Positions 1 through 39,540 of a stretch of 39,540 bases of DNA are shown one piece after another (positions within the stretch are counted from its first letter, which is position 1; every line of letters begins with the position of its first letter). This DNA comes from Lachnospiraceae bacterium (GTDB lineage: Bacteria; Bacillota; Clostridia; Lachnospirales; Lachnospiraceae): the NCBI GenBank assembly GCA_021769135.1, contig JAETTM010000039.1, positions 1-39,540 on the forward strand. The letters run 5' to 3'. Made by a program: the position numbers and the translations under genes. The notes under the pieces were generated by a model. That model saw nothing but the letters and a program-made list of their open reading frames with translations, searched no databases and was not told the DNA's origin.

Positions 1-218
1 TTGGGGATAAAGTTGGGAATAAAAAAGGATTAAACTCAAGAAGACAAAGAATTATAACAGAAATGAGAGATAATCCTAATATTACTACCAGCGAATTGCA
101 TCAGATACTGGGGATTAGCGAAACGGCAGTAGAAAATAATCTGACATTTTTGAAAGAAAATGGATATGTAGAAAGAGTTGGTTCTAAAAAGACTGGTTAT
201 TGGAATGTGCTTGAATAA
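1..218 (+). CDS. C-terminal winged-helix domain of a truncated-by-window protein
   Basis: The open frame enters from the left edge (first whole codon at 3) and stops with TAA at 216-218. The visible 71 residues form a winged helix-turn-helix: a helix (SRRQRIITEMRDN), then NITTSELHQILGISETAVENN as helix-turn-helix, then a wing ending KKTGYWNVLE. This arrangement is typical of the C-terminus of AlbA_2/divergent-AAA ATP-binding proteins or of stand-alone MarR/ArsR-like regulators. The N-terminal part lies outside the window, so full function cannot be assigned. The DNA-binding call is from motif reading only. Confidence 0.6.
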   Translation, partial: GDKVGNKKGLNSRRQRIITEMRDNPNITTSELHQILGISETAVENNLTFLKENGYVERVGSKKTGYWNVLE

Positions 219-240
219 GCTGTTACAAATTATATAAAAA

Positions 241-492
241 TGAGATGAAGCATCTATCAGAATGCTTGCGCCTGTTGGATATTTGTCAGGTGCATTATTG
301 GCAGATTATATCTGTGAACCATTTATGCAAAAAAATGATAAGGTGCAGCAGCTTTTATCTGTGTTTGTTGGTCAGGGAAAGGGTTCTGGTATTGGATTAA
401 TATTTGTTGCGGCGGGGCTCACTGGCATTCTCTTTCTTGTAGTTTTAAGTCAAAATAGAAAAATAAAGGAATTGGATGAGGTTGAAATATAG
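241..492 (+). pseudogene. MFS efflux transporter, C-terminal remnant
   Basis: The frame is open from a stop at 241-243 and its first ATG is at 262; it gives 76 residues ending at 492. Two hydrophobic stretches are visible: about 3-20 (PVGYLSGALLAD) and about 42-63 (GIGLIFVAAGLTGILFLVVL), followed by a short charged tail. This matches the last two membrane helices of a twelve-helix major facilitator exporter of the MefA/macrolide-efflux type, which is normally about 400 residues. There is no convincing ribosome binding site and the first ten helices are absent, so it is read as a deletion remnant. Family assignment is by resemblance and is moderately certain; loss of function is more certain. 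Confidence 0.55.
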
Positions 493-667
493 ATAGAATA
501 GTATTCGCTTATGCAGAACAGGTGGTAAGAAAAAACTACAAGCTTTCAACGGGATATGAAGATGGAATTCATTGGTTGCATTTTAGGAAACGATAACTTT
601 AACTGACCTACTATTCAGGAAGAAGAGTAGAGAACATATAAAAATGGAATTTGCGGGAGGTACTTAA

Positions 668-1099
668 ATGAATAAAATAACTTGTATATGTTTGGGCGTA
701 AGAAGTATGGAGAAAGCAATAAAGTTTTACCGGGATGGTTTAGGTTATAAAACGGATTGCCAGGAAGACAATCCATATGTATGCTTTTTCGATACGTCGG
801 GAACAAAATTTGAATTGTTTCCTTTGGAGTTGTTAGCAAAAGATATAAATGGGGATAATCCACCACAGATTGGAAACGGATTTGGTGGTATTACATTAAC
901 ATATAACGTGGAACATAAGGATGACGTTGATAAGATCATTGAATTGGTTCGAACTGCAGGAGGAACGATTGTAAAAGAACCACAGGATGTATTTTGGGGA
1001 GGCTATCACGCATACTTTAAAAATCTGGATGGATATTACTGGGAAGTTGCATGGGGACCTGATTTTAAATACGATGAAAAAGGTATGCTGCAATTTTAA
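668..1099 (+). CDS. VOC-family (glyoxalase/bleomycin-resistance fold) protein
   Basis: A 143-residue protein with the length and pattern of a single VOC module: two beta-alpha-beta-beta-beta halves. Visible landmarks are the N-terminal strand KITCICLGVRSMEKAIKFYRDGLGY, the acidic residue in GTKFELF (E49), and the second-half strand GYYWEVAWGPD (E126), positions where VOC enzymes carry metal ligands. GGGAGG upstream of the ATG at 668 supports the start. Such proteins are lyases, dioxygenases or antibiotic-sequestering proteins; substrate cannot be told from sequence. It stands alone, with about 175 bases of gene-free sequence before it and the exporter leader after it. Confidence 0.8.
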   Translation: MNKITCICLGVRSMEKAIKFYRDGLGYKTDCQEDNPYVCFFDTSGTKFELFPLELLAKDINGDNPPQIGNGFGGITLTYNVEHKDDVDKIIELVRTAGGTIVKEPQDVFWGGYHAYFKNLDGYYWEVAWGPDFKYDEKGMLQF

Positions 1100-1245
1100 T
1101 TTCCAGTTTAAAAAATATATCCTGAAAAAAATATTATTGACATTGGGATAGTTATAAGCTAACATAAAGTTATATTTTAAGAAAGAGCAGGTATGTGGAT
1201 GTTAATTGTTTCTGTAATGACAAAGAACAACTAAATTTTATAAGA

Positions 1246-1305
1246 GGGTAAGCACTGAATATAGTGTTTTATTTGTGTTACCCTTTTCAGCATCATTGAA
1301 TGCTG
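1246..1305 (+). other. Two adjacent hairpins downstream of the VOC gene
   Basis: GGGTAA at 1246-1251 pairs with TTACCC at 1278-1283, followed by TTTT, and may end VOC-gene transcripts. Immediately after it CAGCAT (1288-1293) pairs with ATGCTG (1300-1305). Weak to moderate as a terminator. The rest of 1100-1350 holds nothing recognisable. Confidence 0.4.
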
Positions 1306-1355
1306 GTTGTTTCTGCCTTACAGAATACTGCATACACCGGGAATAATTGTCTTAT

Positions 1356-1361
1356 TATAAT
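1356..1361 (+). promoter_or_regulatory. Candidate -10 box for the exporter leader
   Basis: A perfect TATAAT at 1356-1361 lies about 20 bases before the leader-peptide start. No good -35 is visible at 17 bases, so this is a partial promoter call supported mainly by its position. Confidence 0.4.
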
Positions 1362-1382
1362 GGATAAGAAAGCGGAGAAAGT

Positions 1383-1412
1383 ATGACTGTGATGGTCATG
1401 CTTTTTTATTGA
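1383..1412 (+). CDS. Nine-codon leader peptide (MTVMVMLFY)
   Basis: ATG at 1383 is preceded by GGAG (1374-1377) at a five-base spacing and reads M-T-V-M-V-M-L-F-Y, then TGA at 1410-1412. The coding bases also form a hairpin (AGTATGAC with GTCATGCT) running into a T-rich tract. Two intrinsic terminators follow before the ABC exporter gene. Short peptides placed like this control antibiotic-resistance and efflux genes by ribosome stalling or ribosome-coupled antitermination (known for tet(M), erm and ABC-F genes). That this one does so is inference. Confidence 0.5.
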   Translation: MTVMVMLFY

Positions 1413-1439
1413 GCAAACCGTGAAATGGACTGGGTTTTT

Positions 1440-1483
1440 CAGAACATTGCTGATTTCCTTTTATGGGGAGGTTCTGCTTTTTT
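1440..1483 (+). terminator. Intrinsic terminator 1 of the exporter leader
   Basis: CAGAAC (1440-1445) pairs with GTTCTG (1471-1476) and is followed by C and six T (1478-1483). It lies between the leader peptide and the ABC ATPase gene, so it would stop transcripts in the leader unless relieved. Confidence 0.55.
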
Positions 1484-1506
1484 ACATTATCTTAAGATTA
1501 TGAATC

Positions 1507-1548
1507 AGTGGTTTCAGTCTATGTATGATAGGCAGAAACCACTTTTTT
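1507..1548 (+). terminator. Intrinsic terminator 2 of the exporter leader
   Basis: AGTGGTTTC (1507-1515) pairs perfectly with GAAACCACT (1535-1543), with an inner CTA/TAG pairing, and runs straight into a T tract (1543-1548). This strong terminator lies only 49 bases before the ATG of the ABC ATPase, so the exporter should need read-through to be expressed. Confidence 0.7.
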
Positions 1549-1596
1549 ATGCTTTTCATTGTTCGATGAACAATATTTAAACTGGAGGTTTTGAAG

Positions 1597-2568
1597 ATGA
1601 AAATTATTGAGACAGAAAATTTAACGAAAAAGTATAAGCGGTACAAAAAGCAGGAGGGCCTGGCCGGAAGTATTAAGGGCCTGTTTCACAGGGAATATGA
1701 AGAAAAAATTGCGGTAGATGATTTTGATATTCATGTAAATGAGGGAGAGTTTGTAGGTCTGATCGGGGCGAACGGAGCAGGTAAAACGACACTGGTGAAG
1801 ATGCTGACTGGTATTATTGCACCAACAAGCGGCAAGATACAGGTGATGGGATTTTATCCGAATAAACTGGAGAAGGCATTTAAGCAGCAATATGCTGTAG
1901 TTATGGGGCAAAAGAGCCAGTTGTTTTTTGAACTGACAACAGAGGATACATTGAGATTATTTAAAGAAATATATTGTATCCCGGAAGATGAGTATAAAAG
2001 GAATAAGAACTTTTTTGTGGATTTGTTCCAGGTACAGGAACTTATGAATGTACAGGTAAGAACCTTATCCCTGGGAGAACGGATGAAAATGGAACTGATT
2101 GCTGCGCTGCTTCACAATCCGAAAATATTGTTTCTGGATGAACCGACCATTGGACTGGATGCTGTGGCAAGTAAGCAGATTCGGACTTTCCTAAAAGATG
2201 TGAATGAATCAAGAGGAACCACCATTCTGCTTACTTCGCATTATATGGAGGATATTAAGGTATTGTGTAAACGCTCCATTGTAGTGAATCACGGCAGAAA
2301 AATATATGATGGTGATACGGATATGCTATTTGAAAATTATCAAAAGAGTAAGAAAATGACGATATACTTTGAACACAGTGTAGAGTCTGATGTGCCGGAA
2401 TATTGTTGGGTATTGGAAAAAACGGATGACAAGCTGGTGCTTGAAATACCAAAACAAAATGCGGAAAAAGTCCTGGAATCTTATATCGGTCATTATCCGA
2501 TTCGGGATATTGGAATTGAGGAAGAAGAAATAGGTTCTGTCGTAGAGCGTATCTATAAGGGGGTGTAG
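1597..2568 (+). CDS. ABC-2 exporter ATPase subunit
   Basis: A 323-residue ATP-binding subunit that powers export of an unknown, probably hydrophobic or toxic, compound at the cytoplasmic membrane. Walker A is GANGAGKT (about 57-64), the signature is LSLGE, Walker B is ILFLDEPTIGLD and the switch His is in LLTSHYMED. The long N-terminal segment before Walker A (KKYKRYKKQEGLAGSIKGLF) is typical of the ATPases of the viologen/daunorubicin-type ABC-2 family. ATG 1597 is preferred over TTG 1591 because GGAGG at 1584-1588 is eight bases from the former and only two from the latter. It leads a three-gene operon with two permeases and is probably controlled by the leader hairpins upstream. Confidence 0.88.
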   Translation: MKIIETENLTKKYKRYKKQEGLAGSIKGLFHREYEEKIAVDDFDIHVNEGEFVGLIGANGAGKTTLVKMLTGIIAPTSGKIQVMGFYPNKLEKAFKQQYAVVMGQKSQLFFELTTEDTLRLFKEIYCIPEDEYKRNKNFFVDLFQVQELMNVQVRTLSLGERMKMELIAALLHNPKILFLDEPTIGLDAVASKQIRTFLKDVNESRGTTILLTSHYMEDIKVLCKRSIVVNHGRKIYDGDTDMLFENYQKSKKMTIYFEHSVESDVPEYCWVLEKTDDKLVLEIPKQNAEKVLESYIGHYPIRDIGIEEEEIGSVVERIYKGV

Positions 2569-2571
2569 GAC

Positions 2572-3366
2572 GTGAAGAAATATTTAGAAATTGCCAAAGC
2601 ATACATGAAAGCACAGCTAATCTGGAGGTCGGATACATTTGTAGATGTGATTCTGGCGGTGTCAAAGATACTGTTTGCATGGATCTTATGGAGTATTCTG
2701 TTTGAGGGAAAAAAGCAGATAGCGGGCCTGGGATTTCAGACCATGATTTCTTACTATATTATAAGCTCCTATTTATTCCAGTTGGAAAAATCTGCTGAGA
2801 TCAGCCAGCAGATGACCGGTATGCTGAGAAATGGTACTTTTTCAAAATATATGGTGATACCGGTACAGACACAGGGGTATTTTGTGGCGATGGAAGCAGG
2901 GAAGATTGCATTTTCTGCGGGCATTGTTTTTTTAGCAACGTTTCTGTGGTTTTATTTGTTCCGGATTCCATTTGTGCATACAGCCAATATAAAGATTCTG
3001 TTATGCGGAATCATCATGGTTGTTTTAGGACTGTTTTTTATGGCGCTGCTCAATTACTTTCTTGGGATTTTGACCTTGAAATTTGAGGAGATCAACATCT
3101 TTCTCATGATAAAAGATAACCTTTCCGCATTTGTGACCGGGGCGGTGATTCCGCTTGCACTTTTACCGGAATGGATGATAGCAGGCATGAGATTTTTGCC
3201 TTTCTATTATGTCACATATCTTCCGAGTATGCTGTTTATAGGGAAATGTGAGGAGGAGGCAATCACAGGCTTAATCGTCTTAAGTGTGTGGTGCATTGCC
3301 TTTCTTGTTTTAAATCTTGTAACTTATGAACATGATCGAATTAAGTATGATGGAGCAGGAATATGA
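2572..3366 (+). CDS. ABC-2 exporter permease, first subunit
   Basis: A 264-residue integral membrane protein with about six hydrophobic segments, starting at GTG 2572 three bases after the ATPase stop. The pattern (amphipathic N-terminus KKYLEIAKAYMKAQL, then membrane helices, and a conserved late segment DNLSAFVTGAVIPLALLPEW) fits the ABC-2 permease of the viologen-exporter type, where the pore is made of two different permeases. Its stop overlaps the start of the next gene in an ATGA arrangement, implying coupled translation. Substrate unknown. Confidence 0.83.
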   Translation: MKKYLEIAKAYMKAQLIWRSDTFVDVILAVSKILFAWILWSILFEGKKQIAGLGFQTMISYYIISSYLFQLEKSAEISQQMTGMLRNGTFSKYMVIPVQTQGYFVAMEAGKIAFSAGIVFLATFLWFYLFRIPFVHTANIKILLCGIIMVVLGLFFMALLNYFLGILTLKFEEINIFLMIKDNLSAFVTGAVIPLALLPEWMIAGMRFLPFYYVTYLPSMLFIGKCEEEAITGLIVLSVWCIAFLVLNLVTYEHDRIKYDGAGI

Positions 3367-4154
3367 AAAATAATTTAAAATTTATATCAGAACTAATCAA
3401 ATTCAGATTATCCCATATCATGACATTCCGGCTGGGATTCTTTGCACCGTTTTTCATTAATACCAGCTATTTTCTGGTTCAGCTTTTCGCTTTCGAGGCA
3501 ATTTACGGACATGTGGACAGTATCCGAGGATGGGGGCATGGGGAAATCCTTATTTTTATTGGAACATTTTCTCTGATTGATGCCATGAACATGACCATTT
3601 GCTTTTTTGGGGTGATATCCATACCAGAGAAAATACAAACAGGAGAATTGGATTTATATCTGACCCAACCAGTGAATCCATTATTAAGGATTACCTTTGA
3701 AAAAGTAGATCCGGGCGCCATACCACTTCTGATATTCAGTGCCTATATCGTTGTATATGGGGTGAGAGAAAGTGGCGTGAATCTTTCGTATGCGAATATC
3801 ATTGGATATTTGTTTTTAGTTTTGCTAATGACCATACTGTACTACGATATGGAACTTCTGATACGGTGTTTTGCCTTCTTTGTGTTCTCAGTAGACAACC
3901 TGATGAAAATAGAGAATACGGCTGTGGATTTGTGTCTGAAAATACCGGGGATCGCTTTTTATGGAATCTATAAGTTTATTTTTTATTGTGTATTACCGTA
4001 CGGAATAATTGCAACGCTGCCAACGCAGGCAGTGATAGGGGCATTGTCGGCAAAAGGATTCCTTTTCGGGGTGGTAATCGTGTGCATTTTTACTTTTCTT
4101 GCGTTATCTTTTTGGGCATATGGAGTACACAGATATGAAAGTGCAAGTAGTTAG
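3363..4154 (+). CDS. ABC-2 exporter permease, second subunit
   Basis: A 263-residue membrane protein with about six hydrophobic helices, overlapping the previous gene by four bases (ATGA). The motif IPEKIQTGELDLYLTQPVNP after the second helix is the usual ABC-2 coupling-helix segment, in which a loop ends in L-x-x-P-x-N/S-P. With the ATPase and the first permease it should form a heteromeric exporter. No terminator is evident after the stop. The following 243 bases carry nothing recognisable. Confidence 0.83.
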   Translation: MKNNLKFISELIKFRLSHIMTFRLGFFAPFFINTSYFLVQLFAFEAIYGHVDSIRGWGHGEILIFIGTFSLIDAMNMTICFFGVISIPEKIQTGELDLYLTQPVNPLLRITFEKVDPGAIPLLIFSAYIVVYGVRESGVNLSYANIIGYLFLVLLMTILYYDMELLIRCFAFFVFSVDNLMKIENTAVDLCLKIPGIAFYGIYKFIFYCVLPYGIIATLPTQAVIGALSAKGFLFGVVIVCIFTFLALSFWAYGVHRYESASS

Positions 4155-4397
4155 AGTCTTGACTTGTATGGTGTGTTATGAATAATGTCATGTTTTGACT
4201 GAATCCTAGAATTGGTTTCAAAAAGAGACTAAAAGATATTATATTGGAATGCTTGAATTAAAAGGGGAGAATAACAATAAGATTGATAATGATTGAAAAT
4301 ATGAGATGCTTTTTGGGAATACTCTTTATACATGGTAGATTATGGAAAGTGGGATTGCATCGTAACAGATTGATCCAATGGCAGATTGCATTAGTAC

Positions 4398-4646
4398 ATG
4401 AGAAAGGATATAGGTAGGCATGAATGGTATAGCCTGCTACATGAGTTTGTAGGGGCGTTGGTTATTGACCGTGGGAATGGGATAGCGGTAGATACCTTGT
4501 ATATGGAATTGGTCGAGTTGTTCCCTTGGATATTTTCAGAGGATACGGCAGCAGTACAAGACCAATTAGAAAAGATATTGGATACATACAGGCAGGCAAG
4601 GAGGGAAAGGCGGATTGCAAAAGGTAGAAATGACAAAGGAGGATAG
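4398..4646 (+). CDS. Hypothetical protein at the left prophage edge
   Basis: 82 residues, rich in acidic and aromatic residues, ending with a basic stretch (RQARRERRIAKGR). I do not recognise a family. No Shine-Dalgarno is seen before ATG 4398 and there is a stop one codon upstream, so the protein may be the remaining part of a longer gene cut at the left end of the prophage remnant. It overlaps the next frame by 17 bases, as phage genes often do. The reading frame is clean, but whether it is expressed is unknown. Confidence 0.4.
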   Translation: MRKDIGRHEWYSLLHEFVGALVIDRGNGIAVDTLYMELVELFPWIFSEDTAAVQDQLEKILDTYRQARRERRIAKGRNDKGG

Positions 4647-4935
4647 GGGGTATTTCAAGAACGGAGTAAAAACCCTATGCGGTACGGAATTGATTCTTGC
4701 AACCAAGGTTATCAATGACCCGGACATAAAAAAGATGTTTACGCAAGGTGACCTTGATTTTATGAATAAGGAGTTAGGCAGGCGGGCAGGGGCGATATTT
4801 GCAGGGATACTAAGAGGGTTTAAGAAAAAGGACTTTGGGGCGGTTGGTTGCGGAGGAATTGCATATATCCGCATGGGAAGCAGAAAAGAACATCATATAT
4901 GCGAATATAGACAGCTTATCGGAAACATGGCTTGA
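4630..4935 (+). CDS. Hypothetical protein, apparently fused out of frame into tail protein I
   Basis: The frame from ATG 4630 (MTKEDRGYFKNG) gives 101 residues. The first 60 or so look like a real protein (helical, with RRAGAIFAGILRG), but the last 35 or so are read from DNA that encodes tail protein I in another frame. The natural sequence therefore seems to end near 4811-4835. I recognise no family. It is likely a gene fragment joined to the tail gene by deletion, or a frameshifted upstream part. Confidence 0.35.
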   Translation: MTKEDRGYFKNGVKTLCGTELILATKVINDPDIKKMFTQGDLDFMNKELGRRAGAIFAGILRGFKKKDFGAVGCGGIAYIRMGSRKEHHICEYRQLIGNMA

Positions 4936-5974
4936 CGTATTAGCCTATGATTTGCATGTGGATTGGTACGATTACGACTACCCGATAGAAGCAAAAAGGG
5001 CAATCATAAAGGACAGCGTAAGGGTACACCAAAAATTAGGAACTAAGGCAGCGGTAGAAAGGGCGTTAGGAGGGATACACCCACAGAGCGAAATTGAGGA
5101 ATGGTTTTCATACAACGGAAAGCCGTATTGTTTCCGTATAGTGCTTGATACCACAAATTCAAGGGTTGCAGCAGACTATGACGAGATTGTAAAGACGGTT
5201 GACATATACAAGCGTCTTACGGCTCATTTGGACGGATTATATTACCAATGCTCTATTTGCGTGGTAGTCATGCCACGCACGGAGTATTTTTTATTTTCTA
5301 CGCCTATGACAGGGCAGTTAAGGGCAGGCACAGAGCCGTACAGAAACACGGAGGGGGCGGTAGAAAATGCGGTTATCAGCATAAACGCAAGGGCAGCAGG
5401 GTATATAGCCGAAGCCGTGAGGACCGGAACGAAGCCGGACAGAAATATAGTGTTTTCTACGCAGGATAGCGGGATTGTGACCGATTCGGACACGAAAGGT
5501 TATCCGTTTATAAGTAATCAGACAGGGAAAGCCAAAGCAGGCACGACCCCTTACATAGATACCGTAGGCGGTGCAGGGAGTGAGGGAGTGACGGCAACGG
5601 CAGCAGGGCAGGGATATAAATTCTATTCCGATTTGGCAGGCACAAAGCCGGACAGAAATATTTTGTTTGATTCCGTGGACGTGCAGGCAGTAGGGGAAAC
5701 GGATTTAGAAGCCTATGTATTTGAAAATGCCTTTACAGGCACGAAGCCGAAAAGAAATATTGCATTTTCCGGGCAGACGGCAGAGGTTATAGCGGATTCC
5801 GATACCGAGGGGTACGGATACACAGCGCCGACAACGGGAAATGCAACCGCAGGCACAAAGCCGGACAGGGCCGTAGAAACGGCACAGGAGGTAAAGGGCA
5901 TAGCACAGACGGCAGACACCGACAGTTACCAATACGAGGTCAAGCGTTGCGGTGCTAATCGGTTAAGCAAATAA
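4835..5974 (+). CDS. Phage tail protein I (gpI-like), N-terminus probably lost, repeat-rich C-terminus
   Basis: Baseplate/tail protein I family: residues about 10-100 (WEAEKNIIYANIDSLSETW, then LDVLAYDLHVDWYDYDYPIE) are the diagnostic core. Homology-like sequence continues upstream in frame only to a stop at 4811-4813 (EGLRKRTLGRLVAEEL). The best available start is TTG 4835 with a poor ribosome site, so about 10-20 N-terminal residues seem to be missing. The C-terminal half carries six degenerate repeats built around AGT-K/E-P-D/Y-R-N and a Y-x-F motif. This extension is longer than in the classic P2 protein and may be a receptor-contact or fibre-linking part. It is followed closely by other tail genes. 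Confidence 0.75.
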   Translation: MGRLVAEELHISAWEAEKNIIYANIDSLSETWLDVLAYDLHVDWYDYDYPIEAKRAIIKDSVRVHQKLGTKAAVERALGGIHPQSEIEEWFSYNGKPYCFRIVLDTTNSRVAADYDEIVKTVDIYKRLTAHLDGLYYQCSICVVVMPRTEYFLFSTPMTGQLRAGTEPYRNTEGAVENAVISINARAAGYIAEAVRTGTKPDRNIVFSTQDSGIVTDSDTKGYPFISNQTGKAKAGTTPYIDTVGGAGSEGVTATAAGQGYKFYSDLAGTKPDRNILFDSVDVQAVGETDLEAYVFENAFTGTKPKRNIAFSGQTAEVIADSDTEGYGYTAPTTGNATAGTKPDRAVETAQEVKGIAQTADTDSYQYEVKRCGANRLSK

Positions 5975-5994
5975 ATGTAAAGGAGATTAAGGAA

Positions 5995-6300
5995 ATGCTT
6001 ACAGAAAGAGCCTTTGAGAGTTTCAAGAAATTCATTGAAACAAACATTGCATACGCAAAGGTCGAGTATGAGGGTGTGCTGCATAAAGCGGAGATTGTCA
6101 GCCGGGAACGCTTGCCGGACGGCAGGGTAGCACTAAGCATACCGATTACGCCGGAGGTATCGGGGGCCACCACGATAACCAAGATTCAGTTGTACGATAT
6201 TGGTAATAAGTTGTGGGCGGAGAAAACCGAAGCAATCAAGTTAAAAGGGGTGCAGCAGGGCGTACTGTACCGCTTTAGTTTCAACTTTAAGGAGGAATAG
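5995..6300 (+). CDS. Small phage tail-module protein
   Basis: 101 residues starting after AAGGAG (about 5979-5984). It is predominantly beta-strand in pattern (KVEYEGVLHKAEIVSRERL, RVALSIPITPEVSGATTITKIQLYD). Short proteins like this are found between tail protein I and the tail-fibre genes in clostridial myophages. Precise role unknown. The next gene starts five bases after its stop. Confidence 0.6.
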   Translation: MLTERAFESFKKFIETNIAYAKVEYEGVLHKAEIVSRERLPDGRVALSIPITPEVSGATTITKIQLYDIGNKLWAEKTEAIKLKGVQQGVLYRFSFNFKEE

Positions 6301-6305
6301 CGGAA

Positions 6306-6374
6306 ATGGGATTATTCAAGATTTGGAAAGACCATGTAACGCAGTTTAGCAAAACGTCTTTTACAATGGTATAA
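6306..6374 (+). pseudogene. Tail gene, 5' part, interrupted by the integrated element
   Basis: ATG 6306 follows GGAGGAATAGCGGAA and encodes MGLFKIWKDHVTQFSK, the usual start of a small clostridial phage tail protein. After codon 15 the frame runs into element DNA and stops at 6372-6374. The rest of the gene resumes at 13197. Joining 6306-6350 to 13197-13655 gives an uninterrupted 167-residue protein. Confidence 0.75.
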
Positions 6375-6375
6375 T
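6336..6375. other. attL of the element
   Basis: Target half-site GTAACG with flanking tail-gene codons, the shared core CAAA at 6350-6353, then the element arm ACAATGGTATAAT at 6363-6375. Boundaries are inferred by comparison with attR; the exact crossover bases within the core are not determined. Confidence 0.7.
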
Positions 6376-6390
6376 GCAAAGCAAAAATTT

Positions 6391-7872
6391 TTAGATTTTC
6401 CAGTGTATAATGCGCTCGGTACTGGTAGCCTCGATTTTGGAAATCAGCGTATCCACCACACGCCGCTTGTCGTCAAAACTAACCTCGTCCCAGTTTTTGA
6501 GATAGTCGGAAATGCTGTCAAGCTGAGAGGTTGAAACAGAATTAGCGGTGAGGTCGGCCACCAGCTTTAACTGCTTTTGACGTTCTGCATCCAATTCTTC
6601 AATGCGGTTATTGGCGTATTGCAACAAGAGAGGGTTTGCCCCGGTCAGCGTGTCAATCAGCTTTTCAATCTCGCTTTCGATTTTGGCGAGTTTGGCGCGG
6701 GCGGCGGTCAGCTTTGGATTATAGCTTTCCGCCTTGCCGCCCCTCAGCGTCTGAAATTCCCGCATTTTCTTTACCATTTCATCATACACCGATTTTTCCA
6801 GTTCCTGCCGTGTCAGCGTTCCGGGCCCCGGACAGCTTTTGTTTTCCATGCGCTGTTTACACCTCATGTACGTTACCCCGTTTGCGGCGTTCAGACTCAC
6901 TAAAGCATATCCGCAACACCCACACTTGATTTTCCCGGCCAGCCATGTATTATGGCATTTCCGGCCATTCTGAAACGTGGTATTTTGGGATAGCTTATGC
7001 TGGACGTTCAGCCAGAGCGCCGAGGGAATACGGCCCTTGTGGGGAGCGATAACAAGAATATTTTCCTCCCCCTCCCGGCCCTGGTATAAATAACAGCTAT
7101 AATCGCCCGTGAACAGTTCCGGGGGGCTTTCGATTTTTGCGCCCTGGGCTTTGAAGTGTTCGTAAATATCCATATCAGCCTGGACGTAAACCGGGTTCCG
7201 CAGGAGCTGCGCCAAAAATCCCCGTTTCAGCGTTTTCCCGTACACTTGAATTTCATTCTCGGTGAAATACCGGGTAATATCGCCGTAGGAAGTTTCGGGC
7301 TCCGCATACATTTCATACATCAATTCGGCGTATTCCATCTCGGCGGTTTCAATCAGCCGTTTTGTTTTGATACCGTCCATCACAATGGGCTCCGTATCAA
7401 AACCGTATGGAGCGCGGCCCCGCATATAGTAGCCCTTGGCACACCGGGAATAAAAGGCGTCCGTCACACGCATCTGGATGCTTTCCCGTTCAAGTTGGGC
7501 GAACACGATGCAGATATTGAGCATCGCCCGGCCCATCGGGGTTGACGTATCAAATTTTTCGGTGCAGGAAACAAACTCCACGTTGTACTGTTTGAACAGC
7601 TCCATCAGCTTTGCGAAGTCCACAATGGAGCGGCTGATCCTGTCCAGACGGTAGACAATCACCCGCCGGATAAGCCCGGTTTGAATGTCTTTCAAAAGCC
7701 GTTGGAAATCGGGCCGTTCAATGTTTTTGCCGGAGTACCCTTTATCCTTGTATTCTTTCGCCTCACCGCCCTTTAGTTCGTAGCGGCAAAATTCAAATTG
7801 ACTTTCAATGCTGATGCTGTCCTTTTTGTCAATCGATTGCCGCCCATAAATTGCATCTATTCTATTATCCAT
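6391..7872 (-). CDS. Large serine recombinase (site-specific integrase)
   Basis: 493 residues. Integrates and excises the element by serine-mediated strand exchange. The N-terminal resolvase domain (about 1-150) has the catalytic serine in YGRQS (S13) and the arginine-rich segment VIVYRLDRISRS. Then come a recombinase domain (about 170-270), a zinc ribbon (CGCC near 340 paired with two later cysteines in MRCKQ and KSCPG) and a C-terminal coiled coil (about 400-460). The start at 7872 (MDNRIDAIYG) is chosen because AAGGGAG lies seven bases upstream; the longer frame has no such site. It lies 17-40 bases from the left attachment site, as expected. Confidence 0.92.
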   Translation of the reverse strand: MDNRIDAIYGRQSIDKKDSISIESQFEFCRYELKGGEAKEYKDKGYSGKNIERPDFQRLLKDIQTGLIRRVIVYRLDRISRSIVDFAKLMELFKQYNVEFVSCTEKFDTSTPMGRAMLNICIVFAQLERESIQMRVTDAFYSRCAKGYYMRGRAPYGFDTEPIVMDGIKTKRLIETAEMEYAELMYEMYAEPETSYGDITRYFTENEIQVYGKTLKRGFLAQLLRNPVYVQADMDIYEHFKAQGAKIESPPELFTGDYSCYLYQGREGEENILVIAPHKGRIPSALWLNVQHKLSQNTTFQNGRKCHNTWLAGKIKCGCCGYALVSLNAANGVTYMRCKQRMENKSCPGPGTLTRQELEKSVYDEMVKKMREFQTLRGGKAESYNPKLTAARAKLAKIESEIEKLIDTLTGANPLLLQYANNRIEELDAERQKQLKLVADLTANSVSTSQLDSISDYLKNWDEVSFDDKRRVVDTLISKIEATSTERIIHWKI

Positions 7873-7914
7873 AATTAGCTCCCTTCCGTTAAACGGGAGC
7901 CAACCTACAATTAT

Positions 7915-7943
7915 ATTATACCTCGGGCGGCCCCATATCACAA
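7915..7943 (-). promoter_or_regulatory. Recombinase promoter
   Basis: On the minus strand TTGTGA (7938-7943), a 17-base spacer and TATAAT (7915-7920) stand about 45 bases before the recombinase start. This implies that the recombinase can be transcribed apart from the small gene upstream. Confidence 0.65.
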
Positions 7944-7956
7944 GGATGTTAATGGG

Positions 7957-8133
7957 TTACACGCGCTGTCCGACGTATTTGCTGAACACGTCAAACAGCT
8001 TTTGCTCTACCTCGCGTTTCCGCTGTTCCCGTTCTTTTGGGGGGAGAATAGGGGTGAGATTTTTGATGGTGATTGTCCGCTCTCCCATAACAACGGTTTT
8101 GACTTCGCTTTGATACTTTGGCTGTGTTTGCAT
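7957..8133 (-). CDS. Small basic protein next to the recombinase (possible directionality factor)
   Basis: 58 residues from ATG 8133, preceded by GGGAGGGAG; a longer frame to 8181 would run into a repeat hairpin and lacks a site. The sequence has a short beta-like half (EVKTVVMGERTITIKNLTPILPP) and a charged helix (KEREQRKREVEQKLFDVFSKYV). It resembles small conserved proteins encoded beside serine recombinases in clostridial mobile elements. Small partners of large serine integrases often switch them from integration to excision; that role here is inference. It ends about 85 bases before the recombinase start, with the recombinase promoter in between. Confidence 0.6.
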   Translation of the reverse strand: MQTQPKYQSEVKTVVMGERTITIKNLTPILPPKEREQRKREVEQKLFDVFSKYVGQRV

Positions 8134-8172
8134 GAACTCCCTCCCATTTCTTAAAATTTTGGCAGAAGAAAA

Positions 8173-8235
8173 GGGCGGCACTTTTTACAGTGTCGCCCTA
8201 TGGCCCGCCCCTACTTTGGGACATTTTGTCCCAAA
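8173..8235. repeat. Composite hairpin plus 21-bp palindrome, copy 1
   Basis: GGGCGGCACT (8173-8182) pairs with AGTGTCGCCC (8189-8198), one mismatch. The palindrome TTTGGGACA-N3-TGTCCCAAA follows at 8215-8235. It lies just upstream of the small recombinase-partner gene. Confidence 0.8.
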
Positions 8236-8273
8236 CTTGATAGGGACTATGTAGAAAATGCGCTCCTTTTTGG

Positions 8274-8443
8274 AAAAACCTCCCCTCACTAACCGAGACA
8301 TTTTTGGATGATTTTCGGACTGGCCCAGCGGAATTTTTTTCAAAATCCTTTTCATACCCGCCAGCTTGCTCGGCCGGGGCCGCCTGCTATTCAGTGACGG
8401 GAAAAACTTCCTCTCATATACCGAGACATTTTTTCATCATTTC
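8274..8443. repeat. Imperfect direct repeat of about 40 bp
   Basis: Two related blocks, near 8274-8316 and 8402-8443, share CCGAGACATTTTT exactly (8293-8305 and 8421-8433), with similar C/T-rich flanks. The 8182-8570 interval otherwise has only the palindromes; no gene is supported there. Confidence 0.55.
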
Positions 8444-8513
8444 CAAGTGGGGAAGTCGGAGAAAATTTTGATACGAGGCTTGTAGCAGGAGGGATGCCGC
8501 CTGGCATGGAAAT

Positions 8514-8566
8514 GGGGCGGCACTGTGAAAAGTACCGCCCCGGCTTTGGGACATTTTGTCCCAAAG
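8514..8566. repeat. Composite hairpin plus 21-bp palindrome, copy 2
   Basis: GGGGCGGCACT (8514-8524) pairs with AGTACCGCCCC (8531-8541), then the perfect palindrome at 8545-8565. It begins five bases beyond the stop codon of the XRE membrane regulator, so it could act as a transcript 3' end on the minus strand. Confidence 0.8.
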
Positions 8567-8570
8567 GGAT

Positions 8571-9155
8571 TTATTTTGTCAACTTGCGGTTCATAAATTT
8601 GGGGTTGATATACAACAGGTAAACAAAGGTGACAAGAAGTATCAAGGTAACTCCTACCAGCCCCCTCCCAGAATATATCGCAAGCAAAGACAGCAGGACT
8701 TGAATTACACAATACCCCAACTCTATGTTTATATTTTTCCTGCGTTGGTTCTTATCCGGCTCGAAACGGTGATTTGTTGTTACCCATGTGGAGCAAAGCA
8801 GCAACCCCACAAGAGAAAAGATAAATGACCATCGATAAACTGTATCATTGTTACGGAGCATATAAGCAAAATGGGCACTGCTACAAAGAAAAGCAGTCTG
8901 CCAGATAATAGCCAATTTGATTAAATTGGCTCGAAGAATTAAATTAGGGCCTTCCCGCTTTACAGCGTTCAACAATTCCTCAGATGGAATTTGATAAAGG
9001 TCTGCCAATGCTTTCAGATTTTTGGCGCTGGGTTTCGATTGTCCCAACTCCCATTTTGTCACAGCTTGACGGCTTATGCCCAGTTGTTCGGCCACAAGTT
9101 CTTGCGACATTCCTGCTCGATTGCGAGCGTCTTTTAGGTTATCATGTAAGGCCAT
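8571..9155 (-). CDS. XRE-family regulator fused to a four-helix membrane domain
   Basis: 194 residues. The N-terminal 65 are a classic Cro/CI helix-turn-helix (LKDARNRAGMSQELVAEQLG, then ISRQAVTKWELGQSKPS). The rest has four hydrophobic helices (about 76-100, 108-127, 146-165, 168-188). Membrane-anchored XRE proteins of this type sense envelope state or small ligands and control neighbouring genes; the target is unknown. AAAGGAG lies eight bases before the ATG. It has its own promoter and ends at palindrome copy 2, so it looks like a single-gene unit. Confidence 0.8.
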   Translation of the reverse strand: MALHDNLKDARNRAGMSQELVAEQLGISRQAVTKWELGQSKPSAKNLKALADLYQIPSEELLNAVKREGPNLILRANLIKLAIIWQTAFLCSSAHFAYMLRNNDTVYRWSFIFSLVGLLLCSTWVTTNHRFEPDKNQRRKNINIELGYCVIQVLLSLLAIYSGRGLVGVTLILLVTFVYLLYINPKFMNRKLTK

Positions 9156-9177
9156 ATCGTTATCTCCTTTCGGTCAT

Positions 9178-9207
9178 ACTATAAGCCTTTAAGTCCGCAA
9201 AAGTCAA
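9178..9207 (-). promoter_or_regulatory. Promoter of the XRE membrane regulator
   Basis: Minus strand: TTGACT (9202-9207), an 18-base spacer, TATAGT (9178-9183). It lies 23 bases before the start codon, giving a very short leader. Confidence 0.6.
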
Positions 9208-9253
9208 GCAACTATCCGGCAACTGTTGGCTACTTTCACGTTTTCTCTGGGAA

Positions 9254-9742
9254 TTAAGAATTATTTTTTGTTATTTCTGTTAAAGACAGTTGTAACTGGT
9301 ACACATTTTCCTTGCCGTCCCTATCTTTCGTAGTAAGCTCAAAATAGAGAATGTTTTTCAAATCACTTGTATCATCAATCTTTATTCTTCTAATTGCGCT
9401 GTCCCCCGATATTTGCCCTAAGTCACTGGAAACATTGACCGTATCTCCCGTCATGTCTACCACATTATTAGAAAGAATAACATCCTTTTTATCGCCAGAC
9501 ATAATGTAAAATGTGGTGGAGTACGATGTAATGTTATTGAAAAAATCATCAGTTACTTTCAAGTCGCCGCCAGTAAAGATTTCCTCTGTGCCATTCAAAA
9601 CAATAATGCCATTTGAAATTGAAAGCTGTTCATTCTCCCCACTGAAAGAATACACTGTTAGCTGTTCCTTTTCTACCTTTTCACATCCAACTAATGCCAA
9701 CATAAGTATTGTCAGAAAGACCAACACTTTCGATTTTATCAT
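9254..9742 (-). CDS. Small lipoprotein of unknown function
   Basis: 162 residues starting at ATG 9742 (GGGAGG eight bases upstream; TTG 9748 is less likely). A lipoprotein signal peptide ends in LALVGC, so it should be anchored outside the membrane after cleavage before the cysteine. The mature part is beta-rich and acidic (YSFSGENEQLSISNGIIVLNG) with no family I recognise. It sits between the XRE membrane regulator and the DUF2975 operon, on the same strand. Confidence 0.7.
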   Translation of the reverse strand: MIKSKVLVFLTILMLALVGCEKVEKEQLTVYSFSGENEQLSISNGIIVLNGTEEIFTGGDLKVTDDFFNNITSYSTTFYIMSGDKKDVILSNNVVDMTGDTVNVSSDLGQISGDSAIRRIKIDDTSDLKNILYFELTTKDRDGKENVYQLQLSLTEITKNNS

Positions 9743-9819
9743 ATTCAATGCCTCCCACTTTCTAAGTTGTCAATAGGCATTAGGTATATCACATTCCTGC
9801 CCAACAAAACCACCCCAGC

Positions 9820-9840
9820 TTTGGGACATTTTGTCTCAAA
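9820..9840. repeat. 21-bp palindrome, copy 3
   Basis: TTTGGGACA-N3-TGTCTCAAA, one change from the perfect palindrome. It begins ten bases beyond the stop of the YozG-like gene, at the end of the DUF2975 operon. Confidence 0.8.
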
Positions 9841-9849
9841 GTCGCATTT

Positions 9850-10059
9850 TTAATCTTCATCTTCGATATATTCAAGAATATCCCCAGGTTGGCACTTTAG
9901 AACTTTGCAGATTGCATCTAACGTACTGAACCGAACAGCTTTTACTTTTCCCGTTTTCAAGTAAGAGAGATTGACATTAGATATACCGACCTGGGCCGCC
10001 AAGTCATTAAGCCGCATTTTTCTGTCCGCCAGCACCCGGTCAAGCCGAATAATAATCAT
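9850..10059 (-). CDS. YozG-like helix-turn-helix regulator
   Basis: 69 residues, essentially one Cro/CI-type DNA-binding domain: IIIRLDRVLADRKMRLNDLA, then VGISNVNLSYLKTGK as helix-turn-helix. It overlaps the DUF2975 gene by four bases, so the two are translated together. The DUF2975 plus short XRE pair is a recurrent cassette (yoaS-yozG in Bacillus). It probably represses the operon through the long inverted repeat over its promoter. Confidence 0.82.
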   Translation of the reverse strand: MIIIRLDRVLADRKMRLNDLAAQVGISNVNLSYLKTGKVKAVRFSTLDAICKVLKCQPGDILEYIEDED

Positions 10060-10682
10060 AGCGTATGATCCACCTCGTCCTGCAAATGCACCCCATAATG
10101 GATGATGTATGCAGCTACAATAAAAGCGATGCTGGGGATAAGCATATTAAAGGTAGTCTGCCCTGTAGAAATGGACATTCGGCCATTAGATACGAGGTTG
10201 ATAAGCCAGCAAATCAACAGTTTGATAAATGGAACGAAAACAGCCACTGAGAATTGGAGTAACCCATAATAAAGCAAATAAGAGGAGTTTTGTTCTGTAA
10301 AAATTTCCCCTTTGTTTATATTGGCAAATACGCGGCTTAAAAACCAATAAGCAAAAATCATAGGAACAATATTGATGGCATACATGAAAGAAAGCCCTAT
10401 CTGAATTGTTGGGTCAATCCGGTCATTATCATTCGTCCATACATGAATATCATCGCCTGTATGAACAGTCATACTGCGAGAATGTGAATTGTGATTTTCC
10501 TCTGCGTAAATTGCCCGTTCAAAGGTTCCTGTTTTTGTATGCAGGAAAAAAGTTTGACGCCCCATAAAACTGAGAACAGTACATAAGACATAGAAACAGA
10601 TTGCAAAATAGCAAGCAAATTTCATTAACTGAGCGGCAGGTCTTGCAAACCGTTCATTTGCGAGTTTCTGAATGAATTTCAT
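10056..10682 (-). CDS. DUF2975 membrane protein
   Basis: 208 residues with four hydrophobic helices (about 18-40, 100-120, 135-160, 175-198) and a soluble loop after the first helix (residues about 45-95). This is the DUF2975 pattern seen in Bacillus YoaS. GAGGTGAT lies seven bases before the ATG at 10682. The protein is made with the short XRE regulator encoded next. The family's biochemical role is unknown; a membrane partner that modulates the regulator is a reasonable guess. Confidence 0.8.
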   Translation of the reverse strand: MKFIQKLANERFARPAAQLMKFACYFAICFYVLCTVLSFMGRQTFFLHTKTGTFERAIYAEENHNSHSRSMTVHTGDDIHVWTNDNDRIDPTIQIGLSFMYAINIVPMIFAYWFLSRVFANINKGEIFTEQNSSYLLYYGLLQFSVAVFVPFIKLLICWLINLVSNGRMSISTGQTTFNMLIPSIAFIVAAYIIHYGVHLQDEVDHTL

Positions 10683-10701
10683 AGTTTATCACCTCGGTCT
10701 T

Positions 10702-10730
10702 ATGATAGCAAAGAAATTCAAATATGTCAA
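10702..10730 (-). promoter_or_regulatory. Promoter of the DUF2975 operon
   Basis: Minus strand: perfect TTGACA (10725-10730), 17-base spacer, TATCAT (10702-10707). The -35 lies inside the long inverted repeat at 10720-10772. Confidence 0.75.
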
Positions 10731-10772
10731 TAATAATTTAATGTTTACCATTAAATTATTATTGACATATTT
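10720..10772. promoter_or_regulatory. 24-bp perfect inverted repeat, probable operator
   Basis: The arms at 10720-10743 and 10749-10772 are perfectly complementary around a five-base loop, and each holds a TTGACA facing outward. It covers the -35 of the DUF2975 operon, which suits autoregulation by the encoded XRE protein. Without a T tract a terminator role is unlikely. Confidence 0.75.
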
Positions 10773-10868
10773 TATCCAGAGGAAAACTCGCCACTATATC
10801 GCAAAGCCTACTGGTATGAACGCTATTATTTTGCTATTTTTGGGGGGAGTGCACAAACGGCAAGCAGG

Positions 10869-10974
10869 GCAAGTGTGGCCACACTTGCCATTTTTGACTG
10901 GCCGGGGGCCGTCAAAAATGCTTGTTGGGGAGCCTCCCCAAACCCGGCTCTTTGGGACAAAATGTCCCAAAGAG
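10869..10974. repeat. Array of four consecutive hairpins ending in palindrome copy 4
   Basis: GCAAGTGTGG/CCACACTTGC (10869-10888); CATTTTTGAC/GTCAAAAATG with inner GGCC/GGCC (10889-10920); TTGGGGAG/CTCCCCAA (10925-10941); CTCTTTGGGACA/TGTCCCAAAGAG (10948-10974). The last is the 21-bp palindrome in the opposite orientation to copies 1-3. The 10773-11147 gap contains no supported gene. Confidence 0.8.
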
Positions 10975-11078
10975 GTTGGCTGCGTCACCGCCGCTGTCGC
11001 GCCTGTTCCTTATTGTCCCGCCCGTCCATCAGTCCGGGCAAACGAGTGATGCTGCGGCCTACCATTGAGGGAAGAACC

Positions 11079-11130
11079 GGGACGGCACTATGAAAAGCGC
11101 CGTCCCAGCTTTGGGACATTTTGTCTCAAA
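11079..11130. repeat. Composite hairpin plus 21-bp palindrome, copy 5
   Basis: GGGACGGC (11079-11086) pairs with GCCGTCCC (11099-11106), then TTTGGGACA-N3-TGTCTCAAA at 11110-11130. It lies 17 bases beyond the stop of the lipoprotein gene that ends the PadR operon. Confidence 0.8.
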
Positions 11131-11147
11131 GATACAACTGCTATATA

Positions 11148-11582
11148 TCATTTTACAAAGGAAATATAAATTGTAAAACTGTTAGGAATATAGCTGATGC
11201 CCAATCCCTTTTCCCCATTAGATAAGAGCGTACCAACAGAAACATAATCTTGCCCTTTGATTTCCTCGGATGTATCCTCAATTACAGAAAAGCCTTCTTG
11301 TTTTAGGAGTTCCATATAGTCATTATAATCTGTTTCACTTATATTTACCAAATTGATACTGCAATTTTCGTGCTCCGTATCAAGTGCCGCCCAACTCACA
11401 GTTCCAGCGGGGATAGGAAGTCCATCAGTGTATGTATTTGTGGGCCATACGCCTTCGTCAAGCATAGTTATTTTGGGGGATTGAGCACTTTCATTTGCGT
11501 CTGTTGTCGCGGGTGGTGTGTCTTGAGAAGAACACGCCGACAAAATAATCATAGCTAATAAAACTAATACAACTTTTTTCAT
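11148..11582 (-). CDS. Small lipoprotein in the PadR operon
   Basis: 144 residues with a lipoprotein signal peptide ending LSAC (cysteine about residue 17), then a Thr/Ser/Pro-rich linker. The globular part contains VWPTNTYTDGLPIPAGTVSW and a segment NISETDYNDYMELLKQEGFSV, reminiscent of small extracytoplasmic domains in Gram-positive lipoproteins. I do not recognise a named family. AGGAGG precedes the start and it follows the HAAS gene by three bases, so it is third in the PadR operon. Confidence 0.7.
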   Translation of the reverse strand: MKKVVLVLLAMIILSACSSQDTPPATTDANESAQSPKITMLDEGVWPTNTYTDGLPIPAGTVSWAALDTEHENCSINLVNISETDYNDYMELLKQEGFSVIEDTSEEIKGQDYVSVGTLLSNGEKGLGISYIPNSFTIYISFVK

Positions 11583-11585
11583 AAG

Positions 11586-12050
11586 TTACCTCCTGCTGTT
11601 GTAAATGGTACGAATAATTTGGATTATAGCAATCACAATGGCGATTAGCCCAATTACTAACATTATTTTTGCGATGTCTATCCCCAAAACTCCCTCAACT
11701 TGAATATTTGTCATCGCATCCGCGGCTCCGATTGCATTATTCGGTGCCTTCCCAAATTGTGCGATAGTGAAAATTGAGAAAGCAACAACGGCAACAAGTA
11801 GAAAAATTACACTTGATATAATTCCTCGTTGTCTTTTTGGTGCGGTACTATTAGTGTCTAATTGTTCAATCGTATTTTTGACAAAATCGCTTGGAGTTCC
11901 TAAGCGTTCAATGACTTGTTGTTCCGTTTCGCCGTGTTCCAATGCAGAACCAAAAATTTCGTTTAGATCCCGTATGATTTCGTTTCTTTTTTTGTTTGAT
12001 AGACATAAGCCAAATTCTTTTTTGACCTGCTTTATATACCGCTCTTTCAT
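11586..12050 (-). CDS. HAAS-domain (DUF1700-like) membrane protein
   Basis: 154 residues. The N-terminal 70 (KQVKKEFGLCLSNKKRNEII, then the segment EQQVIERLGTPSDFVKN) match the HAAS/DUF1700 domain, which is almost always encoded beside PadR regulators. Two membrane helices follow (about 78-97 and 125-147). It overlaps the PadR gene by four bases. HAAS proteins are thought to act as membrane partners that tie PadR control to envelope signals; the signal here is unknown. Confidence 0.8.
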   Translation of the reverse strand: MKERYIKQVKKEFGLCLSNKKRNEIIRDLNEIFGSALEHGETEQQVIERLGTPSDFVKNTIEQLDTNSTAPKRQRGIISSVIFLLVAVVAFSIFTIAQFGKAPNNAIGAADAMTNIQVEGVLGIDIAKIMLVIGLIAIVIAIIQIIRTIYNSRR

Positions 12051-12406
12051 TCTACTACCTCCGCGTGTTGATAACTGTCTATAAAACTATTTACGCAATC
12101 CGTATAGTTCGCCCAAAATGAAATTAACTCATTCAAAATATCTGTTCCTTTTGGAGTAAGAGAATAGTATTTTTTTGAACCTCCATTAGCAGCGGCCGGA
12201 GCTAAACGGCATTGAATTAGTTCGGCCTCTTGCAAACGGTACAAAATTGGATAAATCGTCCCCTCTTTTGCATACCCCAAAACAGATGCTTTATCATTTA
12301 GTGCTGTAATAATTTCGTAGCCATAAGTTTCCTTGCATCCTATTAAGCATAGGAGCATCATTTCAAGAGAGCCTTTTTTGAATTGCTGAACATACCGATT
12401 ATCCAT
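12047..12406 (-). CDS. PadR-family transcriptional regulator
   Basis: 119 residues from ATG 12406 (AGGTGGGG upstream; a GTG at 12415 is less well placed). The PadR winged helix is clear: FKKGSLEMMLLCLIGCKETY, then GYEIITALNDK and EGTIYPILYRLQEAELIQCR, with the wing SKKYYSLTPKG. PadR proteins repress their own operon and are released by ligands or phenolic/antimicrobial stress. It heads an operon with a HAAS protein and a lipoprotein, behind a perfect palindrome that is the probable operator. Confidence 0.9.
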   Translation of the reverse strand: MDNRYVQQFKKGSLEMMLLCLIGCKETYGYEIITALNDKASVLGYAKEGTIYPILYRLQEAELIQCRLAPAAANGGSKKYYSLTPKGTDILNELISFWANYTDCVNSFIDSYQHAEVVE

Positions 12407-12421
12407 ATTCCCCACCTCTCA

Positions 12422-12460
12422 TTAGCCTTGCTATTTAGGTATACTAAATAGCAAGGCTAA
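12422..12460. promoter_or_regulatory. 17-bp perfect inverted repeat, probable PadR operator
   Basis: TTAGCCTTGCTATTTAG (12422-12438) and CTAAATAGCAAGGCTAA (12444-12460) are exact inverted copies around five bases. It sits between the -10 box and the PadR start, where a repressor would block transcription. An extra half-site AAATAGCAAGGC recurs at 12530-12541. Confidence 0.75.
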
Positions 12461-12488
12461 TTATACAGCCACCACAACAGAAAGTCAA
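12460..12488 (-). promoter_or_regulatory. Promoter of the PadR operon
   Basis: Minus strand: TTGACT (12483-12488), 17-base spacer, TATAAT (12460-12465). The operator palindrome begins at the -10 and extends downstream. Confidence 0.75.
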
Positions 12489-12544
12489 TAGCTCTACCCA
12501 AGATTAAAGACATTTTAATCATTGTATGCAAATAGCAAGGCCCC

Positions 12545-12578
12545 CCAAATCTGGCTCTTTGGGACAAAATGTCTCAAA
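12545..12578. repeat. 21-bp palindrome, copy 6, with shared flank
   Basis: TTTGGGACA-N3-TGTCTCAAA at 12558-12578. The bases before it (CCCAAATCTGGCTC) closely match those before copy 4 (CCCAAACCCGGCTC), so the repeat unit extends beyond the palindrome. Confidence 0.8.
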
Positions 12579-12755
12579 GTCCAGCCGCCCAATGTTAGCT
12601 TTTGTGGAACGAATAGGGCACAGGACATATAAACATACCACCCCCCTACTGAACGCGACCGGAAACCCTTGATACAAGCGGCTTTCAAACGCCTAAATGC
12701 TAACAGTCCAGCCGTGGAAAATAAGCGGTTTTACAGCGCGTTCAACCCTATCCCC

Positions 12756-12948
12756 CCGCCCTTTCCCATTCATGGGAAAGGGGGCGGCTCTGGAGGATAT
12801 ATCCCCCGCCGCGCCGGGAGGGGTAGCACAGCCGGGGCAGGCCGTCAAGGGCAAGCCGCCGCAAGCGGCGGTGCTACGCACCCTTGACTGCCCACTCCCG
12901 TCTGTGCTCAATAGTAGGCGGCGACGGGGGATATACCACCAGAGCCCC
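12756..12948. other. Highly structured 193-bp nested-hairpin element
   Basis: Nested pairings: CTTTCCCAT with ATGGGAAAG (12761-12780); GGCTCTGG plus GGATATATCCCCCG (12786-12808) with CGGGGGATATACC plus CCAGAG (12924-12944), imperfect; CGGGAG (12814-12819) with CTCCCG (12895-12900); GGGCAG and GTCAAGGG (12835-12851) with CCCTTGAC and CTGCCC (12881-12893); and CCGCCGC/GCGGCGG with a two-base loop (12856-12871). Short reading frames here have no coding character. It could be a structured RNA, a single-strand origin or a foldback repeat. The rest of 12580-12755 shows nothing recognisable. Confidence 0.65.
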
Positions 12949-12978
12949 TATGCAAAAATGCGCGGGGACAACGATAGC

Positions 12979-12999
12979 TTTGGGACAAAATGTCTCGAA
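12979..12999. repeat. 21-bp palindrome, copy 7
   Basis: TTTGGGACA-N3-TGTCTCGAA, two changes from the perfect form, at the right end of the element. Confidence 0.75.
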
Positions 13000-13032
13000 G
13001 TTACTGCGCGATAATTTGACTTTGCGGGTGGA

Positions 13033-13100
13033 ATGGCCGGGGTCTGCTGGGGGCCGCCTTGATAACCAAAACAGGGCGGCCCCCAGTAGACTCCGGCCAT
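13033..13100. repeat. 26-bp inverted repeat hairpin near the right end
   Basis: The arms at 13033-13058 and 13075-13100 match at 24 of 26 positions around a 16-base loop. No T tract follows, so it is not an ordinary terminator. Confidence 0.75.
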
Positions 13101-13110
13101 ATCGCAGAAA

Positions 13111-13147
13111 AAACCACCGCTTTGAGTTTCCCCAATAGCGGCGGTTT
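13111..13147. repeat. Hairpin AAACCACCGCT/AGCGGCGGTTT
   Basis: Eleven-base arms at 13111-13121 and 13137-13147, one mismatch, directly after the 26-bp hairpin and before attR. Confidence 0.6.
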
Positions 13148-13149
13148 CG

Positions 13150-13163
13150 TGTAGGTTGGCTCC
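13150..13163. repeat. 14-bp inverted copy of the recombinase leader
   Basis: TGTAGGTTGGCTCC here is the exact reverse complement of GGAGCCAACCTACA at 7896-7909, in the leader of the recombinase gene. It lies 20 bases inside the right attachment arm. Confidence 0.65.
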
Positions 13164-13182
13164 ATTCTTTAAGTGTCGTATT

Positions 13183-13214
13183 ATTATACCCTTGTCAAAT
13201 ACACTAACCGTTAC
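13183..13214. other. attR of the element
   Basis: Element arm ATTATACCCTTGT (13183-13195), core CAAA (13196-13199), then target half-site ending CGTTAC (13209-13214). The arm is the near-perfect inverted partner of the attL arm. Confidence 0.7.
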
Positions 13215-13655
13215 AAGGAAATCAACAACGCAGACGGCACGATAACCCATGAAGCGGTAGAGGGCGAGGTAATACAGGAGGGTACACCGCAGAACGCAAA
13301 GAATTTTAACGATATGGAGCAGCGTATTTTGGCAGCCGGGGAGGTTGCCGGACTTGCTATGTTAAAGGTCGGAGCGGTGGAAAGCAAGGTTGAGGGATTG
13401 GCAGGCGAGATTATCGAAACTACCTTAACCAATTCCAAAGAGTACCCTTTCAACAATTCCAAAAAAACCCTTGCACTCAAAACACCAAGGGGCAACTTGG
13501 ACTATACCGTATTCGTGGAATCAAGCACGGGGGACGCAGGCGGAATAGGGGAAATCAAAATAACCGATAAGCAGTTGAACGGTTTTAAGATTGAGTTTAC
13601 CGGGGCCGCCAAGGAAGTATCCGTAAAATGCACCGTACAGGGAGGTTACGCATAA
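13196..13655 (+). pseudogene. Tail gene, 3' part, separated from its start by the element
   Basis: This frame resumes the gene begun at 6306: after AAA 13197 come YTNRYKEINNADGTITHEAV and GEVIQEGTPQNAKNFNDMEQ, the usual second segment of this clostridial tail protein, followed by a beta-rich C-terminus. An open frame reaches back to TTG 13173 through element sequence, but the codons before 13196 are not phage-derived. In the present arrangement it has no proper start. Excision of the element would rebuild the gene in frame. Confidence 0.75.
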
Positions 13656-13831
13656 TGGCAAACGTGATTATCAAAAGTGCGGAAAGAAAGGCACAGACGG
13701 CAGCAGTATTAAACGCTTACGGCGTGGGCGGTGGCAGGGCGACCGCAGAACAGAGGGAAGCAGCCGAGCATATCGCAGTACGTTCCAATGAAGCGTACAA
13801 AGAATTACAGAGAATGGGAGGTAAAAGGTAA
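13655..13831 (+). CDS. Small phage tail-module protein
   Basis: 58 residues from ATG 13655, which overlaps the previous stop (TAATG) and follows GGAGG by nine bases. The sequence (MANVIIKSAERKAQTAAVLNAYG, then a helical REAAEHIAVRSNEAYKELQRMG) is not one whose function I know. Its place among tail genes with one-base overlaps indicates a phage structural or assembly gene. Confidence 0.55.
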   Translation: MANVIIKSAERKAQTAAVLNAYGVGGGRATAEQREAAEHIAVRSNEAYKELQRMGGKR

Positions 13832-14214
13832 TGGCAGCAGCAAAGATTATTGTAGTTGAGAAGAACGAGGGCGGGAAAATCCCTTATGAGGTATCGGGTA
13901 CGAAAATCATCTTTGGAGAAGATGAACTCATGGTAAATCTAAAAACCCGGCAGCGTGACTATGAAACAACGCTTGACATCTGCAAGGACAAGGAAAACGG
14001 CTTGACGGTTGGGGTCAATACGTCCTCTACGGAATATGTGGCACAGGTCACAATACCCGCCCGTGAATATGAGATTACGGATACAGGGAAGCAGGACGAG
14101 GACGGCAACCCGGTAATGGAGAAAAACCCGTTGGGGAAGATTCTGAAGAGGTATTGGCTACTGCGAGAAGAATGTTGGAATATCTCGCTAACAGAAGAAA
14201 TCCGTAACATTTAA
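13831..14214 (+). CDS. Phage tail-module protein with an altered C-terminus
   Basis: 127 residues, start overlapping the previous stop (TAATG). Residues 1-100 are a coherent beta-rich phage protein. After EKNPL (about 104) the frame changes character (GKILKRYWLLREECWNISL). The same DNA in another frame reads EDSEEVLATARRMLEYLANRRNP and then stops at 14211-14213, which looks like the authentic C-terminus of an unrelated protein. The gene is therefore probably truncated at the right end of the prophage remnant, near 14130. Confidence 0.55.
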   Translation: MAAAKIIVVEKNEGGKIPYEVSGTKIIFGEDELMVNLKTRQRDYETTLDICKDKENGLTVGVNTSSTEYVAQVTIPAREYEITDTGKQDEDGNPVMEKNPLGKILKRYWLLREECWNISLTEEIRNI

Positions 14215-14307
14215 TATTAAAAAGCACATCTATAAAGGGTTGTCCTTGATCCGCGTGTCGGAAGATTTTCCCGAAAATTTTTTGCTTTGAGTACACAACA
14301 TATGTAA

Positions 14308-14336
14308 AAAGTAACAGAATATGAAAAAAGTATATT
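14308..14336 (+). promoter_or_regulatory. Candidate response-regulator box upstream of the GAG operon
   Basis: This 29-base block, containing GTAACAGAAT and GAAAAAAGTATATT, recurs at 27682-27710 with one difference. It lies 135 bases before the binding-protein start and ends in a TATATT that could be a -10. No -35 is visible, as is common at activator-dependent promoters. The likely ligand is the YesN-type regulator encoded at 24164-25777. Confidence 0.5.
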
Positions 14337-14471
14337 AAGACTATTTCTTTAATCAAAAAATCGAAAAAAAGGAAATCTAAATTAGAAAATAGTAGATTCA
14401 AAAGAGGAAGGGTTTTTGATAAATTAATTATAACAAATTGTTGAGATAACTATATAAAGGAGGAAGATATC

Positions 14472-15842
14472 ATGAAAAAAAGACAATTCGTTGCAGCGCT
14501 GATGGTGGGAGCTATGGCGTGTGGTCTACTGACAGCTTGTGGAAATGATTCTTCGCAAAATCAGGAGAGCCAGCAGGAAGCAAATCAGACATCTGGGGTG
14601 GACTCAGAGGAGGCTTCTTCAGAAGGAGGGGATACAACTTCAGACAGCAATGCCGGAACACAGGAATTGTCCGTGACTACCTGGGATAATGAGTCCAGCC
14701 CACAATTTCAGGTCATCATTGATGCTTATGAGGAGAAGAATCCCAATGTGAAGATTAAAATTATTGATACTTCTGCAGATGAATACAACAATTCTCTGGG
14801 GATCAGCCTTTCTGCGGCACAGCCGGACCCGGACGTGATATGGGTTAAGGATATGGGGTCAATGCTTCAGATGGCGGATAAGGAACAGCTTCTGCCTATT
14901 GATGATTTTATTGCGCGGGATAGCCTGGACCTGTCCATCTATAAAGGGGCGGCAGAACAGTTAATGTATAATGATAAATCCTATGCGCTTCCCTACAGAA
15001 ATGACTGGTATGTTCTTTACTATAACAAAGATTTGTTTGATGCGGCCGGTGTGGAGTATCCTTCTAACGACATGACATGGGAGGAATACTATGAATTAGC
15101 TGCCAAAATGACAAGCGGCGAGGGAAGCAGCAAGGTATATGGTTCGCATAATCACACATGGCAGGCATTAGTGACAAACTGGGCAGTACAGGATGGAAAA
15201 CATACGGTTGTGGAGAAGGATTACAGCTTTATGAAGTCTTGGTATGAAGAAGGCCTTGCGCTTCAGGATAACGGTTATATTCAGGATTACTCTACTTTAA
15301 AGACGGCAAATATCCATTATTCATCGGTATTTAAGAACCAGCAGTGTGCGATGATGCCAATGGGAACATGGTTTATCGCTACTATGATGCAGTCGCAGGA
15401 GGAAGGGGAAACCGATTTTAACTGGGGTATCGCAACAATTCCTCATCCCGAAGGCACAGAGGCAGGTTATACCGTAGGTGCACTGACTCCGATTGCAATC
15501 AGCGCTTATACGGATCAGGCGGATTTGGCGTGGGATTTTGTAAAATTTGCATCTTCTGAGGAAGCAGCGGAAATCCTGGCTGAACAGGGTGTGTTTACGG
15601 GTATTCCTTCGAAGGCCGCTTTACAGACGATAGCATCCGCTGAGCGTTTTCCTGAAGGGGAGAGCAACATTGAGGCACTTAATTATATCCATTATTCTTT
15701 TGACCGCCCATTAGATCCTCAGATTGAAGAGATACGTACTGTATTAAATGAAACACATGAGATGATCATGATTCATTCCTACAGTGTGGATGAGGGAATT
15801 GCGGAACTGACAGAGAGAGTTGCAGAAATTAAGGGATGGTAA
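14472..15842 (+). CDS. Sugar-binding lipoprotein of an ABC importer
   Basis: 456 residues. Extracellular substrate receptor of the carbohydrate importer encoded next. Lipoprotein signal peptide ending LTAC (cysteine about 23), a Ser/Thr/Gln-rich linker to about residue 62, then the family 1 solute-binding fold (LSVTTWDNESSPQFQVIIDA; PYRNDWYVLYYNKDLFDAAG; AMMPMGTWF; a late ISAYTDQADLAWDFVKF). AAAGGAGG precedes the ATG. The downstream GH88 hydrolase and sulfatase imply that the ligand is an unsaturated, probably sulfated glycosaminoglycan disaccharide; this is inferred from context. No ATPase gene is present, so a shared MsmX-type ATPase elsewhere must drive transport. Confidence 0.9.
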   Translation: MKKRQFVAALMVGAMACGLLTACGNDSSQNQESQQEANQTSGVDSEEASSEGGDTTSDSNAGTQELSVTTWDNESSPQFQVIIDAYEEKNPNVKIKIIDTSADEYNNSLGISLSAAQPDPDVIWVKDMGSMLQMADKEQLLPIDDFIARDSLDLSIYKGAAEQLMYNDKSYALPYRNDWYVLYYNKDLFDAAGVEYPSNDMTWEEYYELAAKMTSGEGSSKVYGSHNHTWQALVTNWAVQDGKHTVVEKDYSFMKSWYEEGLALQDNGYIQDYSTLKTANIHYSSVFKNQQCAMMPMGTWFIATMMQSQEEGETDFNWGIATIPHPEGTEAGYTVGALTPIAISAYTDQADLAWDFVKFASSEEAAEILAEQGVFTGIPSKAALQTIASAERFPEGESNIEALNYIHYSFDRPLDPQIEEIRTVLNETHEMIMIHSYSVDEGIAELTERVAEIKGW

Positions 15843-15871
15843 AACCGCTCTTATCCATGGAGGATGTGCAT

Positions 15872-16789
15872 ATGAGTAATGGAAAAACAAGTTTTCTGAT
15901 TTCTGGACAGAAAAGAAAGATTCGGAATAATATGACAGGGTATGCCTTTATCCTTCCCAATTTAATTGGTTATACCATATTTGTTTTCATACCAGTTATT
16001 TTTTCCTTTGTACTGAGTGTTATGAGCTGGGATGGATCGAAGAGGCCGATGCAGTTTGTAGGGCTTGCAAATTTTGCAGAAATTTTTGGAGACAGAGTTT
16101 TCAGGGGAACATTGGAACATACAATCAGCTACGCATTAATGACTGTTATACCAACCCTGATACTGGCCCTTTTGCTTGCAGTGCTTTTAAACAGTAAATT
16201 AAGAGGGGTGGCAATCTTCAGAACTGCATTTTATTTTCCATATATAGCTTCCATCGTTGCGGTAGGCGCAGTATGGAATATGTTATTTCAGCCGGACTTT
16301 GGGCCTGTCAATGAAATCCTTAAATTCATCGGCATCGGGAACCCGCCCAGATGGGTGGTGGACAAAGACTGGGCAATGATAGCAGTCTCCATTGTAAGTG
16401 TATGGAAATATATGGGCTACTATATGATCGTGTATCTGGCTGCGCTGCAGGGAATATCCAGTTCCCTGTATGAGGCAGCAAGTATTGATGGTGCAAATGG
16501 GCGGCAGAAGCTGTGGTATATTACAGTGCCTATGCTGACACCGACTACATTTTTCGTGATGATTATGCTGACGATCCAATGTTTTAAGGTTTTTGACCTA
16601 GTTTATGTTATGACAGGAGGGGGTCCTGGAAACGCAACCAAAACACTTGTCAATTATATTTATGAAAAAGCGTTTACCAGTTGGGAATTTGGCCCTGCCA
16701 GTGCGGGAGCAATCGTTCTGTTTGCAATTGTTTTAGTTATCACTTTGATCCAGTTCAGCGGAGAAAAGAAGTGGTTCAAAGATTTATAG
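15872..16789 (+). CDS. ABC sugar permease, first subunit (MalF/UgpA type)
   Basis: 305 residues with six membrane helices and the permease signature EAASIDGANGRQKLWYITVP (cytoplasmic loop that docks the ATPase). ATG 15872 is taken as start because GGAGG lies eight bases upstream; a longer frame back to 15836 overlaps the previous gene. It pairs with the permease that starts 11 bases after its stop and with the binding protein before it. Confidence 0.9.
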   Translation: MSNGKTSFLISGQKRKIRNNMTGYAFILPNLIGYTIFVFIPVIFSFVLSVMSWDGSKRPMQFVGLANFAEIFGDRVFRGTLEHTISYALMTVIPTLILALLLAVLLNSKLRGVAIFRTAFYFPYIASIVAVGAVWNMLFQPDFGPVNEILKFIGIGNPPRWVVDKDWAMIAVSIVSVWKYMGYYMIVYLAALQGISSSLYEAASIDGANGRQKLWYITVPMLTPTTFFVMIMLTIQCFKVFDLVYVMTGGGPGNATKTLVNYIYEKAFTSWEFGPASAGAIVLFAIVLVITLIQFSGEKKWFKDL

Positions 16790-16800
16790 GAGGGGTTGGG

Positions 16801-17628
16801 ATGAAGGCAAAGAGAAAAGCAATAAAAATAACCCTGTACATTCTTTTGATTTGTCTGTCAGTGGCTATGCTGGTTCCGTTTTACTGGATGGTGATCTCAT
16901 CTTTGAAGTTAAATAAAGATGTGTTTTCCATACCGATGAGATGGTGGCCGGAAACCATGCACCCGGAAAATTACAAGGTGATATGGGAAAAGCTTCCGCT
17001 GGTTACATTCTTTAAGAACACTGCCAAATTGACATTGATTACCACGGCTGTCCAACTGTGCACCAGTTGCTTTGCTGCATATGGTTTTACAAAATGTAAA
17101 TTTGTGGGAAGAGACCTCATTTTTCTCATGTATGTTACGACTATAGCAGTTCCGTGGCAGGTGTATATGGTTCCGCAGTTCATTCTTGTTTCCAAGATGG
17201 GGTTGAATGATACGCATATCGGTTTGATATTGATGCAGGCATTTTCCGCATTTGGTGTATTTCTGATGAGGCAGTTTTATATCAGCATTCCGGATGAACT
17301 GTGCGAGGCGGCAAGAATTGACGGGCTGAATGAGTTTGGGATTTTTGCTAAGATTGTGTTTCCGTTAGGAAAGCCGGCGATGGCTACTTTGATTATCTTT
17401 ACATTCACAAATGTGTGGAATGATTTTATGGGCCCGCTGATTTACTTGAAAACGAAGGAGCTTAAGACTGTACAGCTTGGCATACGTATGTTTATTTCTC
17501 AGTATGGGGCAGATTACGCATGGATTATGGCGGCTTCTGTATGTTCTCTTATTCCCATCGTGATTGTATTTTTAAGTTGCCAGCGGTTCTTTGTGGAAGG
17601 TGTGGCTGCCAGCGGTATCAAGGGATAG
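16801..17628 (+). CDS. ABC sugar permease, second subunit (MalG/UgpE type)
   Basis: 275 residues with six membrane helices and the docking signature EAARIDGLNEFGIFAKIVFP. AGGAGG stands just before ATG 16801; the longer frame beginning at 16681 would overlap the previous permease. Forms the membrane pore with the first permease. The next gene follows after 84 bases with no terminator, so co-transcription is likely. Confidence 0.9.
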   Translation: MKAKRKAIKITLYILLICLSVAMLVPFYWMVISSLKLNKDVFSIPMRWWPETMHPENYKVIWEKLPLVTFFKNTAKLTLITTAVQLCTSCFAAYGFTKCKFVGRDLIFLMYVTTIAVPWQVYMVPQFILVSKMGLNDTHIGLILMQAFSAFGVFLMRQFYISIPDELCEAARIDGLNEFGIFAKIVFPLGKPAMATLIIFTFTNVWNDFMGPLIYLKTKELKTVQLGIRMFISQYGADYAWIMAASVCSLIPIVIVFLSCQRFFVEGVAASGIKG

Positions 17629-17712
17629 ACGGCAGCTGCCCATATGCTGGGAAAGGGTATCCAATCATGGTTTAGAGTATTTTTCGGACAATATTAGGAG
17701 GAATAAAAATTT

Positions 17713-18891
17713 ATGGCTCAGACTTTTGATACGCTTATGAAGTATCCAGCCGCGGATGAAGGGCTGGTCAGGGAAGCTATGGAGGCTGCTATTGGGATTG
17801 TCAGGGCAGATCTGCCAGTATTTACGGATCGTTTTCCATCGTCCAATAGCTTTCATGGTTTTTATGAAGCGACAGAAAATGTGGAGTGGACAACAGGTTT
17901 CTGGACGGGAGTTATCTGGCTGGCCTATGAATATACAAAAGATGATACATTCAAAGAAGCAGCATGCGTGCAGGTGGACAGTTTTTTTCATAGGATAGAG
18001 AATAAGATAGATGTGAATCATCATGATATGGGTTTTTTGTTCAGCCTCTCCTGTGTGGCTGCACATAAGCTGACAGGAAACGAGAAAGCTAGGCAGGCTG
18101 CTCTGATGGCTGCGAATCATCTTGCAGGGCGGTATCGGGAAAAAGGAAAATTTCTTCAGGCGTGGGGCAGTGTGGGGGAAGCGGCAGAGTACAGGTTAAT
18201 CATTGATTGTCTGTTGAACCTTCCACTGCTGTACTGGGCCAGTGAAACAACCGGAAACGGCCAGTATGCGCATATGGCTGAGAATCATATCAGGACTGCG
18301 ATGAAATGCATTCTGAGAGAGGATGATTCCACCTATCATACGTACTTTATTGATATGGAGACAGGGAAACCATCGTATGGCGTAACACATCAGGGGAATC
18401 GGAACAATTCTGCATGGGCCAGAGGGCAGGCCTGGGGAATATATGGCATAGCGCTAAGTTTTCACTATCTGAAAGATGAATCTTATATTCGGCTCTTTGA
18501 GAGAGTGACTGACTTCTTTCTTTGCCATTTGCCAAAAGACCTGATTCCGTACTGGGATTTTGATTTTGACACCGGAAGTACGGAACCCAGAGATTCTTCG
18601 GCGGCAGCTATCGCCGTGTGTGGAATGCTTGAAATGGCAAAATATCTGGATGCCAAAAAGGCGGAAAAATACACAGGTGCAGCGAAAAGGATTTTATATG
18701 CATTGATTCAAGCATGTGGCAATAGGGAGCCGGCAAAGTCCAATGGTCTGTTGCTCCACGGAACATATGCCAGGGATTCCAAGGAAAATACCTGTAAGAA
18801 TCGTGGAGTGGATGAGTGTAATACATGGGGGGACTATTTCTATATGGAGGCTTTGACCAGAAGCCTTACAGATTGGGAGATGTATTGGTAG
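17713..18891 (+). CDS. GH88 unsaturated glucuronyl hydrolase
   Basis: 392 residues, no signal peptide, so cytoplasmic. It hydrates the double bond of 4,5-unsaturated uronic acid at the non-reducing end of lyase-made glycosaminoglycan disaccharides, releasing the hexosamine. The (alpha/alpha)6-barrel family marks are present: NVEWTTGFWTGVIWLAYEY, NHHDMGFLFSLSC with D105, and YRLIIDCLLNLPLLYWAS with D165, corresponding to the two catalytic aspartates (D88 and D149) of the Bacillus enzyme. AGGAGG precedes the start. It follows the importer genes and precedes a sulfatase. The exact disaccharide (chondroitin, heparin or hyaluronan type) cannot be read from sequence. Confidence 0.9.
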   Translation: MAQTFDTLMKYPAADEGLVREAMEAAIGIVRADLPVFTDRFPSSNSFHGFYEATENVEWTTGFWTGVIWLAYEYTKDDTFKEAACVQVDSFFHRIENKIDVNHHDMGFLFSLSCVAAHKLTGNEKARQAALMAANHLAGRYREKGKFLQAWGSVGEAAEYRLIIDCLLNLPLLYWASETTGNGQYAHMAENHIRTAMKCILREDDSTYHTYFIDMETGKPSYGVTHQGNRNNSAWARGQAWGIYGIALSFHYLKDESYIRLFERVTDFFLCHLPKDLIPYWDFDFDTGSTEPRDSSAAAIAVCGMLEMAKYLDAKKAEKYTGAAKRILYALIQACGNREPAKSNGLLLHGTYARDSKENTCKNRGVDECNTWGDYFYMEALTRSLTDWEMYW

Positions 18892-19002
18892 GTTTGGCAG
18901 ATAAGGATGCAGCAGGAGTCTGGAAGGCATGATGTATCAAGCAGTAAAAGGTGCAGATGTCAATAGGCCTGTCAGGAGTTTAAGGTTAGGGAAGGAGCTG
19001 CA

Positions 19003-20403
19003 ATGAGAACAAATTTAATATATATCTTTGCAGATCAGTGGAGATATCATGCGATGGGGTGTGTTCATGCCGATCAGGCTGTTACGCCCAATATGGATGA
19101 TTTTGCGGGGGAAAGCCTCTGTTTTGACAACGCTTACAGTACATTTCCCCTTTGTACACCTCACAGGGGAAGTCTGATGACTGGCAAATATCCATTTTCG
19201 CTCGGGTTGTGGACCAACTGCAAAACGGGCCTGGAAGAAAAACTGATGCTAAAACCGCAGGAAATCTGTATCGGAAATGTATTGCAGGATGCAGGATATG
19301 AGACTGCATACATCGGAAAGTGGCATCTGGATGCACCGGAACAGAACTTTACATGCCATCCGGAATCAGGGGCAGTAAACTGGGATGCCTATACACCGCC
19401 GGGAGAAAGGAGGCAAGGGTTTGAGCATTGGCTGTCTTATGGAGCGTGTGATGATCATTTGAATCCCCATTATTGGGCAAATTCACCAAGACAGATTTGT
19501 CCGGGAAAATGGTCAGCGGAATATGAGACAGATAAGGCTCTGGAATATCTGGACAAACAGAAGGATGGTGAGAACCCGTTTGCCCTGTTTGTGTCCTATA
19601 ATCCTCCGCATCTCCCATATGAATTGGTTCCAGAACGCTATTATGAGCGATTTTGTAATCTTGAGATAACGTGGCGCCCTAATGTGCCGGCCGAGAAACG
19701 TACGCCGGAGATGGAGACGATAGCCAGGCAGTATTTTGCCGCAGTATATGGGATTGACGAACAGTTTGGACGAATCCTGAGGTATCTGAGGGAGAACGAA
19801 ATGGAGGAGAATACCTTGGTGGTGCTTTCGGCAGATCATGGGGAGATGTTAGGTTCCCATGGGCTTATGAGCAAAAATGTCTGGTATGAGGAATCGATTC
19901 ATATCCCCTTGCTGATGCGGCAGAAAAATCGGATAAAGCCGGGAAAGAGTGAAGTCCTTTTTGCCAGTCCGGATCACATGCCTACGTTGCTGGAATTATT
20001 AGGCCAGCCAGTCCCGGATACTTGCCAGGGAATCAGTCACAGCGCTTCTGCCCTGGGTATGGAAGAGGCGGGGGCGGAATATATGTTTATCTGTTCCTAT
20101 CCGGGAATGCCGGAAAGTGTTTCTGCTTTTGCCAGATTGGGGCAGACTCATAAGGCCCATGGATGGCGCGGAATCAAGACGCGGGAAAACACTTATGTGA
20201 TAACCAATGGCTATATGCCGGAGGATAAGCAGGTAGAATATTTGTATGATGATAAAAACGATCCATGGCAGCTTCATCCGCGTGTGATTGAGAGAAATTG
20301 TCAGGATGCAAGGATTTTGGAATTCAGGAAACTGTTAAAAGAGTACCTGGCCATGCTGGGAGACCCTTTTTTGTGGGAAAAGGAACGAGATGGCCTGGAT
20401 TGA
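19003..20403 (+). CDS. Type I sulfatase (cytoplasmic), first copy
   Basis: 466 residues without a signal peptide. Removes sulfate esters or N-sulfate from sugars using a formylglycine made from C51 in PLCTPHRGSLMTGKYP, the C-x-P-x-R motif. Metal and active-site residues are visible in IFADQW (D11, Q12), AYIGKWHLD and SADHGEMLGSHG. A cysteine-type motif in an anaerobe needs a radical-SAM maturase, which is not in this window. GGAAGGAG lies before the ATG. It is in the same run of genes as GH88, so it should act on imported sulfated disaccharides. Subfamily and sulfate position are not determined. Confidence 0.88.
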   Translation: MRTNLIYIFADQWRYHAMGCVHADQAVTPNMDDFAGESLCFDNAYSTFPLCTPHRGSLMTGKYPFSLGLWTNCKTGLEEKLMLKPQEICIGNVLQDAGYETAYIGKWHLDAPEQNFTCHPESGAVNWDAYTPPGERRQGFEHWLSYGACDDHLNPHYWANSPRQICPGKWSAEYETDKALEYLDKQKDGENPFALFVSYNPPHLPYELVPERYYERFCNLEITWRPNVPAEKRTPEMETIARQYFAAVYGIDEQFGRILRYLRENEMEENTLVVLSADHGEMLGSHGLMSKNVWYEESIHIPLLMRQKNRIKPGKSEVLFASPDHMPTLLELLGQPVPDTCQGISHSASALGMEEAGAEYMFICSYPGMPESVSAFARLGQTHKAHGWRGIKTRENTYVITNGYMPEDKQVEYLYDDKNDPWQLHPRVIERNCQDARILEFRKLLKEYLAMLGDPFLWEKERDGLD

Positions 20404-20428
20404 CAGCCAGAGAAAAGAGAGGAGAATA

Positions 20429-21361
20429 ATGGGAAAAAAACCGGTACTTGTTATTATGGCGGCAGGAATGGGAAGTCGTTATGGAGGTTTGAAGCAGATT
20501 GACCCGATTGACGAGCACGGAAATCTGATTATTGATTTTTCCATATATGATGCAGTGGCAGCAGGGTTTGAGAAAGTAATATTCATAATAAAAAAAGGGA
20601 TAGAGGAAGAATTTAAAGAACAGATTGGCAGGCGAATGGAAAAACATGTGGAAGTTACCTATGTGTACCAAGAACTGGATCAGCTGCCGGAGGGGTATCG
20701 TTGCCCTGATGGGAGATCCAAACCATGGGGAACAGGCCATGCAGTGCTTTGCTGTGCAAGAGAGCTGGGAGATGTACCCTTTGCTGTGATCAATGCAGAT
20801 GATTATTATGGCAAGTCTGCGTTTCAGGCTATTTTCGAGCAGCTTTCTCATATAGCAGCTGATGAAATGTACCATTATACTATGGTGGGATATGAGCTGT
20901 ATAAAACATTGACAGATTACGGCCATGTTGCCAGAGGTGTGTGCGCTTTGGATGAGAGCAGTATGCTGCAGGAGATTGTGGAGAGGACGCGAATCGAAAA
21001 ACATGGAGATCGGGCAGAGTATACAGAGGATGACGGGAAAAGCTGGACCGCTTTGCCGGAAAATACGATAGTATCCATGAATCTGTGGGGATTTACACCC
21101 AGTATCATAAAGGAACTGGAAAAGGGCTTTTCATCATTTCTTGATGATAATCTGGACAGTAATCCGCTGAAGTGCGAGTACTTTCTGCCGTTTGTGGTGG
21201 ATCGGATGCTCCGGGAGGGACAGGCGGATGTTAAAGTGCTTCGTTCTGCGGATAACTGGTATGGAGTTACGTATAAGGAGGACAAGGAAAGAGTAGTGGA
21301 AGCGATTCGTGCATTTAAGGAAGCTGGGCTGTATCCGGAATGCTTATGGGAGGAAAAATAG
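20429..21361 (+). CDS. Sugar-1-phosphate nucleotidyltransferase
   Basis: 310 residues. The N-terminal MAAGMGSRYGGLKQIDPI is the nucleotidyltransferase P-loop, and VINADDYYG holds metal-binding aspartates. It should transfer a uridylyl (or other nucleotidyl) group to a sugar 1-phosphate. Start ATG 20429 follows GAGAGGAGA; an earlier in-frame ATG at 20390 overlaps the sulfatase and lacks a site. It overlaps the NahK-like kinase by one base. The pair suggests hexosamine, to hexosamine 1-phosphate, to UDP-hexosamine; this pathway is inferred. Length and motifs are close to UTP-glucose-1-phosphate uridylyltransferases but not identical to GalU. Confidence 0.8.
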   Translation: MGKKPVLVIMAAGMGSRYGGLKQIDPIDEHGNLIIDFSIYDAVAAGFEKVIFIIKKGIEEEFKEQIGRRMEKHVEVTYVYQELDQLPEGYRCPDGRSKPWGTGHAVLCCARELGDVPFAVINADDYYGKSAFQAIFEQLSHIAADEMYHYTMVGYELYKTLTDYGHVARGVCALDESSMLQEIVERTRIEKHGDRAEYTEDDGKSWTALPENTIVSMNLWGFTPSIIKELEKGFSSFLDDNLDSNPLKCEYFLPFVVDRMLREGQADVKVLRSADNWYGVTYKEDKERVVEAIRAFKEAGLYPECLWEEK

Positions 21362-22491
21362 TGGACTATCATAAAATTGCTGTAGGTGCATGCGAAAAGA
21401 TAGAGGAGGTTGCAGGGCAATTCTGTGTAGCAGGGAAGGCGTCAAAGTGCGGTCGGTATGGAAACGGACATATCAATGATACTTTTTTGCTTTGTACAGA
21501 AGAGGGGGAACAGGAACACCAATATATTTTGCAGCGGGTGAATACCCATGTATTTCAGAATCCGGAGGGTTTGATGCGGAATGTATCCGGTGTTACGAAT
21601 TACCTGCGGGATCAGATTGTCAAGGCTGGAGGGGATGCACAGCGGGAAACACTGACGCTGATAAAGACGAAAGCCGGGAAAGATTATTATGTGGACAGCC
21701 TGGGTTCATGGTGGAGAATGTATCTGTTTATCAAAGATGCCACAGGATATGATACGGTAGAAAATGAAGAAGATTTTTATCAGAGTGCGAAGGCGTTCGG
21801 ACATTTTCAGAGGCTTTTGGATAAGTATCCCGTATCAATGTTAACGGAGACAATTCCGGATTTCCACAATACACCAAAACGTTTTGAAACGTTCTGCAAG
21901 GCAGTGGAGAGAGATGTGCGTGGACGGGTTGGGGATGTTAGTAGAGAAATTGCATTTGTCATGGATAGAAAAGAGGAAATGTCCATAGTGATGGATAAAC
22001 TGGGCAGTGGGGAGATCCCCTGCCGTGTCACACACAACGACACGAAGTTAAACAATGTTTTGCTTGACAACCAGTCGAGGCAGGCCATATGTGTTATTGA
22101 TTTGGATACGGTCATGCCTGGAACAGCAATATTCGATTTTGGTGATTCCATCCGTTTCGGTGCCAATACCGCAGAAGAGGATGAAAAGGATTTGGGTAAA
22201 GTATCCCTTTCGCTTTCATTGTATGAAGCCTATACAAAAGGGTTTCTCGAAGGCTGTGCGGGGAGTCTTACGGATGCGGAAGTCAGGCTGCTGCCATGGG
22301 GGGCAAAGCTTATGACATTGGAATGCGGCATGCGCTTTTTGACCGATTATCTGGAAGGGGATAATTACTTTCGGATTCACAGGCCGGAGCATAATCTGGA
22401 CCGGGCTCGAACGCAGTTTACACTGGTGGCCGATATGGAACAAAAATGGGGTGAGATGAAGCGGCTGGCAGAAATGTACTCAGACATATGA
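21361..22491 (+). CDS. nahK: NahK-like N-acetylhexosamine 1-kinase (APH fold)
   Basis: 376 residues from GTG 21361, which overlaps the previous stop and sits seven bases after GGAGG. Aminoglycoside-phosphotransferase fold: N-terminal GRYGNGHINDTFLL nucleotide loop, catalytic loop CRVTHNDTKLNNVLLD and metal site CVIDLDTVMPG, ending with a helical lobe. These match the N-acetylhexosamine 1-kinases of the bifidobacterial lacto-N-biose pathway, which phosphorylate GlcNAc or GalNAc at C1. Here the hexosamine would come from GH88 rather than from a phosphorylase pathway. The exact substrate is not proven by sequence. Confidence 0.78.
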   Translation: MDYHKIAVGACEKIEEVAGQFCVAGKASKCGRYGNGHINDTFLLCTEEGEQEHQYILQRVNTHVFQNPEGLMRNVSGVTNYLRDQIVKAGGDAQRETLTLIKTKAGKDYYVDSLGSWWRMYLFIKDATGYDTVENEEDFYQSAKAFGHFQRLLDKYPVSMLTETIPDFHNTPKRFETFCKAVERDVRGRVGDVSREIAFVMDRKEEMSIVMDKLGSGEIPCRVTHNDTKLNNVLLDNQSRQAICVIDLDTVMPGTAIFDFGDSIRFGANTAEEDEKDLGKVSLSLSLYEAYTKGFLEGCAGSLTDAEVRLLPWGAKLMTLECGMRFLTDYLEGDNYFRIHRPEHNLDRARTQFTLVADMEQKWGEMKRLAEMYSDI

Positions 22492-22552
22492 GGTTTATGG
22501 GGGGTATTTTTGTGACTAAAAGAGAATAGGTGACTGAACAAAGTAAAGAGAG

Positions 22553-22600
22553 GTCCGGCAGAAATGCGATAACATTTTCTGCCGGACTCCTCTATTTTTT
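22553..22600. terminator. Bidirectional terminator between convergent operons
   Basis: GTCCGGCAGAAA (22553-22564) pairs with TTTCTGCCGGAC (22576-22587), and T runs follow (22594-22600). It separates the kinase gene from the oppositely transcribed sulfatase, where it can end both transcripts. Confidence 0.8.
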
Positions 22601-24113
22601 AATTGCTGTTTTCCTGTGAAGTACAAGTTCCCCTTTTCCTGGTGGCTTCTTTGATTGGAAGTCCGGTATTATAATCTAACTGACGGGGTTCGTACTCTTC
22701 ATTTTCCCGTTGTCTGGTCATCAGGCGGCTGTTCCAGGTCTTGTCGTGGGGATAGCTGTTCCACGGGCGATTCTCCCAGTAGTATCCGCGAAACGGGTCG
22801 CGGGTGTTATACATATTATCAAGCAGTGCTTTGTGCAGGCGTTTCTTTTCATTGTCCAGGGAAGCGTCAAAAATCAGATTCTTCATTTCTTCAGGATCAT
22901 TCTTCAGGTCGTAGAGCTCATCGGATGTCATCAGGTTGATGACCAGCTTATACCGTCCGTCAAAAACACAGCGGACAGGTTGGTAACCGCCAAATCCATC
23001 GTGATCGACCTCGTATCGCCCAAATTCCATAAATACATACTCATTGGTTCTCTGGCCTGTTTTCAGCTCTTCATAAATACTTTTTCCTTCAAAGACCTTT
23101 GGCTTTGGCACTTGGAAGATGTCACAGATAGTTGGGGCCAGATTGATGTGCGAGACCGGGTTGGAATTCACCTGGTTTCGGCCAAAACCGCGTACAATGA
23201 AGGGGATGTGGGTGATCTCCTCATACATGGCGGGCCCCTTGGCGGTCAAGGAGTGGGAGTAAAGCATATCACCGTGGTCGGATGTGTATATTACAACAGC
23301 ATCACTGGCATAATCATCCACCGCCTTTAACACACGTCCGATCTCATAGTCAACAAAGCTGTTGCAACCGAGAAAATATTTAAAATTCATGGAGAAATCA
23401 GGCGAGGCTGCTTTCATATAGTCGCTGCCTGCCCATATTCTGTGATGTTCGGGTTTATCCGCAAGTGTATCAAGCAGGTTGTTTTTGCGGGGGAATTCAT
23501 AATGTTCATATTTGGACCAGAATTCCCTGGGACAGAGGCAGGGGTCATGGGGCTCGTCATAGGAGAGCACCAGAAAGTAGTCTTCGTCCGTATTCTGATA
23601 GTTCTTCAGGAAATCAATTGCTTTGTCAGAACAGCGGTGTCCAAAGGTGAATTCTTCTTTGATATCATGGGTTTCCATGCTCTGGGCCTGACGGGAAAGA
23701 TAGCGTTCCTCCTCTGTGAGTTCATCCAGATAATTGCGCATGTCATACCAGTAATCGGAATCCCAGCCATCCGGGCATCTGCCCAGCCCGAAGTAGTCGC
23801 CGCCATCCAGATGCCACTTCCCGATATAGGCGCTGTGAATGCCATGATCTCTCAGCCGGCGTCCAATATTCTGGACATTGTCGGACAGCCCCATGCAGTT
23901 TGACCAGCCGGCGCAGGAGTGGGGATATGTGCCAGTGAATATTGCAGAGCGGGCAGGCTGGCAAACCGGCTGTGTGGTGTAAGCCTGCTCAAAACGGATT
24001 CCATCGGCAGCCAGTTTGTCCAGATTGGGGGTAATCATGTCAGGGTTGCCATAACAGCCCAGCATATCGGTACGTGTTGTGTCAGTCATGATTAGAATTA
24101 CTTTTTTACTCAT
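22599..24113 (-). CDS. Type I sulfatase (cytoplasmic), second copy
   Basis: 504 residues from ATG 24113 (AAAGGAGA nine bases upstream); the longer frame from 24143 has no site. Formylglycine motif PVCQPARSAIFTGTYP with C51; catalytic elements IMTDTTRTD, AYIGKWHLDGGDYF and YTSDHGDMLYSHS. No signal peptide. It differs considerably from the first sulfatase, so the two probably remove sulfate from different positions. It is the last gene of the kinase-regulator-sulfatase transcript, so it would be made at a level tied to the sensor system. Maturation by a radical-SAM enzyme elsewhere is required. Confidence 0.88.
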   Translation of the reverse strand: MSKKVILIMTDTTRTDMLGCYGNPDMITPNLDKLAADGIRFEQAYTTQPVCQPARSAIFTGTYPHSCAGWSNCMGLSDNVQNIGRRLRDHGIHSAYIGKWHLDGGDYFGLGRCPDGWDSDYWYDMRNYLDELTEEERYLSRQAQSMETHDIKEEFTFGHRCSDKAIDFLKNYQNTDEDYFLVLSYDEPHDPCLCPREFWSKYEHYEFPRKNNLLDTLADKPEHHRIWAGSDYMKAASPDFSMNFKYFLGCNSFVDYEIGRVLKAVDDYASDAVVIYTSDHGDMLYSHSLTAKGPAMYEEITHIPFIVRGFGRNQVNSNPVSHINLAPTICDIFQVPKPKVFEGKSIYEELKTGQRTNEYVFMEFGRYEVDHDGFGGYQPVRCVFDGRYKLVINLMTSDELYDLKNDPEEMKNLIFDASLDNEKKRLHKALLDNMYNTRDPFRGYYWENRPWNSYPHDKTWNSRLMTRQRENEEYEPRQLDYNTGLPIKEATRKRGTCTSQENSN

Positions 24114-24163
24114 AAAATTGATTCTCCTTTCGTGAATGAGCAATATATGTATTTGATAATTCT

Positions 24164-25777
24164 TTATTTATTTATTTTGTTCCGGCATTCATAATTTTTA
24201 GGGGACATACCGGTTACTTTCTTAAATACTTTGCTGAAATAGTATGCGTTCTCAAATCCCAGCTGGTTAGCAATTTCATAGATTAGATATTGGCCGGAAT
24301 TGATTAGTTCTTTGGCGTGTTCGATTTTTACCTCGGCAATATAATCTGAAACAGTTTGGTTCATATAGTTGCTAAAGGAAGTGCTCAGGTAGCCGGGGCT
24401 TATTTTTAGATACTCCGCAATATCTGATAATGTTAATTTATCCTTATAGTGTTCATGGATGTAGCGTTTTGCCATATGTACAAACTTGTCGGAGCGTTTC
24501 TCCTTTCTCTCGGTCAGCAGGGTGCACATTTTATCACAGAAGCTGTTTAGCCACAGCAGGATATCATCCAGGCTTTTCAGCTGTGACAGTTGTTCGGCGA
24601 TATCGATGCTGTATGGGAAAGCGTTATCCTCTAAGCTTTCGTTTTGCAGCAGGTCGTGCAGGTAAGAATATATATTGATACAGGCGCTGGCTGCCTGGGT
24701 CTTATCCGGTTTATACTGCCTAAACAATTCGGAGAGTTCACGGAAAATGTCTTTCAGATTTTCGCTTTCGTTTTCGAGTACGGCAGTGGACATGGGCCTT
24801 TTTAGGAAATTGATATTAAATTCTCTTTGTACAGGCTGACCGGGGCGGGATTCCTGGTTTTTGTAAAATGAAATGCACAAAGAAGACTCGTAGTAACAGT
24901 GGTTCAGAGCGGACTGAGCTTCTTTGAAAGCCTCAGGAAGCATCGTGGGTTCAGCTTTCTTCTGGCTGATACCGAACAGGGCGGTCAGGGCAAAATAGGT
25001 GCCAAGAGCCACATTGACTTTCGTGCAGAATTCAGAAAGAGACTTCTTATTATCGCTTTCAGGCTTGGGGCAAATCACAAGGAGCAGGGTATCTTTGTGA
25101 GGAATAAGTATAGTGTGATTAGAAAAATACCGCGCTCCTATTCTCGATACAATGTCCAGAAGCTGGTTGGAGATAAACTGAAAGTCATAAGCTTCTGCAT
25201 GGCCGAAAAAAATCTGTTCTGGTTTCATCTGTAATAAGATTAGATACGCATTCTGATATCGGGCGGATATTTCCGGATTAGAGGGAAAGTCTGCATCCGA
25301 TGCGGAAAGAAGGAGCTGGGAAAAGTAATTGCGCTCCTGCTGTTCTTGTGTATCTTTTAAAAGGAGTGTATACAGTTCCTTATTGTGGTGGCTTTCCATA
25401 CGGGAGCAATGTTCCTTGGCTCTGTCCAGGGCTTGAATCAGTGTTTGCGGCTGAAGATCAAGTTTCACAAGATAGTCAACGGCACCCAGATGCACAGCCT
25501 GTTTCGCCAGCTGGAAATCCTCCAGATTAGTGAGGAAGAGGAAAGCAAATTCGCAGTTTTTTTTCTGGCAGGCTTCAATTAATTCCAGGCCATTCATCAC
25601 TGGCATACGAATATCTGTGATGATGATATCTGGCTGGGTTTCCATGATTAGCTCAATGGCATCATGGCCATTGGTGGCTTTCCCTACGATACAGCAGTCA
25701 TGTTCTTCCCAACAGATAAGGGATGCAATACCAGCTAAGATCAAAGGTTCATCGTCGATCAAAATGATTCGGTACAT
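24164..25777 (-). CDS. YesN-type response regulator with AraC DNA-binding domain
   Basis: 537 residues: receiver domain (about 1-120) with phospho-acceptor D55 in DIIITDIRMP, a long middle region, and a C-terminal AraC/XylS domain (about 435-537) with RYIHEHYKDKLTLSDIAEYL and VFKKVTGMSPKNY. AAAGGAG lies seven bases before ATG 25777. It is co-transcribed with the sensor kinase just upstream. Regulators of this type control carbohydrate import and degradation, here probably the binding-protein operon through the 29-bp block. Confidence 0.92.
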   Translation of the reverse strand: MYRIILIDDEPLILAGIASLICWEEHDCCIVGKATNGHDAIELIMETQPDIIITDIRMPVMNGLELIEACQKKNCEFAFLFLTNLEDFQLAKQAVHLGAVDYLVKLDLQPQTLIQALDRAKEHCSRMESHHNKELYTLLLKDTQEQQERNYFSQLLLSASDADFPSNPEISARYQNAYLILLQMKPEQIFFGHAEAYDFQFISNQLLDIVSRIGARYFSNHTILIPHKDTLLLVICPKPESDNKKSLSEFCTKVNVALGTYFALTALFGISQKKAEPTMLPEAFKEAQSALNHCYYESSLCISFYKNQESRPGQPVQREFNINFLKRPMSTAVLENESENLKDIFRELSELFRQYKPDKTQAASACINIYSYLHDLLQNESLEDNAFPYSIDIAEQLSQLKSLDDILLWLNSFCDKMCTLLTERKEKRSDKFVHMAKRYIHEHYKDKLTLSDIAEYLKISPGYLSTSFSNYMNQTVSDYIAEVKIEHAKELINSGQYLIYEIANQLGFENAYYFSKVFKKVTGMSPKNYECRNKINK

Positions 25778-25789
25778 AAGAGACTCCTT

Positions 25790-27574
25790 TTATATAAATT
25801 CTAATGGAAGCGATACTGTAACACAAGTGTAGACGCCTACTTCACTATCGATTTTAAGTCCATATTCCTGGCCGTATACCAGTTTGATCCTGCGATCAAC
25901 ATTCGGAAGCCCGATCCCGCTCATGTAATTTTTGGTTACCCGTGAGGTATTGGTCAGCAGGCGGGCAATATTTTCTTCTGATATGCCGATGCCGTTGTCG
26001 CGGATACTGATATATAGAACCTGCTCTTTTGAAAAAATGTGGATTTTGATCAATCCTGGTTTCCCGCTCGGTTCGATGCCGGAAAAGATACTGTTCTCCA
26101 CTAACGGCTGCAAAGTCAGTTTGATGATGCGCGCATCGTACAGTGCAGGAGCATCAACGGATATTTCAACATCAAAAAGTTCTATATAGCGTATTTTTTC
26201 AATGGTAATATAATTGTCGAGAAAATCCAGTTCCTGTCGGACAGTCACTTTCTCGTTAAATCCTTTTGCCATATTTTTCAGCAAGGATGATAGGGCGGAG
26301 ACTACTTTCACGATACCGGTATTGTGTTGCATCGTTGCGATCCATTTAATAGAGTCCAGGGTATTATAGAGAAAATGAGGGTTAATCTGAGCCTGCAGCA
26401 TTTTGATTTCCAGGTTCATTTTTTCCTGTTCATCCCGAATCCGGTTTTCCATAAGAGTAGAAACATGGGCTGACATTTCGTTGATTTGCCGGCCGATGAT
26501 TCCCAGTTCATCATTGGATTCAATATCCGGATTCTTGCTAAAGTCGCCGGAGGATATAACCTCCATATGCTCCACCAGGCGCAAGATAGGGCGCGTCAGA
26601 TAGCGGGTAAACAACAGGGATAAGGAAAAACCGATAGCAATGCTGGATATAAAGACCAAACCCAAAGTGGCACGTATGGCATTGGGGTTTAGTGAAATAT
26701 TTTTCAACGGCAGCACTTCACAGAGGATTAGGCCGCTGACGGAGAGGCGCTCCCAAGTAAAAATACAGTCTGTATCGGACAGCGATGTTTTTAAACAGCC
26801 GGATTGTTCCGGATGGGCATTCAGAAAAGCCTGTATATCCATCATGGAGAATGATTCCATATTCATGCTGCTGACCGGGGAGAAATCATTGGTCATGATG
26901 AGGATTGCCTTGTCCTGGGATAAAAGTTCCAGCGTGTCCTGAAACAGTTTTGGGGAAAGCGTAAGGCAGACCCATGCATCCTCAGGGGAATCCTTTCTGG
27001 AATATTGCAGCGGGCGTATTAGGGGGAGGAGCTGGGGAATGGTTTTGGCATTTAAAGGAAAGGGATTATCCCTGAGTGTCAAGGTGTACTCCCGCATATT
27101 TTTATTGAGCAACTCATGAAACCATGATGCCGCCATTATGTGGTCGGCATCATGTGAGCTGCCGTAGGAGGTTCCGGCCTGTATGAAAAGAGAACCTTTC
27201 TCATATACCGTAATTTTATGGATGTATTCATTGTAGCCGGAGATGGCACAGAGATCCCTTAATACATTAGCGGCATAAATTTGGGATTCCTCACCGGAGC
27301 GGCTGTCATAGCCGGAGAGGATGGAGGCAAGGAATAAAGATTGCCGTCCGGCGCAGTTCTGGACAATGTTAATGATTTCATCGCAGGCGATTTCAATTCT
27401 GGATGCAACCAGATGTAAGCGGTTGACGGAATTGGCAGCTTCACTGTCGATGACATCTTTTTTATAGAAAGAATATGTGTAGATGCTGATTATGAATGCG
27501 ATGCAGACAATTACCAGAAAATTATACAATATCATACGTTTTCGGAAGGTAATAGGTATCGTATTCTTGTTCAT
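25790..27574 (-). CDS. YesM-type sensor histidine kinase
   Basis: 594 residues from ATG 27574 (GAAAGGG eight bases upstream; GTG 27583 is too close). An N-terminal membrane helix (about 12-35), a large extracellular sensor domain, a second helix (about 300-325), a HAMP linker and the His_kinase motif MLQAQINPHFLYNTLDSI with the phospho-accepting His, then the ATPase domain (IRDNGIGI, MSGIGLPNVDRRI). It is likely to sense a glycosaminoglycan product, directly or through the binding protein. Its gene is followed after 12 bases by the response regulator. Confidence 0.92.
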   Translation of the reverse strand: MNKNTIPITFRKRMILYNFLVIVCIAFIISIYTYSFYKKDVIDSEAANSVNRLHLVASRIEIACDEIINIVQNCAGRQSLFLASILSGYDSRSGEESQIYAANVLRDLCAISGYNEYIHKITVYEKGSLFIQAGTSYGSSHDADHIMAASWFHELLNKNMREYTLTLRDNPFPLNAKTIPQLLPLIRPLQYSRKDSPEDAWVCLTLSPKLFQDTLELLSQDKAILIMTNDFSPVSSMNMESFSMMDIQAFLNAHPEQSGCLKTSLSDTDCIFTWERLSVSGLILCEVLPLKNISLNPNAIRATLGLVFISSIAIGFSLSLLFTRYLTRPILRLVEHMEVISSGDFSKNPDIESNDELGIIGRQINEMSAHVSTLMENRIRDEQEKMNLEIKMLQAQINPHFLYNTLDSIKWIATMQHNTGIVKVVSALSSLLKNMAKGFNEKVTVRQELDFLDNYITIEKIRYIELFDVEISVDAPALYDARIIKLTLQPLVENSIFSGIEPSGKPGLIKIHIFSKEQVLYISIRDNGIGISEENIARLLTNTSRVTKNYMSGIGLPNVDRRIKLVYGQEYGLKIDSEVGVYTCVTVSLPLEFI

Positions 27575-27630
27575 CAGATTCACCCTTTCAGTGCATTTTA
27601 TATGCCTATCATGTACAGTTATTTAACCTT

Positions 27631-27659
27631 ATTATATAAAATGGAGTTGATTTTTACAA
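27631..27659 (-). promoter_or_regulatory. Promoter of the sensor-regulator-sulfatase operon
   Basis: Minus strand: TTGTAA (27654-27659), 17-base spacer, TATAAT (27631-27636), 57 bases before the kinase start. Confidence 0.65.
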
Positions 27660-27681
27660 CGCGATTAGGCAAAATATACAT

Positions 27682-27710
27682 AAAGTAACAGAATAAGAAA
27701 AAAGTATATT
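27682..27710 (+). promoter_or_regulatory. Second copy of the candidate response-regulator box
   Basis: The same 29-base block as at 14308-14336, 28 of 29 identical, in the same orientation on the + strand. It lies upstream of the kinase promoter and 62 bases before a small lipoprotein-like ORF, so it may control either direction. Confidence 0.5.
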
Positions 27711-27772
27711 TTTCCTGGTGTCAGGGTCAGAAATGAAAAAATAACAATTTGATAGTTGAAAGGACAATATAT

Positions 27773-27922
27773 ATGGCAGAAGATTTATATCAGGATGCCA
27801 AAAGAAATGGGAAGGGAGATTCCAACGAAAGAAGACGGCGGAACAAAAAAACAGGAAACCGCATCATCAGTATAGCCGCACTTGGCCTGTTGCTTGCAGC
27901 CTGCGGTGCGCCGTCAGCTTAG
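27773..27922 (+). pseudogene. Short lipoprotein-like ORF, probably a gene remnant
   Basis: ATG 27773 follows GAAAGGA and reads 49 residues: a charged N-terminus (NERRRRNKKTGN), a hydrophobic stretch with LLLAACG (lipobox-like), then TAG. A different frame after 27922 stays open to 28044 (ASFTDYGGKPGMGWGDGTMP). The arrangement suggests a degraded lipoprotein or binding-protein gene, but I do not recognise a family. The 27923-28428 interval otherwise holds only the glpP promoter and DnaA-box-like sites. Confidence 0.3.
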
Positions 27923-28213
27923 TGTCGAACCTCACTTTTGAAAAGAGCCATATGGCGGCCAGCTTCACCGATTACGGTGGCAAGCCGGGCATGGGATGGG
28001 GTGATGGCACAATGCCCAACGTAGGTGCGGATAAGTGGAAGTAGGAGAAGTTATCCATATGGGTACAAAATGTGGTTTCATGCGGCCAGGAGATGTGGAT
28101 AACTTTTCAGGAGAACAGGAGAAATGTTGAAAAATACGTTTTGGGAAATTTTCTTGAAAATAAGATAGGTTGGCATTAAAGTACCTTTCAAAGCTGTGGA
28201 TTATGAAATGTGA

Positions 28214-28242
28214 TTGTAGAGAAAGATGGATTTTGCTATAAT
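28214..28242 (+). promoter_or_regulatory. Promoter upstream of glpP
   Basis: TTGTAG (28214-28219), 17-base spacer, TATAAT (28237-28242). It lies 187 bases before the glpP start, implying a long leader. Confidence 0.55.
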
Positions 28243-28428
28243 AAAAATACTGCAGAAAAGTATTTGTGCAAGAAAAATTTTGTGCCCTGCTCCAATGCGG
28301 CATAACTGATTTGCATACAATAAGAGCAAACTGCCCGGATTTGATGTACCATTATATGGGGAATCCCATGAAGGAGAAAGCTGCTTTAGCGGACTGTATT
28401 GAGGGCCCAAGAAGGGAGATTGGCTATT

Positions 28429-28995
28429 ATGGCTAATAGTTTCAGGGAGATTGTGGAAGACTGCCCGGTGATTGCCACGGTCAAGGATGAGAAGAGCATG
28501 GAGAAAAGCTTTGAGTCGGAGAGCAGGATTATCTTCATTTTATTTGGCGATATTTGCAATATAGCCTCGATTGTGGACCGGGTGAAAGAACAGGGAAGGA
28601 TTGCCATGGTACATCTTGACCTTGTGTCGGGCTTCGACGGCAGGGAGATTGCGGTAGACTATATCAGGAATATGACAAGGGCCGATGGAATCATATCCAC
28701 GAAAACTCCACAGATTAACCGGGCGAAGGAGCTTGGATTGTATGCGGTGTACCGCTTTTTTGTGCTGGATTCCCGCTCTTTGGAGAATATCCGTAAGCAG
28801 AGCGCGGTGACGAAGCCGGACTGCATCGAAATACTTCCGGGGATTATGCCCAAGATTATCACCCGCATTGTGAAGGCGCAGCGGATACCCGTGATTGCCG
28901 GGGGCATGATTGACGATAAAGAGGATGTGATGCAGGCGTTGAAAGCCGGGGCAACAGCCATATCCACAACAAAGCAGGAACTTTGGTTCATTTAA
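28429..28995 (+). CDS. glpP: GlpP glycerol-3-phosphate-responsive antiterminator
   Basis: 188 residues from ATG 28429 (GAAGGGAG upstream). The whole length matches the GlpP family: CPVIATVKDEKSMEKSFE, IIFILFGDICNIASIVDRVK, VHLDLVSGFDGREIAVDYI, PDCIEILPGIMPKIITRI and IPVIAGGMIDDKEDVMQALK. In Bacillus GlpP binds leader mRNA of glycerol genes when glycerol 3-phosphate is present and prevents early termination. The glycerol-3-phosphate dehydrogenase genes lie 4 kb downstream behind a hairpin-containing leader, a plausible target. It is transcribed alone. Confidence 0.9.
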   Translation: MANSFREIVEDCPVIATVKDEKSMEKSFESESRIIFILFGDICNIASIVDRVKEQGRIAMVHLDLVSGFDGREIAVDYIRNMTRADGIISTKTPQINRAKELGLYAVYRFFVLDSRSLENIRKQSAVTKPDCIEILPGIMPKIITRIVKAQRIPVIAGGMIDDKEDVMQALKAGATAISTTKQELWFI

Positions 28996-29194
28996 TTCTA
29001 TAGTGTGCTTCTGCCTTGCGCTGCCCTTCATTTCTTTGTGCCAGGCGCATTCCGCAGCCAGGGCTTTTGACACCCAAATCAAAATAATAAAATTCTTTGA
29101 AGATTTGAAAACTTTTTCCAGCAATCATGACAATATATATATGCAAGGGCAAATATTTGCAAATTGACTTGAAAGAAGAAGGAGGATGGCTGCT

Positions 29195-29734
29195 ATGAAT
29201 AATGATGAATTCGAGCGGTTTGTCCTGAAGTTTGGAAAGGATATTCTGCGGTTTTGTCGGATGACAGCCGGAGATGCGGAAAGCGGGGACGAACTGTATC
29301 AGGACACTATGCTCAAACTGCTGGAGAAAAAGAAGAGGCTGGACTCTGCGCAGAATACAAAGAGTTACGCTTTATCCACTTCAATTTATCTTTGGAAGAA
29401 TAAGAAGAAAAAATATGCAAACAGAAGGAGGCTGGTTCCGATTGACAGTATGGATGAGATGTCCGACGAGGGATATGAAGTTTCCGATTATGAGAAGGAA
29501 GCTTCGCCGGAACATATTGTGCTGCAGCAAAGTGAGATAGATATGGTTCAGGGCCTGGTTGCATCCCTGCCGGAAAAGTACAGAATACCAATCTATTTGT
29601 ATTATTCGGCGGATATGCGTATTCATGAGGTATCTGAGATTCTCGGGCTGCCGGAAGGAACCGTTAAAAGCCGAATGCGGAAAGCAAAAAAGCAGTTAAA
29701 GGAAAAATTGGAGGCGATAGGATATGACAGATGA
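29195..29734 (+). CDS. ECF-type RNA polymerase sigma factor
   Basis: 179 residues. Region 2 near residues 10-75 (FVLKFGKDILRFCRMTAGDA, ELYQDTMLKLLEKKKRLDS) and region 4 near 115-170 (LVASLPEKYRIPIYLYYSAD, HEVSEILGLPEGTVKSRMRK). GGAGG at 29181-29185 is nine bases from ATG 29195 and directly abuts ATG 29186, so the inner ATG is preferred. It overlaps the DUF4179 gene by 11 bases, the usual sigma/anti-sigma pairing. Its regulon is unknown. Confidence 0.88.
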   Translation: MNNDEFERFVLKFGKDILRFCRMTAGDAESGDELYQDTMLKLLEKKKRLDSAQNTKSYALSTSIYLWKNKKKKYANRRRLVPIDSMDEMSDEGYEVSDYEKEASPEHIVLQQSEIDMVQGLVASLPEKYRIPIYLYYSADMRIHEVSEILGLPEGTVKSRMRKAKKQLKEKLEAIGYDR

Positions 29735-30983
29735 AAAATTGAATCAAATCTTAAAGCAAGCCCTTGCTCCTGAAATAAGCGACAGAGAAATCCGGGTACA
29801 TAGAAGGAGGAAAAGTGTGAAAAATAAATTTTTCACACGCAAATTTGTGCCTGCGGCCCAAAGTTTGCAGGTTATGGAAAGGGAATGGTTATTGACAATG
29901 AAGAAATTTGGGAAAATAGGAAAGGCAGCGGCTGCGGCTGCGGCGGCGGTAGTTGTTGGAACCCTCGGGCTGGGTTATTTTAATCCGGCGCTGGCGGCAG
30001 AAATTCCGCTGATAGGGAAAATTTTTGAAAAGGTTGAGGACGATATCACATATTCCGGCGACTATGGGGATAAGGGAACTGTCCTGACAAATGAGGATAA
30101 TGGGGGCAATTTGGACAATTCGGACTATTCCGTATCCGACAAAGGAATCACGTTGACTGCATCGGAAGTCTACTGCGATGGATATTCCATATTCCTTACG
30201 GTGAATATTGAGGCGGAAGACGCGGATTTTACTCATATCCCAGAGCATTACACAGGCATGAATGCGGCGGATGACCGGATGGCAGCAGGATTTTATATAG
30301 GCGGGACATGGAGCGTGGATGGAAGCTCCCCCGAGCTGCTGGAAAACAGGTTCGAGGGAGAAGTAATCGACAGCCATACATTTGCAGGCATGCTGAAGGT
30401 GGATTTCGCGGAAAAAGCTGCGGGCAGCGGAGAATTTAATTTAAACGTAAACGGCCTTGGCTATGATAATGACAGGATGCTTGACAGCGAAGAAATATCC
30501 GCATCCCATTGGACGGATGGCAGCTGGAACATCGCCATTCCGTTCGAAGTAAACGAGACGGATATAAAGACGATTGAAGTGGGCGAGAAAAAAGGGAATA
30601 TTACCCTTGATAATGTAGTGATAACTCCGTATCAGGTAATCGTCCATGCAACAACGCCGGGAAAACAGCGGGAACTGACGGATGACAGGAGGGAAAAGCT
30701 GCTCTCAAAGGATCCGGATATGACGGATGCAGAGATGTTTGAGCTTCTAGGGTGGTCTTATGAACCATGCCAGACAATCTGCTTTAACCAGGATGGGGAG
30801 ATGCTTTACGCCGATACGGAAATGGCAGGCAGAGCCGGTTTTGCTGTTCAGGGCAGGGAGATAACAACTCTGTACATCTTCATCTTTGACAACCTTGATG
30901 ACTGGGCACAAATGGAGAGCGAAGGGATGAACAGCAGCGTTGCCAATAAGGCTGTCATAGCCAAGGAAATTCGTGTGGAGTGA
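29724..30983 (+). CDS. DUF4179 membrane protein, probable anti-sigma factor
   Basis: 419 residues: a cytoplasmic N-terminus (MTDEKLNQILKQALAPEIS), one membrane helix (about 67-86, with an alanine run) and an extracellular part beginning with the DUF4179 hallmark FNPALAAEIPLIGKIFE. The overlap with the ECF sigma gene supports a role holding that sigma factor at the membrane until a signal arrives. The signal is unknown. Confidence 0.85.
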   Translation: MTDEKLNQILKQALAPEISDREIRVHRRRKSVKNKFFTRKFVPAAQSLQVMEREWLLTMKKFGKIGKAAAAAAAAVVVGTLGLGYFNPALAAEIPLIGKIFEKVEDDITYSGDYGDKGTVLTNEDNGGNLDNSDYSVSDKGITLTASEVYCDGYSIFLTVNIEAEDADFTHIPEHYTGMNAADDRMAAGFYIGGTWSVDGSSPELLENRFEGEVIDSHTFAGMLKVDFAEKAAGSGEFNLNVNGLGYDNDRMLDSEEISASHWTDGSWNIAIPFEVNETDIKTIEVGEKKGNITLDNVVITPYQVIVHATTPGKQRELTDDRREKLLSKDPDMTDAEMFELLGWSYEPCQTICFNQDGEMLYADTEMAGRAGFAVQGREITTLYIFIFDNLDDWAQMESEGMNSSVANKAVIAKEIRVE

Positions 30984-31058
30984 GGGGATGGGGAACAAGT
31001 AACAAAACAGTCTCCGCACTTTGCAGAGGAAATATGCCGCTAAGGCGGCGCATGAAGG

Positions 31059-31094
31059 GCTCGGCGAGCAGGGGAGAAGGATGTTCCCCTGCTC
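31059..31094. terminator. Hairpin between convergent sigma and ATPase genes
   Basis: CGAGCAGGGG pairs with CCCCTGCTCG around an 11-base loop. There is no clear T tract, so it is a likely but not textbook terminator for the two facing transcripts. Confidence 0.45.
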
Positions 31095-31109
31095 GATTGC
31101 CCGAACAGG

Positions 31110-32384
31110 TTAAAACAGTTCCACATCATTAAGCAGGAAGTCAATCAGATTGCAATGGAAAAATCCGTTGTCATCATAGAAGCTGTGCGGAATATCCATG
31201 CGAATCACGATTTTCTTAAAGAAGTCTCCTGTAAGTTTTAGAGACTGAAGTTCCGCGTTCTCCTTCTGCTTAGTATCCATCTGATAAGTGGACTGGATAT
31301 AAATGCGGCAATCCCCATCGTTCACAACGAAATCAATCTCACGTTGGATGCGTTCATCCTTCTTTCGCTCTGTGACCATGCCAACATCTACGGAATAGCC
31401 GCGCTTTACTAACTCATTATAAATGATGTTCTCCATGATGTGCCCTGGGTCATATTGTCTATAATTAAGACGTGCATTGCGCAGCCCAAGGTCTGTATAG
31501 TAATACTTGTTCGGATAGTTAAAATAGGTCTTGCCCTTCACATCGTACCTCCTGGCGCGTGAAATCAGAAATGCATCCATAGTATGTGTGAGATAAGCCG
31601 AAACAAGTGTATTATTGATGGATTCGCGCCTCATGGAAGTCAAGGCATTGGCAATATTGGTTGGATTGGTAAGAGAGCCAATCTGTGAGGCAATAAAGTC
31701 CAAAATCGCATTGAGAATATCTTCACGTTCCAGTTTATTACGCTCTACGATGTCTTTCACATAGAGTTCTTCATACAGATTGGAAAGATAAGTTTTCTTG
31801 TCTTTTTCATCCGTAAGAGCAATGATGCGCGGCATACCGCCGTAAAGCATATATTGGTTTAATGCAGTACGTTTTTCGCCTCCCACATGGGAATAGAATT
31901 CGTCAAAGGACAACGGATACACACGGATTTGCGTTGCCCTGCCACGGAATTCTGAGGCAATATCCTTGGAAAGCATTTTAGAGTTGCTGCCTGTCACATA
32001 GACATCCAGGTTTTTATAGGCTTTTAGTTCGTTGAGCATATCGTAAATTGTTACCTCAATGCCGCCGTTTTCCTCATCTTTGACTTTAATTGTGAACTGA
32101 ACTTCATCTACAAACAGATAGAACTTTTCGTCCTTTTTGCTGTTTACAATAGAGTCTACATAGTCGCAAAGGATAATCGGATTGCGGTACTTATAATATT
32201 TTCGCTGGTCAAGCTCCAGACGGATGATTTGTGCTTCCTTTACACCTTGGGAAAGCAGATACTCATAGAATAAGTCAAACAGCAAGACGGATTTTCCGCA
32301 GCGACGAATACCGGTAATCACTTTTATTTCGCCATTCCACATATTATGAATTAGCCGGTTCAGATAGTAATCTCGTTTAATCAT
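31110..32384 (-). CDS. AAA ATPase with DUF4143 domain
   Basis: 424 residues. Walker A GIRRCGKS (25-32), Walker B KFYLFVDEVQ, a sensor-like VTGSNSKML, then the C-terminal DUF4143 nuclease-like domain (about 200-424) with GRATQIRVYPLSFDEF and a late REIDFVV segment typical of PD-(D/E)XK folds. This is a very common Firmicutes/Bacteroidetes family of unknown role, often in many copies. AGAGGTG lies upstream of the ATG. It has its own promoter flanked by two 19-bp repeats. Confidence 0.85.
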   Translation of the reverse strand: MIKRDYYLNRLIHNMWNGEIKVITGIRRCGKSVLLFDLFYEYLLSQGVKEAQIIRLELDQRKYYKYRNPIILCDYVDSIVNSKKDEKFYLFVDEVQFTIKVKDEENGGIEVTIYDMLNELKAYKNLDVYVTGSNSKMLSKDIASEFRGRATQIRVYPLSFDEFYSHVGGEKRTALNQYMLYGGMPRIIALTDEKDKKTYLSNLYEELYVKDIVERNKLEREDILNAILDFIASQIGSLTNPTNIANALTSMRRESINNTLVSAYLTHTMDAFLISRARRYDVKGKTYFNYPNKYYYTDLGLRNARLNYRQYDPGHIMENIIYNELVKRGYSVDVGMVTERKKDERIQREIDFVVNDGDCRIYIQSTYQMDTKQKENAELQSLKLTGDFFKKIVIRMDIPHSFYDDNGFFHCNLIDFLLNDVELF

Positions 32385-32395
32385 ATCTTTTCACC

Positions 32396-32488
32396 TCTAA
32401 CTTTTGCCGTACGCGTCATAAGTTTTAGATGAGTATAACACGAAGGCTTCTAGATTTCAATGAGATATCTCTAACTTTTGCCGTATGC
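32396..32488 (-). promoter_or_regulatory. Promoter of the DUF4143 ATPase flanked by 19-bp repeats
   Basis: Minus strand: TTGAAA (32455-32460), 17-base spacer, TATACT (32432-32437). A 19-bp repeat (TCTAACTTTTGCCGTACGC, + strand) lies at 32396-32414, overlapping the ribosome site. A copy with one change is at 32470-32488, just upstream of the -35. The geometry suits autoregulation by repressor binding at two sites. Confidence 0.6.
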
Positions 32489-32602
32489 GGCTTAACTTTA
32501 TTATATGGCGCATTTTCGGATATTATGCAAAGGTAAGCATCAAAAAAGTAACCGTTCAGCCCACACATTTGGTGCTTTTCGCTACTTCGCAGCTGCTTTT
32601 GT

Positions 32603-32640
32603 TACGATAAGCCGGCTCGCGAAGCGTGGCGGCGTTCGTT
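32603..32640 (+). repeat. Dispersed repeat, partial copy (left half)
   Basis: 38 bp (TACGATAAGCCGGCTCGCGA onward) matching 32991-33028 at 36 positions. Confidence 0.7.
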
Positions 32641-32659
32641 CATAAGCGGGCATTCCCTC

Positions 32660-32862
32660 AGACCGTCATTTAGTTAACACCTTAGCCAGCTGCGAGATTG
32701 ATAAAATCCTCAAGGAGCCCTTTGAAAAACGCCGGCACTTAGGCGCTGTGTTTTAGCGCCTTATGTGTCCGCTGCGTTTTTCGCAGAGCGAGAGCGTGGC
32801 GACGGAGGATTTTATCAGTCTCGCAGCGTCCGATGCCATTCACTTAATGACATTGCTGGCTG
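32660..32862. repeat. Long imperfect foldback element
   Basis: GCTGCGAGATTGATAAAATC plus CTC (32689-32711) is complemented by 32805-32827 at 22 of 23 positions. Inside lie GAAAAACGC/GCGTTTTTC and AGGCGCT/AGCGCCT, and weaker pairing (GTCATT near each outer end) extends it to about 200 bases. It has no reading frame of note. A nonautonomous foldback (MITE-like) element or a structured RNA are both possible. Confidence 0.6.
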
Positions 32863-32882
32863 ACCCAAAAAAATTTAGCATA

Positions 32883-32911
32883 TTGCGCATCCGCTAAAAT
32901 TATGCTATGCT
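32883..32911 (+). promoter_or_regulatory. Candidate promoter of the glycerol-3-phosphate dehydrogenase operon
   Basis: TTGCGC (32883-32888), 17-base spacer, TATGCT (32906-32911). Both boxes are imperfect. It would give a leader of about 215 bases that contains a terminator-like hairpin. Confidence 0.4.
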
Positions 32912-32950
32912 AAGTACAGTTAAATATTGAGTTGGAGAAACGGAGTATGA

Positions 32951-32991
32951 AAACAGCGGCAATAAGCCGGTTTGTTTTTGTACTCTTTTTT
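32951..32991 (+). terminator. Terminator-like hairpin in the glp leader
   Basis: AAAC-AG-CGGC (32951-32960) pairs with GCCG-GTTT (32966-32973) with a two-base bulge, followed by T-rich sequence (32975-32991). A modest stem, but well placed as a target for GlpP antitermination. Confidence 0.35.
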
Positions 32992-33057
32992 ACGATAAGC
33001 CGGCTCGCGAAGCGTGACGGTGTTCGTTGCGCAGGCCCGTATATGGAATTTGCTGCC
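32991..33057 (+). repeat. Dispersed repeat, full copy
   Basis: About 67 bp. Its left 38 bp match 32603-32640 and its right 29 bp match 36282-36311. It lies in the leader of the GlpA-like gene. Confidence 0.65.
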
Positions 33058-33133
33058 CATGCAACTGCGGACCCCGCGGCGGGTAGTAGAGGAGTTTCCC
33101 CTTAAAAAACAATTGGAAGGAAGGGCTGTAAAA

Positions 33134-34570
33134 ATGTATGATATTGTGATTATCGGTGCAGGGGTTACGGGATGCGCTATTGCAAGGGAATTGTCCAGAT
33201 ATCAGTATGACACCGTGGTTCTCGACAAGAACAGCGATGTGTGCGAAGGCACGTCCAAAGCGAACAGCGGCATCGTCCATGCGGGCTTTGACAATGAGCC
33301 GGGCTCCATGATGGCGAAGATGAATGTACGGGGCAACGCTATGATGGAGGGACTGTCGAAGGAACTGGATTTCCCCTTTAAACGCAATGGCTCCCTGGTG
33401 CTTTGTTTTGATGAGAAGGATATGGGGAAGCTGGAACATCTGCTTGAGAAGGGGAGGAAGAATGGCGTTCCGGGCATCCGGATTCTTTCGAAAGAGGAAG
33501 TGAAGGAGCTGGAGCCGAATGTGACAGATGATATGGTGGCGGCATTGTATGCGCCCACAGGCGGCATCGTATGCCCTTTTGGCCTCACCATTGCAATGGC
33601 GGAGAACGCCTGTGAAAATGGCGTAAAATTTGAACTCGATACGGAGGTTATGAACATTATACCGAAAGAAGGCGGTTATATACTGGAGACTTCCAAGGGA
33701 GAGATTGAGAGCAGGCTGGTTATCAATGCGGCCGGGGTATATGCGGACAAATTCCATAATATGGTCAGCGACGAGAAGATTCAGATTATCCCCCGGAAGG
33801 GAGAGTACTGTCTGATGGATAAGAAAGTAGGGGGGTATGTGACAAGGACGATTTTCCAGCTCCCCACCATTTACGGGAAGGGCGTGCTGATTACGCCCAC
33901 CGTCCATGGCAATCTGCTCACCGGGCCGACGGCTGTGGATATCGAGGATAAGGAAAATACCCAGACCACCCAGGAAGGGCTTGAGGATTTATTGAAGCGG
34001 GTGGCGGTCAGCGTGCCCGAGGTTCCTACCCGGCAGATTATTACTTCCTTTACCGGGCTGCGAGCCCATTGGACGGAGCATGAATTTATCATTAAAGAGG
34101 TGGAAGGGGCCCCGGGATTCATTGATGTGGCGGGAATCGAGTCGCCAGGGCTTTCCAGTTCACCGGCAATCGGCGAGTATGTGGCGCAGCTGGTGCAGGG
34201 GATTTGCCCGATGGAGAAAAAAGCGGACTTCGTGGCGACCAGAAAAGGGATTCCCAATGTGGCGGAAGCTTCCTTCGAGGAACGGCAGGAGCTGATTAAG
34301 AAGAACCCGGCATATGCCAATGTAGTATGCCGGTGCGAGGTGGTAACGGAAGGCGAGATTATGGATGCCATCCACAGGCCTTTGGGGGCAACTACGGTAG
34401 ACGGCATTAAGCGCCGGACGAGAGCAGGAATGGGGCGCTGCCAGTCAGGGTTCTGCGCGCCAAAGACGGTGGAAATCCTTGCAAGGGAACTGGGCAGGGA
34501 TATATCGGAGATTACAAAGTCAGGCGAAGGCTCGAACTATTTGACAGGATATAATAAGGAGGACATATAG
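33134..34570 (+). CDS. glpA: GlpA-like FAD-dependent glycerol-3-phosphate dehydrogenase
   Basis: 478 residues from ATG 33134 (GGAAGG upstream; the long frame to 33014 is repeat sequence). Oxidises glycerol 3-phosphate to dihydroxyacetone phosphate. N-terminal FAD site MYDIVIIGAGVTGCAIAREL, a DAO-fold core (SKANSGIVHAGFD, INAAGVYADK), and a C-terminal BFD-type cluster domain with C399, C401, C436 and C441. It ends one base before the GlpB-like gene and with DUF1667 forms the usual Firmicutes anaerobic set. Gene symbol given by family; some homologues are annotated only as NAD(P)/FAD oxidoreductases. Confidence 0.85.
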   Translation: MYDIVIIGAGVTGCAIARELSRYQYDTVVLDKNSDVCEGTSKANSGIVHAGFDNEPGSMMAKMNVRGNAMMEGLSKELDFPFKRNGSLVLCFDEKDMGKLEHLLEKGRKNGVPGIRILSKEEVKELEPNVTDDMVAALYAPTGGIVCPFGLTIAMAENACENGVKFELDTEVMNIIPKEGGYILETSKGEIESRLVINAAGVYADKFHNMVSDEKIQIIPRKGEYCLMDKKVGGYVTRTIFQLPTIYGKGVLITPTVHGNLLTGPTAVDIEDKENTQTTQEGLEDLLKRVAVSVPEVPTRQIITSFTGLRAHWTEHEFIIKEVEGAPGFIDVAGIESPGLSSSPAIGEYVAQLVQGICPMEKKADFVATRKGIPNVAEASFEERQELIKKNPAYANVVCRCEVVTEGEIMDAIHRPLGATTVDGIKRRTRAGMGRCQSGFCAPKTVEILARELGRDISEITKSGEGSNYLTGYNKEDI

Positions 34571-34571
34571 G

Positions 34572-35831
34572 ATGAAGACAGGGATTGCAATCATCGGCGG
34601 CGGGCCGGCGGGCCTGGCAGCGGCAGTAGCGGCCAGGGAAGCGGGCGTTGAAGATATTCTGATTATTGAGCGCGACAATGAGCTTGGCGGTATTTTGAAC
34701 CAGTGCATCCACAATGGCTTCGGTTTACATACCTTTAAGGAGGAACTGACGGGACCGGAATATGCGGAAAGATATATCGAAAAGGCGGAGGAACTTCGAA
34801 TCCCTTATATGCTCCATACGATTGTGGTGGATATTGGGGAGGATAAAGTGATTACGGTGATGAATAAGGAGCGGGGGATGTTCCGGATTGAAGCGAAGGC
34901 AGTTATCCTTGCAATGGGATGCAGGGAGCGTTCCAGGGGCGCCCTCAACATCCCCGGCTACCGCCCGGCGGGCATATATTCCGCAGGCACTGCCCAGCGG
35001 TATGTGAATATGGAGGGAAGGATGCCGGGGAAAAAGGTGGTTATCCTTGGCTCCGGCGATATCGGCCTCATTATGGCAAGGCGTATGACCCTGGAAGGGG
35101 CGCAGGTCCAGGTGGTGGCGGAACTGATGCCCTATTCCGGCGGTTTGAAACGTAATATCGTGCAATGCTTGGATGATTATGATATCCCGTTGAAATTAAG
35201 CCACACCGTTATTGACATTAAAGGAAAGAAGCGGGTGGAAGGGGTAACGTTAGCCAGGGTGGATGAGAACCGCCGGCCGATTCCGGGAACGGAAGAATAC
35301 TATGAATGCGATACGCTGCTGCTATCCTGCGGCCTGATACCGGAAAATGAACTCTCATCCCAAATGGGGGTGGAGCTGAACCCGGTCACCTCCGGCCCTG
35401 TGGTCAACGAGAGCCTGGAGACCAACGTGGAGGGGGTATTCGCCTGCGGGAATGTCCTCCATGTGCATGATTTGGTTGACTATGTTTCCGGTGAGGCGAA
35501 GCTTGCGGGAGAAAACGCGGCAGCATATGTGAAGGGGGCCCTGCCGAAAGCCGGGAAGGGGATCCCGCTAAAAGGGGAAAACGGGGTACGCTATACGGTG
35601 CCCTGTACGGTTGACACAGAGAGGATGGCCCAAAAGCAGATAGTCCGCTTCCGGGTGGGGGATGTCTACAGGGATAGCTGCCTTTGCGTATATTATAATG
35701 ATAAGTGCGTCAGCCGGGTGAAAAAGAAGGTGATGGCACCGGGAGAGATGGAGCAGATTACGCTGCTTAAGTCAAAGCTGCAGGAAGCCGGCGATTTGGA
35801 AAGCATTACTATCAGGATTGAGCAGGAATAG
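34572..35831 (+). CDS. GlpB-like NAD(P)/FAD oxidoreductase
   Basis: 419 residues. FAD site GIAIIGGGPAGLAAAVAARE, the segment AMGCRERSRGALNIPGYRPA, a second dinucleotide site VVILGSGDIGLIMARRM, and a C-terminal VFACGNVLHVHDLVDYVSGE that closes the FAD site. It likely passes electrons from the GlpA-like subunit to NAD or another acceptor together with the DUF1667 protein. Directly follows glpA (one base between). Confidence 0.83.
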   Translation: MKTGIAIIGGGPAGLAAAVAAREAGVEDILIIERDNELGGILNQCIHNGFGLHTFKEELTGPEYAERYIEKAEELRIPYMLHTIVVDIGEDKVITVMNKERGMFRIEAKAVILAMGCRERSRGALNIPGYRPAGIYSAGTAQRYVNMEGRMPGKKVVILGSGDIGLIMARRMTLEGAQVQVVAELMPYSGGLKRNIVQCLDDYDIPLKLSHTVIDIKGKKRVEGVTLARVDENRRPIPGTEEYYECDTLLLSCGLIPENELSSQMGVELNPVTSGPVVNESLETNVEGVFACGNVLHVHDLVDYVSGEAKLAGENAAAYVKGALPKAGKGIPLKGENGVRYTVPCTVDTERMAQKQIVRFRVGDVYRDSCLCVYYNDKCVSRVKKKVMAPGEMEQITLLKSKLQEAGDLESITIRIEQE

Positions 35832-35857
35832 GGGGCAGGATTGAAAGGAGCATGGTT

Positions 35858-36229
35858 ATGAAGATGAAAACAAAAGAATTAGTATGTATTGGGTGCCCTT
35901 TGGGATGTAACCTGAAAGTTGAAGTTTCCGAAGATGGAGCTATGGAGGTTACCGGAAATACCTGCCCCCGGGGCGCGGACTATGCCAGGAAGGAGCTGAC
36001 GGACCCAAGGAGGATTGTAACATCATCGGTTAAGGTCCAAGGCGGCCATCTGCCGTGCGTGTCGGTAAAGACGGAGACGGATATACCGAAGGATAAGATT
36101 TTTGACTGTGTCAGGGCATTGAAAGATGTGGTCCTCACCGCACCCGTGGAGATTGGAATGGTGGTGGCGGAGGATGTGGCTGGCACTGGGGTTAGGGTGA
36201 TTGCAACTAAGAAGATTGATAAAGCGTAG
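35858..36229 (+). CDS. DUF1667 iron-sulfur-like subunit
   Basis: 123 residues from ATG 35858 (AAAGGAG seven bases upstream; ATG 35852 is too close). Cysteines C10, C13, C17 (ELVCIGCPLGCNL) and C36 (NTCPRGADYA) look like cluster ligands. DUF1667 proteins accompany GlpA/GlpB-like pairs and probably serve as the electron-carrying third subunit. Twenty-six bases separate it from the previous gene. Confidence 0.82.
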   Translation: MKMKTKELVCIGCPLGCNLKVEVSEDGAMEVTGNTCPRGADYARKELTDPRRIVTSSVKVQGGHLPCVSVKTETDIPKDKIFDCVRALKDVVLTAPVEIGMVVAEDVAGTGVRVIATKKIDKA

Positions 36230-36246
36230 TACTTTTTGTGGGAAGA

Positions 36247-36281
36247 GGGCATCTGTCAATAATGATGGGTGCCTTTTTTAT
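36247..36281 (+). terminator. Terminator of the glp operon
   Basis: GGCATC (36248-36253) pairs with GGTGCC, one G-T pair, then six to seven T. It follows the DUF1667 stop by about 20 bases. Confidence 0.65.
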
Positions 36282-36311
36282 GCGCAGGCCCGCATAGGGA
36301 AATATGCTGCC
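36282..36311 (+). repeat. Dispersed repeat, partial copy (right half)
   Basis: GCGCAGGCCCG and following bases match 33029-33057 with few changes, directly after the glp terminator. Confidence 0.6.
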
Positions 36312-36437
36312 AGAAGCTCATCGTAAAATTGCATAAAAAACCCCCACCAAATCGAAAAACTCCCACCCTTTTTCACTAAAAAAGTATTTGTTATAGTATA
36401 TTTACAAAGCAAAATATACAAAAGGAAGGAAGAAGGA

Positions 36438-37973
36438 ATGGGTGAGATAATTGTCTCTATGAAAAATATCTGTAAGTCATTCCCCGGCGTGAAGGCATTG
36501 GACAAAGTGGATTTCGAGTTGAAATCCGGTGAAGTGCTGGCGCTGCTTGGGGAAAATGGCGCGGGCAAATCGACGCTCATGAAAGTGCTTAGCGGCGTTT
36601 ACACCAGGGATGAGGGCTCCTTAACGATTTTTGGAAAAGAATACGGTGACCTGACTCCGAAACAGGCGCAGGAAGCGGGCGTTGCGATTATCCATCAGGA
36701 ACTGAATATGTGTAAGCACCTGACGGTTACGGAAAATATGTTCCTGGGCAGGGAAAGGCGGGGAAAGCTGGCTTTGGACAATGGCTCTATGGAACAGGAA
36801 GCGAAAAGGATATTGGATGACCTGAAAATAAATATCAGCCCTAATCAGATTGTGGGCGAACTGCCTGTTTCCAAACAGCAGATGGTAGAGATAGCGAAAG
36901 CCCTTTCTATCAACGCAAAGGTCCTGATTATGGATGAGCCCACATCCTCTTTGACGGCCAGAGAAATTGAGGATTTGTTCCGCATTATTAAGAAGCTGAA
37001 AAGCGAGGGGAAAGGAATTGTTTACATATCCCACCGTTTGGAGGAATTGCAGCATATCGTAGACCGGGTAACCATCATGCGCGACGGCCAGTACATCACA
37101 ACGATGAATTTTGCCGACACTACCATGGACCAGATTATTGCCCATATGGTAGGGCGCGAGATTAAAGAAAAGTTCCCCAGGGTGGAATGTGAAAAAGGGA
37201 AAAAGGTTTTTGAGGTAAAGAATCTGAATGCGGGCCGGATGGTGAGGAATATCAGCTTTTCCGCGTATGAAGGGGAAATCGTAGGCTTTGCCGGGCTGAT
37301 GGGGGCAGGACGGACGGAAACAACAAGGGCCATTTTCGGTGTGGATGAGAAAGAAAGCGGTCAAATCTTTGTGGACGGAAAAGAAGTTAAAATAAACTGC
37401 CCTATGGATGCTATTAAAAACGGTGTGGTGCTGGCACCGGAGGACCGGAAAAAGGATGGCCTGTGCACAAAGTTGAGCATCCGGCATAACCTGGCGCTGC
37501 CCAATCTGGACATCGTATGCAATGCGCTGGGCGTAGTAAACAGCGGAGAGGAAAAGAAACTCTGCGAAAAAGCGGTGGCGGATTTGAAAATAAAAACCCC
37601 CAATGTAGAAATAGACTCCGGCAATCTTTCCGGAGGCAACCAGCAGAAGGTAGTTGTGGGGAAATGGCTGGCAAGGGATTCCCGGGTGGTCATCTTCGAT
37701 GAACCAACAAGGGGCATCGATGTGGGGGCCAAAGTGGAGATTTATCATTTGATGAACGATTTGAAAAAACAGGGCATTGCGGTTATTTTTGTATCTTCGG
37801 AAATGCCTGAGGTGATGGGGATTGCGGACCGGATTATTGTGATGTGCGACGGCAGGATTACGGGGGAAGTGATGGCGAGGGAAACTACCCAGAACGAGAT
37901 TCTGACGTTGGCTACAACTTTTGAGGATAAAAAGATAGGAAAGAGTGAGGGAGGAAACGAAAAGCATGAGTAA
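36438..37973 (+). CDS. Sugar ABC importer ATPase (RbsA/MglA type)
   Basis: 511 residues with two ATPase halves. First: Walker A GENGAGKST, signature LPVSKQQMVEIAKAL, Walker B VLIMDEPTSSL. Second: degenerate Walker A GLMGAGRTE, signature LSGGNQQKVVVGKWLA, Walker B VVIFDEPTRGID. This tandem form drives CUT2-family monosaccharide importers (ribose, galactose, inositol and similar). AAGGAAG precedes ATG 36438. It overlaps the permease by eight bases. Substrate not readable; proximity to glp genes hints at a glycerol-yielding or related carbon source, weakly. Confidence 0.92.
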   Translation: MGEIIVSMKNICKSFPGVKALDKVDFELKSGEVLALLGENGAGKSTLMKVLSGVYTRDEGSLTIFGKEYGDLTPKQAQEAGVAIIHQELNMCKHLTVTENMFLGRERRGKLALDNGSMEQEAKRILDDLKINISPNQIVGELPVSKQQMVEIAKALSINAKVLIMDEPTSSLTAREIEDLFRIIKKLKSEGKGIVYISHRLEELQHIVDRVTIMRDGQYITTMNFADTTMDQIIAHMVGREIKEKFPRVECEKGKKVFEVKNLNAGRMVRNISFSAYEGEIVGFAGLMGAGRTETTRAIFGVDEKESGQIFVDGKEVKINCPMDAIKNGVVLAPEDRKKDGLCTKLSIRHNLALPNLDIVCNALGVVNSGEEKKLCEKAVADLKIKTPNVEIDSGNLSGGNQQKVVVGKWLARDSRVVIFDEPTRGIDVGAKVEIYHLMNDLKKQGIAVIFVSSEMPEVMGIADRIIVMCDGRITGEVMARETTQNEILTLATTFEDKKIGKSEGGNEKHE

Positions 37974-38982
37974 TGAAAAGCAAAGTTTTCTGAAAAGAAC
38001 GTTGGGCGTCAGGGGTATGGGCGCCGCCATTACGGCATTTATCGGTTTAATTATTATTTATGTGGCTTTCGGCCTGATTAACCCGGCGGTATTTTCCGGG
38101 CAGAATATTATGAATCTGTTGCGTTCCATGTCGAAATACCTGCTCATCGGCATTGCACAGAGCTACATACTGATTACCGGAAATATTGATTTGTCCATAG
38201 GTACAATGGTAGGCATGAGCGCCATGATAGCCGCCACTTTGATGAGCCATGGAGTAAGCCCGGTGATTGCCATTATAGTAGCCCTTATCTGCTGCCTGCT
38301 CTGCGGCGTAGTCAATGGTTTCCTGGTTGGGAAATTCAAGCTGCCCCCCTTTATTGCCACATTGGGAACTATGTTTATCACAAGGGGTATTGCCTACATG
38401 GTAAACGGCAACCGGAATACAGATGCCATTGCAACGGGCATCGGTAAAGAAGCGGGGGACAAATTCCAGGGGTTTTTTTATTACGGAAGTACACTGGGAG
38501 TTTACAATACTTTTTGGATTGCCCTGATATTTTTCATCATTTTCTTCTTCCTTCTTTCCAAGACAAGGACGGGAAGACATATATATGCCATCGGTTCCAA
38601 TATTGATGCAGCCAAGCTTTCCGGCGTAAATGTAGTGATGACTACAACAAAAGCATACGTGGTCAGCGCGGTCTGTTCCTGGGTGGTGGGGCTAATCCTC
38701 TGTGCACAGGCAGGCATGGGGAATATGGAAGCCGGGAATATGTATGAGATGTATGGAGTAGCAGCCAGCGTTATCGGAGGCGTATCGCCCCTCGGCGGCA
38801 CCGGGCTTTTGCTGGGAACCTTTGCCGGTGCGGCGGTTTGGCAGACGCTGGAGAACGGACTGAATATGATAGGTGCCCAGGTAGGCATCCAAAGAGTGGT
38901 AATCGGCGTTATTGTGGTGGCTGCGGTGCTTCTGGATGTAGTAGTAAGGGGCGGCCAGTTTAAAAAGAAAAAAGGAAACTAA
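37966..38982 (+). CDS. Sugar ABC importer permease (RbsC/MglC type)
   Basis: 338 residues from ATG 37966 (GGGAGG upstream; a longer frame to 37945 lies inside the ATPase gene). About eight to ten membrane helices with CUT2 permease marks: SYILITGNIDLSIGTMVGMS, KLPPFIATLGTMFITRGIAY and YAIGSNIDAAKLSGVNV. Overlaps the end of the ATPase gene, so it is translated with it. Confidence 0.92.
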   Translation: MSNEKQSFLKRTLGVRGMGAAITAFIGLIIIYVAFGLINPAVFSGQNIMNLLRSMSKYLLIGIAQSYILITGNIDLSIGTMVGMSAMIAATLMSHGVSPVIAIIVALICCLLCGVVNGFLVGKFKLPPFIATLGTMFITRGIAYMVNGNRNTDAIATGIGKEAGDKFQGFFYYGSTLGVYNTFWIALIFFIIFFFLLSKTRTGRHIYAIGSNIDAAKLSGVNVVMTTTKAYVVSAVCSWVVGLILCAQAGMGNMEAGNMYEMYGVAASVIGGVSPLGGTGLLLGTFAGAAVWQTLENGLNMIGAQVGIQRVVIGVIVVAAVLLDVVVRGGQFKKKKGN

Positions 38983-39079
38983 GAAGAAGCTAAGCGCATG
39001 GCATTTAAAAAGTGCTTAAGCGTTAGTACATCTTCTTTGGATAAATGGCAATAAAATGAAAAAATAGGAGGAAAAGAAC

Positions 39080-39540
39080 ATGAAAAAGAAGTTGTTAAGT
39101 ATGCTTTGCTGTGCAGCCATGATGGCAGCGGCCCTGGTCGGCTGCGGAAACCAGGAAACGCCGGCAGCGGCAGAGACAGCAGGAGAGCCTGCGGAAGCGG
39201 CAAAAGAAGAAACCGCGGTATCTGTGGACGGTGGGAAAATAGCCCTGATTACTATGGATTCTATCGACCAGCATTGGATTAGCTTAAATGAAGGCGCCCA
39301 GAAAGCAGCTGGGGAATTGGGAGTGGAAGTAACGTTTATGTCTCCCAACACTAAGGATGACGCGCAGCAGATTGAATGCGTAAACAACGCAGTGGCAGGC
39401 GGCTATAAGGCGATTATTGTAGCGGCCAATGGCCCGGATGCCATCTCTTCCGCATTGCAGGAAGCCATTTCCGCAGGGATTAAAGTAGTTTATGTGGATT
39501 CGCCGGCCAATGTGGAGGCGGAAGCGACTTTCTCCACGGA
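39080..39540 (+). CDS. Sugar-binding lipoprotein (RbsB type), cut by the window end
   Basis: Starts at ATG 39080 after GGAGG and is open to the end of the window (153 codons seen). Lipoprotein signal peptide ending LVGC, an Ala/Glu-rich linker, then the periplasmic-binding-protein fold 4 (GKIALITMDSIDQHWISLNE, DDAQQIECVNNAVAGGYKAI, SSALQEAISAGIKVVYVDSP). It is the receptor for the CUT2 importer encoded just upstream. The C-terminal half lies outside. Confidence 0.88.
   Translation, partial: MKKKLLSMLCCAAMMAAALVGCGNQETPAAAETAGEPAEAAKEETAVSVDGGKIALITMDSIDQHWISLNEGAQKAAGELGVEVTFMSPNTKDDAQQIECVNNAVAGGYKAIIVAANGPDAISSALQEAISAGIKVVYVDSPANVEAEATFST

Follow-up and report, generated by a model that had tools for sequence, protein, structure and literature searches.

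A small serine-recombinase element with parS-like palindromes in a tail-region gene of a clostridial prophage remnant

Overview

The window, the whole stretch of 39,540 nucleotides of Lachnospiraceae DNA that was analysed, contains a phage tail-region gene with a real insertion, a 6,855-bp integrated element. Sequence comparisons suggest that this is probably a stripped-down derivative of a conjugative element (ICE), with a promiscuous large serine recombinase (LSR) and parS-like palindromes, maybe using the ParB of a helper ICE. The non-autonomous element inserted at the AA of a tail-region gene in a prophage that is now a remnant. The recombinase would excise it as a circle and leave the gene in one piece, and excision would bring no benefit to a prophage lacking most of its genes. 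The seven palindromes of the element resemble the partition (centromere) sites of larger conjugative elements and most likely serve, as in ICEs, to bind ParB (parS-like sites). Their most likely role would be to attract the ParB of an ICE in the same cell, much as SGI1 exploits IncC plasmids, so that the element is stabilised or co-regulated and may live off the segregation machinery of the ICE. They would also be the places where many modules were exchanged or deleted.

The interrupted gene and the prophage remnant

The preliminary description of a serine-recombinase element that splits one phage gene is correct, as a 6.85-kb insert separates the first 15 codons from the rest. The insertion point is an AA dinucleotide in codon 16.

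4835..6300, plus strand: remnant phage genes left of the insertion (homology to L070, phrog)
4835-5974, plus strand: baseplate gene, short at its start (homology to L070)
5995-6300, plus strand: 101-aa phage gene, full length (homology to L070)
6306..6352, plus strand: 5' piece of the tail-region gene, codons 1-15 (6306-6350) and the left AA (6351-6352); same start in L069/L070
6353..13207 (equivalently 6351-13205), no strand: integrated element, 6,855 bp; ends from six complete relatives and natural empty sites
13206..13655, plus strand: 3' piece of the same gene, from the right AA (13206-13207); phrog_9010, function unknown (phrog match, L069/L070)
13628..14133, plus strand: remnant phage genes right of the insertion; phage homology ends inside the second (homology to L070, phrog)

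The proposed empty form with the gene in one piece exists in nature. A search for the intact tail gene found it uninterrupted at the insertion point in two natural phage contigs, L069 and L070, and L070 has it as a 164-aa ORF. Homology to L070 sets in 84 nt into the baseplate ORF of that contig (window 4835) and breaks off within a small gene at 14133. The phage genes are truncated on both sides of the insertion, in agreement with the earlier view of a prophage remnant.

Element ends and crossover

Comparison with six complete related elements places the crossover at a 2-bp AA, at 6351-6352 on the left and 13206-13207 on the right. AA stands at both ends in all seven complete elements (the window, L006, L007, L010, L028, L030, and L157). 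The natural empty site of L069/L070 reads ...CAGTTTAGC-AA-CCGTTACAAGG. A CAAA shared by the two junctions was formerly taken as the crossover, which is ruled out by the ends of the relatives together with the natural empty sites. The right-hand CAAA (13196-13199) is internal to the element, because the right end ...CCCTTGTCAAA(T/C)AC(A/G)CTAA (to 13207) is retained in L006, L007, L010, L011, L028, and L030, the flanks of which are all different. The homologous tail genes confirm the intact form of the gene, and their sequence at the join differs from the proposed one, again contrary to CAAA.

13150..13207, no strand: right end with att arm; motif GTGTAGGTTGGCTC...ATTAT.CC.TTGT, common to the right ends of three B-type ICEs beside parB

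The claimed inverted arms at the element ends are present, and about the AA centre the arms of the circular junction pair at 18 of 25 positions; the junction as first cut was short by 8-9 bp. The rebuilt protein of 167 residues was three codons too long compared with the natural empty sites. Being wrong by 9 bp, the earlier join keeps the reading frame, and an open frame is therefore weak evidence here.

The recombinase and its targets

6391..7872, minus strand: large serine recombinase, 493 aa (Pfam PF00239, PF07508, PF13408; phrog_95 integrase, 7e-92)

The recombinase has the Resolvase, Recombinase, and Zn_ribbon_recom domains (Pfam) and is encoded at one end of the element, which together with the 2-bp overlap and the clean empty site characterizes an LSR element. 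DUF4368 gave no match in it (Pfam, E 0.01); the available part of PMC10083194 gives this domain for 63% of the multi-targeting LSR clade and does not make it a requirement. In the close group, the flanks of the window element and of its six complete relatives all differ, seven in total, and hence no dedicated site exists in the interrupted gene. Counted by differing flanks, and not by target gene clusters as in PMC10083194, the close relatives exceed the three different targets that mark multi-targeting. The recombinase is, on this sequence evidence, promiscuous (multi-targeting), and it would act in the predicted excision and integration. A preference of the element for phages, close to the earlier idea of a phage parasite, draws no support from these flanks.

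A programmed gene-interrupting switch of the skin, SP-beta, comK prophage, or fdxN-element type, the excision of which turns on tail production, had also been suggested. It is hardly credible with seven different targets in seven complete elements and no conserved attachment site in the gene, even though related phages have the exact uninterrupted form and the NCBIfam model that fits the recombinase best is XisF, which excises the fdxN element, at a sub-threshold 135.9 bits (cut-off 375). Moreover, between phage genes truncated on both sides, excision restores no gene of a working system, and among 16 genomes of the genus only that of the window was found to carry the tail gene. The switch is rejected by the differing targets and the truncated remnant, and the insertion is rather the work of a promiscuous element than a developmental switch.

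Cargo and noncoding modules

7957..8181, minus strand: small ORF (58-74 aa), just upstream of the recombinase, no family match; also in L006 and L008
8571..9748, minus strand: first cargo module after the recombinase side (Pfam, ORFs)
8571-9155, minus strand: XRE-type regulator with a longer C-terminal part (Pfam)
9254-9748, minus strand: 164-aa protein, no family match (Pfam scan)
9850..10682, minus strand: cargo module of HTH_26 and DUF2975 (Pfam)
9850-10059, minus strand: HTH_26 regulator (Pfam)
10056-10682, minus strand: DUF2975 protein (Pfam)
11148..12415, minus strand: cargo module of PadR, HAAS, and DUF6591 (Pfam)
12047-12415, minus strand: PadR regulator (Pfam)
11586-12050, minus strand: HAAS-domain protein (Pfam)
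11148-11582, minus strand: DUF6591 protein (Pfam)
12739..12958, no strand: hairpin-rich noncoding module; beside parB in 8 of 9 ICE stretches compared, 82-93% identity

Relaxase, T4SS, and transfer genes had no Pfam match among the nine scanned ORFs of the element. A tblastn search with three ParBs (1e-3) found no parB in the window, 38 genome loci, and 5 others, where the parB of the group-B loci lies beyond the stretch compared. The 220-bp hairpin module aligns with a mean column identity of 85%, with double changes in 2 of 59 pairs, and 12739-12958 is no more than a candidate for an oriT usable in trans. An oriT role was also considered for the spacer at 10850-11013, whose counterpart in L015 and L017 starts within the last part of the relaxase gene and continues past it. 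For the inverted repeat at 13034-13099, the Rfam search gave only EBv-sisRNA-2, at 37.6 bits below the gathering score of 41.8, which is taken as a chance likeness of a GC-rich hairpin.

Palindromes of the element and its relatives

Seven palindromes of the form (A)CTTTGGGACA-NNN-TGTCCCAAAG(T) lie in the element, after cargo modules and at module seams, and each of the three cargo modules is followed by one.

8213..8237, no strand: parS-like palindrome 1; 10/11 arm positions paired
8543..8567, no strand: parS-like palindrome 2, 5 bp past the stop of the first cargo module; 10/11
9818..9842, no strand: parS-like palindrome 3, adjoining the stop of the second cargo module; 9/11
10949..10973, no strand: parS-like palindrome 4, in a conserved spacer; 11/11
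11108..11132, no strand: parS-like palindrome 5, after the stop of the third cargo module; 9/11
12556..12580, no strand: parS-like palindrome 6, where the right-module homology with other elements starts; 9/11
12977..13001, no strand: parS-like palindrome 7, the weakest; 8/11

The relatives have 2 to 6 such palindromes. A search pattern for the palindrome, which matches 6 of the 7 window copies, finds no other place in the window's genome; it occurs in 2 of 398 genomes of the phylum, one of them the window's own, and in 5 IMG/VR stretches. For 29 of 38 recombinase loci, the flank that holds the recombinase (233,154 bases) has 75 A- or B-type copies, versus 3 on the opposite side (220,918 bases). 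All 3 opposite-side copies are in L023, near another stretch that matches the element.

Sites used by a dedicated recombinase are known from pdif modules and integron cassettes. The ends of homology blocks coincide with palindrome edges in 39 of 161 cases (5,000 shifts gave 1.9 on average and at most 12), which agrees with module exchange at these palindromes and would also suit a dedicated cassette recombinase acting there. This is very unlikely, as the ORFs and Pfam matches of the window element reveal no second recombinase, and in ICEs the copies are located inside parB, next to it, and amid transfer genes. A dedicated recombinase was rejected in that no candidate gene was seen.

Conjugative elements, ParB and site classes

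The same palindrome architecture is found within and beside the parB genes of ICEs. An in-frame palindrome of this architecture with covarying arms is present in 18 of 30 parB genes, and sites lie at most 40 bp from parB in L162, L200, L202, L260-L263, and L267, among others. The arms are paired in 55 of 60 variable cells, for palindromes selected by score for being palindromic, compared with a mean of 26.7 and a maximum of 43 when the right arms are re-dealt. An unselected, alignment-based count of the parB loop failed, with only one sequence passing, because the loop is gapped in the alignment; the covariation therefore rests on palindromes picked by score. The A-type parB has no loop palindrome, and has one site just past the gene and a degenerate one inside.

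By ICE stretch, with L215 omitted from the tally, the site class is A for 17/17 sites of the A type, B for 22/25 of the B type, and C for 21/24 of the C type. Among recombinase loci, the close group has 28/28 A sites and group B 53/55 B sites, and the window element has 7/7 A sites. L215, in the window's genome, has 2 B-class sites near ParBs of another clade. GGGACA sites also occur beside ParBs merely 56-59% identical to the A type (L196 and L267), and L267 additionally holds one B site. Site class thus appears largely to track the ParB clade, over few clades and few independent cases.

The window element shares ends, recombinase, and sites with ICEs. T4SS genes are present in A- and B-type ICE stretches, and in three related B-type ICEs the recombinase occupies one end, with parB ~225 bp away from the opposite end. 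The A-type ICEs L162, L264, and L265 have no recombinase end arm beside parB, and so a parent ICE with A-type sites was not found.

An A-type ParB is encoded in the genomes of L006 (95%) and L028 (94%), and that of L008 has a partial match (89% over residues 3-301). A ParB of at least 89% identity is found in 2 of the 5 genomes with A-type sites at the recombinase locus (L006, L007, L010, L028, and L034), and in 3 of 7 when L008 and L009 are added, which have a close-group recombinase and no A-type site found at its locus. No A-type ParB is encoded in the genome of the window, where the two matches are 43-44% identical, so no helper is visible there.

The absence of the helper ParB from 3 of the 5 genomes and from the window's agrees with another reading, that the palindromes are relics of an ICE ancestor left by deletion, which confer no advantage and may bind ParB if it is present. 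This is quite possible, although we lean against it, and the same holds for its corollary that modules were shuffled at the palindromes merely as short homologies. The ends, hairpin module, and sites common to ICEs are what such descent would leave, and L010 equals L028 minus exactly the DNA between two palindromes, with a seam that shares little beyond the palindrome. On the other hand, the palindromes are near-perfect across elements with different cargo and their positions follow the modules, and the site class matches the ParB clade of ICEs in two host genomes.

It is unlikely, in our judgement, that the palindromes are operators and that the ICE ParB mainly regulates the transcription of ICE and cargo genes, in the manner of KorB. 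Three window sites come after a module's final gene, and no site was noticed at a module promoter, as judged by gene positions, whereas in L162 two of seven sites (1507 and 3665) stand directly upstream of Shine-Dalgarno-like sequences, as read by eye. RP4 KorB, which binds 12 palindromic operators according to the portion of PMC10954446 at hand, provides the precedent.

Implications

From the comparisons, clostridial ICEs seem to hold a class of parS-like sites, encoded in-frame in a variable loop of many parB genes and also scattered along the element. Small elements, in turn, seem to have sites of this class but not the protein. Beyond the SGI1 work, the literature searched, as far as it was accessible, returned no title on parS sites in clostridial ICEs, and for the palindrome sequence it gave one unrelated paper. 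Should binding be confirmed, the kind of partition hijacking described for SGI1 would become testable in gut Firmicutes, and the ICEs would offer ParB/site pairs of differing specificity. A broader proposal, less likely than not, is that gut Clostridia harbour a family of small serine-recombinase satellites with helper-matched parS-type (centromere) arrays, one site behind every cargo module. Through these sites the satellite would travel as a passenger of the partition or regulation system of the helper ICE's ParB, and the same sites would be the seams for gain and loss of modules.

Comparison with known systems

The operators of RP4 KorB are dispersed palindromes bound by a ParB-family protein. 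The window palindromes are like them in dispersal, and differ in sequence and host. Tn4451-type elements carry mobilisation genes, whereas none were found in the window element. Similar to the window element, the Tn4451-type clostridial elements have a serine recombinase, very short direct repeats, and clostridial hosts, as described in the accessible text of PMC5704250.

The multi-targeting LSRs of a clade with a TndX-like subfamily (Cp36 and others), as covered by the available part of PMC10083194, resemble the window element in having one LSR, a 2-bp overlap, and different targets among close relatives, a likeness that rests on traits and not on tree position. In contrast to them, the window element lacks DUF4368, has an AA overlap, is small, and carries variable cargo.

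SGI1 has two sites, for which ParB binding and stabilisation are proven and which mimic the sites of IncC plasmids, according to the part of PMC10954446 that was available. In that account, SGI1 is like the window element in being integrated, having no ParB of its own, and carrying palindromes that match the sites of a larger conjugative element. In contrast, the window element has 7 sites (2 to 6 in relatives), belongs to Clostridia, and uses a serine recombinase, and its ParB binding is inferred.

Insertion and natural empty sites

The window comprises all 39,540 bases of contig JAETTM010000039.1, with the following layout:

left part of the window: host ABC-transporter-like genes, read from the ORFs
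4835-6350: short run of phage tail genes, left of the insert
6391-7872, minus strand: large serine recombinase of the insert, with three Pfam domains of such recombinases
13206-14133: further phage tail-region genes, right of the insert
right of 14133: sugar-transport-like operon, read from the ORFs

The insertion into a phage tail gene is real, as the uninterrupted gene is seen in L069 and L070, two loci among the best 80 of 87 IMG/VR relatives of the gene's 3' piece. Both show 99% protein identity, and their site reads CAGTTTAGC-AA-CCGTTACAAGG. The flanking DNA of L070 is 96.6% identical to the window over 1,518 bp on the left and 97.3% over 928 bp on the right; for L069, the corresponding values are 99.1% (448 bp) and 95.1% (927 bp). 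The uninterrupted site thus gives an overlap of 2 bp, and the 167-residue joined gene of the preliminary description contains three extra codons. Within the genus, the tail gene was found in only the window's own genome (1/16).

The surrounding prophage, already described as a remnant, is a wreck. Homology to L070 begins 84 nt within the baseplate ORF and stops at 14133, and no additional phage gene was recognised in the contig's ORF lists, apart from the ORFs at 4398-4935, which have no PHROG match. In L070 itself, two stretches 3' of the tail gene (L070:4002-5726) encode similar sequences (RGSSF..., VGFRSA), a putative pair of repeats like the template and variable copies in diversity-generating retroelements.

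Ends and cargo of the element family

A search of genome contigs found 38 recombinase loci, and the element ends were compared by blast. In the six loci where the right end was located (L006, L007, L010, L011, L028, and L030), it is conserved through (T/C)AC(A/G)CTAA and no further, so the window element extends to 13205/13207; this end was not located in L008, L009, and L034. The left end in the close group, the recombinase relatives nearest the window element, is AAAACGTC or a near variant, with L009 left out of the comparison for its deviating sequence (TTAGTGTTCTTGAC). L016 was tried as a complete element and excluded, as the pattern did not fit.

Complete elements of the family
window: 6,855 bp
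L006: 7,263 bp
L007: 6,401 bp
L010: 2,999 bp
L028: 3,784 bp
L030: 4,512 bp, shortened recombinase
L157: 9,371 bp

Each of the seven is bounded by AA on either side, and the flanks are different in every case. Together with the AA overlap at the empty site of L069 and L070, this places the ends first proposed, with CAAA as the crossover, 8-9 bp off. The insertion itself stands, and its reading as a possible switch of tail production or a phage parasite was over-interpreted.

The cargo of the window element consists of three modules, and a separate regulator is encoded in each. L006 carries a zf-HC2 protein and FtsX/ABC exporter genes, L007 a Penicillinase_R/M56 pair (BlaI/BlaR1-like), and L030 a VanZ-like protein. 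A relaxase or T4SS match is absent among nine scanned ORFs of the window element, and a relaxase is present in L015 and L017 of group B, the relatives that include larger ICEs. In these two loci, a conserved spacer with several hairpins (10850-11013 in the window) overlaps the relaxase gene's end and continues past it. Two recombinase elements, in L011 and L017, adjoin one short sequence (CACCCCATTTGTTAGACAG...; L011:11386-11541 and L017:11504), where an insertion-sequence gene may begin. On a Campylobacter jejuni plasmid (L165, NZ_CP028186.1), a 59% identical recombinase adjoins annotated MobV relaxase and replication initiator genes.

Repeated palindromes

The window element contains seven copies of TTTGGGACA-NNN-TGTCCCAAA (at most three mismatches), termed A type. 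Three follow the stop codons that close the three modules (8571, 9850, and 11148) at a distance of 5-17 bp; the right module contains two, and the remaining two lie in a spacer and before a small ORF, respectively. Six of the seven match a search pattern whose only place in the window's genome is the element, and which occurs in one further genome among 398 of the phylum and in five IMG/VR stretches, two of them elements of the same family; the match in L154 is probably due to chance.

The palindromes are lineage-specific. Among 15 further recombinase loci, searched along with L006 and L007, ten have TCTGGACA-NNN-TGTCCAGA (B type) in 3-6 copies, L023 has repeated A type, L026 another repeated palindrome, and L018, L158, and L159 no repeated palindrome. 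L025 has a single A copy amid B copies. In 29 of the 38 loci, 75 A- or B-type copies lie on the recombinase side versus 3 on the other side, all in L023 next to a stretch matching the element. A lone A-type palindrome with a GC-rich neighbouring hairpin occurs in L161 (G291:C114, ~9105-9151), a stretch without other element parts.

Of the 161 homology-block ends counted in the seven complete elements, 39 are no more than 6 bp from the fitting palindrome edge (circular shifts: mean 1.9, maximum 12, with block ends mutually dependent), and the other 122 fall elsewhere. The clearest example is L010, which shares 99% identity with L028 and lacks the DNA between two L028 palindromes. In addition, ~330 bp close to the right end are missing from L010, and ~100 bp of the recombinase gene from L028.

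Site class and ParB clade

L162, an ICE stretch of genome G028, combines seven A-type sites with T4SS genes and encodes a ParB-domain protein of 499 aa (PF02195 at 7e-18; also TIGR00180), which has homologues in 73 of 195 related genomes. Repeated palindromes of the element's form occur in 7 of 21 parB stretches examined, L162 and 20 others (L162, L196, L198-L202); L204, L214, and L215 have repeats of other forms, and L197, L203, L207, L208, L209, and L212 single copies. One letter shuffle per stretch gave no repeated palindromes.

Sites by class (a stricter filter yields fewer, e.g. two in L264, two in L265, and none in L266)
A-type ParB stretches (L162, L264, L265, L266): 17/17 A
B-type ParB stretches (L260-L263): 22/25 B
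C-type ParB stretches (L198-L202): 21/24 C
window element: 7/7 A
close-group recombinase loci (L006, L007, L010, L028, L030, L034, L157): 28/28 A
eleven group-B recombinase loci: 53/55 B
short-ParB stretches (ten): a single such site among them

With just one base per arm separating A from C, a lone A count in a C stretch reflects a half-site variant. The exceptions are L267 (ParB 59% identical to A; three A and one B), L196 (56%; two A), and L215, a short-ParB stretch of the window's genome (two B). L197 and L203 have one C each, and L204 has no site of the A, B, or C class. In the window's genome, two parB-like genes that belong to another clade have B-class palindromes nearby (G000:C149:49155, 50562; G000:C80:956).

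A palindrome ACTTC-xxxx-CAANTTG-xxxx-GAAGT also lies in one loop of parB at 18 of 30 loci (L166-L195; e.g. L181:1882-1906), in most cases translated in frame as TSxQ(V/L/I)xxK; the loop is a variable one of ICE-type ParB proteins. It forms 9-11 of 11 pairs versus 7-9 for the second-best palindromes of the same 18 genes, and parB genes without it have a shorter loop. Across 15 distinct sites, 55 of the 60 cells at variable positions are paired, versus a mean of 26.7 and a maximum of 43 when right arms were dealt anew. These sites had been picked for pairing, so their constant place and architecture carry more weight. The palindromes are supported as putative ParB-class sites by where they lie, by the covariation of their arms, and by the match between site class and ParB clade, which has some exceptions.

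The genomes of L006 (95%), L028 (94%), and L008 (89%, partial) encode an A-type ParB, and its contig carries A-type sites in each of them. None of at least 89% identity was found in the genomes of L007, L009, L010, L034, or the window, and L008 and L009 have no A-type site at the recombinase locus. In the baseline, one of 195 relatives has a ParB above 60%, namely G028, the source of the query. The excess is 3/7 versus 1/195 (p = 1e-4) or 2/5 versus 1/195 (p = 1.5e-3), comparisons limited by shared habitat and draft assemblies.

Relation to ICEs and known elements

Recombinase and parB lie on one contig in three group-B elements, and the recombinase end is ~22.9 kb (L015/L260), ~26.7 kb (L024/L261), and ~43.1 kb (L019/L262) from the parB-side end, with T4SS genes in L260 and L261. 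The parB-side end, ~225 bp from parB, carries GTGTAGGTTGGCTC ... ATTATGCC.TTGTA, as at the right end of the window element; L263 was not counted, as the stretch viewed fell within parB. The A-type ICEs L162, L264, and L265 have no such end arm beside parB. Of nine ICE stretches compared, eight have a hairpin-rich noncoding module (12739-12958 in the window) next to parB, at 82-93% identity, and L266 has none. RNAalifold gave 59 pairs for this module, two with double changes; it could be an oriT, part of a centromere, or an RNA. By these matches, both ends of the ICEs are present in the window element, along with the recombinase, the hairpin module, and the sites. Its insertion adds a further case to the multi-targeting recombinase elements already known, and what is new is the arrays of putative parS-type sites.
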